A stretch of DNA of 45,811 nt from Opitutia bacterium (GTDB lineage: Bacteria > Verrucomicrobiota > Verrucomicrobiia > Opitutales > T3Sed10-336). The notes beneath the pieces were generated by a model. The model did no database searches. It was not told the DNA's origin and saw nothing but the letters and a program-made list of their open reading frames with translations. Location: positions 1 through 45,811 of the forward strand of contig PWMU01000002.1 in assembly GCA_003558065.1 (NCBI GenBank), read 5' to 3'. Position 1 is the stretch's first letter, and every line of letters begins with the position of its first letter. The translations under genes were made by a program, and so were the position numbers. Below, one piece after another: positions 1 to 45,811 of this stretch.

Positions 1-740
1 CCCCAGTAAATCAGATCGTTCGGAGCGACCGCGAGCCCCAGCGGAAGACCGATACCGTCGGCCAGCGTGGTGAAACTGGTCAGGTCATCCAGAGGGGAAA
101 CCCGGATTTCCGAACCGTGCGAGTAGTACATGAGATCCCCGAAAATCTCCATCGCGTTGGTGCTCCAATTGCCGAAGGGACTGTCCGGGCTTTGGATCTT
201 GTTGCTGCCGTCGAAATCACTGATCCACAATTCCGGTCCGAGTGCGGGATCACTGGCATAGAGCCGTTGGTTGGCGCGATCCAGTCCCAAAGGCGTGTAT
301 CGCGCGGCATCATCCATAATCGTTTGAACGCCGCCCCCGCTGAGATCGGAACGCATCACCTGCCCGGTGTACTCGGTCCAGTAAACATGTCCGCCGACGG
401 TATCGAGGGAGAGCATCTGGGGATTGGAACGGCCGGTGACGATGTCGGTCGCGGTTCCTCCGCCGATGGGAGCCCACGAGATGGCACCGGCTCCATCGGC
501 GCCATCCTGGGCGATATAAATCCGGTTGCCAGCCTGATCGAGCCCCAAACCAATCGGCCGGGTAAGCCCGGTTACGATCGCCTGAGCGTTGTTTCCACTC
601 CAATCGGCGGTCCACACCTCGCCCCGGTCGAGCTCGGACCAAAAGATGTGCTGGGATTCGGCTTCCTGGGGTGCCAGGAAAAACGCGAACGCCGCCAAAA
701 TCACCGAAGAAGGGCCTGTCAGTTTCGATAGTTGTTTCAT
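1..740 (-). CDS. Exported YWTD-type beta-propeller protein, C-terminus cut by window edge
   Basis: The minus strand is open from an ATG at 740 to the left edge, about 246 codons with no stop, so the gene continues outside the window. It begins MKQLSKLTGPSSVILAAFAF followed by a small-residue region ending ...AESQ, a Sec signal peptide. The mature part has repeated propeller-blade phrases: IFWSELDRG, GLTRPIGLGLDQAGNRIYIA, VYWTEYTG and LYASDPA. These are typical of LDL-receptor class B (YWTD) six-bladed beta-propellers. It is a paralogue of the genes at 1075-2043 and 3204-4148, which share the GL-x-RPIG phrase and end in PEP-CTERM. A C-terminal PEP-CTERM here is therefore likely but not visible. 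No Shine-Dalgarno sequence precedes the ATG. A TTGACA hexamer lies about 107 nt upstream. Ligand and function are unknown; a role in the envelope or extracellular matrix is inference. Confidence 0.85.
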   Translation of the reverse strand, partial: MKQLSKLTGPSSVILAAFAFFLAPQEAESQHIFWSELDRGEVWTADWSGNNAQAIVTGLTRPIGLGLDQAGNRIYIAQDGADGAGAISWAPIGGGTATDIVTGRSNPQMLSLDTVGGHVYWTEYTGQVMRSDLSGGGVQTIMDDAARYTPLGLDRANQRLYASDPALGPELWISDFDGSNKIQSPDSPFGNWSTNAMEIFGDLMYYSHGSEIRVSPLDDLTSFTTLADGIGLPLGLAVAPNDLIYW

Positions 741-1074
741 TTGCGGGTTATGGTTTTTGAGATGATCGCTCAGGTTTTGGTTCAATTATTCCAGCATTTT
801 ATTGGAACAAAAATATTTTGGTTACAGTCAAATAATATCTTTTTATTGTCAACCCTATTTTTTCTATCAGAAACACCTCTACCCCGATGGCAGCACGCGA
901 CGAACAATCCGCAATCGATGCGCAACCGCGCACCCCTGGAAGCCGCTCCCCTCACAACTTCCGGCGGAATTGACTCATCCACCCAAAACGGAATGTTTCA
1001 AATGAAAGGGGCGGCCTCCACTATCGGGAGGCCGCCCCTTCGAACGGAATTCGTGGATGGGATCCGGTTGCCGT
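741..1074. other. Intergenic region with terminator and AT-rich upstream region
   Basis: No gene is visible. The right half holds the hairpin terminator of the upstream paralogue (1006-1040). The left half (about 770-880) is much more AT-rich than the rest of the window and carries TTGACA on the minus strand at 847-852, a likely -35 element for the gene starting at 740. No convincing -10 is seen at 16-18 nt spacing. Confidence 0.5.
1006..1040 (-). terminator. Hairpin terminator of the 1075-2043 gene
   Basis: A perfect 14-bp stem (AAGGGGCGGCCTCC pairing with GGAGGCCGCCCCTT) surrounds a 7-nt loop. It lies 35 nt past the stop codon of the minus-strand gene. The T tract after it on the minus strand is weak (TTTCATTTG), so it may act partly as an RNA-stabilising hairpin. 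Confidence 0.7.
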
Positions 1075-2043
1075 TTATTTCTTCGCGAAGCGCCGGCGTA
1101 CAAGCACCAGGGCCCCGGCTCCCAATGCAAATATCAGGACGTAGGTTGAAGGCTCCGGGATCGCCGCAATGCCCCACGGATCGGTAACACCGGAGACCAA
1201 CTCGATACTATCGGCATTCGGATCCGTCAAATCGAGGGCCCGAATAAAGCTTCCGGAACGATCGCCATCAACGTCCACGCGATCGGACCAGAACAACGTA
1301 TTCCCGTCCGGACTCAGTGCCATCCCCAGCGCAAGGGCCGATGCGTCATCGAGAACGGTGTCCGACGTGCGTTGCAGGTCCGATAAAATCACCTCATTTC
1401 CCTCGGGAAAATAGAGATCGCCGTCATCAAAGAGGAGGGAATTGGTGACCCAGTTATCGCTAAAGTAATCCTCTACTTCTGAAGTAATGGTTCCGTCAAA
1501 ATCCGAAACCCATCCTGTGCCGGTTGACGGATTGGAAAAAAACAACTGTTCGCCGGCACCGTCGACCTCGAGTGACGTATACCGTTCGTTATTCGGCTGC
1601 GGCACGATGTTCTGAACATTGCTTCCGTCTGTATCCGCGCGAAATATCCCATCCGCGAAAGTTGCCCAAAAGAGCTGGTTCGAGCCTGAATCGAACCGTA
1701 ACTCCTGAGCAAAATCGGCGGCCCCGGTGACCAACGTTTCCAACGGAGCCGAACCGTCCAGACTTCCGCGGAGGACTCGCCCGTCAGTGGCGTTTTCGCT
1801 GATGTAGATGTGATTGTTCGCAGGATCCACGGCCAATCCGATAGGGTTGTTAAGCCCATCGTAGATTGTGGATACGCCGGATCCGTCAAACATCGACGTC
1901 TGAATACGGTCAGGCTCGTCTCCCCCGCTGCCGCTGGCCCAGAAAAGCTGCTGGGATCGCGCTTCCTGAGGAAGAACCAAGAGCATTGCACAGGCGGTGG
2001 TGGCGCCGATAAGAGAAAGTATTTTCTTCCGTGTTGTAGGCAT
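1075..2043 (-). CDS. PEP-CTERM exported YWTD-type beta-propeller protein
   Basis: The 322-residue protein opens with a signal peptide (MPTTRKKILSLIGATTACAM..., cleavage near ARSQ-Q). It then has propeller blades with the phrases LFWASGSGGDEPDRIQTS, GLNNPIGLAVDPANNHIYIS, LFWATFADGIFRADTDGSN and LFWSDRVDVDGD. The C-terminus is a textbook PEP-CTERM signal: IPEPSTY, a hydrophobic helix, then RRRFAKK. PEP-CTERM proteins are processed by an exosortase, which is not in this window, and end up on the surface or in the matrix. It lies between two paralogues but has its own promoter region and terminator, so the three are not one operon. No Shine-Dalgarno is seen before the ATG. The binding partner is unknown. 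Confidence 0.9.
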   Translation of the reverse strand: MPTTRKKILSLIGATTACAMLLVLPQEARSQQLFWASGSGGDEPDRIQTSMFDGSGVSTIYDGLNNPIGLAVDPANNHIYISENATDGRVLRGSLDGSAPLETLVTGAADFAQELRFDSGSNQLFWATFADGIFRADTDGSNVQNIVPQPNNERYTSLEVDGAGEQLFFSNPSTGTGWVSDFDGTITSEVEDYFSDNWVTNSLLFDDGDLYFPEGNEVILSDLQRTSDTVLDDASALALGMALSPDGNTLFWSDRVDVDGDRSGSFIRALDLTDPNADSIELVSGVTDPWGIAAIPEPSTYVLIFALGAGALVLVRRRFAKK

Positions 2044-2505
2044 CTTTATTGGGGGTTCCGTTTACTTTTTTATTTGGGAGCACTCGTGAAGGGTCCGGGT
2101 GCTTCGTTGGATGCTCGTCAAAACAGTTACCGCCAGGTTGGACCTCGGCTTGCCCTGCTTCAATCGAACTATAGGCGGGCGAGAGTATGAACCCCCGCTA
2201 CCCCGGTTGTCAACCATTTTTAGTGAGAAATTCATCGAACCTGGCCGCACGTGGAAGCATGAAGGAAACCATTAACGATCGTTTTCGCTTTTTCCCGTAA
2301 CAGCGATCCGGAGATCGGTTTCCCCTGGTCGTCGGAAAATGGAAGGCCCCACTCCGGTCTTTTTATCGACCTTCTGTCGCGGGCAGCCGAAGGCGGCTGG
2401 GGTATGCAGCCGGGCGCACCCTCGACCATCGATCAAATCCCGATCCCGGTGTCACCGCCGGCGAAGATTGCGTTTGGGGGCCGGGCCTGTTGTATGGTTG
2501 GGTAC
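2044..2505. other. Divergent intergenic region, 462 bp
   Basis: This separates the minus-strand propeller gene (start 2043) from the plus-strand Cupin_5 gene (start 2506). The minus strand has a candidate promoter at 2184-2213. A short perfect hairpin, CAGCCG-AAGG-CGGCTG, lies at 2384-2399 without a T tract. Nothing else is recognised; the open frames here look like chance. Confidence 0.5.
2184..2213 (-). promoter_or_regulatory. Candidate sigma-70 promoter for the 1075-2043 gene
   Basis: On the minus strand TTGACA (2213-2208) is followed after 18 nt by CATACT (2189-2184), four of six matches to TATAAT. The predicted leader is about 135 nt. TTGACA lies within the short palindrome GGTTGTCAACC. 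Confidence 0.35.
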
Positions 2506-3021
2506 ATGGGCACAAAGGAACGGGGACCGGACTATTGGATTGAAAAGCTCGGATTGCGGGAGCATCCGGAGGGCGGCTATTATCGTCGGACGTACGAGGC
2601 GCGGGAAACAGTCTCGGAAGAGGCCCTTCCCGGCCGGTTTGACGGCGACCGTGTATTGGGAACCGCGATTTATTATCTGCTGCCTCGGGAAAGCCCCTCC
2701 CGGTTTCACCGAATCAAATCGGACGAGCTCTGGCATTTTTACACGGGCGGACCGGCGGTGGTGTATGTGATCTCCGCCGATGGAAAACGGACGGATCGGT
2801 TTCTCGGGCCGGATCCGGATCGGGGGCAGTGTTTTCAGGCGGTGATTCCCCACGGCTCGTGGTTTGCCGCGGAGGTTCTGGAAGGGGGGTTCTCCCTGTT
2901 TGGTTGCACGGTGTCGCCCGGATTTGCGTTTGAGGACCTGGAACTGGGCGACGGGGGTGTATTGCTGAAACAATATCCGAACCACCGGAGATTGATCGAG
3001 AGGCTGACGCCTGCCGGGTGA
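2506..3021 (+). CDS. Cupin_5 (DUF985) family protein
   Basis: This is a 171-residue cytosolic protein that spans the whole family. The N-terminal YWIEKLGLREHPEGGYYRRT matches the usual Cupin_5 opening. It is followed by a double-stranded beta-helix with conserved FHRIKSDELWHFYTG, the VIPHGSWFAAEV turn and the final FGCTVSPGFAFEDLELG. Bacterial and plant members have a jelly-roll fold; their biochemical role is not settled, so no reaction is claimed. The frame opens earlier (2404), but only residues from MGTKERGPD fit the family. An ATG at 2494 is the alternative start. The gene stands alone between two minus-strand propeller genes. Confidence 0.85.
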   Translation: MGTKERGPDYWIEKLGLREHPEGGYYRRTYEARETVSEEALPGRFDGDRVLGTAIYYLLPRESPSRFHRIKSDELWHFYTGGPAVVYVISADGKRTDRFLGPDPDRGQCFQAVIPHGSWFAAEVLEGGFSLFGCTVSPGFAFEDLELGDGGVLLKQYPNHRRLIERLTPAG

Positions 3022-3130
3022 GTCGCCTGATTGGCCGGTCGCCCCTTGTCCGAAGCTCGGTGGGTTATCAAAGGCGTTCCCAACGTCCCATTTCCCTGAC
3101 GAAAACCACCCGGAAGGGGTGAGCCCACGC

Positions 3131-3164
3131 AAAAAAAAAGAGGCAGCGCCTCCGGCGCTGCCTC
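3131..3164 (-). terminator. Intrinsic terminator of the 3204-4148 gene
   Basis: A 10-bp stem (GAGGCAGCGC with GCGCTGCCTC) surrounds a 5-nt loop. On the minus strand it is followed directly by nine T residues (3139-3131). It lies 40 nt after the stop codon of the minus-strand propeller gene and may also stop transcripts arriving from the Cupin_5 gene. Confidence 0.92.
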
Positions 3165-3203
3165 TCTGTAACAAGAAGTTAAAGTTATGATAGGGAAAGG
3201 CTC

Positions 3204-4148
3204 CTACTTGCGAAACCTGCGACGAAGCATGACCAGAAGGCCGATAACTCCGCCGAAGATCAGAGCATAGGTGCTCGGCTCGGGGATAACAGCGATTCCG
3301 AACATCGTATCGGTCGGCAAGTCGTCAGCGAGAATTTCCGAAGTGCTGCCCGGTTCGGCGGCGACTCGTCCGATCACTCCATCTCTTCCGGCCCAATAAA
3401 TTTCTCCGTCGAACATTGTAATACCGTGAACATTCATGGCGTCCGTCGCAATAGTGACTTCATTTCCCCCGCCGTGATCGCGCCGTTTGATGGCATTCTC
3501 GCCAGCGTCGCCGTAGTAGATCTGGCCGGTTGCCTGATCCACCGCCAGGGTGTTGAACCTCCAATTGGCTTCGGCCATGGGCTGGTGGACCAACTGATCG
3601 TTTGCTCCGTCGAGGTCCATGCGATAGAGGCCGATGTCGCCACTCGGCTCACCGTAAAAGATGTGGTCTCCTCCGTCATGGATGTCGATCGCCGTGTACG
3701 CGCCAGCCAATCCGCCATGCACCTGGAAACCAGTTCCGTCCGTACCTCCGCTCATGATTCCGGCTCCGAAATCACTCCAATACAGGGTACCGCCACGCAC
3801 GGCAATCTTCTGGGCGTTGGTAAACCCCGTGGTTTGGCCGTCAAAAACGGTGGATATTCCACTACCGTCCAGATTCGAACGAGCGATCCGGCTGGTATCG
3901 GCGTCCACTCCATCCTCCGCCCAGTAAAGAGTTCCGTTGCCGACCGCAACACCAATCGGGCGATTCAAACCGGAGATAATCTCGGTAGCGGTGCCACCCA
4001 CGGACATGGTCCAAATCGACCCCTGTTCGAAGTTATCCGAATGTCCCGCGTCATTCGTCCAATAGATTTGCTGTGCGGAAACCCCGCTGGCAAGAAAGGC
4101 CAGAGCTGTTGCACCCGCAAAGGTACTCCTCAAGAATTTATTTTTCAT
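3204..4148 (-). CDS. PEP-CTERM exported YWTD-type beta-propeller protein
   Basis: This is a 314-residue exported protein. The frame extends upstream to 4355, but the signal peptide MKNKFLRSTFAGATALAFLA, ending ...GVSAQ, sets the ATG at 4148 as the start. The blades include IYWTNDAGHSDNFEQGS, GLNRPIGVAVGNGTLYWAED, TLYWSDFGAGIM and IYYGDAGENAI. The C-terminus is IPEPSTY, a helix rich in I/G/L, then RRRFRK, a PEP-CTERM signal. It is the closest visible relative of the gene at 1075-2043. It lies head-to-head with the aminotransferase gene (4484) and has its own strong terminator. No Shine-Dalgarno is visible. Its role is unknown beyond likely exosortase-dependent surface or matrix placement. Confidence 0.9.
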   Translation of the reverse strand: MKNKFLRSTFAGATALAFLASGVSAQQIYWTNDAGHSDNFEQGSIWTMSVGGTATEIISGLNRPIGVAVGNGTLYWAEDGVDADTSRIARSNLDGSGISTVFDGQTTGFTNAQKIAVRGGTLYWSDFGAGIMSGGTDGTGFQVHGGLAGAYTAIDIHDGGDHIFYGEPSGDIGLYRMDLDGANDQLVHQPMAEANWRFNTLAVDQATGQIYYGDAGENAIKRRDHGGGNEVTIATDAMNVHGITMFDGEIYWAGRDGVIGRVAAEPGSTSEILADDLPTDTMFGIAVIPEPSTYALIFGGVIGLLVMLRRRFRK

Positions 4149-4483
4149 AGTATTGTTTAGGTTGGGTTCGGTTGCGTTCGATTCGATTCGAGAGCCTGTC
4201 CTTTCAGGGCAAACTTCAATCAAGCTGGTTACCATTCTTTCTCGAACTTTAGGGGAGATTGGCTTTGAGATAGGACCATTGTCAATCTTTTCCTCAATGT
4301 TTCCCCGGATGGGAAAGGCTCGAAGCACCCTCCCTCGTCCGCGGGAAACGGCCATTCAGGATCAAACAATCCACTCCGCGGCGGACCGGCGGCCAATTCC
4401 GTATTCGGGAGGGTAAGGGACCAGGGAACCCTTGGATTTTTCAGCTTTGCTCCCCTGGGACGTATGGTTAATGATTTTCCCGT
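4149..4483. other. Divergent intergenic region, 335 bp
   Basis: This lies between the divergent propeller gene (start 4148) and the aminotransferase gene (start 4484). The minus strand has TTGACA at 4285-4280, inside ATTGTCAAT, but no good -10 at normal spacing. No other structure is recognised. Confidence 0.45.
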
Positions 4484-5758
4484 ATGACTTCTCAGAAAAC
4501 AATGGAAACGCTGTTTTCCTCCCTCGGCAGCCGCCTGACCCCGCCGCAGATCACGCGGTTGATGAGGACGGCGCTGGAGAATCCCGATCTTTTGTCCCTG
4601 GCGGCCGGGTTCACAGACACCGGGACGTTGCCGCGGGAGGAGATTCGGGAAGCGGTGGATTGGATTCTGACAAACCCGGGAGGCACGGAGAGCCTGCAGT
4701 ACGGGACCAACCAGGGACGGCCGGGACTGCGTTTTCTGCTGGCGGAACGCTTGGCGGCACAGGACGCCGGGCCGGGAGCGGGCGACCCGGCGTCGCTGTT
4801 CATTACGAACGGCTCGCAGCAGGCGCTTTCCCTGGCATTGCAGACCCTTTGTGATCCCGGCGACATCGTTCTGGTGGAGCGTCCGACCTATTTCGTCTTC
4901 CTGGAACTGGCGCGCGGGCTGGGAATCGAGCTGCATTCGCTGCCGGCGGGAGAGGACGGGAAAACCGATGCCAACGGGCTTGCGGGATTGCTTTCGGGCT
5001 GGAAGAGCGAGGGCCGTCTCGCCCGATTGAAGGCGGTTTACCTGGTTTCCTATTTTTCGAACCCTTCCTCGTGCAGTCTCGAGGAAGCGGAAAAGGAGCG
5101 GATCGGGCGCGTTCTCGCGGACCACGGGGCGTACCCGGCGCTGATCGAGGACGCGGCCTACCGGGACCTGTACTTTGACGCGCCCCATCCCTCCCGGAGT
5201 ATTCTCCGACTGGATTCGCTGGCGGCGTTTCCCCGGCTTTACGCGGGAACCTGCACGAAGGCCTTCGCGACGGGATTAAAAGTCGGCTACGCGGTGTGCC
5301 CGGACGAAGCCTGGCGGGAGCGGATGCTTTACCTGAAGGGCCAGCACGACTTCGGAACCGCGAACTTCAACCAGGCGATCGTCGAGAGGGTGCTTGAGAC
5401 GGGAGACTACGATCGATGCCTGGAGGGATTGCGCCAGCATTATCGCCGGAAGCGGGATGCTCTGTCCGCGGTTTTCACGAGCGAGGATCTGGGCGCGATG
5501 GGATGGCACTGGGAGATGCCGCAAGGCGGGCTTTACTTCTGGCTCCGCGGCCCCTCCGGCCTGGATACGGGTACGGAATCGGTCTTTTGCCGGCAGGCGC
5601 TGGAAAACGGGGTCCTGTATGTTCCGGGCGGACTGTGTTACGGAGACGACCCGCCCCCCAACTACGTCCGCATCAGTTTCGGCGTGCTCCAGGAAGCCGA
5701 GCTGGCGGAGGCCGGGCGGCGGTTTGTACGGACCGCGCGCGAGTTTGCGCTGGGGTGA
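4484..5758 (+). CDS. PLP-dependent class I/II aminotransferase
   Basis: This is a 424-residue fold-type I aminotransferase of the 2-aminoadipate/aromatic (LysN-like, MocR-catalytic-domain-like) subgroup. Visible landmarks are the substrate-entry segment LQYGTNQGRPGLRFLLAERL, the cofactor loop ITNGSQQAL, NPGG-type turns, the PLP-ring aspartate in LIEDAAYRDLY (Asp223) and the Schiff-base lysine in GTCTKAFATGLKVGY (Lys259). There is no N-terminal winged-helix domain, so it is an enzyme and not a MocR regulator. The donor amino acid cannot be read from sequence. The family uses alpha-aminoadipate, branched or aromatic amino acids with 2-oxoglutarate. There is no clear Shine-Dalgarno; ATG 4502 is an alternative start. 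It stands alone. Confidence 0.9.
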   Translation: MTSQKTMETLFSSLGSRLTPPQITRLMRTALENPDLLSLAAGFTDTGTLPREEIREAVDWILTNPGGTESLQYGTNQGRPGLRFLLAERLAAQDAGPGAGDPASLFITNGSQQALSLALQTLCDPGDIVLVERPTYFVFLELARGLGIELHSLPAGEDGKTDANGLAGLLSGWKSEGRLARLKAVYLVSYFSNPSSCSLEEAEKERIGRVLADHGAYPALIEDAAYRDLYFDAPHPSRSILRLDSLAAFPRLYAGTCTKAFATGLKVGYAVCPDEAWRERMLYLKGQHDFGTANFNQAIVERVLETGDYDRCLEGLRQHYRRKRDALSAVFTSEDLGAMGWHWEMPQGGLYFWLRGPSGLDTGTESVFCRQALENGVLYVPGGLCYGDDPPPNYVRISFGVLQEAELAEAGRRFVRTAREFALG

Positions 5759-6184
5759 GCAGCGACGGCCGGGAATGGGCCGACGCGGATTGATGGGGAG
5801 GGAATAGGAATCGTGAAACGTAACGTGACGCGCGAGCTCAATGCTCCCGGGTTGCCGCCAACGGCTTTTTCATCCGCCTGCCGCATGCCGCATGAAGAAG
5901 CATTTGAGATCAAAAATTGGAGATTTCAGATTTTCCCCATCTATGTACGATCAAGGGAACTCATATGAAAAGACCGTGGAGTTGCTGCCGGTCGCGCGCG
6001 TTTTTTGCTTTTGTTCCTGCGCGGGTGTGACAGAATCTGACCTCTAAAACCGGTTGCAGAAGGTGTTGGGTCGTTGGTGACGGTTTTTCGCGGCATAAAA
6101 CCGCTCCTACAGGAATGACGAAAGGTCGCGGCTCCTAGAGGAACAATGAGGTGAAGGAACGGAACATTTGGGAGAGCTAATAGC
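5759..6184. other. Intergenic region with REP-like repeats, 426 bp
   Basis: No gene is supported. The right half contains a REP-like hairpin (6080-6113) and a decayed second copy of its tail (TCGCGGCTCCTAGAGG, 6125-6140). A purine-rich stretch around 5905-5935 (GGAGATTTCAGATTTT) looks like a degenerate intergenic repeat. Confidence 0.45.
6080..6113. repeat. REP-like palindromic element
   Basis: The core GCGG-CATAAAA-CCGC forms a small hairpin followed by TCCTACAGG. On the minus strand it reads TAGGAGCGGTTTTATGCCGCG, a Shine-Dalgarno-like AGGAG placed 7 nt before an ATG. Related copies are at 8576-8658, 10182-10212, 26470-26495 and 34705-34733. Confidence 0.75.
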
Positions 6185-7603
6185 ATGAAGATCTGTTGCA
6201 TAGGGGCGGGGTATGTCGGGGGGCCGACAATGGCGATGATCGCGTTGAAGTCGCCTGATGTCCGCGTGACGGTCGTGGACATCAACGAAGACCGCATCGC
6301 CGCCTGGAACTCCGGCGAGCTTCCGATCTACGAACCGGGGCTGGACGAAGTGGTGCGCGAGTGCCGCGGGCGGAACCTGTTTTTTTCGACGGACGTGGAC
6401 ACGGGGATCCGCGAGGCGGATATGATCTTTGTCAGCGTCAACACCCCGACCAAAACCTACGGCATCGGCGCGGGTCAGGCGGCGGATCTGCGTTTTGTGG
6501 AATTGTGCGCCCGGCGGATCGCCAAGGCGGCCGACGGGCCGAAGATCGTGGTCGAAAAGTCCACGTTGCCGGTACGGACGGCTGAATCCATCAAGCGGAT
6601 ACTCAGCGCCAACCTGAACGGCCACGGCTTTCAGGTTCTCTCGAACCCGGAATTTCTCGCCGAAGGCACGGCGATCCGCGATCTGAGCGAGCCCGACCGG
6701 GTGCTGATCGGCGGCGAGGATACGGACGAAGGCAGGCGGGCGGTCGAGTCGCTCGCATCCATTTACGCGAACTGGGTTCCCCGCGAGAACATCATCACCA
6801 CCAATCTCTGGTCCTCGGAGCTCTCCAAGCTGACCGCCAACGCCTTTCTGGCGCAGCGGATATCGTCGATCAACGCGATCTCCGAGCTTTGTGAAGCGAC
6901 GGGGGCGGACGTGGACGAAGTCGCCTATTCGATCGGCCGCGACAAGCGCATCGGCCCGAAATTCCTGAAAGCCTCGGTCGGGTTCGGCGGGTCGTGTTTT
7001 CAGAAGGACATCCTGAACCTGGTTTACCTGTGCCGCCATTTCGGCCTGCCGCAAGTCGCGGACTACTGGGAACAGGTGGTCCGGATGAACGATCACCAGA
7101 AGAAGCGATTTGCGGAGAAGGTCGTGAAGACGCTGTTCAACACGGTTTCCGGAAAGAAAATCGCCGTCTTCGGATTTGCCTTCAAGAAGGATACGAATGA
7201 TACCCGGGAATCCGCGGCGATCTACGTCTGCCGCGATCTGCTGCAAGAAAGGGCGGTGCTATCGATTTACGATCCGAAAGTCTCGCCCGAAGAGATCCGC
7301 CGCAATTTCGATCAGCAGGACTGGAGCGCCGGACCCGCGGACGACGGACCGGGCGTCACCATCGCCGACAATCCCTACGAGGCGGCGGAAGGCGCGCATG
7401 CCGTGCTGATCCTGACCGAGTGGGACGAGTTCCGGGAACTGGACTACAAGCGAATTCGGAAGGGCATGCACCAACCCGCCTTTCTGTTCGACGGACGCAA
7501 CATCATGGACCTCGCGAATCTCCGGAAGATCGGGTTCGAGGCATTCGGAATCGGCAAGGGGGCGCCGGCGCTGAACCTTCCTTCGGGGGCGGGTTCAGGA
7601 TAA
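6185..7603 (+). CDS. ugd: UDP-glucose 6-dehydrogenase, animal-like type
   Basis: This 472-residue enzyme oxidises UDP-glucose to UDP-glucuronate with two NAD+, supplying acid sugar for extracellular polysaccharide. The NAD-binding Rossmann motif GAGYVGGP is at residues 7-14. The catalytic cysteine is Cys271 in [10 protein letters not shown]. The central substrate-binding part includes [11 protein letters not shown] and [16 protein letters not shown], and the C-terminal domain includes [14 protein letters not shown]. Long stretches ([40 protein letters not shown]) match what I recall of animal UGDH much better than the shorter bacterial Ugd/TuaD type. A Shine-Dalgarno GGGAGAG lies 8 nt before the ATG. 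The next gene begins 18 nt downstream, so co-transcription with the PHP gene is possible. Confidence 0.95.
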
Positions 7604-7621
7604 ACACGAATTCGAGACACA

Positions 7622-8527
7622 ATGCCATCCAAACCACTGATCCATCCCTACCAGAACCTTCCCTCATCCGATCGATGGCTGCGGGGAAACCTGCACACTC
7701 ACACCACCCGAAGCGACGGGAGGCGGGAGCCGCAGGCAGTTATCGACGATTACGCCGCGCGCGGCTACCACTTTTTGATGATCTCCGACCACGATTGCGT
7801 CTTCGAAGAGGGCGAGCTGACCCGCTTTGATTCGCGCGGCATGGTATTGATTCCCGGAAACGAAATCACCTCCAACGGACCGCATCTTCTTCACGTCGCC
7901 ACGACCCGTCTCGTCGACCCCTATGACGACCGGCAGCACTGCATTCAGGAAGCGGTAAAAGGAGGCGGCTTCATCATCGTCAACCATCCCAACTGGGGAA
8001 AGGATTTCGCCCATTGTCCGATTGAACGTCTCGAATCCTGGACCGGCTACGCGGGACTGGAAATCTACAACGGCACAGTGGGCCGTCTGCCCGGAAGCCC
8101 GTACGCCACGGACAAGTGGGACCGCCTCTTGAGTCTGGGCCGCAGAGTCTGGGCCTACGCCAACGACGACAGTCATTTGCCGAAAGACGATGTCGGACTG
8201 GGCTGGAACGTTGTCTGCGCGGACAGCTCCGACCCGGAAAGCATCGTGGAAGCGCTGCGGACCGGCCGTTTTTACGCTTCCACAGGAGTGGTAATCCGAA
8301 GCATCGAAGTCGAGGGCGGCCGCATCCGTCTCGAAACGGAGAACGCGGAACGGATCGTTGCCATCGGCGATCATGGAAAGCGGCTCGCCCAGGTGGACGA
8401 ACGGGAAATGGTCTTCACCGTTCCGGCGAAGGCAGGTTACGTACGGTTCGAGTGCTGGGGACGCGGGGAACAATTCGCCTGGACCCAGCCGTTCGTCCGG
8501 GAAACGGGTGGTCGCGACCGCTCCTGA
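7622..8527 (+). CDS. PHP-domain metal-dependent phosphoesterase
   Basis: This 301-residue cytosolic protein has a complete PHP active site. Motif I is NLHTHTTRSDG (His25, His27, Asp32), motif II ISDHD (Asp56, His57), then PGNEIT (Glu81), GPHLLHV (His88, His91), NHPNWG (His122) and NDDSH (His185). Such proteins hydrolyse phosphoester bonds using two or three metal ions. The nearest groups are stand-alone PHP phosphoesterases related to the RNase AM/TrpH families. The C-terminal 80 residues form a small beta-rich extension after the barrel (from about residue 215). The substrate cannot be told from sequence. It follows ugd by 18 nt and is followed by a tandem REP-like cluster, where the transcript may end. 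Confidence 0.85.
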   Translation: MPSKPLIHPYQNLPSSDRWLRGNLHTHTTRSDGRREPQAVIDDYAARGYHFLMISDHDCVFEEGELTRFDSRGMVLIPGNEITSNGPHLLHVATTRLVDPYDDRQHCIQEAVKGGGFIIVNHPNWGKDFAHCPIERLESWTGYAGLEIYNGTVGRLPGSPYATDKWDRLLSLGRRVWAYANDDSHLPKDDVGLGWNVVCADSSDPESIVEALRTGRFYASTGVVIRSIEVEGGRIRLETENAERIVAIGDHGKRLAQVDEREMVFTVPAKAGYVRFECWGRGEQFAWTQPFVRETGGRDRS

Positions 8528-8575
8528 GCCAACCCGGCGATTCGGGGAGGGGGGAACCGGCTCCACGGCCGTTCA

Positions 8576-8658
8576 ATCGCGGGGTAAACCCGGCTCCTAC
8601 AGGATCGCGGGGTAAACCCGGCTCCTACAAGATCGCGGGGTAAACCCGCTCCTACGGG
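8576..8658. repeat. Tandem triplet of REP-like units
   Basis: Three adjacent near-identical units of 28, 28 and about 26 bp lie at 8576-8603, 8604-8631 and 8632-8658. Each contains GCGGGGTAAACCC followed by GGCTCCTACA (GCTCCTAC in the third). A decayed fourth copy may lie just before (GGAACCGGCTCCACGG). They lie between two convergent genes (PHP and sugar isomerase). No unique spacers separate them, so this is not a CRISPR array. Confidence 0.9.
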
Positions 8659-8676
8659 GGGGGTGAGGCGAAACGT

Positions 8677-10155
8677 TCAAACGATTTTGACGAGCGGAAT
8701 TCCGAGCAGCCGGGCCGCCTTTTCGATTTTTCCCGCCTGGTGCCCGACTCCGAGAGCCACGTGGTGGGTGGGCCCTTCGGCGGTCCAGCGGTTCATGAAC
8801 TCGGCAGGGGAAAGCGGAAACCTGACCCGGCTATTGGTGTTGCCGATGCGAAGGATCTCTCCGGGCACGGTTTCGCCTTCGGCGGCAAGAAGCTTCAGAT
8901 TACCATCGGCGGTCTGGGTCATCCCGAGGATGGTGACCGGTCCGGTCCTCACCCGGGCTTCGACGCTGACGCCGTACCCGCGTTTCCCGTGATAGAGGCC
9001 GAGGCCCCGCAGGACGGGTTTGCCTTCGGCGATGGTCAAATGGAACGGCCCGTCGTGCCCCATGAGGATGAAAGCCTCGTTGAAATCCATCGCGTAAATT
9101 TCGGTGTAGGAGCCGCCGGCCCCGAGCAGGTCCATGAGCTTCATGGCCTGGCAGTTCTTCAGATCCCCTTCCCCGCTGCAGGGAATTCCACGGGCGGTGA
9201 GGAGCGAACAGCCCAGGATGACGCCCGCACCGAGACGCTCGTAACGGTTGCCATCCAATCCGCGATAATAGTACGCCAGGGCATCCAGGGAGAACCGGTC
9301 GGCCAGCCGGTCGAGCCCCGCGGCCACCCGGCACGCCCACTCCATCTCCTCTTCGCTCGGTTTCTTCGCCAGGGGATCGCTCGGAGAATCCTCGCTGATC
9401 TCGAAAACCTCTTCCACCTCCCGTCGCTTGCGGCCGAGTTCGTCGCCGGTGACTTCATTCACGGCTTGGTCCAGGTCGCACATTTCAAGCACTTCGATAT
9501 GGTTTCCGACCTGTGCCTGATGCTGGGTGAAGTCGCTGTACATATCGAGCATGCCCGGATAAGTGTGCCCGAGAAAACCGATTCTGGCCCGCCGGAGCGC
9601 GCGCGCCGCCGAGGCGGCATCGATCCATTCACCGATCTCCCGCCAGGCCGCCCGGGCCGCGGGATGCGCCTCGGTATTCTCGTCGGCCCGGGATTCGGAA
9701 TACCCGTCCTTCATTCCCAGGAGACCGGAGACCACTGCGTACTCGAGGCGGGCCCGCCGGAAAACTCCGGCAAGCTCGGGCACGCTGCACGCGCAGCAAT
9801 TGGCCAGCCACTCCCCGGTATCGGTCTCGCCGTAATTGAGAGAAGCCGCCGGCTGGAGATTCAGGAGGAGCACGGGCCGGGGGCCGCGTTGAACTACGGG
9901 GAGCACTTGAGAGGACGTCGCGTAGGTACCGACATAACACACGACCAGGTCCAGATCCTCCCGCGCGAATTGATCGGCGGCTTCACGAGCCCGGTACGGC
10001 GTGTCCACCAATCCCGCGGAGATCACCTCGGCCCTTTCGCCGATCTTTCTCTCAATGAACGTCTGATAAGCGATCAACCGACCCTTGAGTGCGGAAAACT
10101 GGTCCCAGTACGCCGCAAGGCCGATTCCGAAAACGCCGATTCGTGCTCGATCCAT
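8677..10155 (-). CDS. L-arabinose isomerase family (AraA-type) ketol isomerase
   Basis: This 492-residue protein is close in length to AraA (about 500). The four metal ligands expected of an AraA-type isomerase are visible: Glu329 in CSGEGD, Glu360 in DFNEAF, His367 in MGHDG and His464/465 in GPTHHVAL. The N-terminal domain carries GVFGIGLAAYWDQF and CYVGTYATSSQVLP. The middle has IGFLGHTYPGMLDMYSDF. The family interconverts an aldose and a ketose (L-arabinose/L-ribulose, L-fucose and relatives) using Mn2+. No kinase or epimerase partner is adjacent, so the true sugar is uncertain and annotation as 'L-fucose/L-arabinose isomerase family' is safer. It is transcribed alone towards the REP triplet. 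Confidence 0.85.
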   Translation of the reverse strand: MDRARIGVFGIGLAAYWDQFSALKGRLIAYQTFIERKIGERAEVISAGLVDTPYRAREAADQFAREDLDLVVCYVGTYATSSQVLPVVQRGPRPVLLLNLQPAASLNYGETDTGEWLANCCACSVPELAGVFRRARLEYAVVSGLLGMKDGYSESRADENTEAHPAARAAWREIGEWIDAASAARALRRARIGFLGHTYPGMLDMYSDFTQHQAQVGNHIEVLEMCDLDQAVNEVTGDELGRKRREVEEVFEISEDSPSDPLAKKPSEEEMEWACRVAAGLDRLADRFSLDALAYYYRGLDGNRYERLGAGVILGCSLLTARGIPCSGEGDLKNCQAMKLMDLLGAGGSYTEIYAMDFNEAFILMGHDGPFHLTIAEGKPVLRGLGLYHGKRGYGVSVEARVRTGPVTILGMTQTADGNLKLLAAEGETVPGEILRIGNTNSRVRFPLSPAEFMNRWTAEGPTHHVALGVGHQAGKIEKAARLLGIPLVKIV

Positions 10156-10453
10156 AAGTTTGAGGTGAATTGGGTTGATTTCCGTTTTTCACGGCATAAA
10201 GCCGCCTTCGAGAAATACGGGTGCGGAATCCTCCCCTAATGATAAGGGCCTCCGCCCGCCGGATCGTTTAAGTAGCAGTCGATTGCCGCCGAGACAATTT
10301 TTTTCGGAGCGCTTCATCTGCCGCGCATGTTGGCCAACATCTGCGCATCCTACGACAATTCACGCCTAGTCCGGCGCCTGGGCCCTCTGTTAGCCTCTTT
10401 TGTTCTTGAACGGTCATGGCCGGATATCTACCAACAGAGCTGTCTTTCTCACT
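10156..10453. other. Divergent intergenic region before the cbb3 locus
   Basis: This 298-bp gap lies between the isomerase (minus) and the oxidase locus (plus). It contains one REP-like element (10182-10212). No Anr/FNR-type TTGAT-N4-ATCAA site was found. A weak TTGAAC-N17-TACCAA pair at 10406-10434 could be a promoter, but I would not rely on it. Confidence 0.4.
10182..10212. repeat. REP-like palindromic element
   Basis: The hairpin core CGGC-ATAAA-GCCG (10192-10204) is preceded by a T-rich stretch, as in the copy at 6080. The minus strand reads AAGGCGGCTTTATGCCG. The CTCCTACA tail is degenerate here. Confidence 0.6.
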
Positions 10454-10633
10454 ATGAACGTCCTTTTGCTGACTGTCTTTATCGGGCTGGTCTTCGCCGC
10501 TCTGTTTATCACACTGTTTCTTTACCAGGCAGGTAACCGCCGCTTCAGCAGCAACGAGCGCGAGGCTCTGATGCCGCTGCAGGAAGAAAGAACCCGGCCG
10601 GCAGGCAAGGGAAAACCGTCGCCCGGGAAATGA
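10454..10633 (+). CDS. Small membrane protein, CcoS-like, heading the cbb3 locus
   Basis: This is a 59-residue protein with one N-terminal transmembrane helix (MNVLLLTVFIGLVFAALFIT...) followed by a charged tail containing EREALMPLQEE. Size, single helix and position next to the oxidase genes resemble CcoS/FixS-type assembly proteins, but the sequence is too short for certainty. An in-frame start exists further upstream (10400), but the hydrophobic helix begins directly at this ATG. It lies 153 nt before ccoNO. Confidence 0.6.
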   Translation: MNVLLLTVFIGLVFAALFITLFLYQAGNRRFSSNEREALMPLQEERTRPAGKGKPSPGK

Positions 10634-10786
10634 CCGGGCAAATTTTTGCATCCCTGGGCTCACGCGGGCTTTCAAGCCGCGGAGCCGCATGGCCGTCAAT
10701 CGCCGGCCGTCACGTTCCATCGCCTTTCGTGACACCGTCCCGCGGAATCCTGCCGGACGCGCTCTTCATCCATTTCAAAACGAAAA

Positions 10787-13090
<2,304 letters not shown>

Positions 13091-13144
13091 TCCGGTCAAA
13101 AGAATCAGGCGATTCCTGTTTCGAACTCCGAACCATCCACGCTT

Positions 13145-13339
13145 ATGTTGAGTCGCGTCGTCTACGACAACTTCCAGCTTCTTTTCCCGATGATCGCCTT
13201 TGTGCTGATCGCCGGCGGCTTCCTGTTCTTTCTCTTCAAGGCAATCTTCATGAGGAAGAAAAAAGCCGATCGCCTGTCTTCCCTTCCGTTCGACGAAAAA
13301 GAGAAAAGCCGTCCGAAAAAGAGTAAAACCGATGAGTAA
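13145..13339 (+). CDS. ccoQ: CcoQ/FixQ-like small cbb3 oxidase subunit
   Basis: This is a 64-residue protein with one transmembrane helix (residues about 12-35) and a basic, then acidic, cytosolic tail. The phrase ADRLSSLPFDEKE parallels the ARLPFADE-type ending of CcoQ proteins. Position between the catalytic subunit and CcoP supports the call. It overlaps ccoP by 8 bp, suggesting coupled translation. Confidence 0.75.
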   Translation: MLSRVVYDNFQLLFPMIAFVLIAGGFLFFLFKAIFMRKKKADRLSSLPFDEKEKSRPKKSKTDE

Positions 13340-13901
13340 GCAACCGCCCGAACCCGCCGACCCGCATGACGACGAGCCCATCCGGGAACATGTTTTCGAC
13401 GGCATTCAGGAATACGACAAGAAGCTGCCCAACTGGTGGCTGATGACCTTTTATGGATCGATCGTGTTCTCCATCGCGTACTGGCTGTACTATCACACTT
13501 GGGAAGTGGGCGCGAGTCCCGAGGAAAAGCTCGCGCTGCAACAGGAACGCATCGCCGCCCACGCGGCCGCGGAAGGCCTGGACGAAGTCGACGACGACGC
13601 CCTCTTCGAAGCCAGCCGGGAGGAGTCCCTGGTAGAAGCCGGACGAAACGCCTATGCCGCGAGTTGCTCCGCCTGTCACGGGGCGGAGCTCGAGGGCGGG
13701 ATCGGCTCGGCGCTGAAAGACGCCGATTGGACGCACGGCGACCGACCCATGGAAATTCGCAGGAATATCATGGAAGGCATTCCCGCGGCCGGAATGCCCG
13801 CCTGGAGACAATCCCTGGGAGAGCGGCAAATCAACGCGGTCACCGCGTACATTTTGTCGGTGAATCCCGACCTTGCCCCGGACGATGAGCCGGGAGGCTG
13901 A
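13332..13901 (+). CDS. ccoP: cbb3 oxidase subunit III, monoheme CcoP
   Basis: This is a 189-residue membrane-anchored c-type cytochrome that delivers electrons to the oxidase core. The N-terminal CcoP signature is clear: HVFDGIQEYDKKLPNWWLM followed by a transmembrane helix. After an acidic helical linker there is a single cytochrome c domain with Cys112-Cys115-His116 (CSACHGAEL) and the axial methionine region GIPAAGMPAW. Classical CcoP has two haem-c domains and about 300 residues; this one has only one and is correspondingly short. It overlaps ccoQ by 8 bp and is followed 4 nt later by ccoG. Confidence 0.95.
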   Translation: MSKQPPEPADPHDDEPIREHVFDGIQEYDKKLPNWWLMTFYGSIVFSIAYWLYYHTWEVGASPEEKLALQQERIAAHAAAEGLDEVDDDALFEASREESLVEAGRNAYAASCSACHGAELEGGIGSALKDADWTHGDRPMEIRRNIMEGIPAAGMPAWRQSLGERQINAVTAYILSVNPDLAPDDEPGG

Positions 13902-13905
13902 AACC

Positions 13906-15282
13906 ATGGCTGAACGCCCCCAGCAAACGATTGGCACTCTCAATCCGGACGGCTCCCGTGCGTTTGTGCATCCCTATGACGTCAAGGGAAGATTCAACGT
14001 CATTCGCCGGATCATTTTCGCCCTGCTGATCGCGGTCTACGCCCTCCTTCCGTGGATCCCGGTCAACGGCTATCCGGCGGTCTTTCTGGACATCCCCGGA
14101 CGAAGATTCCACCTCTTCGGACAAACCTTTTTCTCCCAGGATTTCTGGCTGGTTTTCTTTCTCATCACCGGCCTGGCGTTCCTGCTCTTCTACGTAACCG
14201 CGCTATTCGGACGTATCTGGTGCGGCTACGCCTGTCCCCAGACGGTGTTTCTCGACGGGGTTTACCGCCGGGTCGAACGCTGGATCGAGGGTGACGCCTA
14301 TCGCCGCAAGCGCCTCGACTCGGCTCCCTGGAACACGGAAAAGATCCTCCGGCGCGGCACCAAGCACGCAATCTTCGTAGTCCTTTCCCTGGCAATCTCC
14401 CACCTGTTCATCGCGTATTTCGTCTCCATTCCCGAGCTGTACCGTATGATGGGGGAATCGCCGCTGGAGAACTGGACCGTATTCCTGTGGGTGTTTGTGC
14501 TCGGCGGCATCCTGTACTTCAACTTCGCCTCGTTCCGCGAGCAACTCTGCATCATTCTCTGTCCGTACGGCCGGCTGCAGTCGGCGCTGATCGACGACGA
14601 TTCGGTAATCATCGGCTACGATAAGAACCGCGGGGAGCCCCGCGGGAAACTCAACACCGCCGGCGCGGGCGACTGCGTGGACTGCGACCGCTGCGTAAGC
14701 GTGTGTCCGACAGGCATCGACATCCGCGAGGGGCTGCAGATGGAGTGCATCGGCTGCAGCGCCTGTATCGACGCCTGCGATACGGTCATGCGGAAAATCA
14801 ACCGCCCGACCGGGCTGATCCGCTACGACTCCGAAAACGGGTTGGCCGGCAAAAAGACCCGCCTGCTGCGTCCCCGGACCGTCCTTTACACGCTTTTTCT
14901 GCTGATCGGCGCGGGAATCTTCATTGGCGCGCTCTCGCAGATGTCCGCCTTCAAGGCCAACGCGATCCGTATGTCGGGCGCTCCCTATTACCAGCAGGAA
15001 GAGGCCATCCGGAACCACTTCCAGGTCCGCGTCACCAATAAACGCAACGAGTCCGCCGCCTTCACCATTCGCGCGGAGGGGACGAACACCGAACTCTCCT
15101 GGCACACTCCCGAACAACCCCTCCTCCTCGACCCTCACCAGGAGCGGGTAACTCCGCTTTTCGTTCACGTTTCCCGGTCCGCCTATCAGGGATCCTTTGA
15201 AATGAGAATTCATATAGAAGAGGAAGACGGGCCGGGACAAGTCACGCGCACCGTAACGTTTCTGGGGCCCGACACCCCCTGA
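13906..15282 (+). CDS. ccoG: Cytochrome c oxidase accessory protein CcoG (FixG/RdxA type)
   Basis: This 458-residue membrane Fe-S protein is needed for cbb3 oxidase assembly; CcoG is reported to reduce Cu(II) for delivery to the CuB site. Transmembrane helices flank WCGYACPQTVFLD (Cys106, Cys110) and CILCPYGRLQ. Two 4Fe-4S ferredoxin motifs follow: Cys257-Cys260-Cys263-Cys267 in GDCVDCDRCVSVCP, and Cys281-Cys284-Cys287-Cys291 in ECIGCSACIDACD. The last 120 residues form the periplasmic Ig-like FixG C-terminal domain. The start was chosen at ATG 13906 because GGGAGG lies 8 nt before it; a TTG 33 nt earlier is the longer alternative. Confidence 0.96.
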   Translation: MAERPQQTIGTLNPDGSRAFVHPYDVKGRFNVIRRIIFALLIAVYALLPWIPVNGYPAVFLDIPGRRFHLFGQTFFSQDFWLVFFLITGLAFLLFYVTALFGRIWCGYACPQTVFLDGVYRRVERWIEGDAYRRKRLDSAPWNTEKILRRGTKHAIFVVLSLAISHLFIAYFVSIPELYRMMGESPLENWTVFLWVFVLGGILYFNFASFREQLCIILCPYGRLQSALIDDDSVIIGYDKNRGEPRGKLNTAGAGDCVDCDRCVSVCPTGIDIREGLQMECIGCSACIDACDTVMRKINRPTGLIRYDSENGLAGKKTRLLRPRTVLYTLFLLIGAGIFIGALSQMSAFKANAIRMSGAPYYQQEEAIRNHFQVRVTNKRNESAAFTIRAEGTNTELSWHTPEQPLLLDPHQERVTPLFVHVSRSAYQGSFEMRIHIEEEDGPGQVTRTVTFLGPDTP

Positions 15283-15365
15283 CAGTGCAACATGATCAAA
15301 ACCAATGAGAGGAATCCTCGCCGCACAGGGTCGCTTCACAAATACGTGTCAACCGCATTATTATT

Positions 15366-15551
15366 ATGAGAAAACTGCTCGGAGAAAAACCGTGGATCCT
15401 GATCGTACTGGGATTTTTGGTACTGATCAGCGTGTGGACCTTCTTCTTGGTGGTCGCCATCAACAATCAGCCGGAACGCCTCTCGACGCCTTTGCCGGAG
15501 TATCCGGCTGAGGCGGTGACGGACGGCGCCGCCACGCCGCCATGGACCTGA
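15366..15551 (+). CDS. Small single-helix membrane protein in the fixH position
   Basis: This is a 61-residue protein: short basic N-terminus, one transmembrane helix (about residues 10-32), then a Pro-rich tail. It lies between ccoG and the SafE-like gene, where many oxidase loci carry ccoH/fixH. The beginning (KPWILIVLGFLVLISVW) resembles the membrane anchor of FixH, but the usual periplasmic domain is missing. It overlaps the next gene by 10 bp, which suggests translational coupling and that it is a real gene. Function is not established. Confidence 0.65.
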   Translation: MRKLLGEKPWILIVLGFLVLISVWTFFLVVAINNQPERLSTPLPEYPAEAVTDGAATPPWT

Positions 15552-16243
15552 CAGCCGTTCAGACCCCCCTCGCGGGGCTGATTGCCGGGCTGGTGACCAG
15601 CATTCACTGCGCCGGCATGTGCGGCCCGCTCGCCTGCGCCATCCTGCCGGCCAACACGCCCGGCAAAGGGTCGCCGCAGGTGGCGCTCGGCCTCTACCAC
15701 CTTTCGCGGGTGATCTCGTACACTCTGATTGGAGCGCTGGCCGGAGTCTTCGGCGGCGCGATTGCCGGCGTGTTTTCTTTTCCCCTGACAACGTTTCTTC
15801 CCTGGGCGCTGGTGGTTCTGTTTCTGGTGTTCATCTTCGGCTGGGAAAAGAACGTTCCGGTGCCGGCGGCGGTGTCGCGCGCGATCTTCCGGCTCCGCCT
15901 CCGTGCCGGAAAACTGAGCAGTCCGGTACTGGGCGCCTCGCTGGGCCTCTTAACGCCCTTTCTTCCCTGTGCCCCCCTTTACATCCTTTTCGGCGTGGCC
16001 TTGTTCACCGGGTCCGCCTCCGGGGGCGGGTTGTTGCTCGCGGCCTTTGCCGCGGGCACCGTCATCCCGCTCTGGTTGGTTCAGGCCCAGTTCTTCCGCC
16101 TGCGCACCCGCTTTTCACCGATCACTTTGAGCCGGATCCAGAAAGGACTGGCGCTCGTCTCGCTGGTCCTGGTTGCCTGGCGCGCAACCGCCGGAGACGG
16201 TTTTTCACCCGACGGCACAGCTGCGTCGTGCCCGTTTCATTAG
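15542..16243 (+). CDS. SafE/UreH_2-type membrane protein of the cbb3 locus
   Basis: This is a 233-residue polytopic membrane protein with about six helices. The opening LAGLIAGLVTSIHCAGMCGPLACAI contains the conserved GxxxxxHCxGMCGP motif of the sulfite-exporter TauE/SafE-like (UreH_2, DsbD-related) group. A second conserved half carries LGLLTPFLPCAPLYILFG. Members next to ccoGHIS genes are thought to help copper handling or cytochrome oxidase maturation; this role is inferred from context. The stop is 4 nt before the ccoI start. Confidence 0.85.
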   Translation: MDLTAVQTPLAGLIAGLVTSIHCAGMCGPLACAILPANTPGKGSPQVALGLYHLSRVISYTLIGALAGVFGGAIAGVFSFPLTTFLPWALVVLFLVFIFGWEKNVPVPAAVSRAIFRLRLRAGKLSSPVLGASLGLLTPFLPCAPLYILFGVALFTGSASGGGLLLAAFAAGTVIPLWLVQAQFFRLRTRFSPITLSRIQKGLALVSLVLVAWRATAGDGFSPDGTAASCPFH

Positions 16244-16247
16244 TTTT

Positions 16248-18644
16248 ATGGCCACCCTTTCACCAGGACTCACCGGCCGTACGCGGCCGGAGCAGCAGGA
16301 GGCCCGGGAATGCCGTCACTGCGGGCAGCCGGTTCCCTCCGCCCGGGCCGGCACCGGATTCTGCTGTGCGGGCTGCCGGTTCGTCCACGATCTCCTGCAC
16401 GACAACGGTCTGGAGAAGTTCTACGACCTGCGCGACGGCAACGGACAGCCCGTCAAAGCCCATGTCTTCGAGCCCCGCGATTTCGAATGGCTGCGGGAAA
16501 TGGCGGGAGAAGCTGAAGGGCGTTCCGTCCCGGCCACCCTGATCCTCGATGTCCAGGGGATTACCTGCATCGGCTGCATCTGGCTGATTGAGAAAGTTTT
16601 TCAAAACCGGACCGGCGCGCTCTCAATCGAGATCAACTCCTCGCTGGGACAGGTCCGGCTGCAGTGGATCGCCGGAGAATTCGACGCTGTTGCCTTTGCT
16701 CGCGAACTGCAGTCATTCGGGTACCTGCTCGCGCCCCCGGGAAAGCAGGAGAACCGCGAAAGCACCTTTCTGGTCCGCCGCATGGGGGTCACCGCCGCTC
16801 TCGCGATGAACTGCATGCTGTTCACCATTCCTTCTTACCTGGGAATGGATCAGTCTTTTGAATACGCACCCCTTTTCAGTTTTTTGACCATGATTTTCGG
16901 AACCGCCAGCCTTATGGCGGGCGGCACCTACTTCATTCGCCGCAGCTGGCAAAGCCTGCGGCGCGGCGTGATTCACATAGATCTTCCGATCGCCCTGGGG
17001 ATCGTCTTTTCGTACGCCGGATCGATGTACGCCTGGGCCCGGGCCGATCACAGTTATGTCTACTTCGATTTTGTCACGATTTTCATCTTCCTGATGCTCC
17101 TGGGGCGCTGGACCCAGCAACTGGCGATCGAGAAGAATCGCAACTACCTGCTGAACCTCCAGAGCCAGCATCAAAAGGTGACCCGGCTACCTGATGAGAC
17201 CCGGATTCCGGTCGGCGACCTATCCACGGGCACCCGCTTCGCCCTCTCGCCCGGGCAATTTCTGCCCGTCCGGTCACTCCTGCTCTCCGGCGACGCTTCG
17301 TTTGGCATGGAGTGGATCAACGGCGAATCCGAAGCCCGCGTCTTCCGCCAAGGCCAAACCGTTCCGGCAGGAGCCATTCCCCTGGGATCCGCCCGGACGG
17401 AGTTGCGCGCCGAGGAAGACTGGACGGATTCCTTTCTCGAGCGACTGACCTCGGTGCCGTCGAGGGGTATCGAACGTTACCCGGTCGTCGAACGCATCAT
17501 CGCCGTCTACATCATTGCCGTCCTGGCGATCGGCGGCATCGGTTTCACGGCCTGGTACTTCGCCACCGGCGAGGCCTTCACGGCACTGCAGGTGCTGGTA
17601 TCCGTCCTGGTGGTCTCCTGCCCCTGCGCCATCGGGGTCGCCTGGCCGCTCAACGACGAGCTGGCCACCTCTTCGCTCCGCAAGGCCGGGGTCTTTGTCC
17701 GCGAGCCCGGCCTCTGGCACCGCCTGGGAAGGGTTAAAAAAATTCTGTTCGACAAAACAGGCACCCTGACCATGGAGCATCTGGCGCTGAGGAACTTCGA
17801 GGCACTGGGCTCCTTGTCCCCGACTGCGCGACGGGTGCTCGGCAGCCTGGTCGAAGGCAATCTTCATCCCGTCAGCCGCTGCCTTCGGCAGCATCTTTTT
17901 TCAACGGCCCCCGACCCGGGGGCCTACGACGACACCGGCGCGATCGAAATCCGCGAAATTCCCGGCCGGGGGCTCGAAGGGATTACCGCCGAGGGCGTCT
18001 GGCGCCTCGGGCGCCCCGGCTGGGCGCGAGGCGATTCCACCCCGTCCGATGACTCCGCTGAAATGGATTGCAGCTTCACCCTCGAGCACACACCGCTGGC
18101 GGACTTCCGGCTTTCCGAGGAAATCCGCGCGGACGCCCGGGAGGGGATCGGCAGATGGCGGGAACAGGGCTTTGAGATTTACATTCTCAGCGGCGATCGC
18201 GAGGAAAAGGTCCGCAGCATGACCGGACAGCTCGGCCTTCCGTCAGACCACGGCTTCTCCGGGATGTCGCCTCAGGACAAAGCGGATTGGATCCGGCGTA
18301 TTGACAACAGGGATACCCTGATGATCGGCGACGGCGCCAATGACAGTCTCGCTTTCGACGCCACCTGGTGCCGCGGCACCCCCGCCGTCGATCGCGGGCT
18401 GCTCGAACATAAAGCCGATTTCTACTTTCTGGGCAAGGGCCTCGACGGAATCCGCAAACTCTTCGAGACCTCCGTCCGCCGTCGCACGACCCTGCGCCGC
18501 GTCTTCACGTTTACCGTCGCCTACAACGTCATGACCCTGACTCTCTGCCTGGCCGGCAAGATGAACCCTCTTATGGCGGCGATCCTCATGCCGCTCAGCT
18601 CGCTCATTTCACTGGGGTCCGTCTGGGTGCAGCGGCCCCGGTGA
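16248..18644 (+). CDS. ccoI: Copper-translocating P1B-type ATPase CcoI (FixI/CopA2 type)
   Basis: This is a 798-residue ATPase dedicated to supplying copper for cbb3 oxidase assembly. In order: an N-terminal Cys-rich segment (CRHCGQP, Cys22/Cys25, and FCCAGC), an HMA domain with ITCIGC (Cys107/Cys110), membrane helices, actuator domain with NGES in place of the usual TGES, ion-binding CPC at Cys458-Pro-Cys460, phosphorylated Asp502 in DKTGTLT, and the hinge GDGANDS (Asp695-Asp699). The start was placed at ATG 16248, 4 nt after the previous stop. The frame is open further upstream but overlaps the SafE-like gene. The NGES variant is seen in other CcoI-like sequences as far as I recall and is probably functional. 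Confidence 0.95.
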   Translation: MATLSPGLTGRTRPEQQEARECRHCGQPVPSARAGTGFCCAGCRFVHDLLHDNGLEKFYDLRDGNGQPVKAHVFEPRDFEWLREMAGEAEGRSVPATLILDVQGITCIGCIWLIEKVFQNRTGALSIEINSSLGQVRLQWIAGEFDAVAFARELQSFGYLLAPPGKQENRESTFLVRRMGVTAALAMNCMLFTIPSYLGMDQSFEYAPLFSFLTMIFGTASLMAGGTYFIRRSWQSLRRGVIHIDLPIALGIVFSYAGSMYAWARADHSYVYFDFVTIFIFLMLLGRWTQQLAIEKNRNYLLNLQSQHQKVTRLPDETRIPVGDLSTGTRFALSPGQFLPVRSLLLSGDASFGMEWINGESEARVFRQGQTVPAGAIPLGSARTELRAEEDWTDSFLERLTSVPSRGIERYPVVERIIAVYIIAVLAIGGIGFTAWYFATGEAFTALQVLVSVLVVSCPCAIGVAWPLNDELATSSLRKAGVFVREPGLWHRLGRVKKILFDKTGTLTMEHLALRNFEALGSLSPTARRVLGSLVEGNLHPVSRCLRQHLFSTAPDPGAYDDTGAIEIREIPGRGLEGITAEGVWRLGRPGWARGDSTPSDDSAEMDCSFTLEHTPLADFRLSEEIRADAREGIGRWREQGFEIYILSGDREEKVRSMTGQLGLPSDHGFSGMSPQDKADWIRRIDNRDTLMIGDGANDSLAFDATWCRGTPAVDRGLLEHKADFYFLGKGLDGIRKLFETSVRRRTTLRRVFTFTVAYNVMTLTLCLAGKMNPLMAAILMPLSSLISLGSVWVQRPR

Positions 18645-18699
18645 CAGTGCCGCTTTTCCGCGCGCCCGCGAAGGTTAAAGAGAATTCCCCTTACTGGAA

Positions 18700-18724
18700 A
18701 ACGGATCAACCTTCCGGTTCCGTT
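18700..18724 (-). terminator. Candidate terminator of the HNH gene
   Basis: On the minus strand AACGGA pairs with TCCGTT, around an inner AACC-GGAA-GGTT stem with a GNRA-type tetraloop, followed by a short T run (TTTTCC). It lies 12 nt past the HNH stop codon. It may also act on the converging cbb3 transcript. Confidence 0.45.
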
Positions 18725-18736
18725 CTCACATGGCAG

Positions 18737-19342
18737 TCACTCCTCCTTGAGTTCGACGTTCCAGTAAGCCGCATCGAGGAAGTGTTTCCAGGACTCGTAA
18801 GCCGGGTTGCCCATAACAATGGAAACAAACGGTCGCCATTTGGGACGCTGCGGTTTGCGAATCAGGCGCATGCGGGCTTCGTGCGGCAGGCGATTGGCCT
18901 TTCGGATATTGCAGGGAATGCAGGAGCAGACGACGTTCTCCCAGGTCGTCTTTCCGCCGTAGTCCCGGGGAATGACGTGATCGAGGTTGAGATCGCTGCG
19001 ATCGAAACGGTCCCCGCAATACTGGCAGTGGTTCTTGTCGCGTTCGAAAACATTGTTGCGTGTAAACTTCACTTCCTTGCGGGGCACGCGGTCGAAAACA
19101 TTGAGAAGAATAATCCGCGGCAGACGAATACGGTAGCTGACCGTCTTCACGCAGTCGGTTTCATCCGCGGGCGGCTCCTGGTCCGAAAAATCGAGCCACT
19201 CCATCGAGTTGAACACGCGGAAGGAATCGTCGTCGGTATAAAGGACGCGAGCGTGATCCTGAAAGACAAGGGTAAACGCCCTCCGGGCGGTCACAATGTT
19301 GACCGCCTGCCAGCAGCGATTCAGCACAAGTACGTGCCGCAT
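18737..19342 (-). CDS. HNH endonuclease family protein
   Basis: This 201-residue protein opens MRHVLVLNRCWQAVNIV, the usual start of a widespread bacterial HNH family. The zinc-coordinating pair CQYCG, the catalytic LNLDHVIPRDYGGK and the second pair CSCIPCNIRKANR form a complete HNH/zinc core. The substrate of this common stand-alone family is not well defined; it is not linked to a restriction system here. A GTG at 19360 in the same frame is a possible earlier start, but the promoter at 19369-19396 would leave it almost leaderless, so ATG 19342 is preferred. Confidence 0.9.
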   Translation of the reverse strand: MRHVLVLNRCWQAVNIVTARRAFTLVFQDHARVLYTDDDSFRVFNSMEWLDFSDQEPPADETDCVKTVSYRIRLPRIILLNVFDRVPRKEVKFTRNNVFERDKNHCQYCGDRFDRSDLNLDHVIPRDYGGKTTWENVVCSCIPCNIRKANRLPHEARMRLIRKPQRPKWRPFVSIVMGNPAYESWKHFLDAAYWNVELKEE

Positions 19343-19368
19343 TAAAGCTGTTTCGCTCACGCCTGCAC

Positions 19369-19396
19369 GTTAAACGACATTGGAGAAGGTTGTCAA
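19369..19396 (-). promoter_or_regulatory. Candidate sigma-70 promoter of the HNH gene
   Basis: On the minus strand TTGACA (19396-19391), 16 nt spacer, TTTAAC (19374-19369), four of six matches to TATAAT. The predicted transcript would start about 20 nt before ATG 19342. TTGACA again lies within GGTTGTCAACC. Confidence 0.5.
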
Positions 19397-19601
19397 CCGG
19401 GGTTCGTAACGTTCGCGATCCAGACTCATTGATCGGGGTCGGGCCGCGCCGGGCGACCTCCGGATGGATGCCCGCAAGCGGCATCCCTTCCGGGGGAGAG
19501 ATACTTTCCTTCATCAAGTTTTCGGAAAACACACCCCACCATGCTTGCGCATGGCCCTCCGTCTCAAGAAGGGAATCCGAAAGCCTGATGACGCGCGGCA
19601 T

Positions 19602-19638
19602 AAAAAAGCCCCCGGTTCAAATCGAACCGGGGGCTTTT
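19602..19638 (-). terminator. Intrinsic terminator of the 19664-21883 gene
   Basis: A 15-bp stem (AAAAGCCCCCGGTTC with GAACCGGGGGCTTTT) surrounds a 5-nt loop. On the minus strand the hairpin runs into a total of six T residues. It lies about 26 nt past the stop codon. Symmetry makes it usable in both directions. Confidence 0.9.
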
Positions 19639-19663
19639 GAATTCGTAACGTCGGGCGCCGTTA

Positions 19664-21883
19664 TCAGTCGGCTGACAGGCGGAGCCGGATAAAGCGACGG
19701 TTCGCGTCGGTCATCGGCGTATTGTCGCGAACGATAAGAACGTTCCGGTCATCCAAAACCACGGTGGTGTGCTCCTCACCCGACTCCCAGTCAAGGAGAT
19801 TGGAGGAAACTTCAACCTCGTAGCTCACTCCGACCGCACTGGCGTTGCGCACGACCGTCAGGGAAAGGAATTCCTGATCGTCGGCAGCCTCGGTTCCTAT
19901 GACCGGAAGCATCGCCGAAGCGGGAACCGTGGGATTGCCGAAGCGGAGAGCGTACTCGGCAAGATTGGATACGCCGTCGCCGTCGGGGTCGTCGGCAAGA
20001 CCATCCATCCCCGCGGGCAGCTCGAACCGGGCGATCCAGTCGTTGAAACTCTCCGGCGCGGCGCCGGGCATCAGCGCAATGCCAAACGGGCTGTTTTCAC
20101 CGGACAAAATGCTTTCCACCTCGCCGGAACCATCGGCGGCGGCAAAGAAAATATGTCCATCCGACTGGTCGGCATTATCAATTCGCTCCGCCCAAAAGAG
20201 GGTGCTCCCATCATCGGACAGCGTGATGCCCAACGGCAACTGACGGTCCGTGTAGAGATCGGTAATTGAACCCGTATCCAGATCGTACACCTGTACTAAA
20301 TCCTCGCCGAAACTAGATACATAGAGACTCTCGGAACCTTCGTCGACGAACAGTCCATAAACGCCACCAACCAGCGTATCCACTTCTTCCACATCACCGC
20401 TTCCATCGGCATTGACCCGCCAAAGCGTGCCATCATCGGCCGAGACAAGGTAAATTTGATCCGCATCACGGTCCACCGCAATGGCCGCAGTCTGGGAATC
20501 GCTCTGATCGATCAGGTGCTGAATATCTCCTCCGTCCAAATCCGACGAGAACAATCCATCGCTGAATTCACTCCAGTACAACCTGTCCCCGTGCATAAGC
20601 AGAAACTGCGGAGTCACGCGGCCGTCGGCGATCGTGGTCACTTCGGTTCCGTCGATGTTGGACCGGGCGATGCGTCCGGCGCCATTTTCCGCCCAATAAA
20701 TGTGACCGTTGACCGCGTCGACAATCACCCCGATGGGCCGTTGGAGGCCCGAGACCAAGGTCCGGGGATTGCCCCCGTCAATCGCGGAGGTGCGGATGGC
20801 GTCCTGATTCGCCCAGATCACATCACCCACCGTGATCGGCCCGATCGTAAAGGCAACGAGCTCGTTGTTGGTTTCCAGGGCGAATACTCGTCCGTCTCCT
20901 GCAAAGGCGACATCCCCGACCCAGTTGCCATTGTCATTGTCGGTCGACTGATTGTAGACCGCAAGCGGGGTATTGGTCTCCGTTTCCGACAAAGTTGAAA
21001 TGTCATAAAGGAGGATCTGGCGGTTGTCGGTACGAATTGCTCCCAGGTAACCGTTCTCGGCATCGACTCCGACCGGTCCTACTCTCTCGGGGAAGACGTC
21101 CGCGTCATAGCTGCCGATACTGGTGGCGGTCTCTTCCTCAAGATCGAACTCCATATATTCGAGAGGGTGATTGCCGGCGCTCCCCCAGAAGGTGTCACCC
21201 TCACCGAAGGCAACCGAGTTGTAAAACCGGCCCGAATTCGCATCCGCCGGCAAATCGGTCATCAGCGCATGCAAGTCGAAGTCCTCGCCGTTTTCGGTCG
21301 TGAGCACCGAAACGAAGATCTCGTTGCGGGAAGCGACCAGAATCTGTGTCGACTCGCCGCCCCCCCGCACGTCCAGGATATCCCCCCAACGTCTCGACCA
21401 TTCATGATACAGAGGCTCCTCGTCGTCGTCCAAAACGGCGTTTTTCCCGTCGGACGGATCGCCCGAGAAGATCACCTCGGGTTCGGCGCCTTCGTCGGCC
21501 CAACGATAGATCTTAAAGGGGCCGGGACCGCCGGCGGTGTCGGTGGTCAGGTTCGCGGCGTAAATGACCCCGTCGTCAGCCACGCGAATCTTGTTGAGCG
21601 GAAAGTTGCCGCCGGAAACCCCTTCCACCGACAATTGCCCGATCTCGTCCCCGGAATCGGAGTCGAGAATATGAACGGAAAGCCCTCCTGCCCGGTTGAC
21701 CACCAGCAGGTTGCCGGTATCCGGGTTGTAGGCGACCGTTCGCTGGGAATGGTTATCGGTCAGGTACTCGGCGTCGAACGGCGTGCGGAACCAGTCACGT
21801 TCCCAACCGATGTTCTGCCCAAACGCAGGGGCCAGAAGCGCAAGGAATAACGCGCCCGGAATGATAAAAAGGAGTTTCTTCAT
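19664..21883 (-). CDS. Exported double-propeller protein with type-3-like Ca linker and C-terminal module, no PEP-CTERM
   Basis: The 739-residue protein has a signal peptide (MKKLLFIIPGALFLALLAPA). Residues about 25-360 are one propeller-like region (VAYNPDTGNLLVVNRAGGL, DGVIYAANL, DGRVFALETNN). Residues about 364-620 are a YWTD-type propeller closely related to the genes at 1-4148 (VIWANQDAIRTS, GLQRPIGVIVD, IYWAENGAGRIARSNIDG, LYWSEFSDGLF). Then comes a Ca-binding linker DDPDGDGVSNLAEYAL and a C-terminal module with YEVEVSSNLLDW and RRFIRLRLSAD at the extreme end. It lacks the PEP-CTERM signal of its shorter relatives, so it is probably secreted or anchored differently. Head-to-head with the GH20 gene across a region with a 26-bp dyad. 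Function unknown. Confidence 0.88.
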   Translation of the reverse strand: MKKLLFIIPGALFLALLAPAFGQNIGWERDWFRTPFDAEYLTDNHSQRTVAYNPDTGNLLVVNRAGGLSVHILDSDSGDEIGQLSVEGVSGGNFPLNKIRVADDGVIYAANLTTDTAGGPGPFKIYRWADEGAEPEVIFSGDPSDGKNAVLDDDEEPLYHEWSRRWGDILDVRGGGESTQILVASRNEIFVSVLTTENGEDFDLHALMTDLPADANSGRFYNSVAFGEGDTFWGSAGNHPLEYMEFDLEEETATSIGSYDADVFPERVGPVGVDAENGYLGAIRTDNRQILLYDISTLSETETNTPLAVYNQSTDNDNGNWVGDVAFAGDGRVFALETNNELVAFTIGPITVGDVIWANQDAIRTSAIDGGNPRTLVSGLQRPIGVIVDAVNGHIYWAENGAGRIARSNIDGTEVTTIADGRVTPQFLLMHGDRLYWSEFSDGLFSSDLDGGDIQHLIDQSDSQTAAIAVDRDADQIYLVSADDGTLWRVNADGSGDVEEVDTLVGGVYGLFVDEGSESLYVSSFGEDLVQVYDLDTGSITDLYTDRQLPLGITLSDDGSTLFWAERIDNADQSDGHIFFAAADGSGEVESILSGENSPFGIALMPGAAPESFNDWIARFELPAGMDGLADDPDGDGVSNLAEYALRFGNPTVPASAMLPVIGTEAADDQEFLSLTVVRNASAVGVSYEVEVSSNLLDWESGEEHTTVVLDDRNVLIVRDNTPMTDANRRFIRLRLSAD

Positions 21884-21967
21884 AAGGGATCTCTGATTTT
21901 CAATATTGGAGGAAAGCGCCGATCCCCGCGCTGTGCGGGCGGCGCCGTGAACTCGAAGAGCTTCTTT

Positions 21968-21993
21968 TTGACATTCTGTTTACAGTTTGTCAA
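21968..21993. promoter_or_regulatory. 26-bp dyad in the divergent propeller/GH20 region
   Basis: Four blocks, TTGACA, CTGT, ACAG and TGTCAA, are each separated by 2 nt and are symmetric about the centre; 20 of 26 positions obey the dyad. Each half ends in a TTGACA reading outward on one strand, so the site could combine -35 elements and an operator for both divergent genes. No -10 with good match is found at the standard distance. Confidence 0.55.
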
Positions 21994-22113
21994 TTAGTAA
22001 CTTAACAAATTTCAGGGAAACCCCGGAATTGCCAAAGATTGTGTCGAATTTGCCTAAAACCTAATCTTGCGAATCGGGGACGACTCGGGCACGTTGTGGG
22101 CCACCTGCTTGTC

Positions 22114-24921
22114 ATGAATTCAAAATCCTGCATTTCCGTTCTGCTGTCCCTGCTCCTGCCGCTGGTCGCCCTTTCGGATGATTCGGCCAATACGGCCGAA
22201 AAGTCGCCCTGGAGTTTCGAGTTCAGTCCCTCCCGGGGCTTCAGTTTGGCCTACGACGAGATTCCGGTGATCCGCCAATCAACCCTTTACGTGGTGGAAC
22301 CCGGGTGGACGGGCGTGCGATACAATCAGGAGCAGACCGATCATGAGATCGACCGGGACGCCGCCGGGCGGGTCCTGTCGGTCGAGGGGGAAAACGACAC
22401 CTTCGCCTCCCGCTACCGTTTCGAGGCGGTTGACGACACAACCTTTCGTATTCAATTTCACGGTACGCTTCGCCGCGATGTCGAGGCTGAACTTGAGTAC
22501 GCCATCGGTTACTTCAACGCGGACCTGCTGGCGAGACGCGCTTTCAGCGCGGAGACGGAATCGGAAACGCTGGAGGGATACGTTCGCGATTTCCCCGAGT
22601 CCAGTGACGCCCACGCCAACGATCTGGCCCCGAACTTCCGGAACCTGGAAATCGACAGCAGGCTGGGCACACTCTCCCTCGAAGTCGACGCCGGAAACGA
22701 GCGGGTCCTCTTTTTCGACGCCCGCCGGTCCGCCCAGGGATGGGCCCGGCACGCCCCGGTGTTCTGGTGCGGGCTCGGACTCCCGGCCCGTCCGCTGACT
22801 TACGGCGAACCGTTCGAGGTTGAAATGACCATCACGATCGACCCCGCGGACCTCGCCGCGCCCGAAGACGAAGGCGAGTTCACGGTTTCCTCGGAACCGG
22901 CGCCGGCCGGGCAGTCGCAGCGCGACCGTCCCATCCGGATCATCCCGACCCCGAAGCATGCCGAACTCAAGGACGAAGGAGGGTTTCTGCTGAAGGACGG
23001 CGTCCGGTGGTCGGTTTCGGCCCCGGAATCGGACGAGCCCCTTCTCGATGCCACGGAATCCCTGCTGAAGAACCAGGGGCTGGAGCCACGCTCCCGACGC
23101 GCCCGGTCCGGCGACAACGTTGTCATCCGTATCAACGATCGCAGGACACACGGGCGCGCGCCGATCATTGAAGGATCCCCCGAGTGGCTGGACAACCCCG
23201 AAGGTTACCGGTTGAAGGTTGATTCGGAAGGAATCGAGATCGTGTCCGCCACCCACCGGGGAGCCTACTACGGGCTGCAAACGCTCGGACAGATTCTCCG
23301 CCCCCGGGACGACGGCACGCTTGCCCGTGCCGGCCTCATCGAGGACTGGCCCGCCCTTGGCTGGCGCGGCGTTCACTGGTTCCCGAGCGCTGCCGGTGTG
23401 CCCTTTCATGAGACTCTGACCGAGAACATTTTCGGCCGCTACAAATTCAATCACACGGTCATCCAATGCGAAGCCGCCGTCTGGGATTCAGCCCCGGAGA
23501 TCGCCGACCCGCGTTCGATTGAAAAAGACGACCTCCGGCACCTCGTGGAACTGTCCCGCTCCCGTTATTTGGAGCCGATTCCGCTGATAAACGTGCCGGG
23601 GCACGCCGAATGGATTTTCCGGCACGGGCACAACATGGACATCGTTGAAGACCCGGACACCCCGTACGCCTATTGTGTCAATCACCCGGGCAGTTACGAA
23701 TTCATAAAGCCGATCCTGAGCGAAGCGATCGAGATTTTCGAACCCGAAACCTTTCACCTCGGGCACGACGAAGTCACCATGCGCGGCGAATTCCCCCATC
23801 CGGACTGCCCTCGCTGCCAGGATGAAACAGCCACGGACCTGGTTTTAAAGCATTTGCACCGCCTGACCGGGTGGCTGGAGGAACGGGAAATCCAAACGAT
23901 GATCTGGGGCGACATGATGCTGGCTCATGAGGAAATTCCCGACACGGCGGCCTTCGCTCCGAACGTGGAGGAGGCAAGGAAACGCCGGGCCGGCATGCCG
24001 GACGACGTCATCATTACGGACTGGCATTATTACGAGGGAAGCGAATACCCGAGCCTGGACCTGTTTCATCAGGAAGGCCACCCCACCATCGCCTCCACCT
24101 GGCATCGGCCGCAGAACATCCAGCACTTCACCCGGGCGGCTATCGAAAATGGGTCCCTCGGGCTGCTGCAGACCACCTGGGCGGGCTTTTTCCCGGCTGA
24201 AGGGGTCCTCAACGACGGGCTTCACCAGTTTTCGGCATTTATACTCGCCGCCGAATACGCCTGGACCGGGAGGGAGGACGCCCCCTCGGCGCTCCCGTTC
24301 GAACCGGGAACCGAGTTCACGCGTGCCTACTACGGGATCGGTACGGACGAGCTTCCCGGCCGAACCGTCGATCTTTCCCCGGCCGCCCGGACGCCGAGGG
24401 CGGACTGGTTGGAAATGGGCGAGGGCTGGGATTTTAGAGACCTGCCCGCGGGCGAACAACGGCTCGACGACATCCTGTTCCGGATCCCGGAACAGACTAT
24501 GGTGGTGATCGGCGGTGCGCTGGCGCCGGAGACCGCGTGGAAGTCGGTTCGATTCGACTTGGACGCCGACGCCGACAAGCTGGCCCTTCTCAACGCCGCC
24601 GCCTACGGAAGCCCGGACGGGACGATTGCCGCCCGGATGACGGTGCGTTACGAGGACGGAAGCACCGTTCAGGAAGACCTGGCAATCGGACGCACCACGG
24701 CACATTGGGGACAGGACACGCCCGCCCTGCGATCGCCGGTCGCCTGGCAGAAGAGTTCTCCCGCCGGAACACCCGTCACCCTTCGGTTGACCCGCTGGCG
24801 GAATCCGCACCCGGAGAAAACCATCGCCTCGGTCGCCTTCGACACCGGCGCCGCCGAGCAGGCCTGGGCCCTGGCCGGCCTGACTCTGCTCTCCAACCCG
24901 GACACGGAAGAGAACCGGTAA
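22114..24921 (+). CDS. Exported GH20 beta-N-acetylhexosaminidase
   Basis: This 935-residue secreted glycosidase is expected to release terminal beta-linked GlcNAc/GalNAc from chitin-like, glycan or mucin-type substrates. The frame opens earlier, but the signal peptide MNSKSCISVLLSLLLPLVAL sets the start. Residues about 25-265 are a beta-rich domain I do not recognise. Residues about 276-405 are the GH20b-type domain (IIPTPKHAELK, GYRLKVDSEGIEIVSATHRGAYYGLQTL). The catalytic barrel begins at about 406 (GLIEDWPALGWRGVHWF) and contains the H-x-G-x-D-E signature with Asp552-Glu553 (FHLGHDEVTM). The last about 160 residues form another beta-rich region. Ligand residues of the signature are intact, so it should be active. 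Divergent from the propeller gene at 19664-21883. Confidence 0.92.
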   Translation: MNSKSCISVLLSLLLPLVALSDDSANTAEKSPWSFEFSPSRGFSLAYDEIPVIRQSTLYVVEPGWTGVRYNQEQTDHEIDRDAAGRVLSVEGENDTFASRYRFEAVDDTTFRIQFHGTLRRDVEAELEYAIGYFNADLLARRAFSAETESETLEGYVRDFPESSDAHANDLAPNFRNLEIDSRLGTLSLEVDAGNERVLFFDARRSAQGWARHAPVFWCGLGLPARPLTYGEPFEVEMTITIDPADLAAPEDEGEFTVSSEPAPAGQSQRDRPIRIIPTPKHAELKDEGGFLLKDGVRWSVSAPESDEPLLDATESLLKNQGLEPRSRRARSGDNVVIRINDRRTHGRAPIIEGSPEWLDNPEGYRLKVDSEGIEIVSATHRGAYYGLQTLGQILRPRDDGTLARAGLIEDWPALGWRGVHWFPSAAGVPFHETLTENIFGRYKFNHTVIQCEAAVWDSAPEIADPRSIEKDDLRHLVELSRSRYLEPIPLINVPGHAEWIFRHGHNMDIVEDPDTPYAYCVNHPGSYEFIKPILSEAIEIFEPETFHLGHDEVTMRGEFPHPDCPRCQDETATDLVLKHLHRLTGWLEEREIQTMIWGDMMLAHEEIPDTAAFAPNVEEARKRRAGMPDDVIITDWHYYEGSEYPSLDLFHQEGHPTIASTWHRPQNIQHFTRAAIENGSLGLLQTTWAGFFPAEGVLNDGLHQFSAFILAAEYAWTGREDAPSALPFEPGTEFTRAYYGIGTDELPGRTVDLSPAARTPRADWLEMGEGWDFRDLPAGEQRLDDILFRIPEQTMVVIGGALAPETAWKSVRFDLDADADKLALLNAAAYGSPDGTIAARMTVRYEDGSTVQEDLAIGRTTAHWGQDTPALRSPVAWQKSSPAGTPVTLRLTRWRNPHPEKTIASVAFDTGAAEQAWALAGLTLLSNPDTEENR

Positions 24922-24951
24922 ACGGGGGGCCGGCCGGATACAGGTGTTCCC

Positions 24952-26379
24952 TTATCCCTCGGATTGCCCCAGCGCCCGAACATAGCGGTGGGGCACCCCG
25001 TCGAAGGAGCCGTTGGTGAAGAAGACGACAACCCGCCGGGCGGCGGGGGTCGCGCTCACCCGCTCAAGCACGTCGAGCACCTCGGCGTTCTTTTCAACGG
25101 CCACGGCGTCGATCCCGTGCTCGGCGAGTTTGCGGGTCACGCAGGCCGTATCGAGCCGCTCTTCGGGAGTCAGCAGGTGCTTTCGGCTGATTTCCCCCAG
25201 AACCACTCGGTTCGCCGCGGACAAGGCCTCGACCAAAGCGTCCTGAACCCCGCGGGTGCGCATGGTGTTGCTGCGCGGCTCGAGCACGGCCCAGAGCTCG
25301 CCCTGCGGAAAGCGATTGCGGAGCGAACGGAGGGTTTCCCTGACGGCAGTCGGGTGGTGGGCGAAATCTTCGTAGACGGTGATTCCCCGGGCTTCACCCA
25401 GTTTCTCCAGACGGCGTTTGACGCCGACATAGCCGGAAAGCGGAGCGAGGGACAACCGGGAGGGGTCGTCGGGATAAAGGGCCAATCCAGCGGCCAACGC
25501 GGCCATGGCTGCGTTTCGGGCGTTGAACAACCCGCCCTGCCCCCAGGAAACGGTCCCCCATTCGGCCCCGCGCCAGAGCAGGCGAAACGAAGCCCCCTCT
25601 TCGGTCTCGCGGAAACTGACGATCCGGAGATAGGCGGCTTCACCGGTTCCGACGGTCGCCACCCGTGTCCAGGGCGCCGATTCCGCCCGAGGACAATTCG
25701 GATCGTCGCTGTTCGCCAGGATCCAGCCGTTGGCGGGGACGAGTTTGTAGAGATGCGTGAAGGTACGTTGAACGTCCTGCAGGTCGCGAAAGATATCGGC
25801 GTGGTCGAATTCGATATTGTTTACGACTAGGATACGGGGCAGGTAATGAATAAACTTGCTGCGTTTGTCGAAAAACGCGCTGTCGTATTCGTCGCCTTCA
25901 ATCACGAACGGATCGGTTTCACGCCCGAGTTCGGCCCCCCGGGGCAGGTCCCGCGGCACACCGCCCACAAAATACCCCGGTTGGGCCCCCGCCGCCTGCA
26001 GGAGGAGGGCGGCAAGCGCGCTGGTGGTGGTCTTGCCGTGGGTGCCGGTGATCACGAGGTTGTTGCGTTCTTTCAGGATAAAGCGTGAGAGCAGCTCCGG
26101 AAGCGAGGTGAATGCGGTTCGCCGCTCGGAGAGCAGCCATTCCACTTCGGGATTGCCGCGGGTCATGGCGTTGCCGACGACCACGAGGTCGGGCGTCTCC
26201 GACGCCAGCGCCCCTTCGTCGAAGCTGCTGCGAACCTTCACTCCGGCCTTCCGGAGCACGTCGCTCATCGGCGGGTAGACCTGGTCGTCCGCACCGCTCA
26301 CCTCGTGGCCCAGCGACTTCATAAGCAAGGCCGCATTGCCCATCGCCGTGCCACAGATACCCAGAAAATAAATACGCAT
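24952..26379 (-). CDS. mpl: UDP-N-acetylmuramate:L-alanyl-gamma-D-glutamyl-meso-diaminopimelate ligase
   Basis: This 475-residue Mur-ligase recycles the murein tripeptide by joining it to UDP-MurNAc with ATP, in the cytosol. The first domain has the Rossmann start MRIYFLGICGTAMGNAALL. The ATP-binding P-loop is TGTHGKTTT (residues 111-119). The signature DEYDSAFFDKRSKFIHYLPR and NNIEFDHADIF is specific to Mpl and sets it apart from MurC. Domain 3 carries YEDFAHHPTAVRETL and LEPRSNTMR. Its stop faces the GH20 stop at 30 nt, with no clear terminator. Upstream is a REP-like element, then the HPF-sigma fusion gene in the same direction; the 144-nt gap leaves co-transcription possible. Confidence 0.95.
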   Translation of the reverse strand: MRIYFLGICGTAMGNAALLMKSLGHEVSGADDQVYPPMSDVLRKAGVKVRSSFDEGALASETPDLVVVGNAMTRGNPEVEWLLSERRTAFTSLPELLSRFILKERNNLVITGTHGKTTTSALAALLLQAAGAQPGYFVGGVPRDLPRGAELGRETDPFVIEGDEYDSAFFDKRSKFIHYLPRILVVNNIEFDHADIFRDLQDVQRTFTHLYKLVPANGWILANSDDPNCPRAESAPWTRVATVGTGEAAYLRIVSFRETEEGASFRLLWRGAEWGTVSWGQGGLFNARNAAMAALAAGLALYPDDPSRLSLAPLSGYVGVKRRLEKLGEARGITVYEDFAHHPTAVRETLRSLRNRFPQGELWAVLEPRSNTMRTRGVQDALVEALSAANRVVLGEISRKHLLTPEERLDTACVTRKLAEHGIDAVAVEKNAEVLDVLERVSATPAARRVVVFFTNGSFDGVPHRYVRALGQSEG

Positions 26380-26469
26380 GCTCTGAAGACCGATCCGGTT
26401 TCAGGAAGAAGAGCAAACGACACCCCGCAAGCCAATGTCAAAATTGCGGCATCGGGCGCTCCCTGTGCC

Positions 26470-26495
26470 ATCGCGGCGTAAAGCCGCCCCTACAG
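26470..26495. repeat. REP-like palindromic element
   Basis: TCGCGGCGTAAAGCCGC followed by CCCTACAG matches the dispersed family. Here the CATAAA of the loop is CGTAAA, so the minus strand has no ATG. It lies between mpl and the HPF-sigma gene. Confidence 0.75.
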
Positions 26496-26523
26496 ACCCG
26501 ACCGGCTCATCCGGCAGCCTTTC

Positions 26524-27576
26524 CTAAACGCGGCTGCCGGGCTCCGCTTCTTCAAACAGCAACGTGCGCAGGCGGCTTTGAAGGAGAGCGATGATTTCCG
26601 CAACCTCGCTTTCGGGAATTCTTTCCACGAGCGCTACTTCGACAGCACTCAACCCTTCCACAAAGTGAAGCTCGAACACATGCTGCTCCTTCAGCGGCCA
26701 GTCGTGGGCGACCTCATGAAGGTAATTGAGCAGGTCGCGCCGTTCGACGGCTTCCTCGGGGGAATCCTCCGGATGCGGCAGCACCTCGGACAGTTCCGCC
26801 ATCGCGGACTCGATCGTGCGGTCGACCAGGTCGAGGGGACGCGCCGGATCGTAATCGCCGCCCCGCTCGGCTTCCTCCCTGAGAAACTGTTGCTCGCGCA
26901 ACGAAATATTGTCACGTTGCTCCTGGTCGAGCCGCTCGAACCGGCGGTTCAATTCCTCCTTGATCAGGCTGTATATCCAGAGGCGAAAGGACAAATCCGG
27001 CGGTTTCGCATCCGGTTCAGCCAGGGCCAGGCGGGCCGCCTCGTCGAGGACGCCCCGCGGGTCGATGGCGCCCTTGAAAATGGCACCTGACAGCTCCGCC
27101 CGGCGCACCCGCCGGCATACGTAATTAAAGAAACGGGGATAATTGTCTTTGAGGAGATCGCGAATAATCTCGGCCAGCGTCTGCGGCCCAACGCCGTTCT
27201 CCTGGGGGACCTCGGAAAACCGCACCGTCACTTCCTCCGGCCTGCGCCCGCGACGCTTCCAGACGGATTCATGCCGCAACTCGGCCTTGTGGTCCTCGAG
27301 TTGCCGTATCAGAACCCTGACCGCCTCGTCAAAAGCGGGAATCACCTCGCGGTGACTCTTCTCTCCCCTCAACACATTCGAAGGCAACCGGAGGGTCAGA
27401 GCGGCGGTAATCAGGGGCTTCCGCGCATGCTGCTCGAAAGCGATGTGCAGGTGAACCGCATCCGGAGGAAACCGCCTCAAATGCTCCTCAAGCTTGCCGA
27501 TCTTTTCGCGGAGTTTGCTCTCCAATGCGGAGTCTCGCTCAAGATTTTTCGTAACGATATTCCACGTCAATTCCAT
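26524..27576 (-). CDS. Fusion of ribosome-hibernation (HPF/RaiA) domain to a sigma-70-like region
   Basis: This is a 350-residue cytosolic protein. Residues about 1-112 match the S30AE fold of HPF/RaiA: LREKIGKLEEHLRRF, VHLHIAFEQHARKP, LRLPSNVLRGEKSHREVIPAFDEAV, IRQLEDHKAELRHE. After a basic RRGRRPEE linker, residues about 140-225 resemble sigma region 2 (IIRDLLKDNYPRFFNYVCRR, then FRLWIYSLIKEELNRRF). Residues about 285-345 resemble region 4, with the helix-turn-helix lead KEQHVFELHFVEGLSAVEVALVERIP. Region 4 is imperfect and DNA binding is unproven. Whether it acts as a sigma factor, an anti-sigma decoy, or only at the ribosome cannot be told. GGAGG precedes ATG 27576; a TTG at 27585 is the longer alternative. 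Its own promoter is probable. Confidence 0.8.
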   Translation of the reverse strand: MELTWNIVTKNLERDSALESKLREKIGKLEEHLRRFPPDAVHLHIAFEQHARKPLITAALTLRLPSNVLRGEKSHREVIPAFDEAVRVLIRQLEDHKAELRHESVWKRRGRRPEEVTVRFSEVPQENGVGPQTLAEIIRDLLKDNYPRFFNYVCRRVRRAELSGAIFKGAIDPRGVLDEAARLALAEPDAKPPDLSFRLWIYSLIKEELNRRFERLDQEQRDNISLREQQFLREEAERGGDYDPARPLDLVDRTIESAMAELSEVLPHPEDSPEEAVERRDLLNYLHEVAHDWPLKEQHVFELHFVEGLSAVEVALVERIPESEVAEIIALLQSRLRTLLFEEAEPGSRV

Positions 27577-27613
27577 AGCCTCCAACGCTCCTCATGAAGA
27601 TTGCCGAGACTCT

Positions 27614-27642
27614 TTTGTAGCAAAAAAGCCTCCAATAATCAA
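27614..27642 (-). promoter_or_regulatory. Candidate sigma-70 promoter of the HPF-sigma gene
   Basis: On the minus strand TTGATT (27642-27637), a 17-nt spacer, and TACAAA (27619-27614). Each hexamer has four of six consensus matches and the spacing is ideal. It would give a leader of about 30 nt. Confidence 0.5.
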
Positions 27643-27797
27643 CTGCGTTCTTTCAGCCGTGAAACGCGCAAATCAGGATGCCGCGGAGCGACTTGAAAAC
27701 CTGACCGGAGTCAACCCCCCTTTGACGCTGCTTCACACTCCGACAGGGCGCTCAATTTGAAAATGCCGCAGCGGCCAGCCCCTCGATCCCGGCCCGA

Positions 27798-30700
27798 TCA
27801 CTCCAGTGACAACACAACCCGGTAGAAGTGGCGGTCGGATTCCGGTCGGTCCAGCTCAACCGAAAATCCGCCGTTGCCGTCGTGGGACGGAACCATGGGC
27901 TGGGAAATAAATCCGCCGTTCAACCCCTCGCTGACCTCCAGGCTGAAACCGATCCGCTCGGCATAGCGTTCCGGCCAGCTCCAGGACAGCCGCAGTTCTC
28001 CTGGGCCGCCGGTACCGGTTCCGATCCGGATTGCCGGCGGCGACAGATCTTCCGCGGGTGCGTCCGCCGGAAGGCTCAAGGGATCGGTCGGATCGGAGCC
28101 TTCCAGGTACTGCTGCAGGGCGCTGTAGCCGCTTCCGTCATAGCTCCTGAACGGGTTTCTTCCGGTCTCTCCGAAAAAGTACCGCTCCCAGGGGTCCGGC
28201 AAGAGGTTGCCGTCCTGATCTTCCGGCGACGCGGTCGGGACCGACTCGAGTGCCAGCGAGACAACCTCGATCGCCGTTCCCGAACAAGCCTTCTCACCGG
28301 TCATAATCTGATAGCCTTCCACCCGCAAAACACTTCCGGCCGCAACGGGAAAACCGCCGGGAAAACGATACGGCTCGCCGAATCGGTCGAAGAGACTCAC
28401 CGTACCCACCCCGCTCGCATTTCGCAGCGGCGTGCAATCGTGGGCAAAGGTCTCTGGAAGCACTTCGAGCGTCCATTCACTCCACGTGCGCAGCCCGGCG
28501 GAAAGGCTCAACAGCTCGAGGGCGGCCGAGTGGGCGTCGGCAAGGGCCCTTTCCGTAAGCCGGGTACGCTCCAGGTAGGCCTCCGGCAATTCACCCGCCG
28601 GCAAAAACCCCCGAAAAACATCGAGCGGCAGATCGTACGCGCCCGGTTCCTCGTTGTTGTGGCGGCTGGAAATCCGGAAAATGTCCGTCGCGAGGTCAAA
28701 TAGCGTATCCACATATAGGATATCATCCGAAACCATACCCTCCCAGATCGCCCCGGTAAGGTCGACCAATGAATAAGCGTCGCCGGCGCCCTGTTCCAAC
28801 AAGAGGACTTCCGAGCGCGTCAAGAGCCGTCGCCCGGCATCGCGCGAACGAAACGGAAAAAGCGAGGCGCGTGCCGCTTCGTTTTCATCGAGAACCCCCT
28901 TCTCCCGGAGCAACAGGGCGATCCTGCGTTCCACGAGAGCGGCATGCAACGTGTCGAACTCGTCAATGTCGATGCCGACGAGCTCCGGGGCGGACCGGTA
29001 AGCCTCGCGAGCCGCCTCCACCCACGCTGCGGCTTCATCGGCGAGTGTTCCTCCGCTCTCTCCGTAGCGGAAATCGACCTCCGGCGCCGGAAAGCGCGGC
29101 ATGGAGATCACGGCGACCATCTCGCGGCCGATACGGTTATCCTCCGCATCGGTCTTGACCGGGTAGTGCGGATCCGACCGTACGATAAAAAATCGATCCG
29201 CCGGCTCGACCGGCAAATTATCCAGAACGACCGCCGGGAACTCGCGTTCATTTCGTTCATCCACCCTCGCATCGCGCAGCAGTCGTCCTCCGTTACCGTA
29301 GGCCCGGACGCCGGTTCCGTGTCCCGCGGTCGTCCATTCATCGGCCGTCCCGTCGAAGGGCTGCAGGAAAACCGAAAGGTTAAAACTTGCCCCAAGGTCG
29401 ATCATGTCACGTTCGTCCGGATACGAACCGGAATCGGCGGGATCGGTCCCTGCCAAAATTTCCTCCAGGTCGCTGACGCCGTCACCGTCGGCGTCCGGAC
29501 CGCTCCCGACCGGATCGAGGTCGTAATGAATCTCCACAAAGTCCGGAACGCCGTCGCCGTCCGAGTCCATAGCCTCCGGCGCCGCCGCGAACGTGTAGGC
29601 GGCCGATCCGAAGGGTGAACGCAGGATCCGGCTGCCGCCCACGGCGGTCTCGGAGAAAAACTCCACCACCGTGTCCCTGTACAGCCAGAACGGTTCCTCG
29701 TATTCCCGCCAGGCCGCCCCGCCGATCCGATAGTAAACCGTGCGGTCATCCGGCACCGTCGCGCCGGGAAAGGACACCGCGAGGCTCGTCGGGTAATTCC
29801 CGGGATGCGGTTGGATCCCGGGAACGGGCGCCGTCTCCCCAAGGCTTGTGTCATAACTGAAAAACGAAACCGAATCGGTCAGCCCGTACTGGTTGCCCAG
29901 CAGGTGCCGCGAGCCTGCCGGGGCCGAACCGAGCACCTGCCACTCCGGGTTGTGAAGACCGGTGCCGGCGTCTCCGAATCGCTCCACCCACGCTCCCACC
30001 GAGCGCTGGTCGTCACCGAGAAACTCGGGCCCGGAAGCCCAGACTCCGGCGGACATACGGCCGATCAACAGCGGATCCGCCTCGACAAATGGTTCCCCGG
30101 CGAACAGGAGGAGATTCCCCGCAGGCCCCTCGGCCGGAAACCCGGGCAGTTTCCCGGAATCGAGCAGCCGGTAGTCCCGCGTCGCCCCGCCGGCCCTGGA
30201 AAAGGCGGTCGACGGGCCTCCCGGTTCCCCGGAGAACAGCACAAACCCGTCGTCGCCCAGCATTGCGGCACCGGTAAAGTGATGTCTGCCCTCGTGGGCT
30301 GAATAAACCTCAAGAGCCACCGGCGGCTCCACTCCGTCGAATGCGTAGAGGACCGCGGATCCGTTCCGGTAAAGGACGAGCAGCCGCGCGCCGTCGCTCT
30401 CGCGGAGCACCCGGATTCGCTCGACCGGGCTGTCGAGGTCGAACGGCAGGGGCCTTGACGCCAATGCGACTTCACCGCCCGACTCGTCCGTGTGATACAC
30501 CTCAAACCCGCTTTCGCCGGGAAGGTAGCCGACCAGGTCGGCCAGCCCGGCCCCCCGGAAATCGCCGTGATCATAGGCGGACCCCATCGCCAGCGGAACC
30601 GCGGCATGCTCCAGATAACCGGCCTCCGAGGGTTCGAGCAGGAAAAAACGGTCCTCCGCGTCGCCTTCGCGGCGCTGCAGCATCGAGAGAAGCGGCGGCT

Positions 30701-31310
30701 CGCCGGTGCGCGCATAATAGCGGTTGCCCGAATGCAGCAGATAATCCGCGAAAAAACCGTGCATATCCACGAACCCTTTGTCCCCGAGATTCCGGGCGGC
30801 GTACATCATGTAAGGCAGCGGCGGACCCGCGTCCCGGCCGGCCGAGATAACATCCTCCAGACCCGGAATCGCGCCGTCTCCCGCGATCGGAAGGACGACC
30901 ACCAGGCTCGGACCGATGAGGTTCCCGAACAGGGAGCCGGGAGAGGGCGACATCGCATCCATATAATTGATACGATTTTCGCTCCGCGAGACGAAAGCTA
31001 CAGCATCCCGATCCTCCGAAAGCAGCCGACCGGCCGCCAGGTCGTCGATGCCGCGCATCCCGCTCGAACGCGGCGCCTCCCAGGAGATCGACCCGTCGAC
31101 GCCGCCGTTGCCGATCGAATAGAACCCGCTCTCCCGGTCCACAATGACAACGTCGGCCATGCCGTCGCCGTCGAAGTCCCCGGTGGTAAAAAGCTCGCGT
31201 TCATTGCCATCCACAACCCCCGCCTGTGCCGCCGCGGCAACCATGGCAGGGAGCCATCCGTAAAAAACCGTTCGCATGATCTTCATCGTTGTTGGTCCGG
31301 GTGCCCGCAT
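27798..31310 (-). CDS. Giant exported protein with VCBS-like, chitobiase-C-like and Ca-binding segments
   Basis: The 1170-residue exported protein is the last gene of a three-gene operon. The signal peptide core is MKIMRTVFYGWLPAMVAAAA (from residue 9; ATG 31286 is the shorter start, while AAAGGA supports ATG 31310). Residues about 35-55 hold FTTGDFDGDGMADVVIVD, an FG-GAP/VCBS Ca site. Residues about 490-575 look like the CHB_HEX_C/FN3-like fold (VSFPGATVPDDRTVYYRI). Residues about 580-620 are thrombospondin-type-3-like repeats (DSDGDGVPDF, DADGDGVSDLEE). A further DQDGNLLPDPWERYFFGE follows near residue 1030. The C-terminus is a beta module ending HFYRVVLSLE, like the other non-PEP-CTERM exported proteins here. 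It begins 20 nt after the preceding stop. No enzyme motif is recognised. Confidence 0.85.
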   Translation of the reverse strand: MRAPGPTTMKIMRTVFYGWLPAMVAAAAQAGVVDGNERELFTTGDFDGDGMADVVIVDRESGFYSIGNGGVDGSISWEAPRSSGMRGIDDLAAGRLLSEDRDAVAFVSRSENRINYMDAMSPSPGSLFGNLIGPSLVVVLPIAGDGAIPGLEDVISAGRDAGPPLPYMMYAARNLGDKGFVDMHGFFADYLLHSGNRYYARTGEPPLLSMLQRREGDAEDRFFLLEPSEAGYLEHAAVPLAMGSAYDHGDFRGAGLADLVGYLPGESGFEVYHTDESGGEVALASRPLPFDLDSPVERIRVLRESDGARLLVLYRNGSAVLYAFDGVEPPVALEVYSAHEGRHHFTGAAMLGDDGFVLFSGEPGGPSTAFSRAGGATRDYRLLDSGKLPGFPAEGPAGNLLLFAGEPFVEADPLLIGRMSAGVWASGPEFLGDDQRSVGAWVERFGDAGTGLHNPEWQVLGSAPAGSRHLLGNQYGLTDSVSFFSYDTSLGETAPVPGIQPHPGNYPTSLAVSFPGATVPDDRTVYYRIGGAAWREYEEPFWLYRDTVVEFFSETAVGGSRILRSPFGSAAYTFAAAPEAMDSDGDGVPDFVEIHYDLDPVGSGPDADGDGVSDLEEILAGTDPADSGSYPDERDMIDLGASFNLSVFLQPFDGTADEWTTAGHGTGVRAYGNGGRLLRDARVDERNEREFPAVVLDNLPVEPADRFFIVRSDPHYPVKTDAEDNRIGREMVAVISMPRFPAPEVDFRYGESGGTLADEAAAWVEAAREAYRSAPELVGIDIDEFDTLHAALVERRIALLLREKGVLDENEAARASLFPFRSRDAGRRLLTRSEVLLLEQGAGDAYSLVDLTGAIWEGMVSDDILYVDTLFDLATDIFRISSRHNNEEPGAYDLPLDVFRGFLPAGELPEAYLERTRLTERALADAHSAALELLSLSAGLRTWSEWTLEVLPETFAHDCTPLRNASGVGTVSLFDRFGEPYRFPGGFPVAAGSVLRVEGYQIMTGEKACSGTAIEVVSLALESVPTASPEDQDGNLLPDPWERYFFGETGRNPFRSYDGSGYSALQQYLEGSDPTDPLSLPADAPAEDLSPPAIRIGTGTGGPGELRLSWSWPERYAERIGFSLEVSEGLNGGFISQPMVPSHDGNGGFSVELDRPESDRHFYRVVLSLE

Positions 31311-31330
31311 GTTTCCTTTGTTCCGCCGCC

Positions 31331-34300
31331 CTATTCGTAAAGTTTGACGACCGGTGAAACGAGCACCTGCTCGATCTCGCCGAAATCCGTAAACCGCACC
31401 AGAAGGTACCGGTAGGCCGCTCCATAGATGACCGGCTGAGGATCGCGGAGGTAAATGTCGTGGGTCGGTTCGCCGAGCGAATATGAATCCGAATCCCGCC
31501 CGCGGAAAATAAAATAACGGTCGAGGTTGCGGTTGAAGACCTCCTCGTCCTCGCCCTCCTTCGTCGGGATCACGTAATCGGCTTCGTAGGCGATATCCAG
31601 CAAAACGGGCGAAACCTGGACCACATTGGCTGAATTCCGACCGGGCAGCGGGCCGTCCTCCCGCGCCACGCGCACCCGGTACAGGGCGAGGGGCAGGAGC
31701 TGCCGCTCCTCCAGTTCTCCCTCGATACCGGCGAGTTCGGGAAAATCGTAAAGCAGCTCCTTCGGCTCGACGCCCGTGGGAAAAAAGTTCGGCCGGAAAT
31801 CCGGCTGGCCGGAGGAGTTCGTCAGAATGTAATCGCCGATGGGAATCGCAACCCCGCCGCCAAATTCGCCGGTCGAAAATACCTCCGGCTGCAAGCGGGC
31901 CGAAAAGTCGCGCGTGGCCGGAACGTCCAGCGCGGGCCAGGGCACTTCCGGTCCGGGATCGGGGTCGGGCAGATGCCAGCCCCAGGTCTGAAGGTTGCTG
32001 AACTCCCCGGACACCCTTCCGCTCGCTCCCTCCTCGCCGTCGGGAACCACGAATCCGCCGGGACCCGCGGCGCGAACGAGAATGGCGTAGGTCACGCCGG
32101 CTTCGACCTCGATACCGGCCGCGAACTCGGCCCCGTTTCCGAACCCGCCGGCCACCCGCGGGGTCTGGTACACTCGGAAATTCCAGTTGTCCAGAGCGTC
32201 GACCGGCGACGCCACCGGGGCTTCGACCAATGACAGGGAAAGGTCACCGCCGATCCGCTCCGGAGACGCGTCCCCGGCGCGGCCGATCCAGACCTCAAAA
32301 CGTTCGACCCCGGCGGGCGCGGCGAACCAACGCAGCGTCGCCTCCCGGATTGTTCCGCCCTCCCCTTCGTCAACGTCAACCGCAACGGGGCTCGAAAGGA
32401 TCGGAACCGGGAGATCGGTGTGTTCGGCGACAACGCAGTCGGCGAGTCGCTCCAGCGGACTGGCGTTGCCGTGTTCATCGAACAGTTGCGCGTAGTAACA
32501 GACCTGTACGCCCGACTGGGCGGGCATGGCATGGTCCTCCCAGGGCACCTCGGAAACGGTTTCGTAATCGGCTTCGCCCTGGGCGATCAGGCTCAACGGT
32601 CCGTCATTCAAACGTCGATACAGCTTCCACTCCTTCGTTCCCGGCGTGGTCCGGATCACCCCTTCGATCGGATTGACGTTGCCGCTCCCGGCGACCGGAT
32701 CCCTGCTGGCGTGGCTGTGGCAACCGTCTCCGGGGGCCACGCGGAGCTTGTCCACCCCGGCGGTGAAGGGCACCCGGACCACCGTTCCCGGAAAAGCGGA
32801 GGCTCCCACAGGCTCCATAGTGGAAACGCCGCCCCCGCGGCTGCCCGCCCGGCAGGCGAAGAGCCGGCTCGATCCCTTGGCGTCCACCAGCCGGTCCCTG
32901 TGCAGGTACTCGACAGTGTTGTTGTCTCCCTGAAAATAAAAGCGCCCAAGAGGATAATAATCAAACTCGCGGTTCTCATCGGCCCGCCATTCGTAGAACT
33001 CGACCCATTCGATCGTCTTGCTGGTCCGCTCCGCCCGCAGACGATAGCCGGAATCGCGCCGGCTGAAAGAACTCGAGATCTGTTCGGGATCCCCGCCCTC
33101 GACCCAGGGATTGTAGCAGGCAATCGACAGCTCGCCGGAGGGTGCCGCCGGCCCCTCGCGCGGCCGGAGCACCCCGTAGGCGGGGGCGCTGTTGCCGGAT
33201 ACGTTGGCTTCGCAGGACGCGCTGTCCTCGGCGCGCACGGTGTACCAGAACGTCCGGGTGGCGTCCTCCTTGATAGTCGGCGCGTCCGGTCCGTCGTCGA
33301 TGAACGAGACGCGGCCGCTGTCCGGGTCGTGCGCGACCGCGCGCGCGTTGATCAGGTTGTAGAGGGGGTTCCCGGAATGCTGGTGCATCTCCTCGATACT
33401 GTCCCATCGGTACACGTAGTAACCCGAAGTCGGCGTTCCTTCGCCCTCCTGGTCCGCATTCTGTTTCCACGAGATCTTCAATGCCTGGTGTCCCCTGCCC
33501 TCCGAATACTCATAATGGTTTTCGACGCGCACCTGAACCGGCGGCATCGGCGGCATCCGGTCGCAGACCTGGACGAGCGTCCCGGGTGAAACGTGGCCGT
33601 CCCTTCCGAGCACGTCGCGTGCGGTAAGAAAGTAGTAGAACTCGTCGCCGTCGCGGAAGCCTTCGCCCCCGGGAAGATTGCGGTCGTTATCGTCGATGAA
33701 GAAGAAATCATCCTCGCCGCGGAAAGCGGCCAGTTCGGCGGCTTCGGTTTCGGTAAGATCCCGGTCCGTAAGCACGGGCAGGCGATTGACCCGTGAGACT
33801 TCCGCAAACGTTTCGGCGTGCTTCCGCAGTTCCCGGGACGACGGAGGCGTCGTGTGCCAGTTGTTCGAAGGATCCTCGGCGTAATCCGGATTCACCCGCC
33901 AGACGTTGAATCCGTATTGGAGAAGTGAATACCGGCGGAGCTCCTCCGGCTCGCTCCAGAGAAGCCGCACATTGAGGTGCCCGCGGGAATCGCTCAGGGA
34001 CGCGTCGCGGGCCCGTCCCGGCGCCGGCAGCACCACCGGGGCATGCGCCTCGACGGCGACGCGACCGACCACGCGCAGGTCCCCGCCCGTGTCCGGATCG
34101 TGCTCGCGAACCTCGAAGGTTGTCTCGGCGGTCCCGGAAATCGGTCCGGCCCAGGCGTGGCCGAGACAGAGACTCACCGCCGGGAAAAGACGCCCGAGCA
34201 GAATCAGGTTCTCCTGGAGCGACGGATCGCCGAGAGCGCCCTGGATGACCGCCGAAAGCTGTTCTTCCAGGGGAATGTCTCCGTCGGGGATCACGTCGTG

Positions 34301-34717
34301 AAAGAGGTCCCGGACCCTTTGCTCCAGCTCCGCCAGGGCGTCATCGCCGGTCAGGTGGCGGGAGCGTTCGAGGATCGCCCGGATGGTGAGCGGATCGGTC
34401 TGCACTCCGACAATCGAACGCCGCTCGAACCGCTGAGCCGAATCGAAACCGCCCGGTTTCGAATAGACGGCGAAAGTGCTCGCGTACAGGAGGTCGGGCT
34501 CGGTCGCCTGCCACAGGACGTAGGCCCAGGGTTCGCCCTGTTCCTCGGCGGTCGTCCCGACCGTGAACAGCATACGCCCGAGCTCCTGGGCCTGCGCCTG
34601 GGGAGCAGGGGCGAAAAGGACCAGTGAAAGGATGGCGATGACGCCTCGCGCGAGAATCGTTCGGAACCCTCGCGGCGCAGGCTGCAACCAATCCGGGGAA
34701 ACCGTGGGTCGCGGCAT
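31331..34717 (-). CDS. Giant exported protein with fibronectin-III-like domains
   Basis: This is a 1128-residue protein, the middle gene of the operon. The frame opens at 34858, but that region overlaps the previous gene. ATG 34717 follows AGGAG by 7 nt, and both the Shine-Dalgarno and the ATG lie inside a REP-like element. The resulting N-terminus MPRPTVSPDW... runs into a signal peptide ending FAPAPQAQA. The body has several FN3-like units with phrases such as NVRLLWSEPEELRRYSLLQYGFNVWRV, FYYFLTARDVLGRDGHVSPGT, ALKISWKQNADQEG, YYVYRWDSIEEM, EWKLYRRLNDGPLS and YRVRVAREDGPLPG. No catalytic motif and no PEP-CTERM. It ends 20 nt before the next gene. Likely an extracellular or surface protein; partner proteins in the operon are the obvious candidates for assembly. 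Confidence 0.85.
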   Translation of the reverse strand: MPRPTVSPDWLQPAPRGFRTILARGVIAILSLVLFAPAPQAQAQELGRMLFTVGTTAEEQGEPWAYVLWQATEPDLLYASTFAVYSKPGGFDSAQRFERRSIVGVQTDPLTIRAILERSRHLTGDDALAELEQRVRDLFHDVIPDGDIPLEEQLSAVIQGALGDPSLQENLILLGRLFPAVSLCLGHAWAGPISGTAETTFEVREHDPDTGGDLRVVGRVAVEAHAPVVLPAPGRARDASLSDSRGHLNVRLLWSEPEELRRYSLLQYGFNVWRVNPDYAEDPSNNWHTTPPSSRELRKHAETFAEVSRVNRLPVLTDRDLTETEAAELAAFRGEDDFFFIDDNDRNLPGGEGFRDGDEFYYFLTARDVLGRDGHVSPGTLVQVCDRMPPMPPVQVRVENHYEYSEGRGHQALKISWKQNADQEGEGTPTSGYYVYRWDSIEEMHQHSGNPLYNLINARAVAHDPDSGRVSFIDDGPDAPTIKEDATRTFWYTVRAEDSASCEANVSGNSAPAYGVLRPREGPAAPSGELSIACYNPWVEGGDPEQISSSFSRRDSGYRLRAERTSKTIEWVEFYEWRADENREFDYYPLGRFYFQGDNNTVEYLHRDRLVDAKGSSRLFACRAGSRGGGVSTMEPVGASAFPGTVVRVPFTAGVDKLRVAPGDGCHSHASRDPVAGSGNVNPIEGVIRTTPGTKEWKLYRRLNDGPLSLIAQGEADYETVSEVPWEDHAMPAQSGVQVCYYAQLFDEHGNASPLERLADCVVAEHTDLPVPILSSPVAVDVDEGEGGTIREATLRWFAAPAGVERFEVWIGRAGDASPERIGGDLSLSLVEAPVASPVDALDNWNFRVYQTPRVAGGFGNGAEFAAGIEVEAGVTYAILVRAAGPGGFVVPDGEEGASGRVSGEFSNLQTWGWHLPDPDPGPEVPWPALDVPATRDFSARLQPEVFSTGEFGGGVAIPIGDYILTNSSGQPDFRPNFFPTGVEPKELLYDFPELAGIEGELEERQLLPLALYRVRVAREDGPLPGRNSANVVQVSPVLLDIAYEADYVIPTKEGEDEEVFNRNLDRYFIFRGRDSDSYSLGEPTHDIYLRDPQPVIYGAAYRYLLVRFTDFGEIEQVLVSPVVKLYE

Positions 34718-34733
34718 AAAGCCGCTCCTGCAA
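34705..34733 (-). repeat. REP-like element supplying the ribosome-binding site and start of the 31331-34717 gene
   Basis: The core TCGCGGCATAAAGCCGC and tail TCCTGCA match the dispersed family. On the minus strand it reads AGGAG (34729-34725), seven bases, then ATG (34717-34715), the most plausible start of the giant gene. The homologous part of the 6080-6113 copy in the same reading gives MPRKTV, compared with MPRPTV here. Confidence 0.7.
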
Positions 34734-34782
34734 CGAGAGTGAAGCAGCGTTAACTGGAATCGGTTGCAGTGTTTGGCGATCA

Positions 34783-37700
34783 TTAGAGTGAAACGTCCCA
34801 TGAGTTGTCGATATACTTGGCCTTGATCGTCTTGCCGAACTTGACGCAGAAGGGGCATTTGCCGGCCTTGCCGCTCACCCGGCCCTGGCCGCTGAAGCGG
34901 AAGTCGTCGCCCTGCTTGACGCCGATCATCTTCAGTTCGCCTTTTACGGAGACGACGCAGAGGGCTTCGCCGCTGATCCCGGCCAGGATTTTACCGCCGT
35001 AGGTGGGCCCTTCCTGGAAGTAAAAGGCGCCCGCGCCGATACCGGCGGAAATATTGAACATGCAGGTCGCGGGAATCCCGAGCAGCGCCTCGGAAATCGG
35101 GATCCAACCTTCGCCGTAGACGTAGGCGCCGGTGAAGGTCTGCATCCCGCCGCCCCCGAGCACTTCGGCCGCGTCGGGATCCCACAGCTCGATCGGGGCC
35201 AGGGAGCAGGTCCGCCCGAAAAAGATGCCGCCCGCGAGCTGATACTCGGAAAACCGCAACCCGGTCGAGGCGCTCAGGTAGTTCTCGAATTCGCCGAAGG
35301 CGACCGCGGCGCCGAGATGGGTGATGGCAAACGCCTCGAACTCGAGCTCGCCGCCGGTCATCTCGAAGCTCCCGCCCAGGCCCTTGACCTCGAAGGGACC
35401 GGCGGCGAAGGAGAATTTCGTTCCCACGTCCGCGCGGAGCCCGGGACTGATCCAGCCCAGGCCGACATCGAGCGCCCCGAGCGTGACCTCGGTGACGGCT
35501 TCGTCGCCGGTAAATTCGCAACCGCCGGAGCCTTCGGAATTCAATTGTTTAACCTGCAGGTAGCCGCGGAACTCCAGTTCGTCGGGTACCTGCCACTGAA
35601 AACGTCCATTGAGGCGAAGGAGGCGAAGGGCGTCCCCGTTGATGTGAGCGTACCCGTCAATTTCCCCGGCGCCGACGTACTGTTCAAGGTCGCCGAGCAG
35701 CCCGTTGATTTCGCTTTCGAGCTCGGCCATCGTCGAGGCCAACAGATTGCGAACGACGTTATTGACCTCCTGGAAAGCCGTATCGATCGCCTCGCGAACG
35801 TCGGCATCGAGTTCGTAAAGGCGCTGCTTGAGCATCAGGTGGACCTCGGCGACGATCCGCGAACCGTTAAACCGGTCGTGGATCTCGCTGCGGATGCGCG
35901 CCTTGATTTCCTCCGCCGTGTATTCCTCGAATGGAGACGCGGCGTCTTCGAGGGCTTCGGCCAGCGACGGACGGGCCTCGTGAATCTCTTCAAAAAAGGC
36001 GGCCACCGCTTCCCTTGATTCTTCGGCTATGCGGTTGATCTCGCCGGTCATGCCGGCGATCCTGGTTTGCATTTCCTCGAAAACCTCGCCGCCGAATTCA
36101 ACTTTCGCGCGCATCTCGCCGACGATCTCGTGAATCGTCTCCAATACCTCGACAACCCGGTCGATGGCGGGCTCGGCCTGTTCGAGCAGGCCGTTCAGCT
36201 CCTCGTTCAAGGCACTGGCGGGCTCGTCGAGCGCGTCGCCGATGGCCGAGGCGAACTCAGGAGCGAGCTGGTCGATGAGGTGTCCGACGAGGTCGCCGAT
36301 CAGATCGCGGTTCCCGTTCGGGGTGACCGGGGCGAGCAGGCCGCGCACGGATTCCTCGATATCGACGGCCTGATAATTCCGGATGAGGACATCCTGGGCG
36401 CCGTCCAGGTGGATTTCGCCGATGAGCGAATCAATACCAGCCTGCACCCAGGCGAGCCGTTCGTCCACTTCCTCCAGGATTCCCTCGCCCTGCTCGACGG
36501 CGCCGGCGATCCGGGCGAGCGCCTCGGTCAACGTGGATTCCACGCCCGCGGAGGCGTTGTACAGGTACTCCTCGAGAGCGTCGGCTTTCGCGTCCATCCA
36601 GTCGTCGGCCGATCCCCCGGCGGCGAGCAGCTCGTTGTAGTTGTCGTTCAGCTTGATGTAGAGATTGTCCACCACGGGATCGACGGTCTTCACCAGGACC
36701 CCTTCGAAGAATTCATCCATCCGGTCGCGCAACATGACCGAGAGGTTTTCGAGTCCGCCGGCGATCGTGTCGCGCACCTGTTCGCGAGCGGCCTGGGCGA
36801 TGGCTTCGGCCACGCCGGTCTGTTCCTCGATCGCGTTGACGAGCATGTTGGAGATATTGAGCCGGGGCAGCCCGTCGTAGCTGACCCCGAAAGCGAGTTC
36901 CGCGCTTTCGGCGCTCAGGTATTCCACCCGGTGTTCGACCTCCAGGACCAGGAGGTCGGTCGGGGCTTCCTCCACCGAACGGAACGAGCTGGTGGTCCGG
37001 TTCCAGACGAGCGGGTAATCGAAATTCACAACCCCGAGCCAGGACTGCCGCGCGCGGGCCAGGTAAACCTTCTGGGAGGACTCGCTCGGATCCGGGTTGC
37101 GGTAGACCGCGGCGTCGATTCCGGGCGGGAACGCGCGGTTGCCGGGATCAAATCCCGTGTGAGTGAAGAAGCTGTCGTCATTCCCGTCTTTCCACCCGTG
37201 GTTCGGCCAGCCGCCCGCCAGGTGAAACGAATCGCCGCCGGTGGTGTGAATCTGGGCTTCGATCGCACGGAAAAACGGAACGGACAGGCGGGCGGCGACG
37301 CTCGCGAAGCCGAACTCGGGGGCCTCGCCGTTGCCGGGCTCGAAGGTGTTGAAGTAGAGTCCGCCCACCGGTTCCAGCCGGTAACTCTCCTCGCCGGGCC
37401 CGGCCAGCGAAAGGCCCGCCGGGGCGGGAAGACGCGACGTTACGCCCTCCACGTCGTCGGCGGGCACGACCAGGTTGCCGTCGCTGTGGAAACCCAGTTC
37501 CCCGTAAAAGGCCCGGGCAAACGTGGTCACTTCGGTACCGATGCCGAGGGTGAGAAACCCCGAATTCAGGTCGCAGGCGGCCCCCGGATTTCGGGCGAAA
37601 CGGATGGCCAGGGTCTCGATTTCCTGGTTCCAATAGGCCAGGTCTTTGGGCTGGTCATCGTCCGGCGGCTCGGCACGGTCAAGGTGTCCGAGGCAGGTAA

Positions 37701-40317
37701 AGGTCAGCTCTTCAAAATCCTGGACGATGTCGGAAGGGTTCGGCAGGCTTACGGAGCCGTTTGTGCGGGACTCGTGATTGAGGTTCGACAGGAACGAGAG
37801 GCCGTAGTTGGTGAAGGTGATGTCGTAGCCGTAGATTTGCGGCGGGGCGGTGAACGCGTCCGGCTGCGACTCGTGAATCCCGCTCACTCCGGCCAGCCGC
37901 ACGTAGTATTTCGAGCGTTGAGTGAGCAGGAAATCCATCGGCTCGCCGCCGAGCAGGCTGGCACCGCCGAAGTTATCCCCTTCCACCCGAAAGTTGAGGC
38001 CGGCGTAATCCCCGAGCCCGTCCCGGTAAGCGACGGTGCCGGGTTGTTCCATCTGCGCGGTATCGGCGGGATCCACTCCGGAAAGAAGCAGGACCGACGC
38101 CGCGTCCTTCCACTCCCTCTGCCGGCCGTTTTCCGGAAAAAAGTGCCCGCTCATGTAAAAGTTCGCGCGGGTAAAGGGATCCGTTCGATGCGCGCTCTGG
38201 GCTTCCCCGATAATGCCCCAATCGAGCTCGTAGGCCTCGAACAGGTCTCCCGCGGCGTGCAGGCCGCCGAGCGGAGTAAAGCTCAGCCGGTCCTCGTCCG
38301 GCTGAAAACCCAGGATGCGGTACGGCAATCCGTAGTCGCACTGCCCATCCGGGCAGGCCCCGAAATAATAGATCGGCATGGTGGCAACCCCCGACAGGTA
38401 GCTTTCCTCCGGGACGACTCGCCCGTCGGCAATCCGGATCACTCCGTTGCCGGTCCATTCGAAGGCAATGGTAAGCGGGAAATGGGGGGCAAACTCACCC
38501 GGTCCGAGCGACAGCTCGAAATCCATCTCCGCGTTTCCGTTCGCACCCGCCCTGAAAACCGCCTCGGACGACCACCCATTCACGAACCGGTAGTACTGAT
38601 CGTTGCTCCGGCGGGTCGTCGCGCCCGGATTCGCAATAACCCCCTGTTCCTCCTCATACTCCAGGCTGTCAAGCCAGAGCTTCTGATTGTAGCGGACGTT
38701 GTCGGCGGCCACCGTGAATTCGCCGCTGTCGGCGTTCCAGGCAATTGACCGGCTTTCAATGAAGAACGGTTTGGATTCGTCCACCATCCAGAAAGGAAGG
38801 TCCCGGTTGAATTCGTGCGTGCCGAAGGGCCGAAGGGAGGTGTCGAGGGAACGGTTAATAAAGAAAAGGTAGGGAATGAGCATCCTGTCGGGCTGGATGG
38901 AGCCATCGGCCATGCCCAGTCCCTGCGGGAAAAAGGCCACGGTGTGCCCCCGGGCTCCGTTCACATCGAGAACGATCGAGCCCCGCTGGACCACGACTCC
39001 CGCCTTCGTTATAGTGTCCGGCTCTCCTTCCTCCAGGTCCTTGTCGATGCTCGCCACACCGGACTGAACCACGGCGCTGCCGTCGTCGAGCAGCCTCACA
39101 TTGTGCGTGCTTCCCCCGAAGGTGAACCGGTCATCATACAGGACAACGCCGGCGTCCCCGGCGATACTGAGTGTCGTGTTGACGTACGTGAGCCCGCCGC
39201 CGTCGGGTTCGGGCTCGTTGGTGATGCCGCTGAATTCCGTTTCAATGTCGTCGAAATAAAGTGTTCCGCTGAAGTGCAGGAGTTGCCGGGAGGCGTACGT
39301 CCGGGTGTTGCTCTCTTGATACGGCTGGCCGGATACCTCCTCGTGGGACAGGGTGACTTCGAGAATATACTCCTCCGTGGCCGACTTGAGCTGAACCCCG
39401 CCGGCCGGCTCGATCTCCAGGGTCGTGCTCAGATTCCGGGTATAGGGCTCTCTGGGAGTGACCGTCCGGTAACTGTACATCCACGGACTCACGGTGCGGG
39501 TGTTCGTTACGAGCGGCACCTCGTCGCCGGTCCCGGCTTCCCGCAGAACGAAATCAAAGCGGACGGGAATAGTGGTCCAGGTGTTGCTTCCTTCGAAATT
39601 GTCCCACCGGTAGAGGGTGTAAGGCACGTTGACCCTAAACGACTCGCCTCCGGCCATCGTCCGCACGGCAAACGCCCGGGTGTAATTCCCCCATTCCTGG
39701 CGGGCGAGCACGTGCACCGCCTCGTCGTCGGGCTCTTCGTGGATAAAGTGCGGGAGGTACAGGGAGAAAGTGTTGGCGACAGCCCGCAGGTCCGATCCGC
39801 GCTCGACCGTCACTTGTACCATGTAATACGTGGCCGGATCGAACCGGGCGCCGGGGGTAAGCGGAACCTCGTGAGTGCGGGTGACCTCCCCCTGACCCAC
39901 GGGGAAAAACACGAAGGCCCCCCGCGTGTACTCGGTCACGGGATTCCCGTTGCTATCCCGCAGCGGAAACAGTTCCGAGCCGTCGTAGTGGATCCGGTAG
40001 GTGAACTCGTAATACAGCCACTGGTCGCTCGATGTATCAGCCCGACTGTGAGTTATATGGAGCTCGGTGTTGACTCTGTCACGATCGTACCCCGTCTCCG
40101 CGTTGGCGGCGTCGGAGGCGAGCACGTACCCGCCCTGGTTGGAGACCGCGAACGCGTGCACGGTCTCCGGGTAGCTGGGCTGTTGGGCGGCAAGCGGGTG
40201 ACCCCCCCCCGTGAAGCCAAACAGGAAGAGACAGGCCCCGGCCGCGGTGGGGGTTCGGAGACGGCTCAACAACAAGAATCCCCTGGCAATGACGGCAAAA
40301 AAGAAAAGGTAATGCAT
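34783..40317 (-). CDS. Giant exported protein with long helical segment and glycine-rich beta C-terminal region
   Basis: This is a 1844-residue protein, first gene of the operon. A GTG precedes the ATG at 40317. The N-terminus is hydrophobic (MHYLFFFAVIARGFLLL, then a second hydrophobic stretch before HPLAAQQ), a long signal peptide. Residues about 50-1150 are mostly beta-strand in character, with no family recognised. Residues about 1155-1550 are continuous amphipathic alpha-helix with heptad-like spacing (ISNMLVNAIEEQTGVAEAIA, IDRVVEVLETIHEIVGEMRA, DAVREA-like stretches). The final about 295 residues are glycine-rich alternating strands (LGALDVGLGWISPGLRADVG, GGIFFGRTCSLAPIELWDPD), ending with a CPFC pair and YIDNSWDVSL. 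The overall plan suggests a surface or extracellular structural protein. Function unknown. Confidence 0.85.
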   Translation of the reverse strand: MHYLFFFAVIARGFLLLSRLRTPTAAGACLFLFGFTGGGHPLAAQQPSYPETVHAFAVSNQGGYVLASDAANAETGYDRDRVNTELHITHSRADTSSDQWLYYEFTYRIHYDGSELFPLRDSNGNPVTEYTRGAFVFFPVGQGEVTRTHEVPLTPGARFDPATYYMVQVTVERGSDLRAVANTFSLYLPHFIHEEPDDEAVHVLARQEWGNYTRAFAVRTMAGGESFRVNVPYTLYRWDNFEGSNTWTTIPVRFDFVLREAGTGDEVPLVTNTRTVSPWMYSYRTVTPREPYTRNLSTTLEIEPAGGVQLKSATEEYILEVTLSHEEVSGQPYQESNTRTYASRQLLHFSGTLYFDDIETEFSGITNEPEPDGGGLTYVNTTLSIAGDAGVVLYDDRFTFGGSTHNVRLLDDGSAVVQSGVASIDKDLEEGEPDTITKAGVVVQRGSIVLDVNGARGHTVAFFPQGLGMADGSIQPDRMLIPYLFFINRSLDTSLRPFGTHEFNRDLPFWMVDESKPFFIESRSIAWNADSGEFTVAADNVRYNQKLWLDSLEYEEEQGVIANPGATTRRSNDQYYRFVNGWSSEAVFRAGANGNAEMDFELSLGPGEFAPHFPLTIAFEWTGNGVIRIADGRVVPEESYLSGVATMPIYYFGACPDGQCDYGLPYRILGFQPDEDRLSFTPLGGLHAAGDLFEAYELDWGIIGEAQSAHRTDPFTRANFYMSGHFFPENGRQREWKDAASVLLLSGVDPADTAQMEQPGTVAYRDGLGDYAGLNFRVEGDNFGGASLLGGEPMDFLLTQRSKYYVRLAGVSGIHESQPDAFTAPPQIYGYDITFTNYGLSFLSNLNHESRTNGSVSLPNPSDIVQDFEELTFTCLGHLDRAEPPDDDQPKDLAYWNQEIETLAIRFARNPGAACDLNSGFLTLGIGTEVTTFARAFYGELGFHSDGNLVVPADDVEGVTSRLPAPAGLSLAGPGEESYRLEPVGGLYFNTFEPGNGEAPEFGFASVAARLSVPFFRAIEAQIHTTGGDSFHLAGGWPNHGWKDGNDDSFFTHTGFDPGNRAFPPGIDAAVYRNPDPSESSQKVYLARARQSWLGVVNFDYPLVWNRTTSSFRSVEEAPTDLLVLEVEHRVEYLSAESAELAFGVSYDGLPRLNISNMLVNAIEEQTGVAEAIAQAAREQVRDTIAGGLENLSVMLRDRMDEFFEGVLVKTVDPVVDNLYIKLNDNYNELLAAGGSADDWMDAKADALEEYLYNASAGVESTLTEALARIAGAVEQGEGILEEVDERLAWVQAGIDSLIGEIHLDGAQDVLIRNYQAVDIEESVRGLLAPVTPNGNRDLIGDLVGHLIDQLAPEFASAIGDALDEPASALNEELNGLLEQAEPAIDRVVEVLETIHEIVGEMRAKVEFGGEVFEEMQTRIAGMTGEINRIAEESREAVAAFFEEIHEARPSLAEALEDAASPFEEYTAEEIKARIRSEIHDRFNGSRIVAEVHLMLKQRLYELDADVREAIDTAFQEVNNVVRNLLASTMAELESEINGLLGDLEQYVGAGEIDGYAHINGDALRLLRLNGRFQWQVPDELEFRGYLQVKQLNSEGSGGCEFTGDEAVTEVTLGALDVGLGWISPGLRADVGTKFSFAAGPFEVKGLGGSFEMTGGELEFEAFAITHLGAAVAFGEFENYLSASTGLRFSEYQLAGGIFFGRTCSLAPIELWDPDAAEVLGGGGMQTFTGAYVYGEGWIPISEALLGIPATCMFNISAGIGAGAFYFQEGPTYGGKILAGISGEALCVVSVKGELKMIGVKQGDDFRFSGQGRVSGKAGKCPFCVKFGKTIKAKYIDNSWDVSL

Positions 40318-40372
40318 CACAAAAACTGAAATGGATAGCCGCCAAGAGTAACAGGTAATTTCTTAGAAAAAT

Positions 40373-40390
40373 ATACGTAATTCTACGTAT
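40373..40390. promoter_or_regulatory. 18-bp palindrome, candidate operator
   Basis: ATACGTA and TACGTAT are perfect inverted arms separated by ATTC. It lies 53-70 nt upstream of the operon start and overlaps the TATATT that could be its -10 element. Size and symmetry suit a LuxR-type dimer. Confidence 0.55.
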
Positions 40391-40420
40391 TTTTTATTTA
40401 TTTTTTTTGTCAAACATCGA

Positions 40421-40440
40421 TTGTCTAAAATTTTAGTCAA
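40421..40440. promoter_or_regulatory. 20-bp palindrome, candidate operator
   Basis: The perfect 12-bp core CTAAAATTTTAG (40425-40436) is flanked by TTG and CAA with one unmatched base on each side, giving 18 of 20 symmetric positions. It lies just upstream of the minus-strand TTGACA. Size and symmetry are those of LuxR-family binding sites. Confidence 0.55.
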
Positions 40441-40587
40441 ATTTGAAACCCGACCCCGATGACGCGATAAATTGCTTGAGTCATGACGCCAACTCGGGCA
40501 ATCTCCTACATCATCGGTACGGGATTTGCCCCACGAGGCCTAGGTTTTACTTTCCCACTCCCCTAAGCTACTCCATCGACGCCGCCT

Positions 40588-41691
40588 ATGAACCAATCGA
40601 CGTACAAGAAGCTCAATGAAACCATTCGCCAACTGTACCTTCCGGCCGACGCCGGCGACTTGCGCCAACGGACGGTTGAGCTGGCAAGGAAGCTCATCCC
40701 CTCCGAAGTCGGGCGCTATGCGGAACTGAAACCCGACGGCAACGGGTTCGAGAACGAGTACTGCAGCAGTCGGCCCGAGGAGTTCGAACGGTTCCGGCCG
40801 TTCTTCAACGCCCACATCGAGGACCAGCCGGTCGTCAACTACTACCGGCGGCACCGTCAAAGCCGGGTGCTGCGGATCAGCGATCTCGTGCCGACCCGGG
40901 ATTTTCGAAAGACGGCCATCTATAATGAATTCTACCGGAGGATCGGGATCCGCCACCAGCTGACAACGGCCCTGTTCTCGAAAGAAGGACGCTGCCGGGA
41001 GATCATCCTCGACCGGGAGAAGAAAGATTTTACGCGGACCGAAGTCCGGATGCTCGAATTCTTCACCCCGCACCTCGAACAGGCGTTTTTCAACGTGGTG
41101 CGGATGGATGCCCTTGAAGCGGAGAACACTCGTCTGCGCCATTCGCTCGAGGCCACCGGCGAGGGTTTTCTGCTGGCCACGTCGAAAGGCCGGATCCTTT
41201 ACCGTTCGCAAAAGGCGGGGGCGTTTCTGGGACAGACCGGCGAAGCGAATCCCCACAACCCGGGAGAACTCTCGGCAACGCTGAAGGAATTTCTCGATCG
41301 CATGATCTTCCGTGAGGCCAACCCCTTGAGCGATCCGGATCCCGCCTCCAAACTCGTCCTCTACCATCCCGGCGGGCGGATCATCGTTCGCTATTCCTCC
41401 CTGCCCCGCGGCCATTCGGGTCCGGCAGAGTACCTGCTGATCCTGCGGGAAGCGCCCGCCGAAACCTCATGCTGCAAACCCCTTCGCTCGCTCGGGTTGA
41501 CCCGGCGCCAGACCGAGATCCTCCAGGCCATCGCCCACGGCAAGACCGATGGCGAAATCGCGGGTTGTCTCGGCATCAGCCCGAGAACCGTCCACAAACA
41601 CCTCGAAAACATCTACGAGACCCTGGAAGTGAACAACCGCGTCGACGCCTCCCGCCGCGCCTTCGAAGTGTTTGCCGACGGAGCGGCCTGA
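40588..41691 (+). CDS. LuxR-family transcriptional regulator
   Basis: This 367-residue cytosolic regulator has a C-terminal LuxR/GerE helix-turn-helix at residues about 302-355: LTRRQTEILQAIAHGKTDGEI, then LGISPRTVHKHLENIYETLEV. The N-terminal 170 residues are a GAF-like sensor region (RYAELKPDGNGFENEYCSSR, ISDLVPTRDFRKTAIYNEFY). It is followed by a PAS-like part (LEATGEGFLLATSKGRILYRSQKAG). There is no receiver domain and no autoinducer-binding domain that I recognise, so the signal is unknown. It is divergent from the giant exported operon with palindromes between them, so that operon and its own gene are the first targets to suspect. Confidence 0.9.
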   Translation: MNQSTYKKLNETIRQLYLPADAGDLRQRTVELARKLIPSEVGRYAELKPDGNGFENEYCSSRPEEFERFRPFFNAHIEDQPVVNYYRRHRQSRVLRISDLVPTRDFRKTAIYNEFYRRIGIRHQLTTALFSKEGRCREIILDREKKDFTRTEVRMLEFFTPHLEQAFFNVVRMDALEAENTRLRHSLEATGEGFLLATSKGRILYRSQKAGAFLGQTGEANPHNPGELSATLKEFLDRMIFREANPLSDPDPASKLVLYHPGGRIIVRYSSLPRGHSGPAEYLLILREAPAETSCCKPLRSLGLTRRQTEILQAIAHGKTDGEIAGCLGISPRTVHKHLENIYETLEVNNRVDASRRAFEVFADGAA

Positions 41692-41771
41692 AATGAGTTA
41701 CGGCTGATGCTTTCATAAACTCCCCGACTCGTGGTGACGGGGTTTATCCCCGGAGTTCCGGAAACGCGCAC

Positions 41772-42147
41772 TTACAGGCGGCGATTTTTCATCCTGGAAA
41801 ACAAGGTCGCTTGAGACACAGCATGAATCATCTCCTTGTCGCTTCGAATATCCAGAAAGCCTCCTATTGCCGCGATTCCTGTATCAATGCCGGTCCGCAG
41901 GTCATTGAAATGAACAAACAATAGGTCGGGAAGATGCCGATACTTCCGCCAACCGTGATAAAACTCGGTAAAGAACGTCGGCAAAATTCCCGTTGCTGAT
42001 TACTTGATGCTCACCGAGGGCCATGGAAACCGCTTCTCCGTCGACATAGCCGGAACCTTCAAAATCAACCTCAGTTGCGACTCCTTCCGCGGAACCAGCG
42101 GTAAATATCGTTCCTGAAATCAAAACGAAAACGACAGGGTCCTTCAA
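41772..42147 (-). pseudogene. Decayed remnant: signal-peptide fragment followed out of frame by a sulfotransferase C-terminal fragment
   Basis: Two overlapping minus-strand frames are seen. The upstream one (42147 to 41902) opens with MKDPVVFVLISGTIFTAGSA, a signal peptide, and TEVDFEGSGYVDGEAVSMA. The downstream one (about 41993 to 41772) reads FFTEFYHGWRKYRHLPDLL, FVHFNDL and IGGFLDI, which is the C-terminal part of a PF00685-type sulfotransferase; it stops after SRMKNRRL. The N-terminal PAPS-binding part of the sulfotransferase is absent. Neither piece is a complete gene, and the two do not form one known protein. Local base composition is lower in GC than the neighbours. A relic of transferred DNA is the simplest reading. 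Confidence 0.65.
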
Positions 42148-42270
42148 TTTTGAATTGCGAGAACGTGCTGCGGCGGCGGCCGGTAGAATCGGCTTGCCTC
42201 GCGGGGCGGCCGGAGCCAGCCTTGACGGAGCATTAGGTTGGAATCGAAAACCCCATACTCCGGAGAACCC

Positions 42271-44130
42271 ATGGAAGTGAAACGGCCGGGACGGCGCGCA
42301 TCTGTTTCTCTCGGCGTCGCCTTGGCGCTCCTTCTCGCGGGCGCGGGCTCAGGAACACATTCGATTGCGGACACCACCGAATCGTTTACCGTGGAGCTGG
42401 CGCCTTCGTCGGACACCTGGGTTTCCGTACCGGTGCATCGTCCGCCGGTATTCGAAGGTGACGTAACGGAGGTCTCGGGGCAGACGATCACATTCGCCGC
42501 GCTCCCGGATGACGATTTTGCCGCGTCGCACGCGGTCACCATCGCGAGCGGCGAATTCGCCGGGGTCCGCGGGAGGATTGTGGCGAGCGGCGAAAACAAC
42601 GTCACGGTTCACCCCGGCATCGATCTCAGCGGCGTCGCGGCGGGCGATTCGGTCCGCATTATTCCCGGTTGGACGCTCGCCTCGTTTTTCCCGGACGACT
42701 TTCCTTCGGGAATCCAGGTGCTGCGCTTCGAGAGTCGGGAGCGCGGCGTGAATGTCGCGGCGTCATCGGTTTACGAATACGACGCCTCTCGCGAGGAATG
42801 GCTCGATGTCATTACCCTCGCTCCGGCGAACGACCGGGTGATCCACGAAACGGAAGCGTTCATTGTCCGGGACACCCGCGCTCCGGGAGCGGATCCGGAA
42901 ACGCTGGAGCTCGTCATGACGGGACTGGTTTCGGATCTCGTTCCGCGAGTCGATCTCGGCACGATCGAGGAAAATACACCGCAGGATAGTCACTTTGGCG
43001 TTCCGTTTCCCGTGACGCTGGGGGAATCAGGAATGGGAGAGCATCTCGATGAATTGCTGGCGATGCCTCGAAACGACAGTATGATCCGGGTTGCACTTTA
43101 CTTTTATATCGAGGGGTCGGGGTGGTTTAACGAGGCCTTCGCTCCGGCAAACGATGAGATTCTCGCACCGGAAAAGGCGTATATTTATCGCAAAGCCGCG
43201 CCGGGCTCGGAAGAAAGGGAGACGCTCGCCACGGCGTCGATTCTGATCCAGACTGAGAACTTCGCTGATTCCTCCCTAAATCTCGCACCGGAGGGGTCGG
43301 TGTTTGGCATTGTCGTCGATACCGACGGAACAGGGTTGCGGGCGGAGGAATTCGGTCAATTCCCGGCATTCACCCCGGGCACGGAACAAACGTTCCTCGT
43401 TGATCGGAATGGAAGCGAAACCGGTAACGCGCTCGTTTTCCGGGGAGTACTGCCAGCCGACGGATACATCGGCGGCGCGCTGAGCGTCCCGCATGCCGTC
43501 GCAGGCGGCCTGGCGAGTTCGGGCGATCCCTGGGGCATTGTCTGGTTCCCCGGCGTCCGCGCCGGCGAAACGCCGCGCCCCTGGGATGCGTACGGGTTTC
43601 TCCCTGTCCAAGGTGACTTTCCCCCTCCCCGACATACCGTTTCCTTTTTCCAAGCCAGTCTTAACGATACGATCAAGACCGCTGATTATTTCAGCACTTT
43701 TGTCGCAACTTTCGATGATTGGAAAGAGACGCACCTTTCCCCGGAAGAGCGGGACGACCCGGTCTGGTCGGAGCCGCGCAGCGATCCGGGCGGGCACGGA
43801 GTCCCCATTCTGCTCCGGTACGCGTTTCAATTGGATCCCCGCGAGCCGGGCGTTGCGGGCCTGCCCGAGGTGATAACCGGTATTCCCGAAGACAAAAAGG
43901 ACGAGTATTTAATGGTTCGATACAGAATGTATCCTGTCGCCTACGACATCGACGTCCGCGTGGAAGCCAGCGACGATCTTCTGGAATGGACCCGTCTCGG
44001 CGATGAGCTGATCGTCGATCAAGTGCAAGGTGACCCCATCACAGTGGACATCATCACCGTCCGAGACAGCATTCCGCTCGCCGAAGACGAGAGGCGGTTC
44101 CTGCGGGTAGCGGTCGAGCTGATTGAGTAG
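42271..44130 (+). CDS. Exported TIGR02597-like protein
   Basis: This is a 619-residue exported protein. ATG 42271 follows GGAG by 6 nt and starts a signal peptide (MEVKRPGRRASVSLGVALAL, ...GAGSG). An earlier in-frame TTG is rejected. The N-terminal 300 residues resemble the TIGR02597 family known from Verrucomicrobia (VPVHRPPVFEGDVTEV, then ASFFPDDFPSGIQVLRFESR). They hold an internal duplication: APANDRVIHETEAFIVRD and APANDEILAPEKAYIYRK. The C-terminus carries the same kind of module as other exported proteins here (VRVEASDDLLEWTRLG ... DERRFLRVAVELIE), without PEP-CTERM. No enzymatic motif; role unknown. A weak GC hairpin (44141-44154) follows the stop. Confidence 0.82.
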   Translation: MEVKRPGRRASVSLGVALALLLAGAGSGTHSIADTTESFTVELAPSSDTWVSVPVHRPPVFEGDVTEVSGQTITFAALPDDDFAASHAVTIASGEFAGVRGRIVASGENNVTVHPGIDLSGVAAGDSVRIIPGWTLASFFPDDFPSGIQVLRFESRERGVNVAASSVYEYDASREEWLDVITLAPANDRVIHETEAFIVRDTRAPGADPETLELVMTGLVSDLVPRVDLGTIEENTPQDSHFGVPFPVTLGESGMGEHLDELLAMPRNDSMIRVALYFYIEGSGWFNEAFAPANDEILAPEKAYIYRKAAPGSEERETLATASILIQTENFADSSLNLAPEGSVFGIVVDTDGTGLRAEEFGQFPAFTPGTEQTFLVDRNGSETGNALVFRGVLPADGYIGGALSVPHAVAGGLASSGDPWGIVWFPGVRAGETPRPWDAYGFLPVQGDFPPPRHTVSFFQASLNDTIKTADYFSTFVATFDDWKETHLSPEERDDPVWSEPRSDPGGHGVPILLRYAFQLDPREPGVAGLPEVITGIPEDKKDEYLMVRYRMYPVAYDIDVRVEASDDLLEWTRLGDELIVDQVQGDPITVDIITVRDSIPLAEDERRFLRVAVELIE

Positions 44131-44379
44131 GAGGAGAGCCCCGCCCACGGGCGGCTTTGTCACGGAACAAATTGACTCCTATTGGGCGTTCCGGGTACGT
44201 TCCCGGGATGAAGCCGGCACCTTCCTCCATTGCTTTCCTTGCCTCGCTGGCCCTTTCACTGGTTTCCAATGCCGCCCCGTAGATATCCGCAAGGCTCCCC
44301 TCTCCTGACAAAACATCGTCAAGCCCTTCTCTTCCTGCAGTTGGCGTAAGTGGCGTGTCCGCTTGCGGACGCTTTCCAA

Positions 44380-45492
44380 TCACATGGGGCGTTCGAGTAC
44401 ATCGGCGCGCTCCGCGAAGACGCGGTTCAGGCGGCTGCGGAGGGAAGGCGGTGTACCGTCGGCATCCAGCTTCGTGGCCGCCGCCACGAGCAGTTTGATC
44501 AAACCGTGATAGTCCTCGAGAGCGATCGACTCGGGCGCGATAGCGCCGGGCTCTTCGTTCATGTTGTGATAGTTGCCCAGCGGCAGACACAGGCAGGTGG
44601 CCGTGTACCCCAGCTCGACAAAAGCCCCCGCCTCACACACGCCGCCGGGCATCAGCTTGCGCTGCCAGCGAAAACTCTTGTCGCGCTTGGCGAGGGCCTC
44701 CGCAATGCCGCCGAGAGCGTAGGTCAGACGGTGATCGAAAACCGTCGCCCGGTCTCCGACCCGGACGACGGGTCCGGCGCCGATCGGCGAGTCGGGATAG
44801 CTCTTGCTGTTTTCCAGCGCGATGATCCGCGCCGCCTTCGGAATAAAGCCGGCCCGGCAGGCGCCCAGTGCGCCGATAAACCCGATTTCTTCGGCACGGG
44901 TAAAAAGCAGCCGCAAATCCGGAGGCCGTTTCAGCCGCTTCCTGCCAATAACGTCAAACGCCCCCAGCGCCGCGGCCACGCCCGCCAGATCGTCGCAGGC
45001 GGGAGCATGCAGGCGCCCCTGCCTTACCTTCGGCGCCGGCAGGTCCCAGGTCACGACGTCCCCGGGTGCCGCCTTCGCCTCGCGATCCAGGACAACCGTC
45101 ACTTCCGGAAAACGCCGTTTCGCCGTCCGGGGCCGGAATCCGGTGATCCGCCCCGGGCACGTTTCCCCGCTTCGCGCGTGCAGCCGCACACGCGCGTTCG
45201 GAAAATAGGCGTCCCTCACCCCGCCCCGGAACTCCGCACGGAGCGTCCGGCCGCGAGCTTGCCGCACAACGAACGCCGGATGATCCATGTGCGCCTCGAT
45301 AATGATCGGACGCCCGTGTTTGGGCCCGGTCCGGCTCAACATCAGATTGCCGTAACGGTCGCGTCGCAGACGCACGGAGGGCCGCGACGACGCCCACCGC
45401 TCGATACATGCGATCACCCGTTCCTCGCACCCGGCCGCAACCGGCAAACCGGTCAATTCCAACAACATTTTTTCCGCACTTTTCTCCTGCAT
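44380..45492 (-). CDS. M42-type (glutamyl/tetrahedral) aminopeptidase family protein
   Basis: This is a 370-residue zinc peptidase-like protein. The frame extends upstream to 45732, but family similarity begins at MQEKSAEKMLLELTGLPVAAG. Metal-binding and catalytic landmarks are AHMDHPAFVV (His, Asp-type ligand), CDDLAGVAAALGAF (bridging Asp), TRAEEIGFIGA (general base Glu-Glu) and the domain-closing IALENSKSYPDSPIGAGP. A late His is in GNYHNMNEE. The PDZ-like insertion domain of M42 enzymes lies between the first and second motifs. Cytosolic peptide degradation is the usual role. Substrates unknown. Some relatives are called endoglucanase M, which is a historical name. Confidence 0.88.
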   Translation of the reverse strand: MQEKSAEKMLLELTGLPVAAGCEERVIACIERWASSRPSVRLRRDRYGNLMLSRTGPKHGRPIIIEAHMDHPAFVVRQARGRTLRAEFRGGVRDAYFPNARVRLHARSGETCPGRITGFRPRTAKRRFPEVTVVLDREAKAAPGDVVTWDLPAPKVRQGRLHAPACDDLAGVAAALGAFDVIGRKRLKRPPDLRLLFTRAEEIGFIGALGACRAGFIPKAARIIALENSKSYPDSPIGAGPVVRVGDRATVFDHRLTYALGGIAEALAKRDKSFRWQRKLMPGGVCEAGAFVELGYTATCLCLPLGNYHNMNEEPGAIAPESIALEDYHGLIKLLVAAATKLDADGTPPSLRSRLNRVFAERADVLERPM

Positions 45493-45706
45493 GGCGTCAA
45501 TCTTTGTCCAGCAATCGATGCGGCCTGTCAAACGCCCCGCCGCGAATGCCGCTCCGCTTGCGTTTCGGTGCACCCCGCTTTTGTCAGGTCCCACTTCATC
45601 GGACGAAGGTCCGGATGCCACCGTGGCATCCGGCCATCGCCGGATGATGGCAACCGCGCGAATACGTCGGGATGCTCCGTTTCCGCTTTCCCGAAGCCCG
45701 ACCCTC

Positions 45707-45735
45707 TTGACACGACACAAGAGTGGTAACATGTT
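45707..45735 (+). promoter_or_regulatory. Candidate promoter of the MazE-like antitoxin gene
   Basis: TTGACA (45707-45712), a 17-nt spacer, then CATGTT (45730-45735). The -35 is perfect and the -10 weak, with three of six matches. The -10 lies inside the 14-bp palindrome at 45725-45738, so binding there would block transcription. Confidence 0.5.
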
Positions 45736-45738
45736 ACC
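45725..45738. promoter_or_regulatory. 14-bp perfect palindrome, candidate antitoxin operator
   Basis: GGTAACATGTTACC is fully symmetric, lies 3 nt before the antitoxin ATG and overlaps the -10 element. MazE-like antitoxins with a dimeric DNA-binding domain typically repress their own promoter at such sites. Confidence 0.65.
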
Positions 45739-45741
45739 TTT

Positions 45742-45811
45742 ATGTCAGCCGGAAACCCTTCGAAAAAAATGCGTCAATACCGCGAGCGTTTGCGAAGCCA
45801 AGGTCTGCGTC
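45742..45811 (+). CDS. MazE-like (DUF3018) antitoxin, C-terminus cut by window edge
   Basis: Only 23 codons are in the window: MSAGNPSKKMRQYRERLRSQ then GLR. The basic MRQYRERLRSQGLR stretch matches the characteristic start of DUF3018/MazE-family antitoxins (often R-x-YRARLRAQGLRP). The ATG lies directly after a perfect palindrome and promoter. A MazF-like toxin gene would be expected just beyond the right edge; that is inference. Confidence 0.7.
   Translation, partial: MSAGNPSKKMRQYRERLRSQGLR

Follow-up and report, generated by a model that had tools for sequence, protein, structure and literature searches.

In the 45,811-nucleotide stretch of Opitutia bacterium DNA analysed here (the window), one gene encodes a protein in which an HPF/RaiA domain is followed, after a flexible linker, by a sigma2-sigma4 module, and proteins of this architecture almost certainly make up a family that is widely spread and has not been described. 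The first-pass annotation had placed an HPF/RaiA and a sigma-70-like domain in a single chain, in an uninterrupted frame at 26524-27576: both the coordinates and the frame hold, the gene lying on the minus strand, and the pairing of domains is borne out by Pfam, by TIGR02937 and by fold matches. The same annotation knew of no described protein with this combination, and indeed none was found in the literature searched, most subscription-journal papers being outside its coverage. We tentatively propose, with less than even confidence, that the protein is a stress factor which would engage the ribosome through one of its ends and, through the other, RNA polymerase or an anti-sigma factor, with no reading of promoters.

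Research on dormant or stressed bacteria treats ribosome hibernation and the reprogramming of RNA polymerase as two systems, each with its own proteins, and a family with both modules in one chain is a concrete object for testing their physical coupling; the fusion may link the shutdown of protein synthesis to the control of transcription under stress. The family also assigns domains for the first time to orf11, a gene without explained function in the mobile island for heat and chlorine tolerance (tLST/LHR). This island is also present on many Klebsiella, Enterobacter and Acinetobacter plasmids, and a laboratory E. coli strain deleted for orf11 is already in the literature.

Domain architecture of the fusion protein

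The gene encodes 350 residues, from an ATG at 27576 to a stop codon at 26526-26524, and the following features were assigned:

26524..27576, minus strand: HPF-sigma-like fusion gene (open reading frame; homologues in two congeneric genomes)
27579..27583, minus strand: putative ribosome-binding site GGAGG, just upstream of the ATG (from the sequence)
27268..27570, minus strand: S30AE/HPF/RaiA domain, residues 3-103, beta-alpha-beta-beta-beta-alpha (Pfam E 4.1e-11; VIA Z 13.8 to HPF)
27184..27267, minus strand: linker, residues 104-131, starting with a conserved basic WKRRGRR and of low model confidence (alignment, AlphaFold model)
26929..27183, minus strand: sigma2-like domain, residues 132-216, with the lowest computable dN/dS (TIGR02937, model, fold match)
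26761..26928, minus strand: sigma2-sigma4 linker, residues 217-272 (model)
26548..26760, minus strand: sigma4-like domain, residues 273-343 (Pfam, TIGR02937, model, fold and profile matches)
26569..26613, minus strand: sigma4 recognition helix, residues 322-336, having lost the basic residues that usually contact DNA
24952..26379, minus strand: mpl-type Mur ligase, 475 residues (downstream of the fusion gene on the same strand, 144 bp gap)

The S30AE assignment is firm, as PF02482 matches residues 6-100 with 43.9 bits (E 4.1e-11) for a cut-off of 23.7, and the other verrucomicrobial fusion members also lie above this cut-off. For the second part, the NCBIfam model TIGR02937 (sigma70-ECF) matches residues 139-338 with E 5.8e-10 and 39.0 bits, below its cut-off of 42.9, which an alphaproteobacterial relative clears with 44.3 bits, and Pfam Sigma70_r4_2 reaches E 0.025 at best. 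A PDB sequence search matched the first part to HPF/RaiA chains and the second, weakly, to sigma-28/FliA-type chains. A scan for promoters and terminators gave nothing above chance.

The protein qualifies as an HPF-domain protein and is sigma-like, without being filed as a sigma factor, since the hallmarks of promoter recognition are lost. RefSeq and NCBI names of its relatives (sigma-70 family, sigma-28, FliA) reflect the C-terminal half only. S30AE proteins were once named sigma-54 modulation proteins, a label unrelated to the sigma-like half considered here. Short HPF/RaiA and long HPF have the S30AE fold and the conserved core in common with the fusion; where the latter has sigma2-sigma4, however, short HPF has nothing and long HPF has its 100S-dimerisation domain, PF16321, for which no Pfam match was found in the fusion at E up to 1. 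ECF (group IV) sigma-70 factors have the sigma2 and sigma4 folds in the same order, but in the fusion the linker between them is longer and the recognition helix is acidic. The archaeal HibA (PMC13324472) carries a CBS module before its HPF domain, whereas the window protein starts with HPF and carries a sigma-like partner after it; in its text, the 2026 survey of HPF/RaiA domain fusions that describes HibA discusses CBS modules only.

Conservation and selection within the genus

All three genomes of the genus contain the fusion, the two congeners (sediment MAGs labelled Verrucomicrobia and Opitutales) carrying an uninterrupted 350-residue protein that is 69% and 63% identical to that of the window. 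A sequencing frameshift unique to this genome, which the first-pass annotation had considered, is thus excluded, and the ungapped protein in three genomes rules out an assembly artefact altogether. The same annotation had considered that the sigma-like half might lack any significant match, and here we find TIGR02937 at E 5.8e-10 together with an ECF sigma fold match; profile E-values, fold match and full collinear homologues also rule out sigma-like helices arising by chance.

In the comparison within the genus, synonymous changes are near saturation and far above amino-acid changes in both halves, the sigma2 region having the lowest dN/dS (0.08-0.10) among the regions where it was computable. 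The fusion gene is under purifying selection. The genome encodes in addition two stand-alone HPFs on other contigs, which indicates that the fusion is an additional, specialised protein and not its sole HPF.

Distribution of the family

Conservation across Verrucomicrobiota, which the first-pass annotation had put forward for checking, is not what we observe, the occurrence in the phylum being patchy. Outside the genus, none of five other genomes of the family has the fusion and, among several hundred genomes searched, it occurs in at least two from other families, G383 (32% identical) and G484 (31%), both with the two domains in one chain; in these alignment searches at most five candidates per genome were scored, so that some members may have been missed. 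Scans of a genome-contig collection returned the fusion in the two congeneric MAGs only. Long S30AE frames in G020 (283 residues) and G041 (269 residues) turned out to be ordinary HPFs with a 5' open-frame extension and were rejected. In G383, the fusion gene is preceded by two Hsp20 genes and a gene for a DegP-type protease.

The main reservoir of the family is the Proteobacteria, where its members lie inside tLST/LHR islands. A tblastn search with the window protein matched 11 proteobacterial plasmids, each in a single collinear alignment that spans 80% or more of the protein, with E down to 3e-13. A search with a betaproteobacterial member recovered 277 plasmid records, of which 238 cover 80% or more of the query; most are from Klebsiella, Enterobacter, Acinetobacter and Escherichia. 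Most of the alphaproteobacterial members (Shinella, Agrobacterium, Paracoccus, Ciceribacter, Caulobacter and M. extorquens AM1) are flanked by a ClpK-type AAA ATPase and by HdeD, and the block also contains Hsp20, FtsH, thioredoxin and a KefB-type antiporter, while betaproteobacterial members adjoin Hsp20, GroESL and DnaK; YfdX is also among the neighbours of proteobacterial members. Neither the phage records nor PHROGs contained the fusion. The viral collection gave a single match, on the IMG/VR contig IMGVR_UViG_3300045950_000267 (L117:1-13128), in which the HPF-sigma gene sits on a tLST segment about 80-93% identical to alphaproteobacterial plasmids: the viral status of this contig is doubtful, or the island lies on a mobile element.

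The sigma-like half also occurs alone. One such protein is encoded in the verrucomicrobial genome G493 (L086:7143-7793), without an HPF domain and near a response-regulator protein; another, a short relative likewise devoid of HPF, is on an Azospirillum brasilense plasmid (L081:7926-8597), adjoining genes for CbpM, a DnaJ-like protein, a universal stress protein and DegQ. In a tree of the sigma part, all fusions form one group apart from ordinary verrucomicrobial sigma factors, with moderate support (85/77), and the two stand-alone proteins are nested within it, as expected of one fusion followed by two losses of HPF, the rooting being uncertain.

Relationship to orf11 of the tLST/LHR island

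The copies in Klebsiella, Enterobacter, Acinetobacter and Escherichia are annotated as hypothetical proteins between hdeD-GI and trx-GI and correspond to orf11 of tLST/LHR, which occurs in 152 of 5426 complete E. coli genomes (about 3%) and whose identity to any functionally known protein is stated to be below 30% (PMC8290217). A direct Pfam search of the gamma-proteobacterial orf11 gave no S30AE match. Nevertheless, a profile of the proteobacterial N halves, orf11 included, has HPF/RaiA proteins as all of its 19 best PDB matches (best E 2e-4), and the orf11 N half alone, aligned by hhalign to a profile of 29 stand-alone HPFs, scores 54% with E 1.3e-4, for about 1% with shuffled columns and under 1% with C halves as controls. 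The profile of proteobacterial C halves finds only sigma factors and PhyR in the PDB (best E 3e-13), and the orf11 C half matches betaproteobacterial members at 99.5% in hhalign.

The orf11 sigma half is 17% identical to that of the window protein, and the direct verrucomicrobial to gamma-proteobacterial comparison is weak when taken alone; the chain of homology runs through the alpha- and betaproteobacterial members. Judged from these profile comparisons, orf11 of E. coli, Klebsiella, Enterobacter, Acinetobacter and Pseudomonas belongs to the same family, collinear and homologous over both halves. It differs from the window gene in being far diverged, with S30AE below Pfam detection, and in lying between hdeD-GI and trx-GI, whereas the window gene lies by mpl. 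Two E. coli records, H130 (NZ_CP081783.1) and H131 (NZ_JBRNHC010000002.1), match orf11 over only 51% and 37% of its length.

Loss of promoter-reading hallmarks

Region 4 had been noted as degenerate, and this proved correct: the recognition helix is acidic, its net charge averaging -2.2 over 19 fusions, while 33 ordinary sigma factors from the phylum average +0.9. The region 2.4 aspartate, present in 27/33 of the ordinary factors, is absent from all 19 fusions, and a region 2.2 position that is glutamine in 21/33 of the former is aspartate in 18/19 of the latter, the sequences being related and the counts therefore not independent. Between regions 2.1 and 2.2, fusions are also longer than ordinary ECF sigma factors, by about ten residues. 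Taken together, these sequence features argue against an ordinary promoter-reading sigma factor.

The first-pass annotation had offered promoter switching, or a sigma factor held on ribosomes, as possible roles. The features above bear directly on the possibility, which we consider unlikely, that the protein is a true alternative sigma factor with HPF as its sensor, which idle ribosomes would keep inactive until their occupancy changed, freeing it to transcribe stress genes, its own island perhaps among them. Besides the complete sigma2 and sigma4 folds of the model and the naming of several relatives as sigma-70 family factors by NCBI, it has in its favour that members from the window's genus and from related Verrucomicrobiota retain a basic region 2.4 helix (+2.2), so that some DNA contact is possible in these members, and that the fusion of regulatory domains to ECF factors is a recognised pattern (PMC3426412, PMC8999054). 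However, the acidic recognition helix and the disappearance of the usual region 2.4 residues are family-wide, and the TIGR02937 score stays just under the cut-off.

The HPF part of the fusions maintains the core and a conserved H96/K107/R108 pattern, and the basic residues R35, R91, K107 and R108 are kept. The equivalents of residues 19, 25, 88 and 94, near-invariant lysine or arginine in stand-alone verrucomicrobial HPFs, are mostly non-basic in fusions, a loss that counts against the proposed mechanism, though the part is more basic overall, with a net charge of +8.5 in fusions and +4.3 in stand-alone HPFs.

Predicted structures

The AlphaFold model of the fusion (mean pLDDT 66) has an HPF fold followed by sigma2 and sigma4 helices, with low pLDDT in the linkers at 99-132 and 238-276. 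In Foldseek/VIA comparisons, residues 3-103 resemble HPF of E. coli and V. cholerae (Z 13.8, rmsd 1.5-1.9) and residues 132-344 resemble Bartonella RpoE in the RpoE/NepR complex (Z 13.8, rmsd 3.2, 157 aligned). An alpha-type member sharing 23% identity with the window protein was modelled as well, and this second structure gives comparable matches to HPF (Z 14.9, rmsd 1.5) and to an ECF sigma factor (Z 14.6, rmsd 2.9). Both models resemble the compact anti-sigma-bound sigma of RpoE/NepR (rmsd 2.9-3.2), unlike RNA polymerase-bound sigma (rmsd about 26). The compact arrangement fits a sigma mimic; as the models were built from only four sequences and may copy the compact form, the sequence depth is too low for this to carry weight.

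A narrower form of the stress-factor reading that we prefer takes the protein as a sigma mimic of the PhyR kind, which would titrate an anti-sigma factor and so free a general-stress sigma factor, ribosome binding being the switch in place of the receiver domain. PhyR, a sigma-mimic anti-anti-sigma factor, has a sigma-like domain without promoter use that matches both models (Z 9.6-12.4), and in the fusion family the HPF domain takes the place of its receiver domain, no Pfam match to Response_reg being found in the fusion protein. In agreement, the Pfam profile PF22233 of the PhyR sigma-like domain matches a Burkholderia member (E 1.1e-5), the C-half profile search returned the PhyR entries 3t0y, 3n0r and 2lfw, and the models take the anti-sigma-bound shape. 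We nevertheless hold this narrower form to be improbable: no anti-sigma gene was noticed beside the members inspected, the shape may again be copied, and NepR/EcfG systems are alphaproteobacterial (PMC8999054), whereas the family is also found in Verrucomicrobiota and Enterobacteriaceae.

Possible mode of action

In the stress factor that we tentatively favour, proteotoxic or stationary-phase stress would lead the HPF domain to park on idle 30S or 70S ribosomes, and the sigma-like module would act by protein-protein contact, with the RNA polymerase core or an anti-sigma factor bound by it as a sigma look-alike; a single molecule would in this way couple ribosome hibernation to an alteration of the transcription machinery. 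Ribosome binding by the HPF domain is suggested by its predicted fold, binding to RNA polymerase or to an anti-sigma factor by the fold and by the constraint on sigma2, and stress induction of the fusion genes by their neighbours. The concept has a parallel in E. coli, in which Rsd and RMF/HPF jointly silence transcription and translation in stationary phase (PMC6904343), but there Rsd is an anti-sigma factor separate from RMF/HPF, whereas the window fusion is one chain.

Evidence from E. coli weighs on this proposal. In MG1655 lacZ::LHR, seven tLST genes are needed for heat or chlorine resistance and orf11 is not among them (PMC8407380), its deletion having caused no defect in either, which argues against a large role in the survival of acute stress. 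Lipid oxidation was likewise unaltered by deletion of orf11, no phenotype of which is reported, and in the LHR2 variant orf11 is broken, split by orfC/orfD (PMC5383660). Along with the degenerate recognition helix, these observations would also suit an HPF variant in which only the ribosome-binding half is functional and the sigma-like half has decayed into a relic that serves as a spacer or stabilising tail, comparable to the C-terminal domain of long HPF. Such a protein is rather improbable, as no part is better conserved in the genus than sigma2 and the sigma part persists without HPF in G493 and on the Azospirillum plasmid, which indicates that it is kept for its own sake.

A bolder version, also unlikely, would make the stress factor a single-chain dual hibernation factor, with the HPF end in the decoding site of the ribosome and the sigma-like end on the sigma-binding surface of RNA polymerase, so that one protein would silence both machineries or hold them together. 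In that case it would supply the missing role of tLST orf11, and of an old family that has passed from phylum to phylum.

Gene neighbourhood in the window and its genus

The gene that follows the fusion is mpl in the window and in both congeners, whose copies are 71-72% identical to that of the window. The window gene has mpl and no stress gene as its neighbour and lies outside any stress island, which counts against the stress mechanism. A UDP-glucose/GDP-mannose dehydrogenase gene with a near-identical protein start is found on the contig with mpl and the fusion both in the window (6185-7603, plus strand) and in the congener G002 (L085:13045-14442), a sign that the neighbourhood has been retained in part. 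Immediately upstream of the fusion in G002 (L085:8854-10239, contig G002:C44), a single protein combines PTS EIIA-2, a DacZ_P sensor and a DisA-type diadenylate cyclase (Pfam E 5e-25, 9e-17 and 7e-19, respectively). Elsewhere in the window, at 10787-13090 on the plus strand, subunits I (COX1) and II (FixO) of a cbb3 oxidase occupy one frame of 767 residues, with CcoG-, DsbD_2- and P-type-ATPase-like genes downstream.
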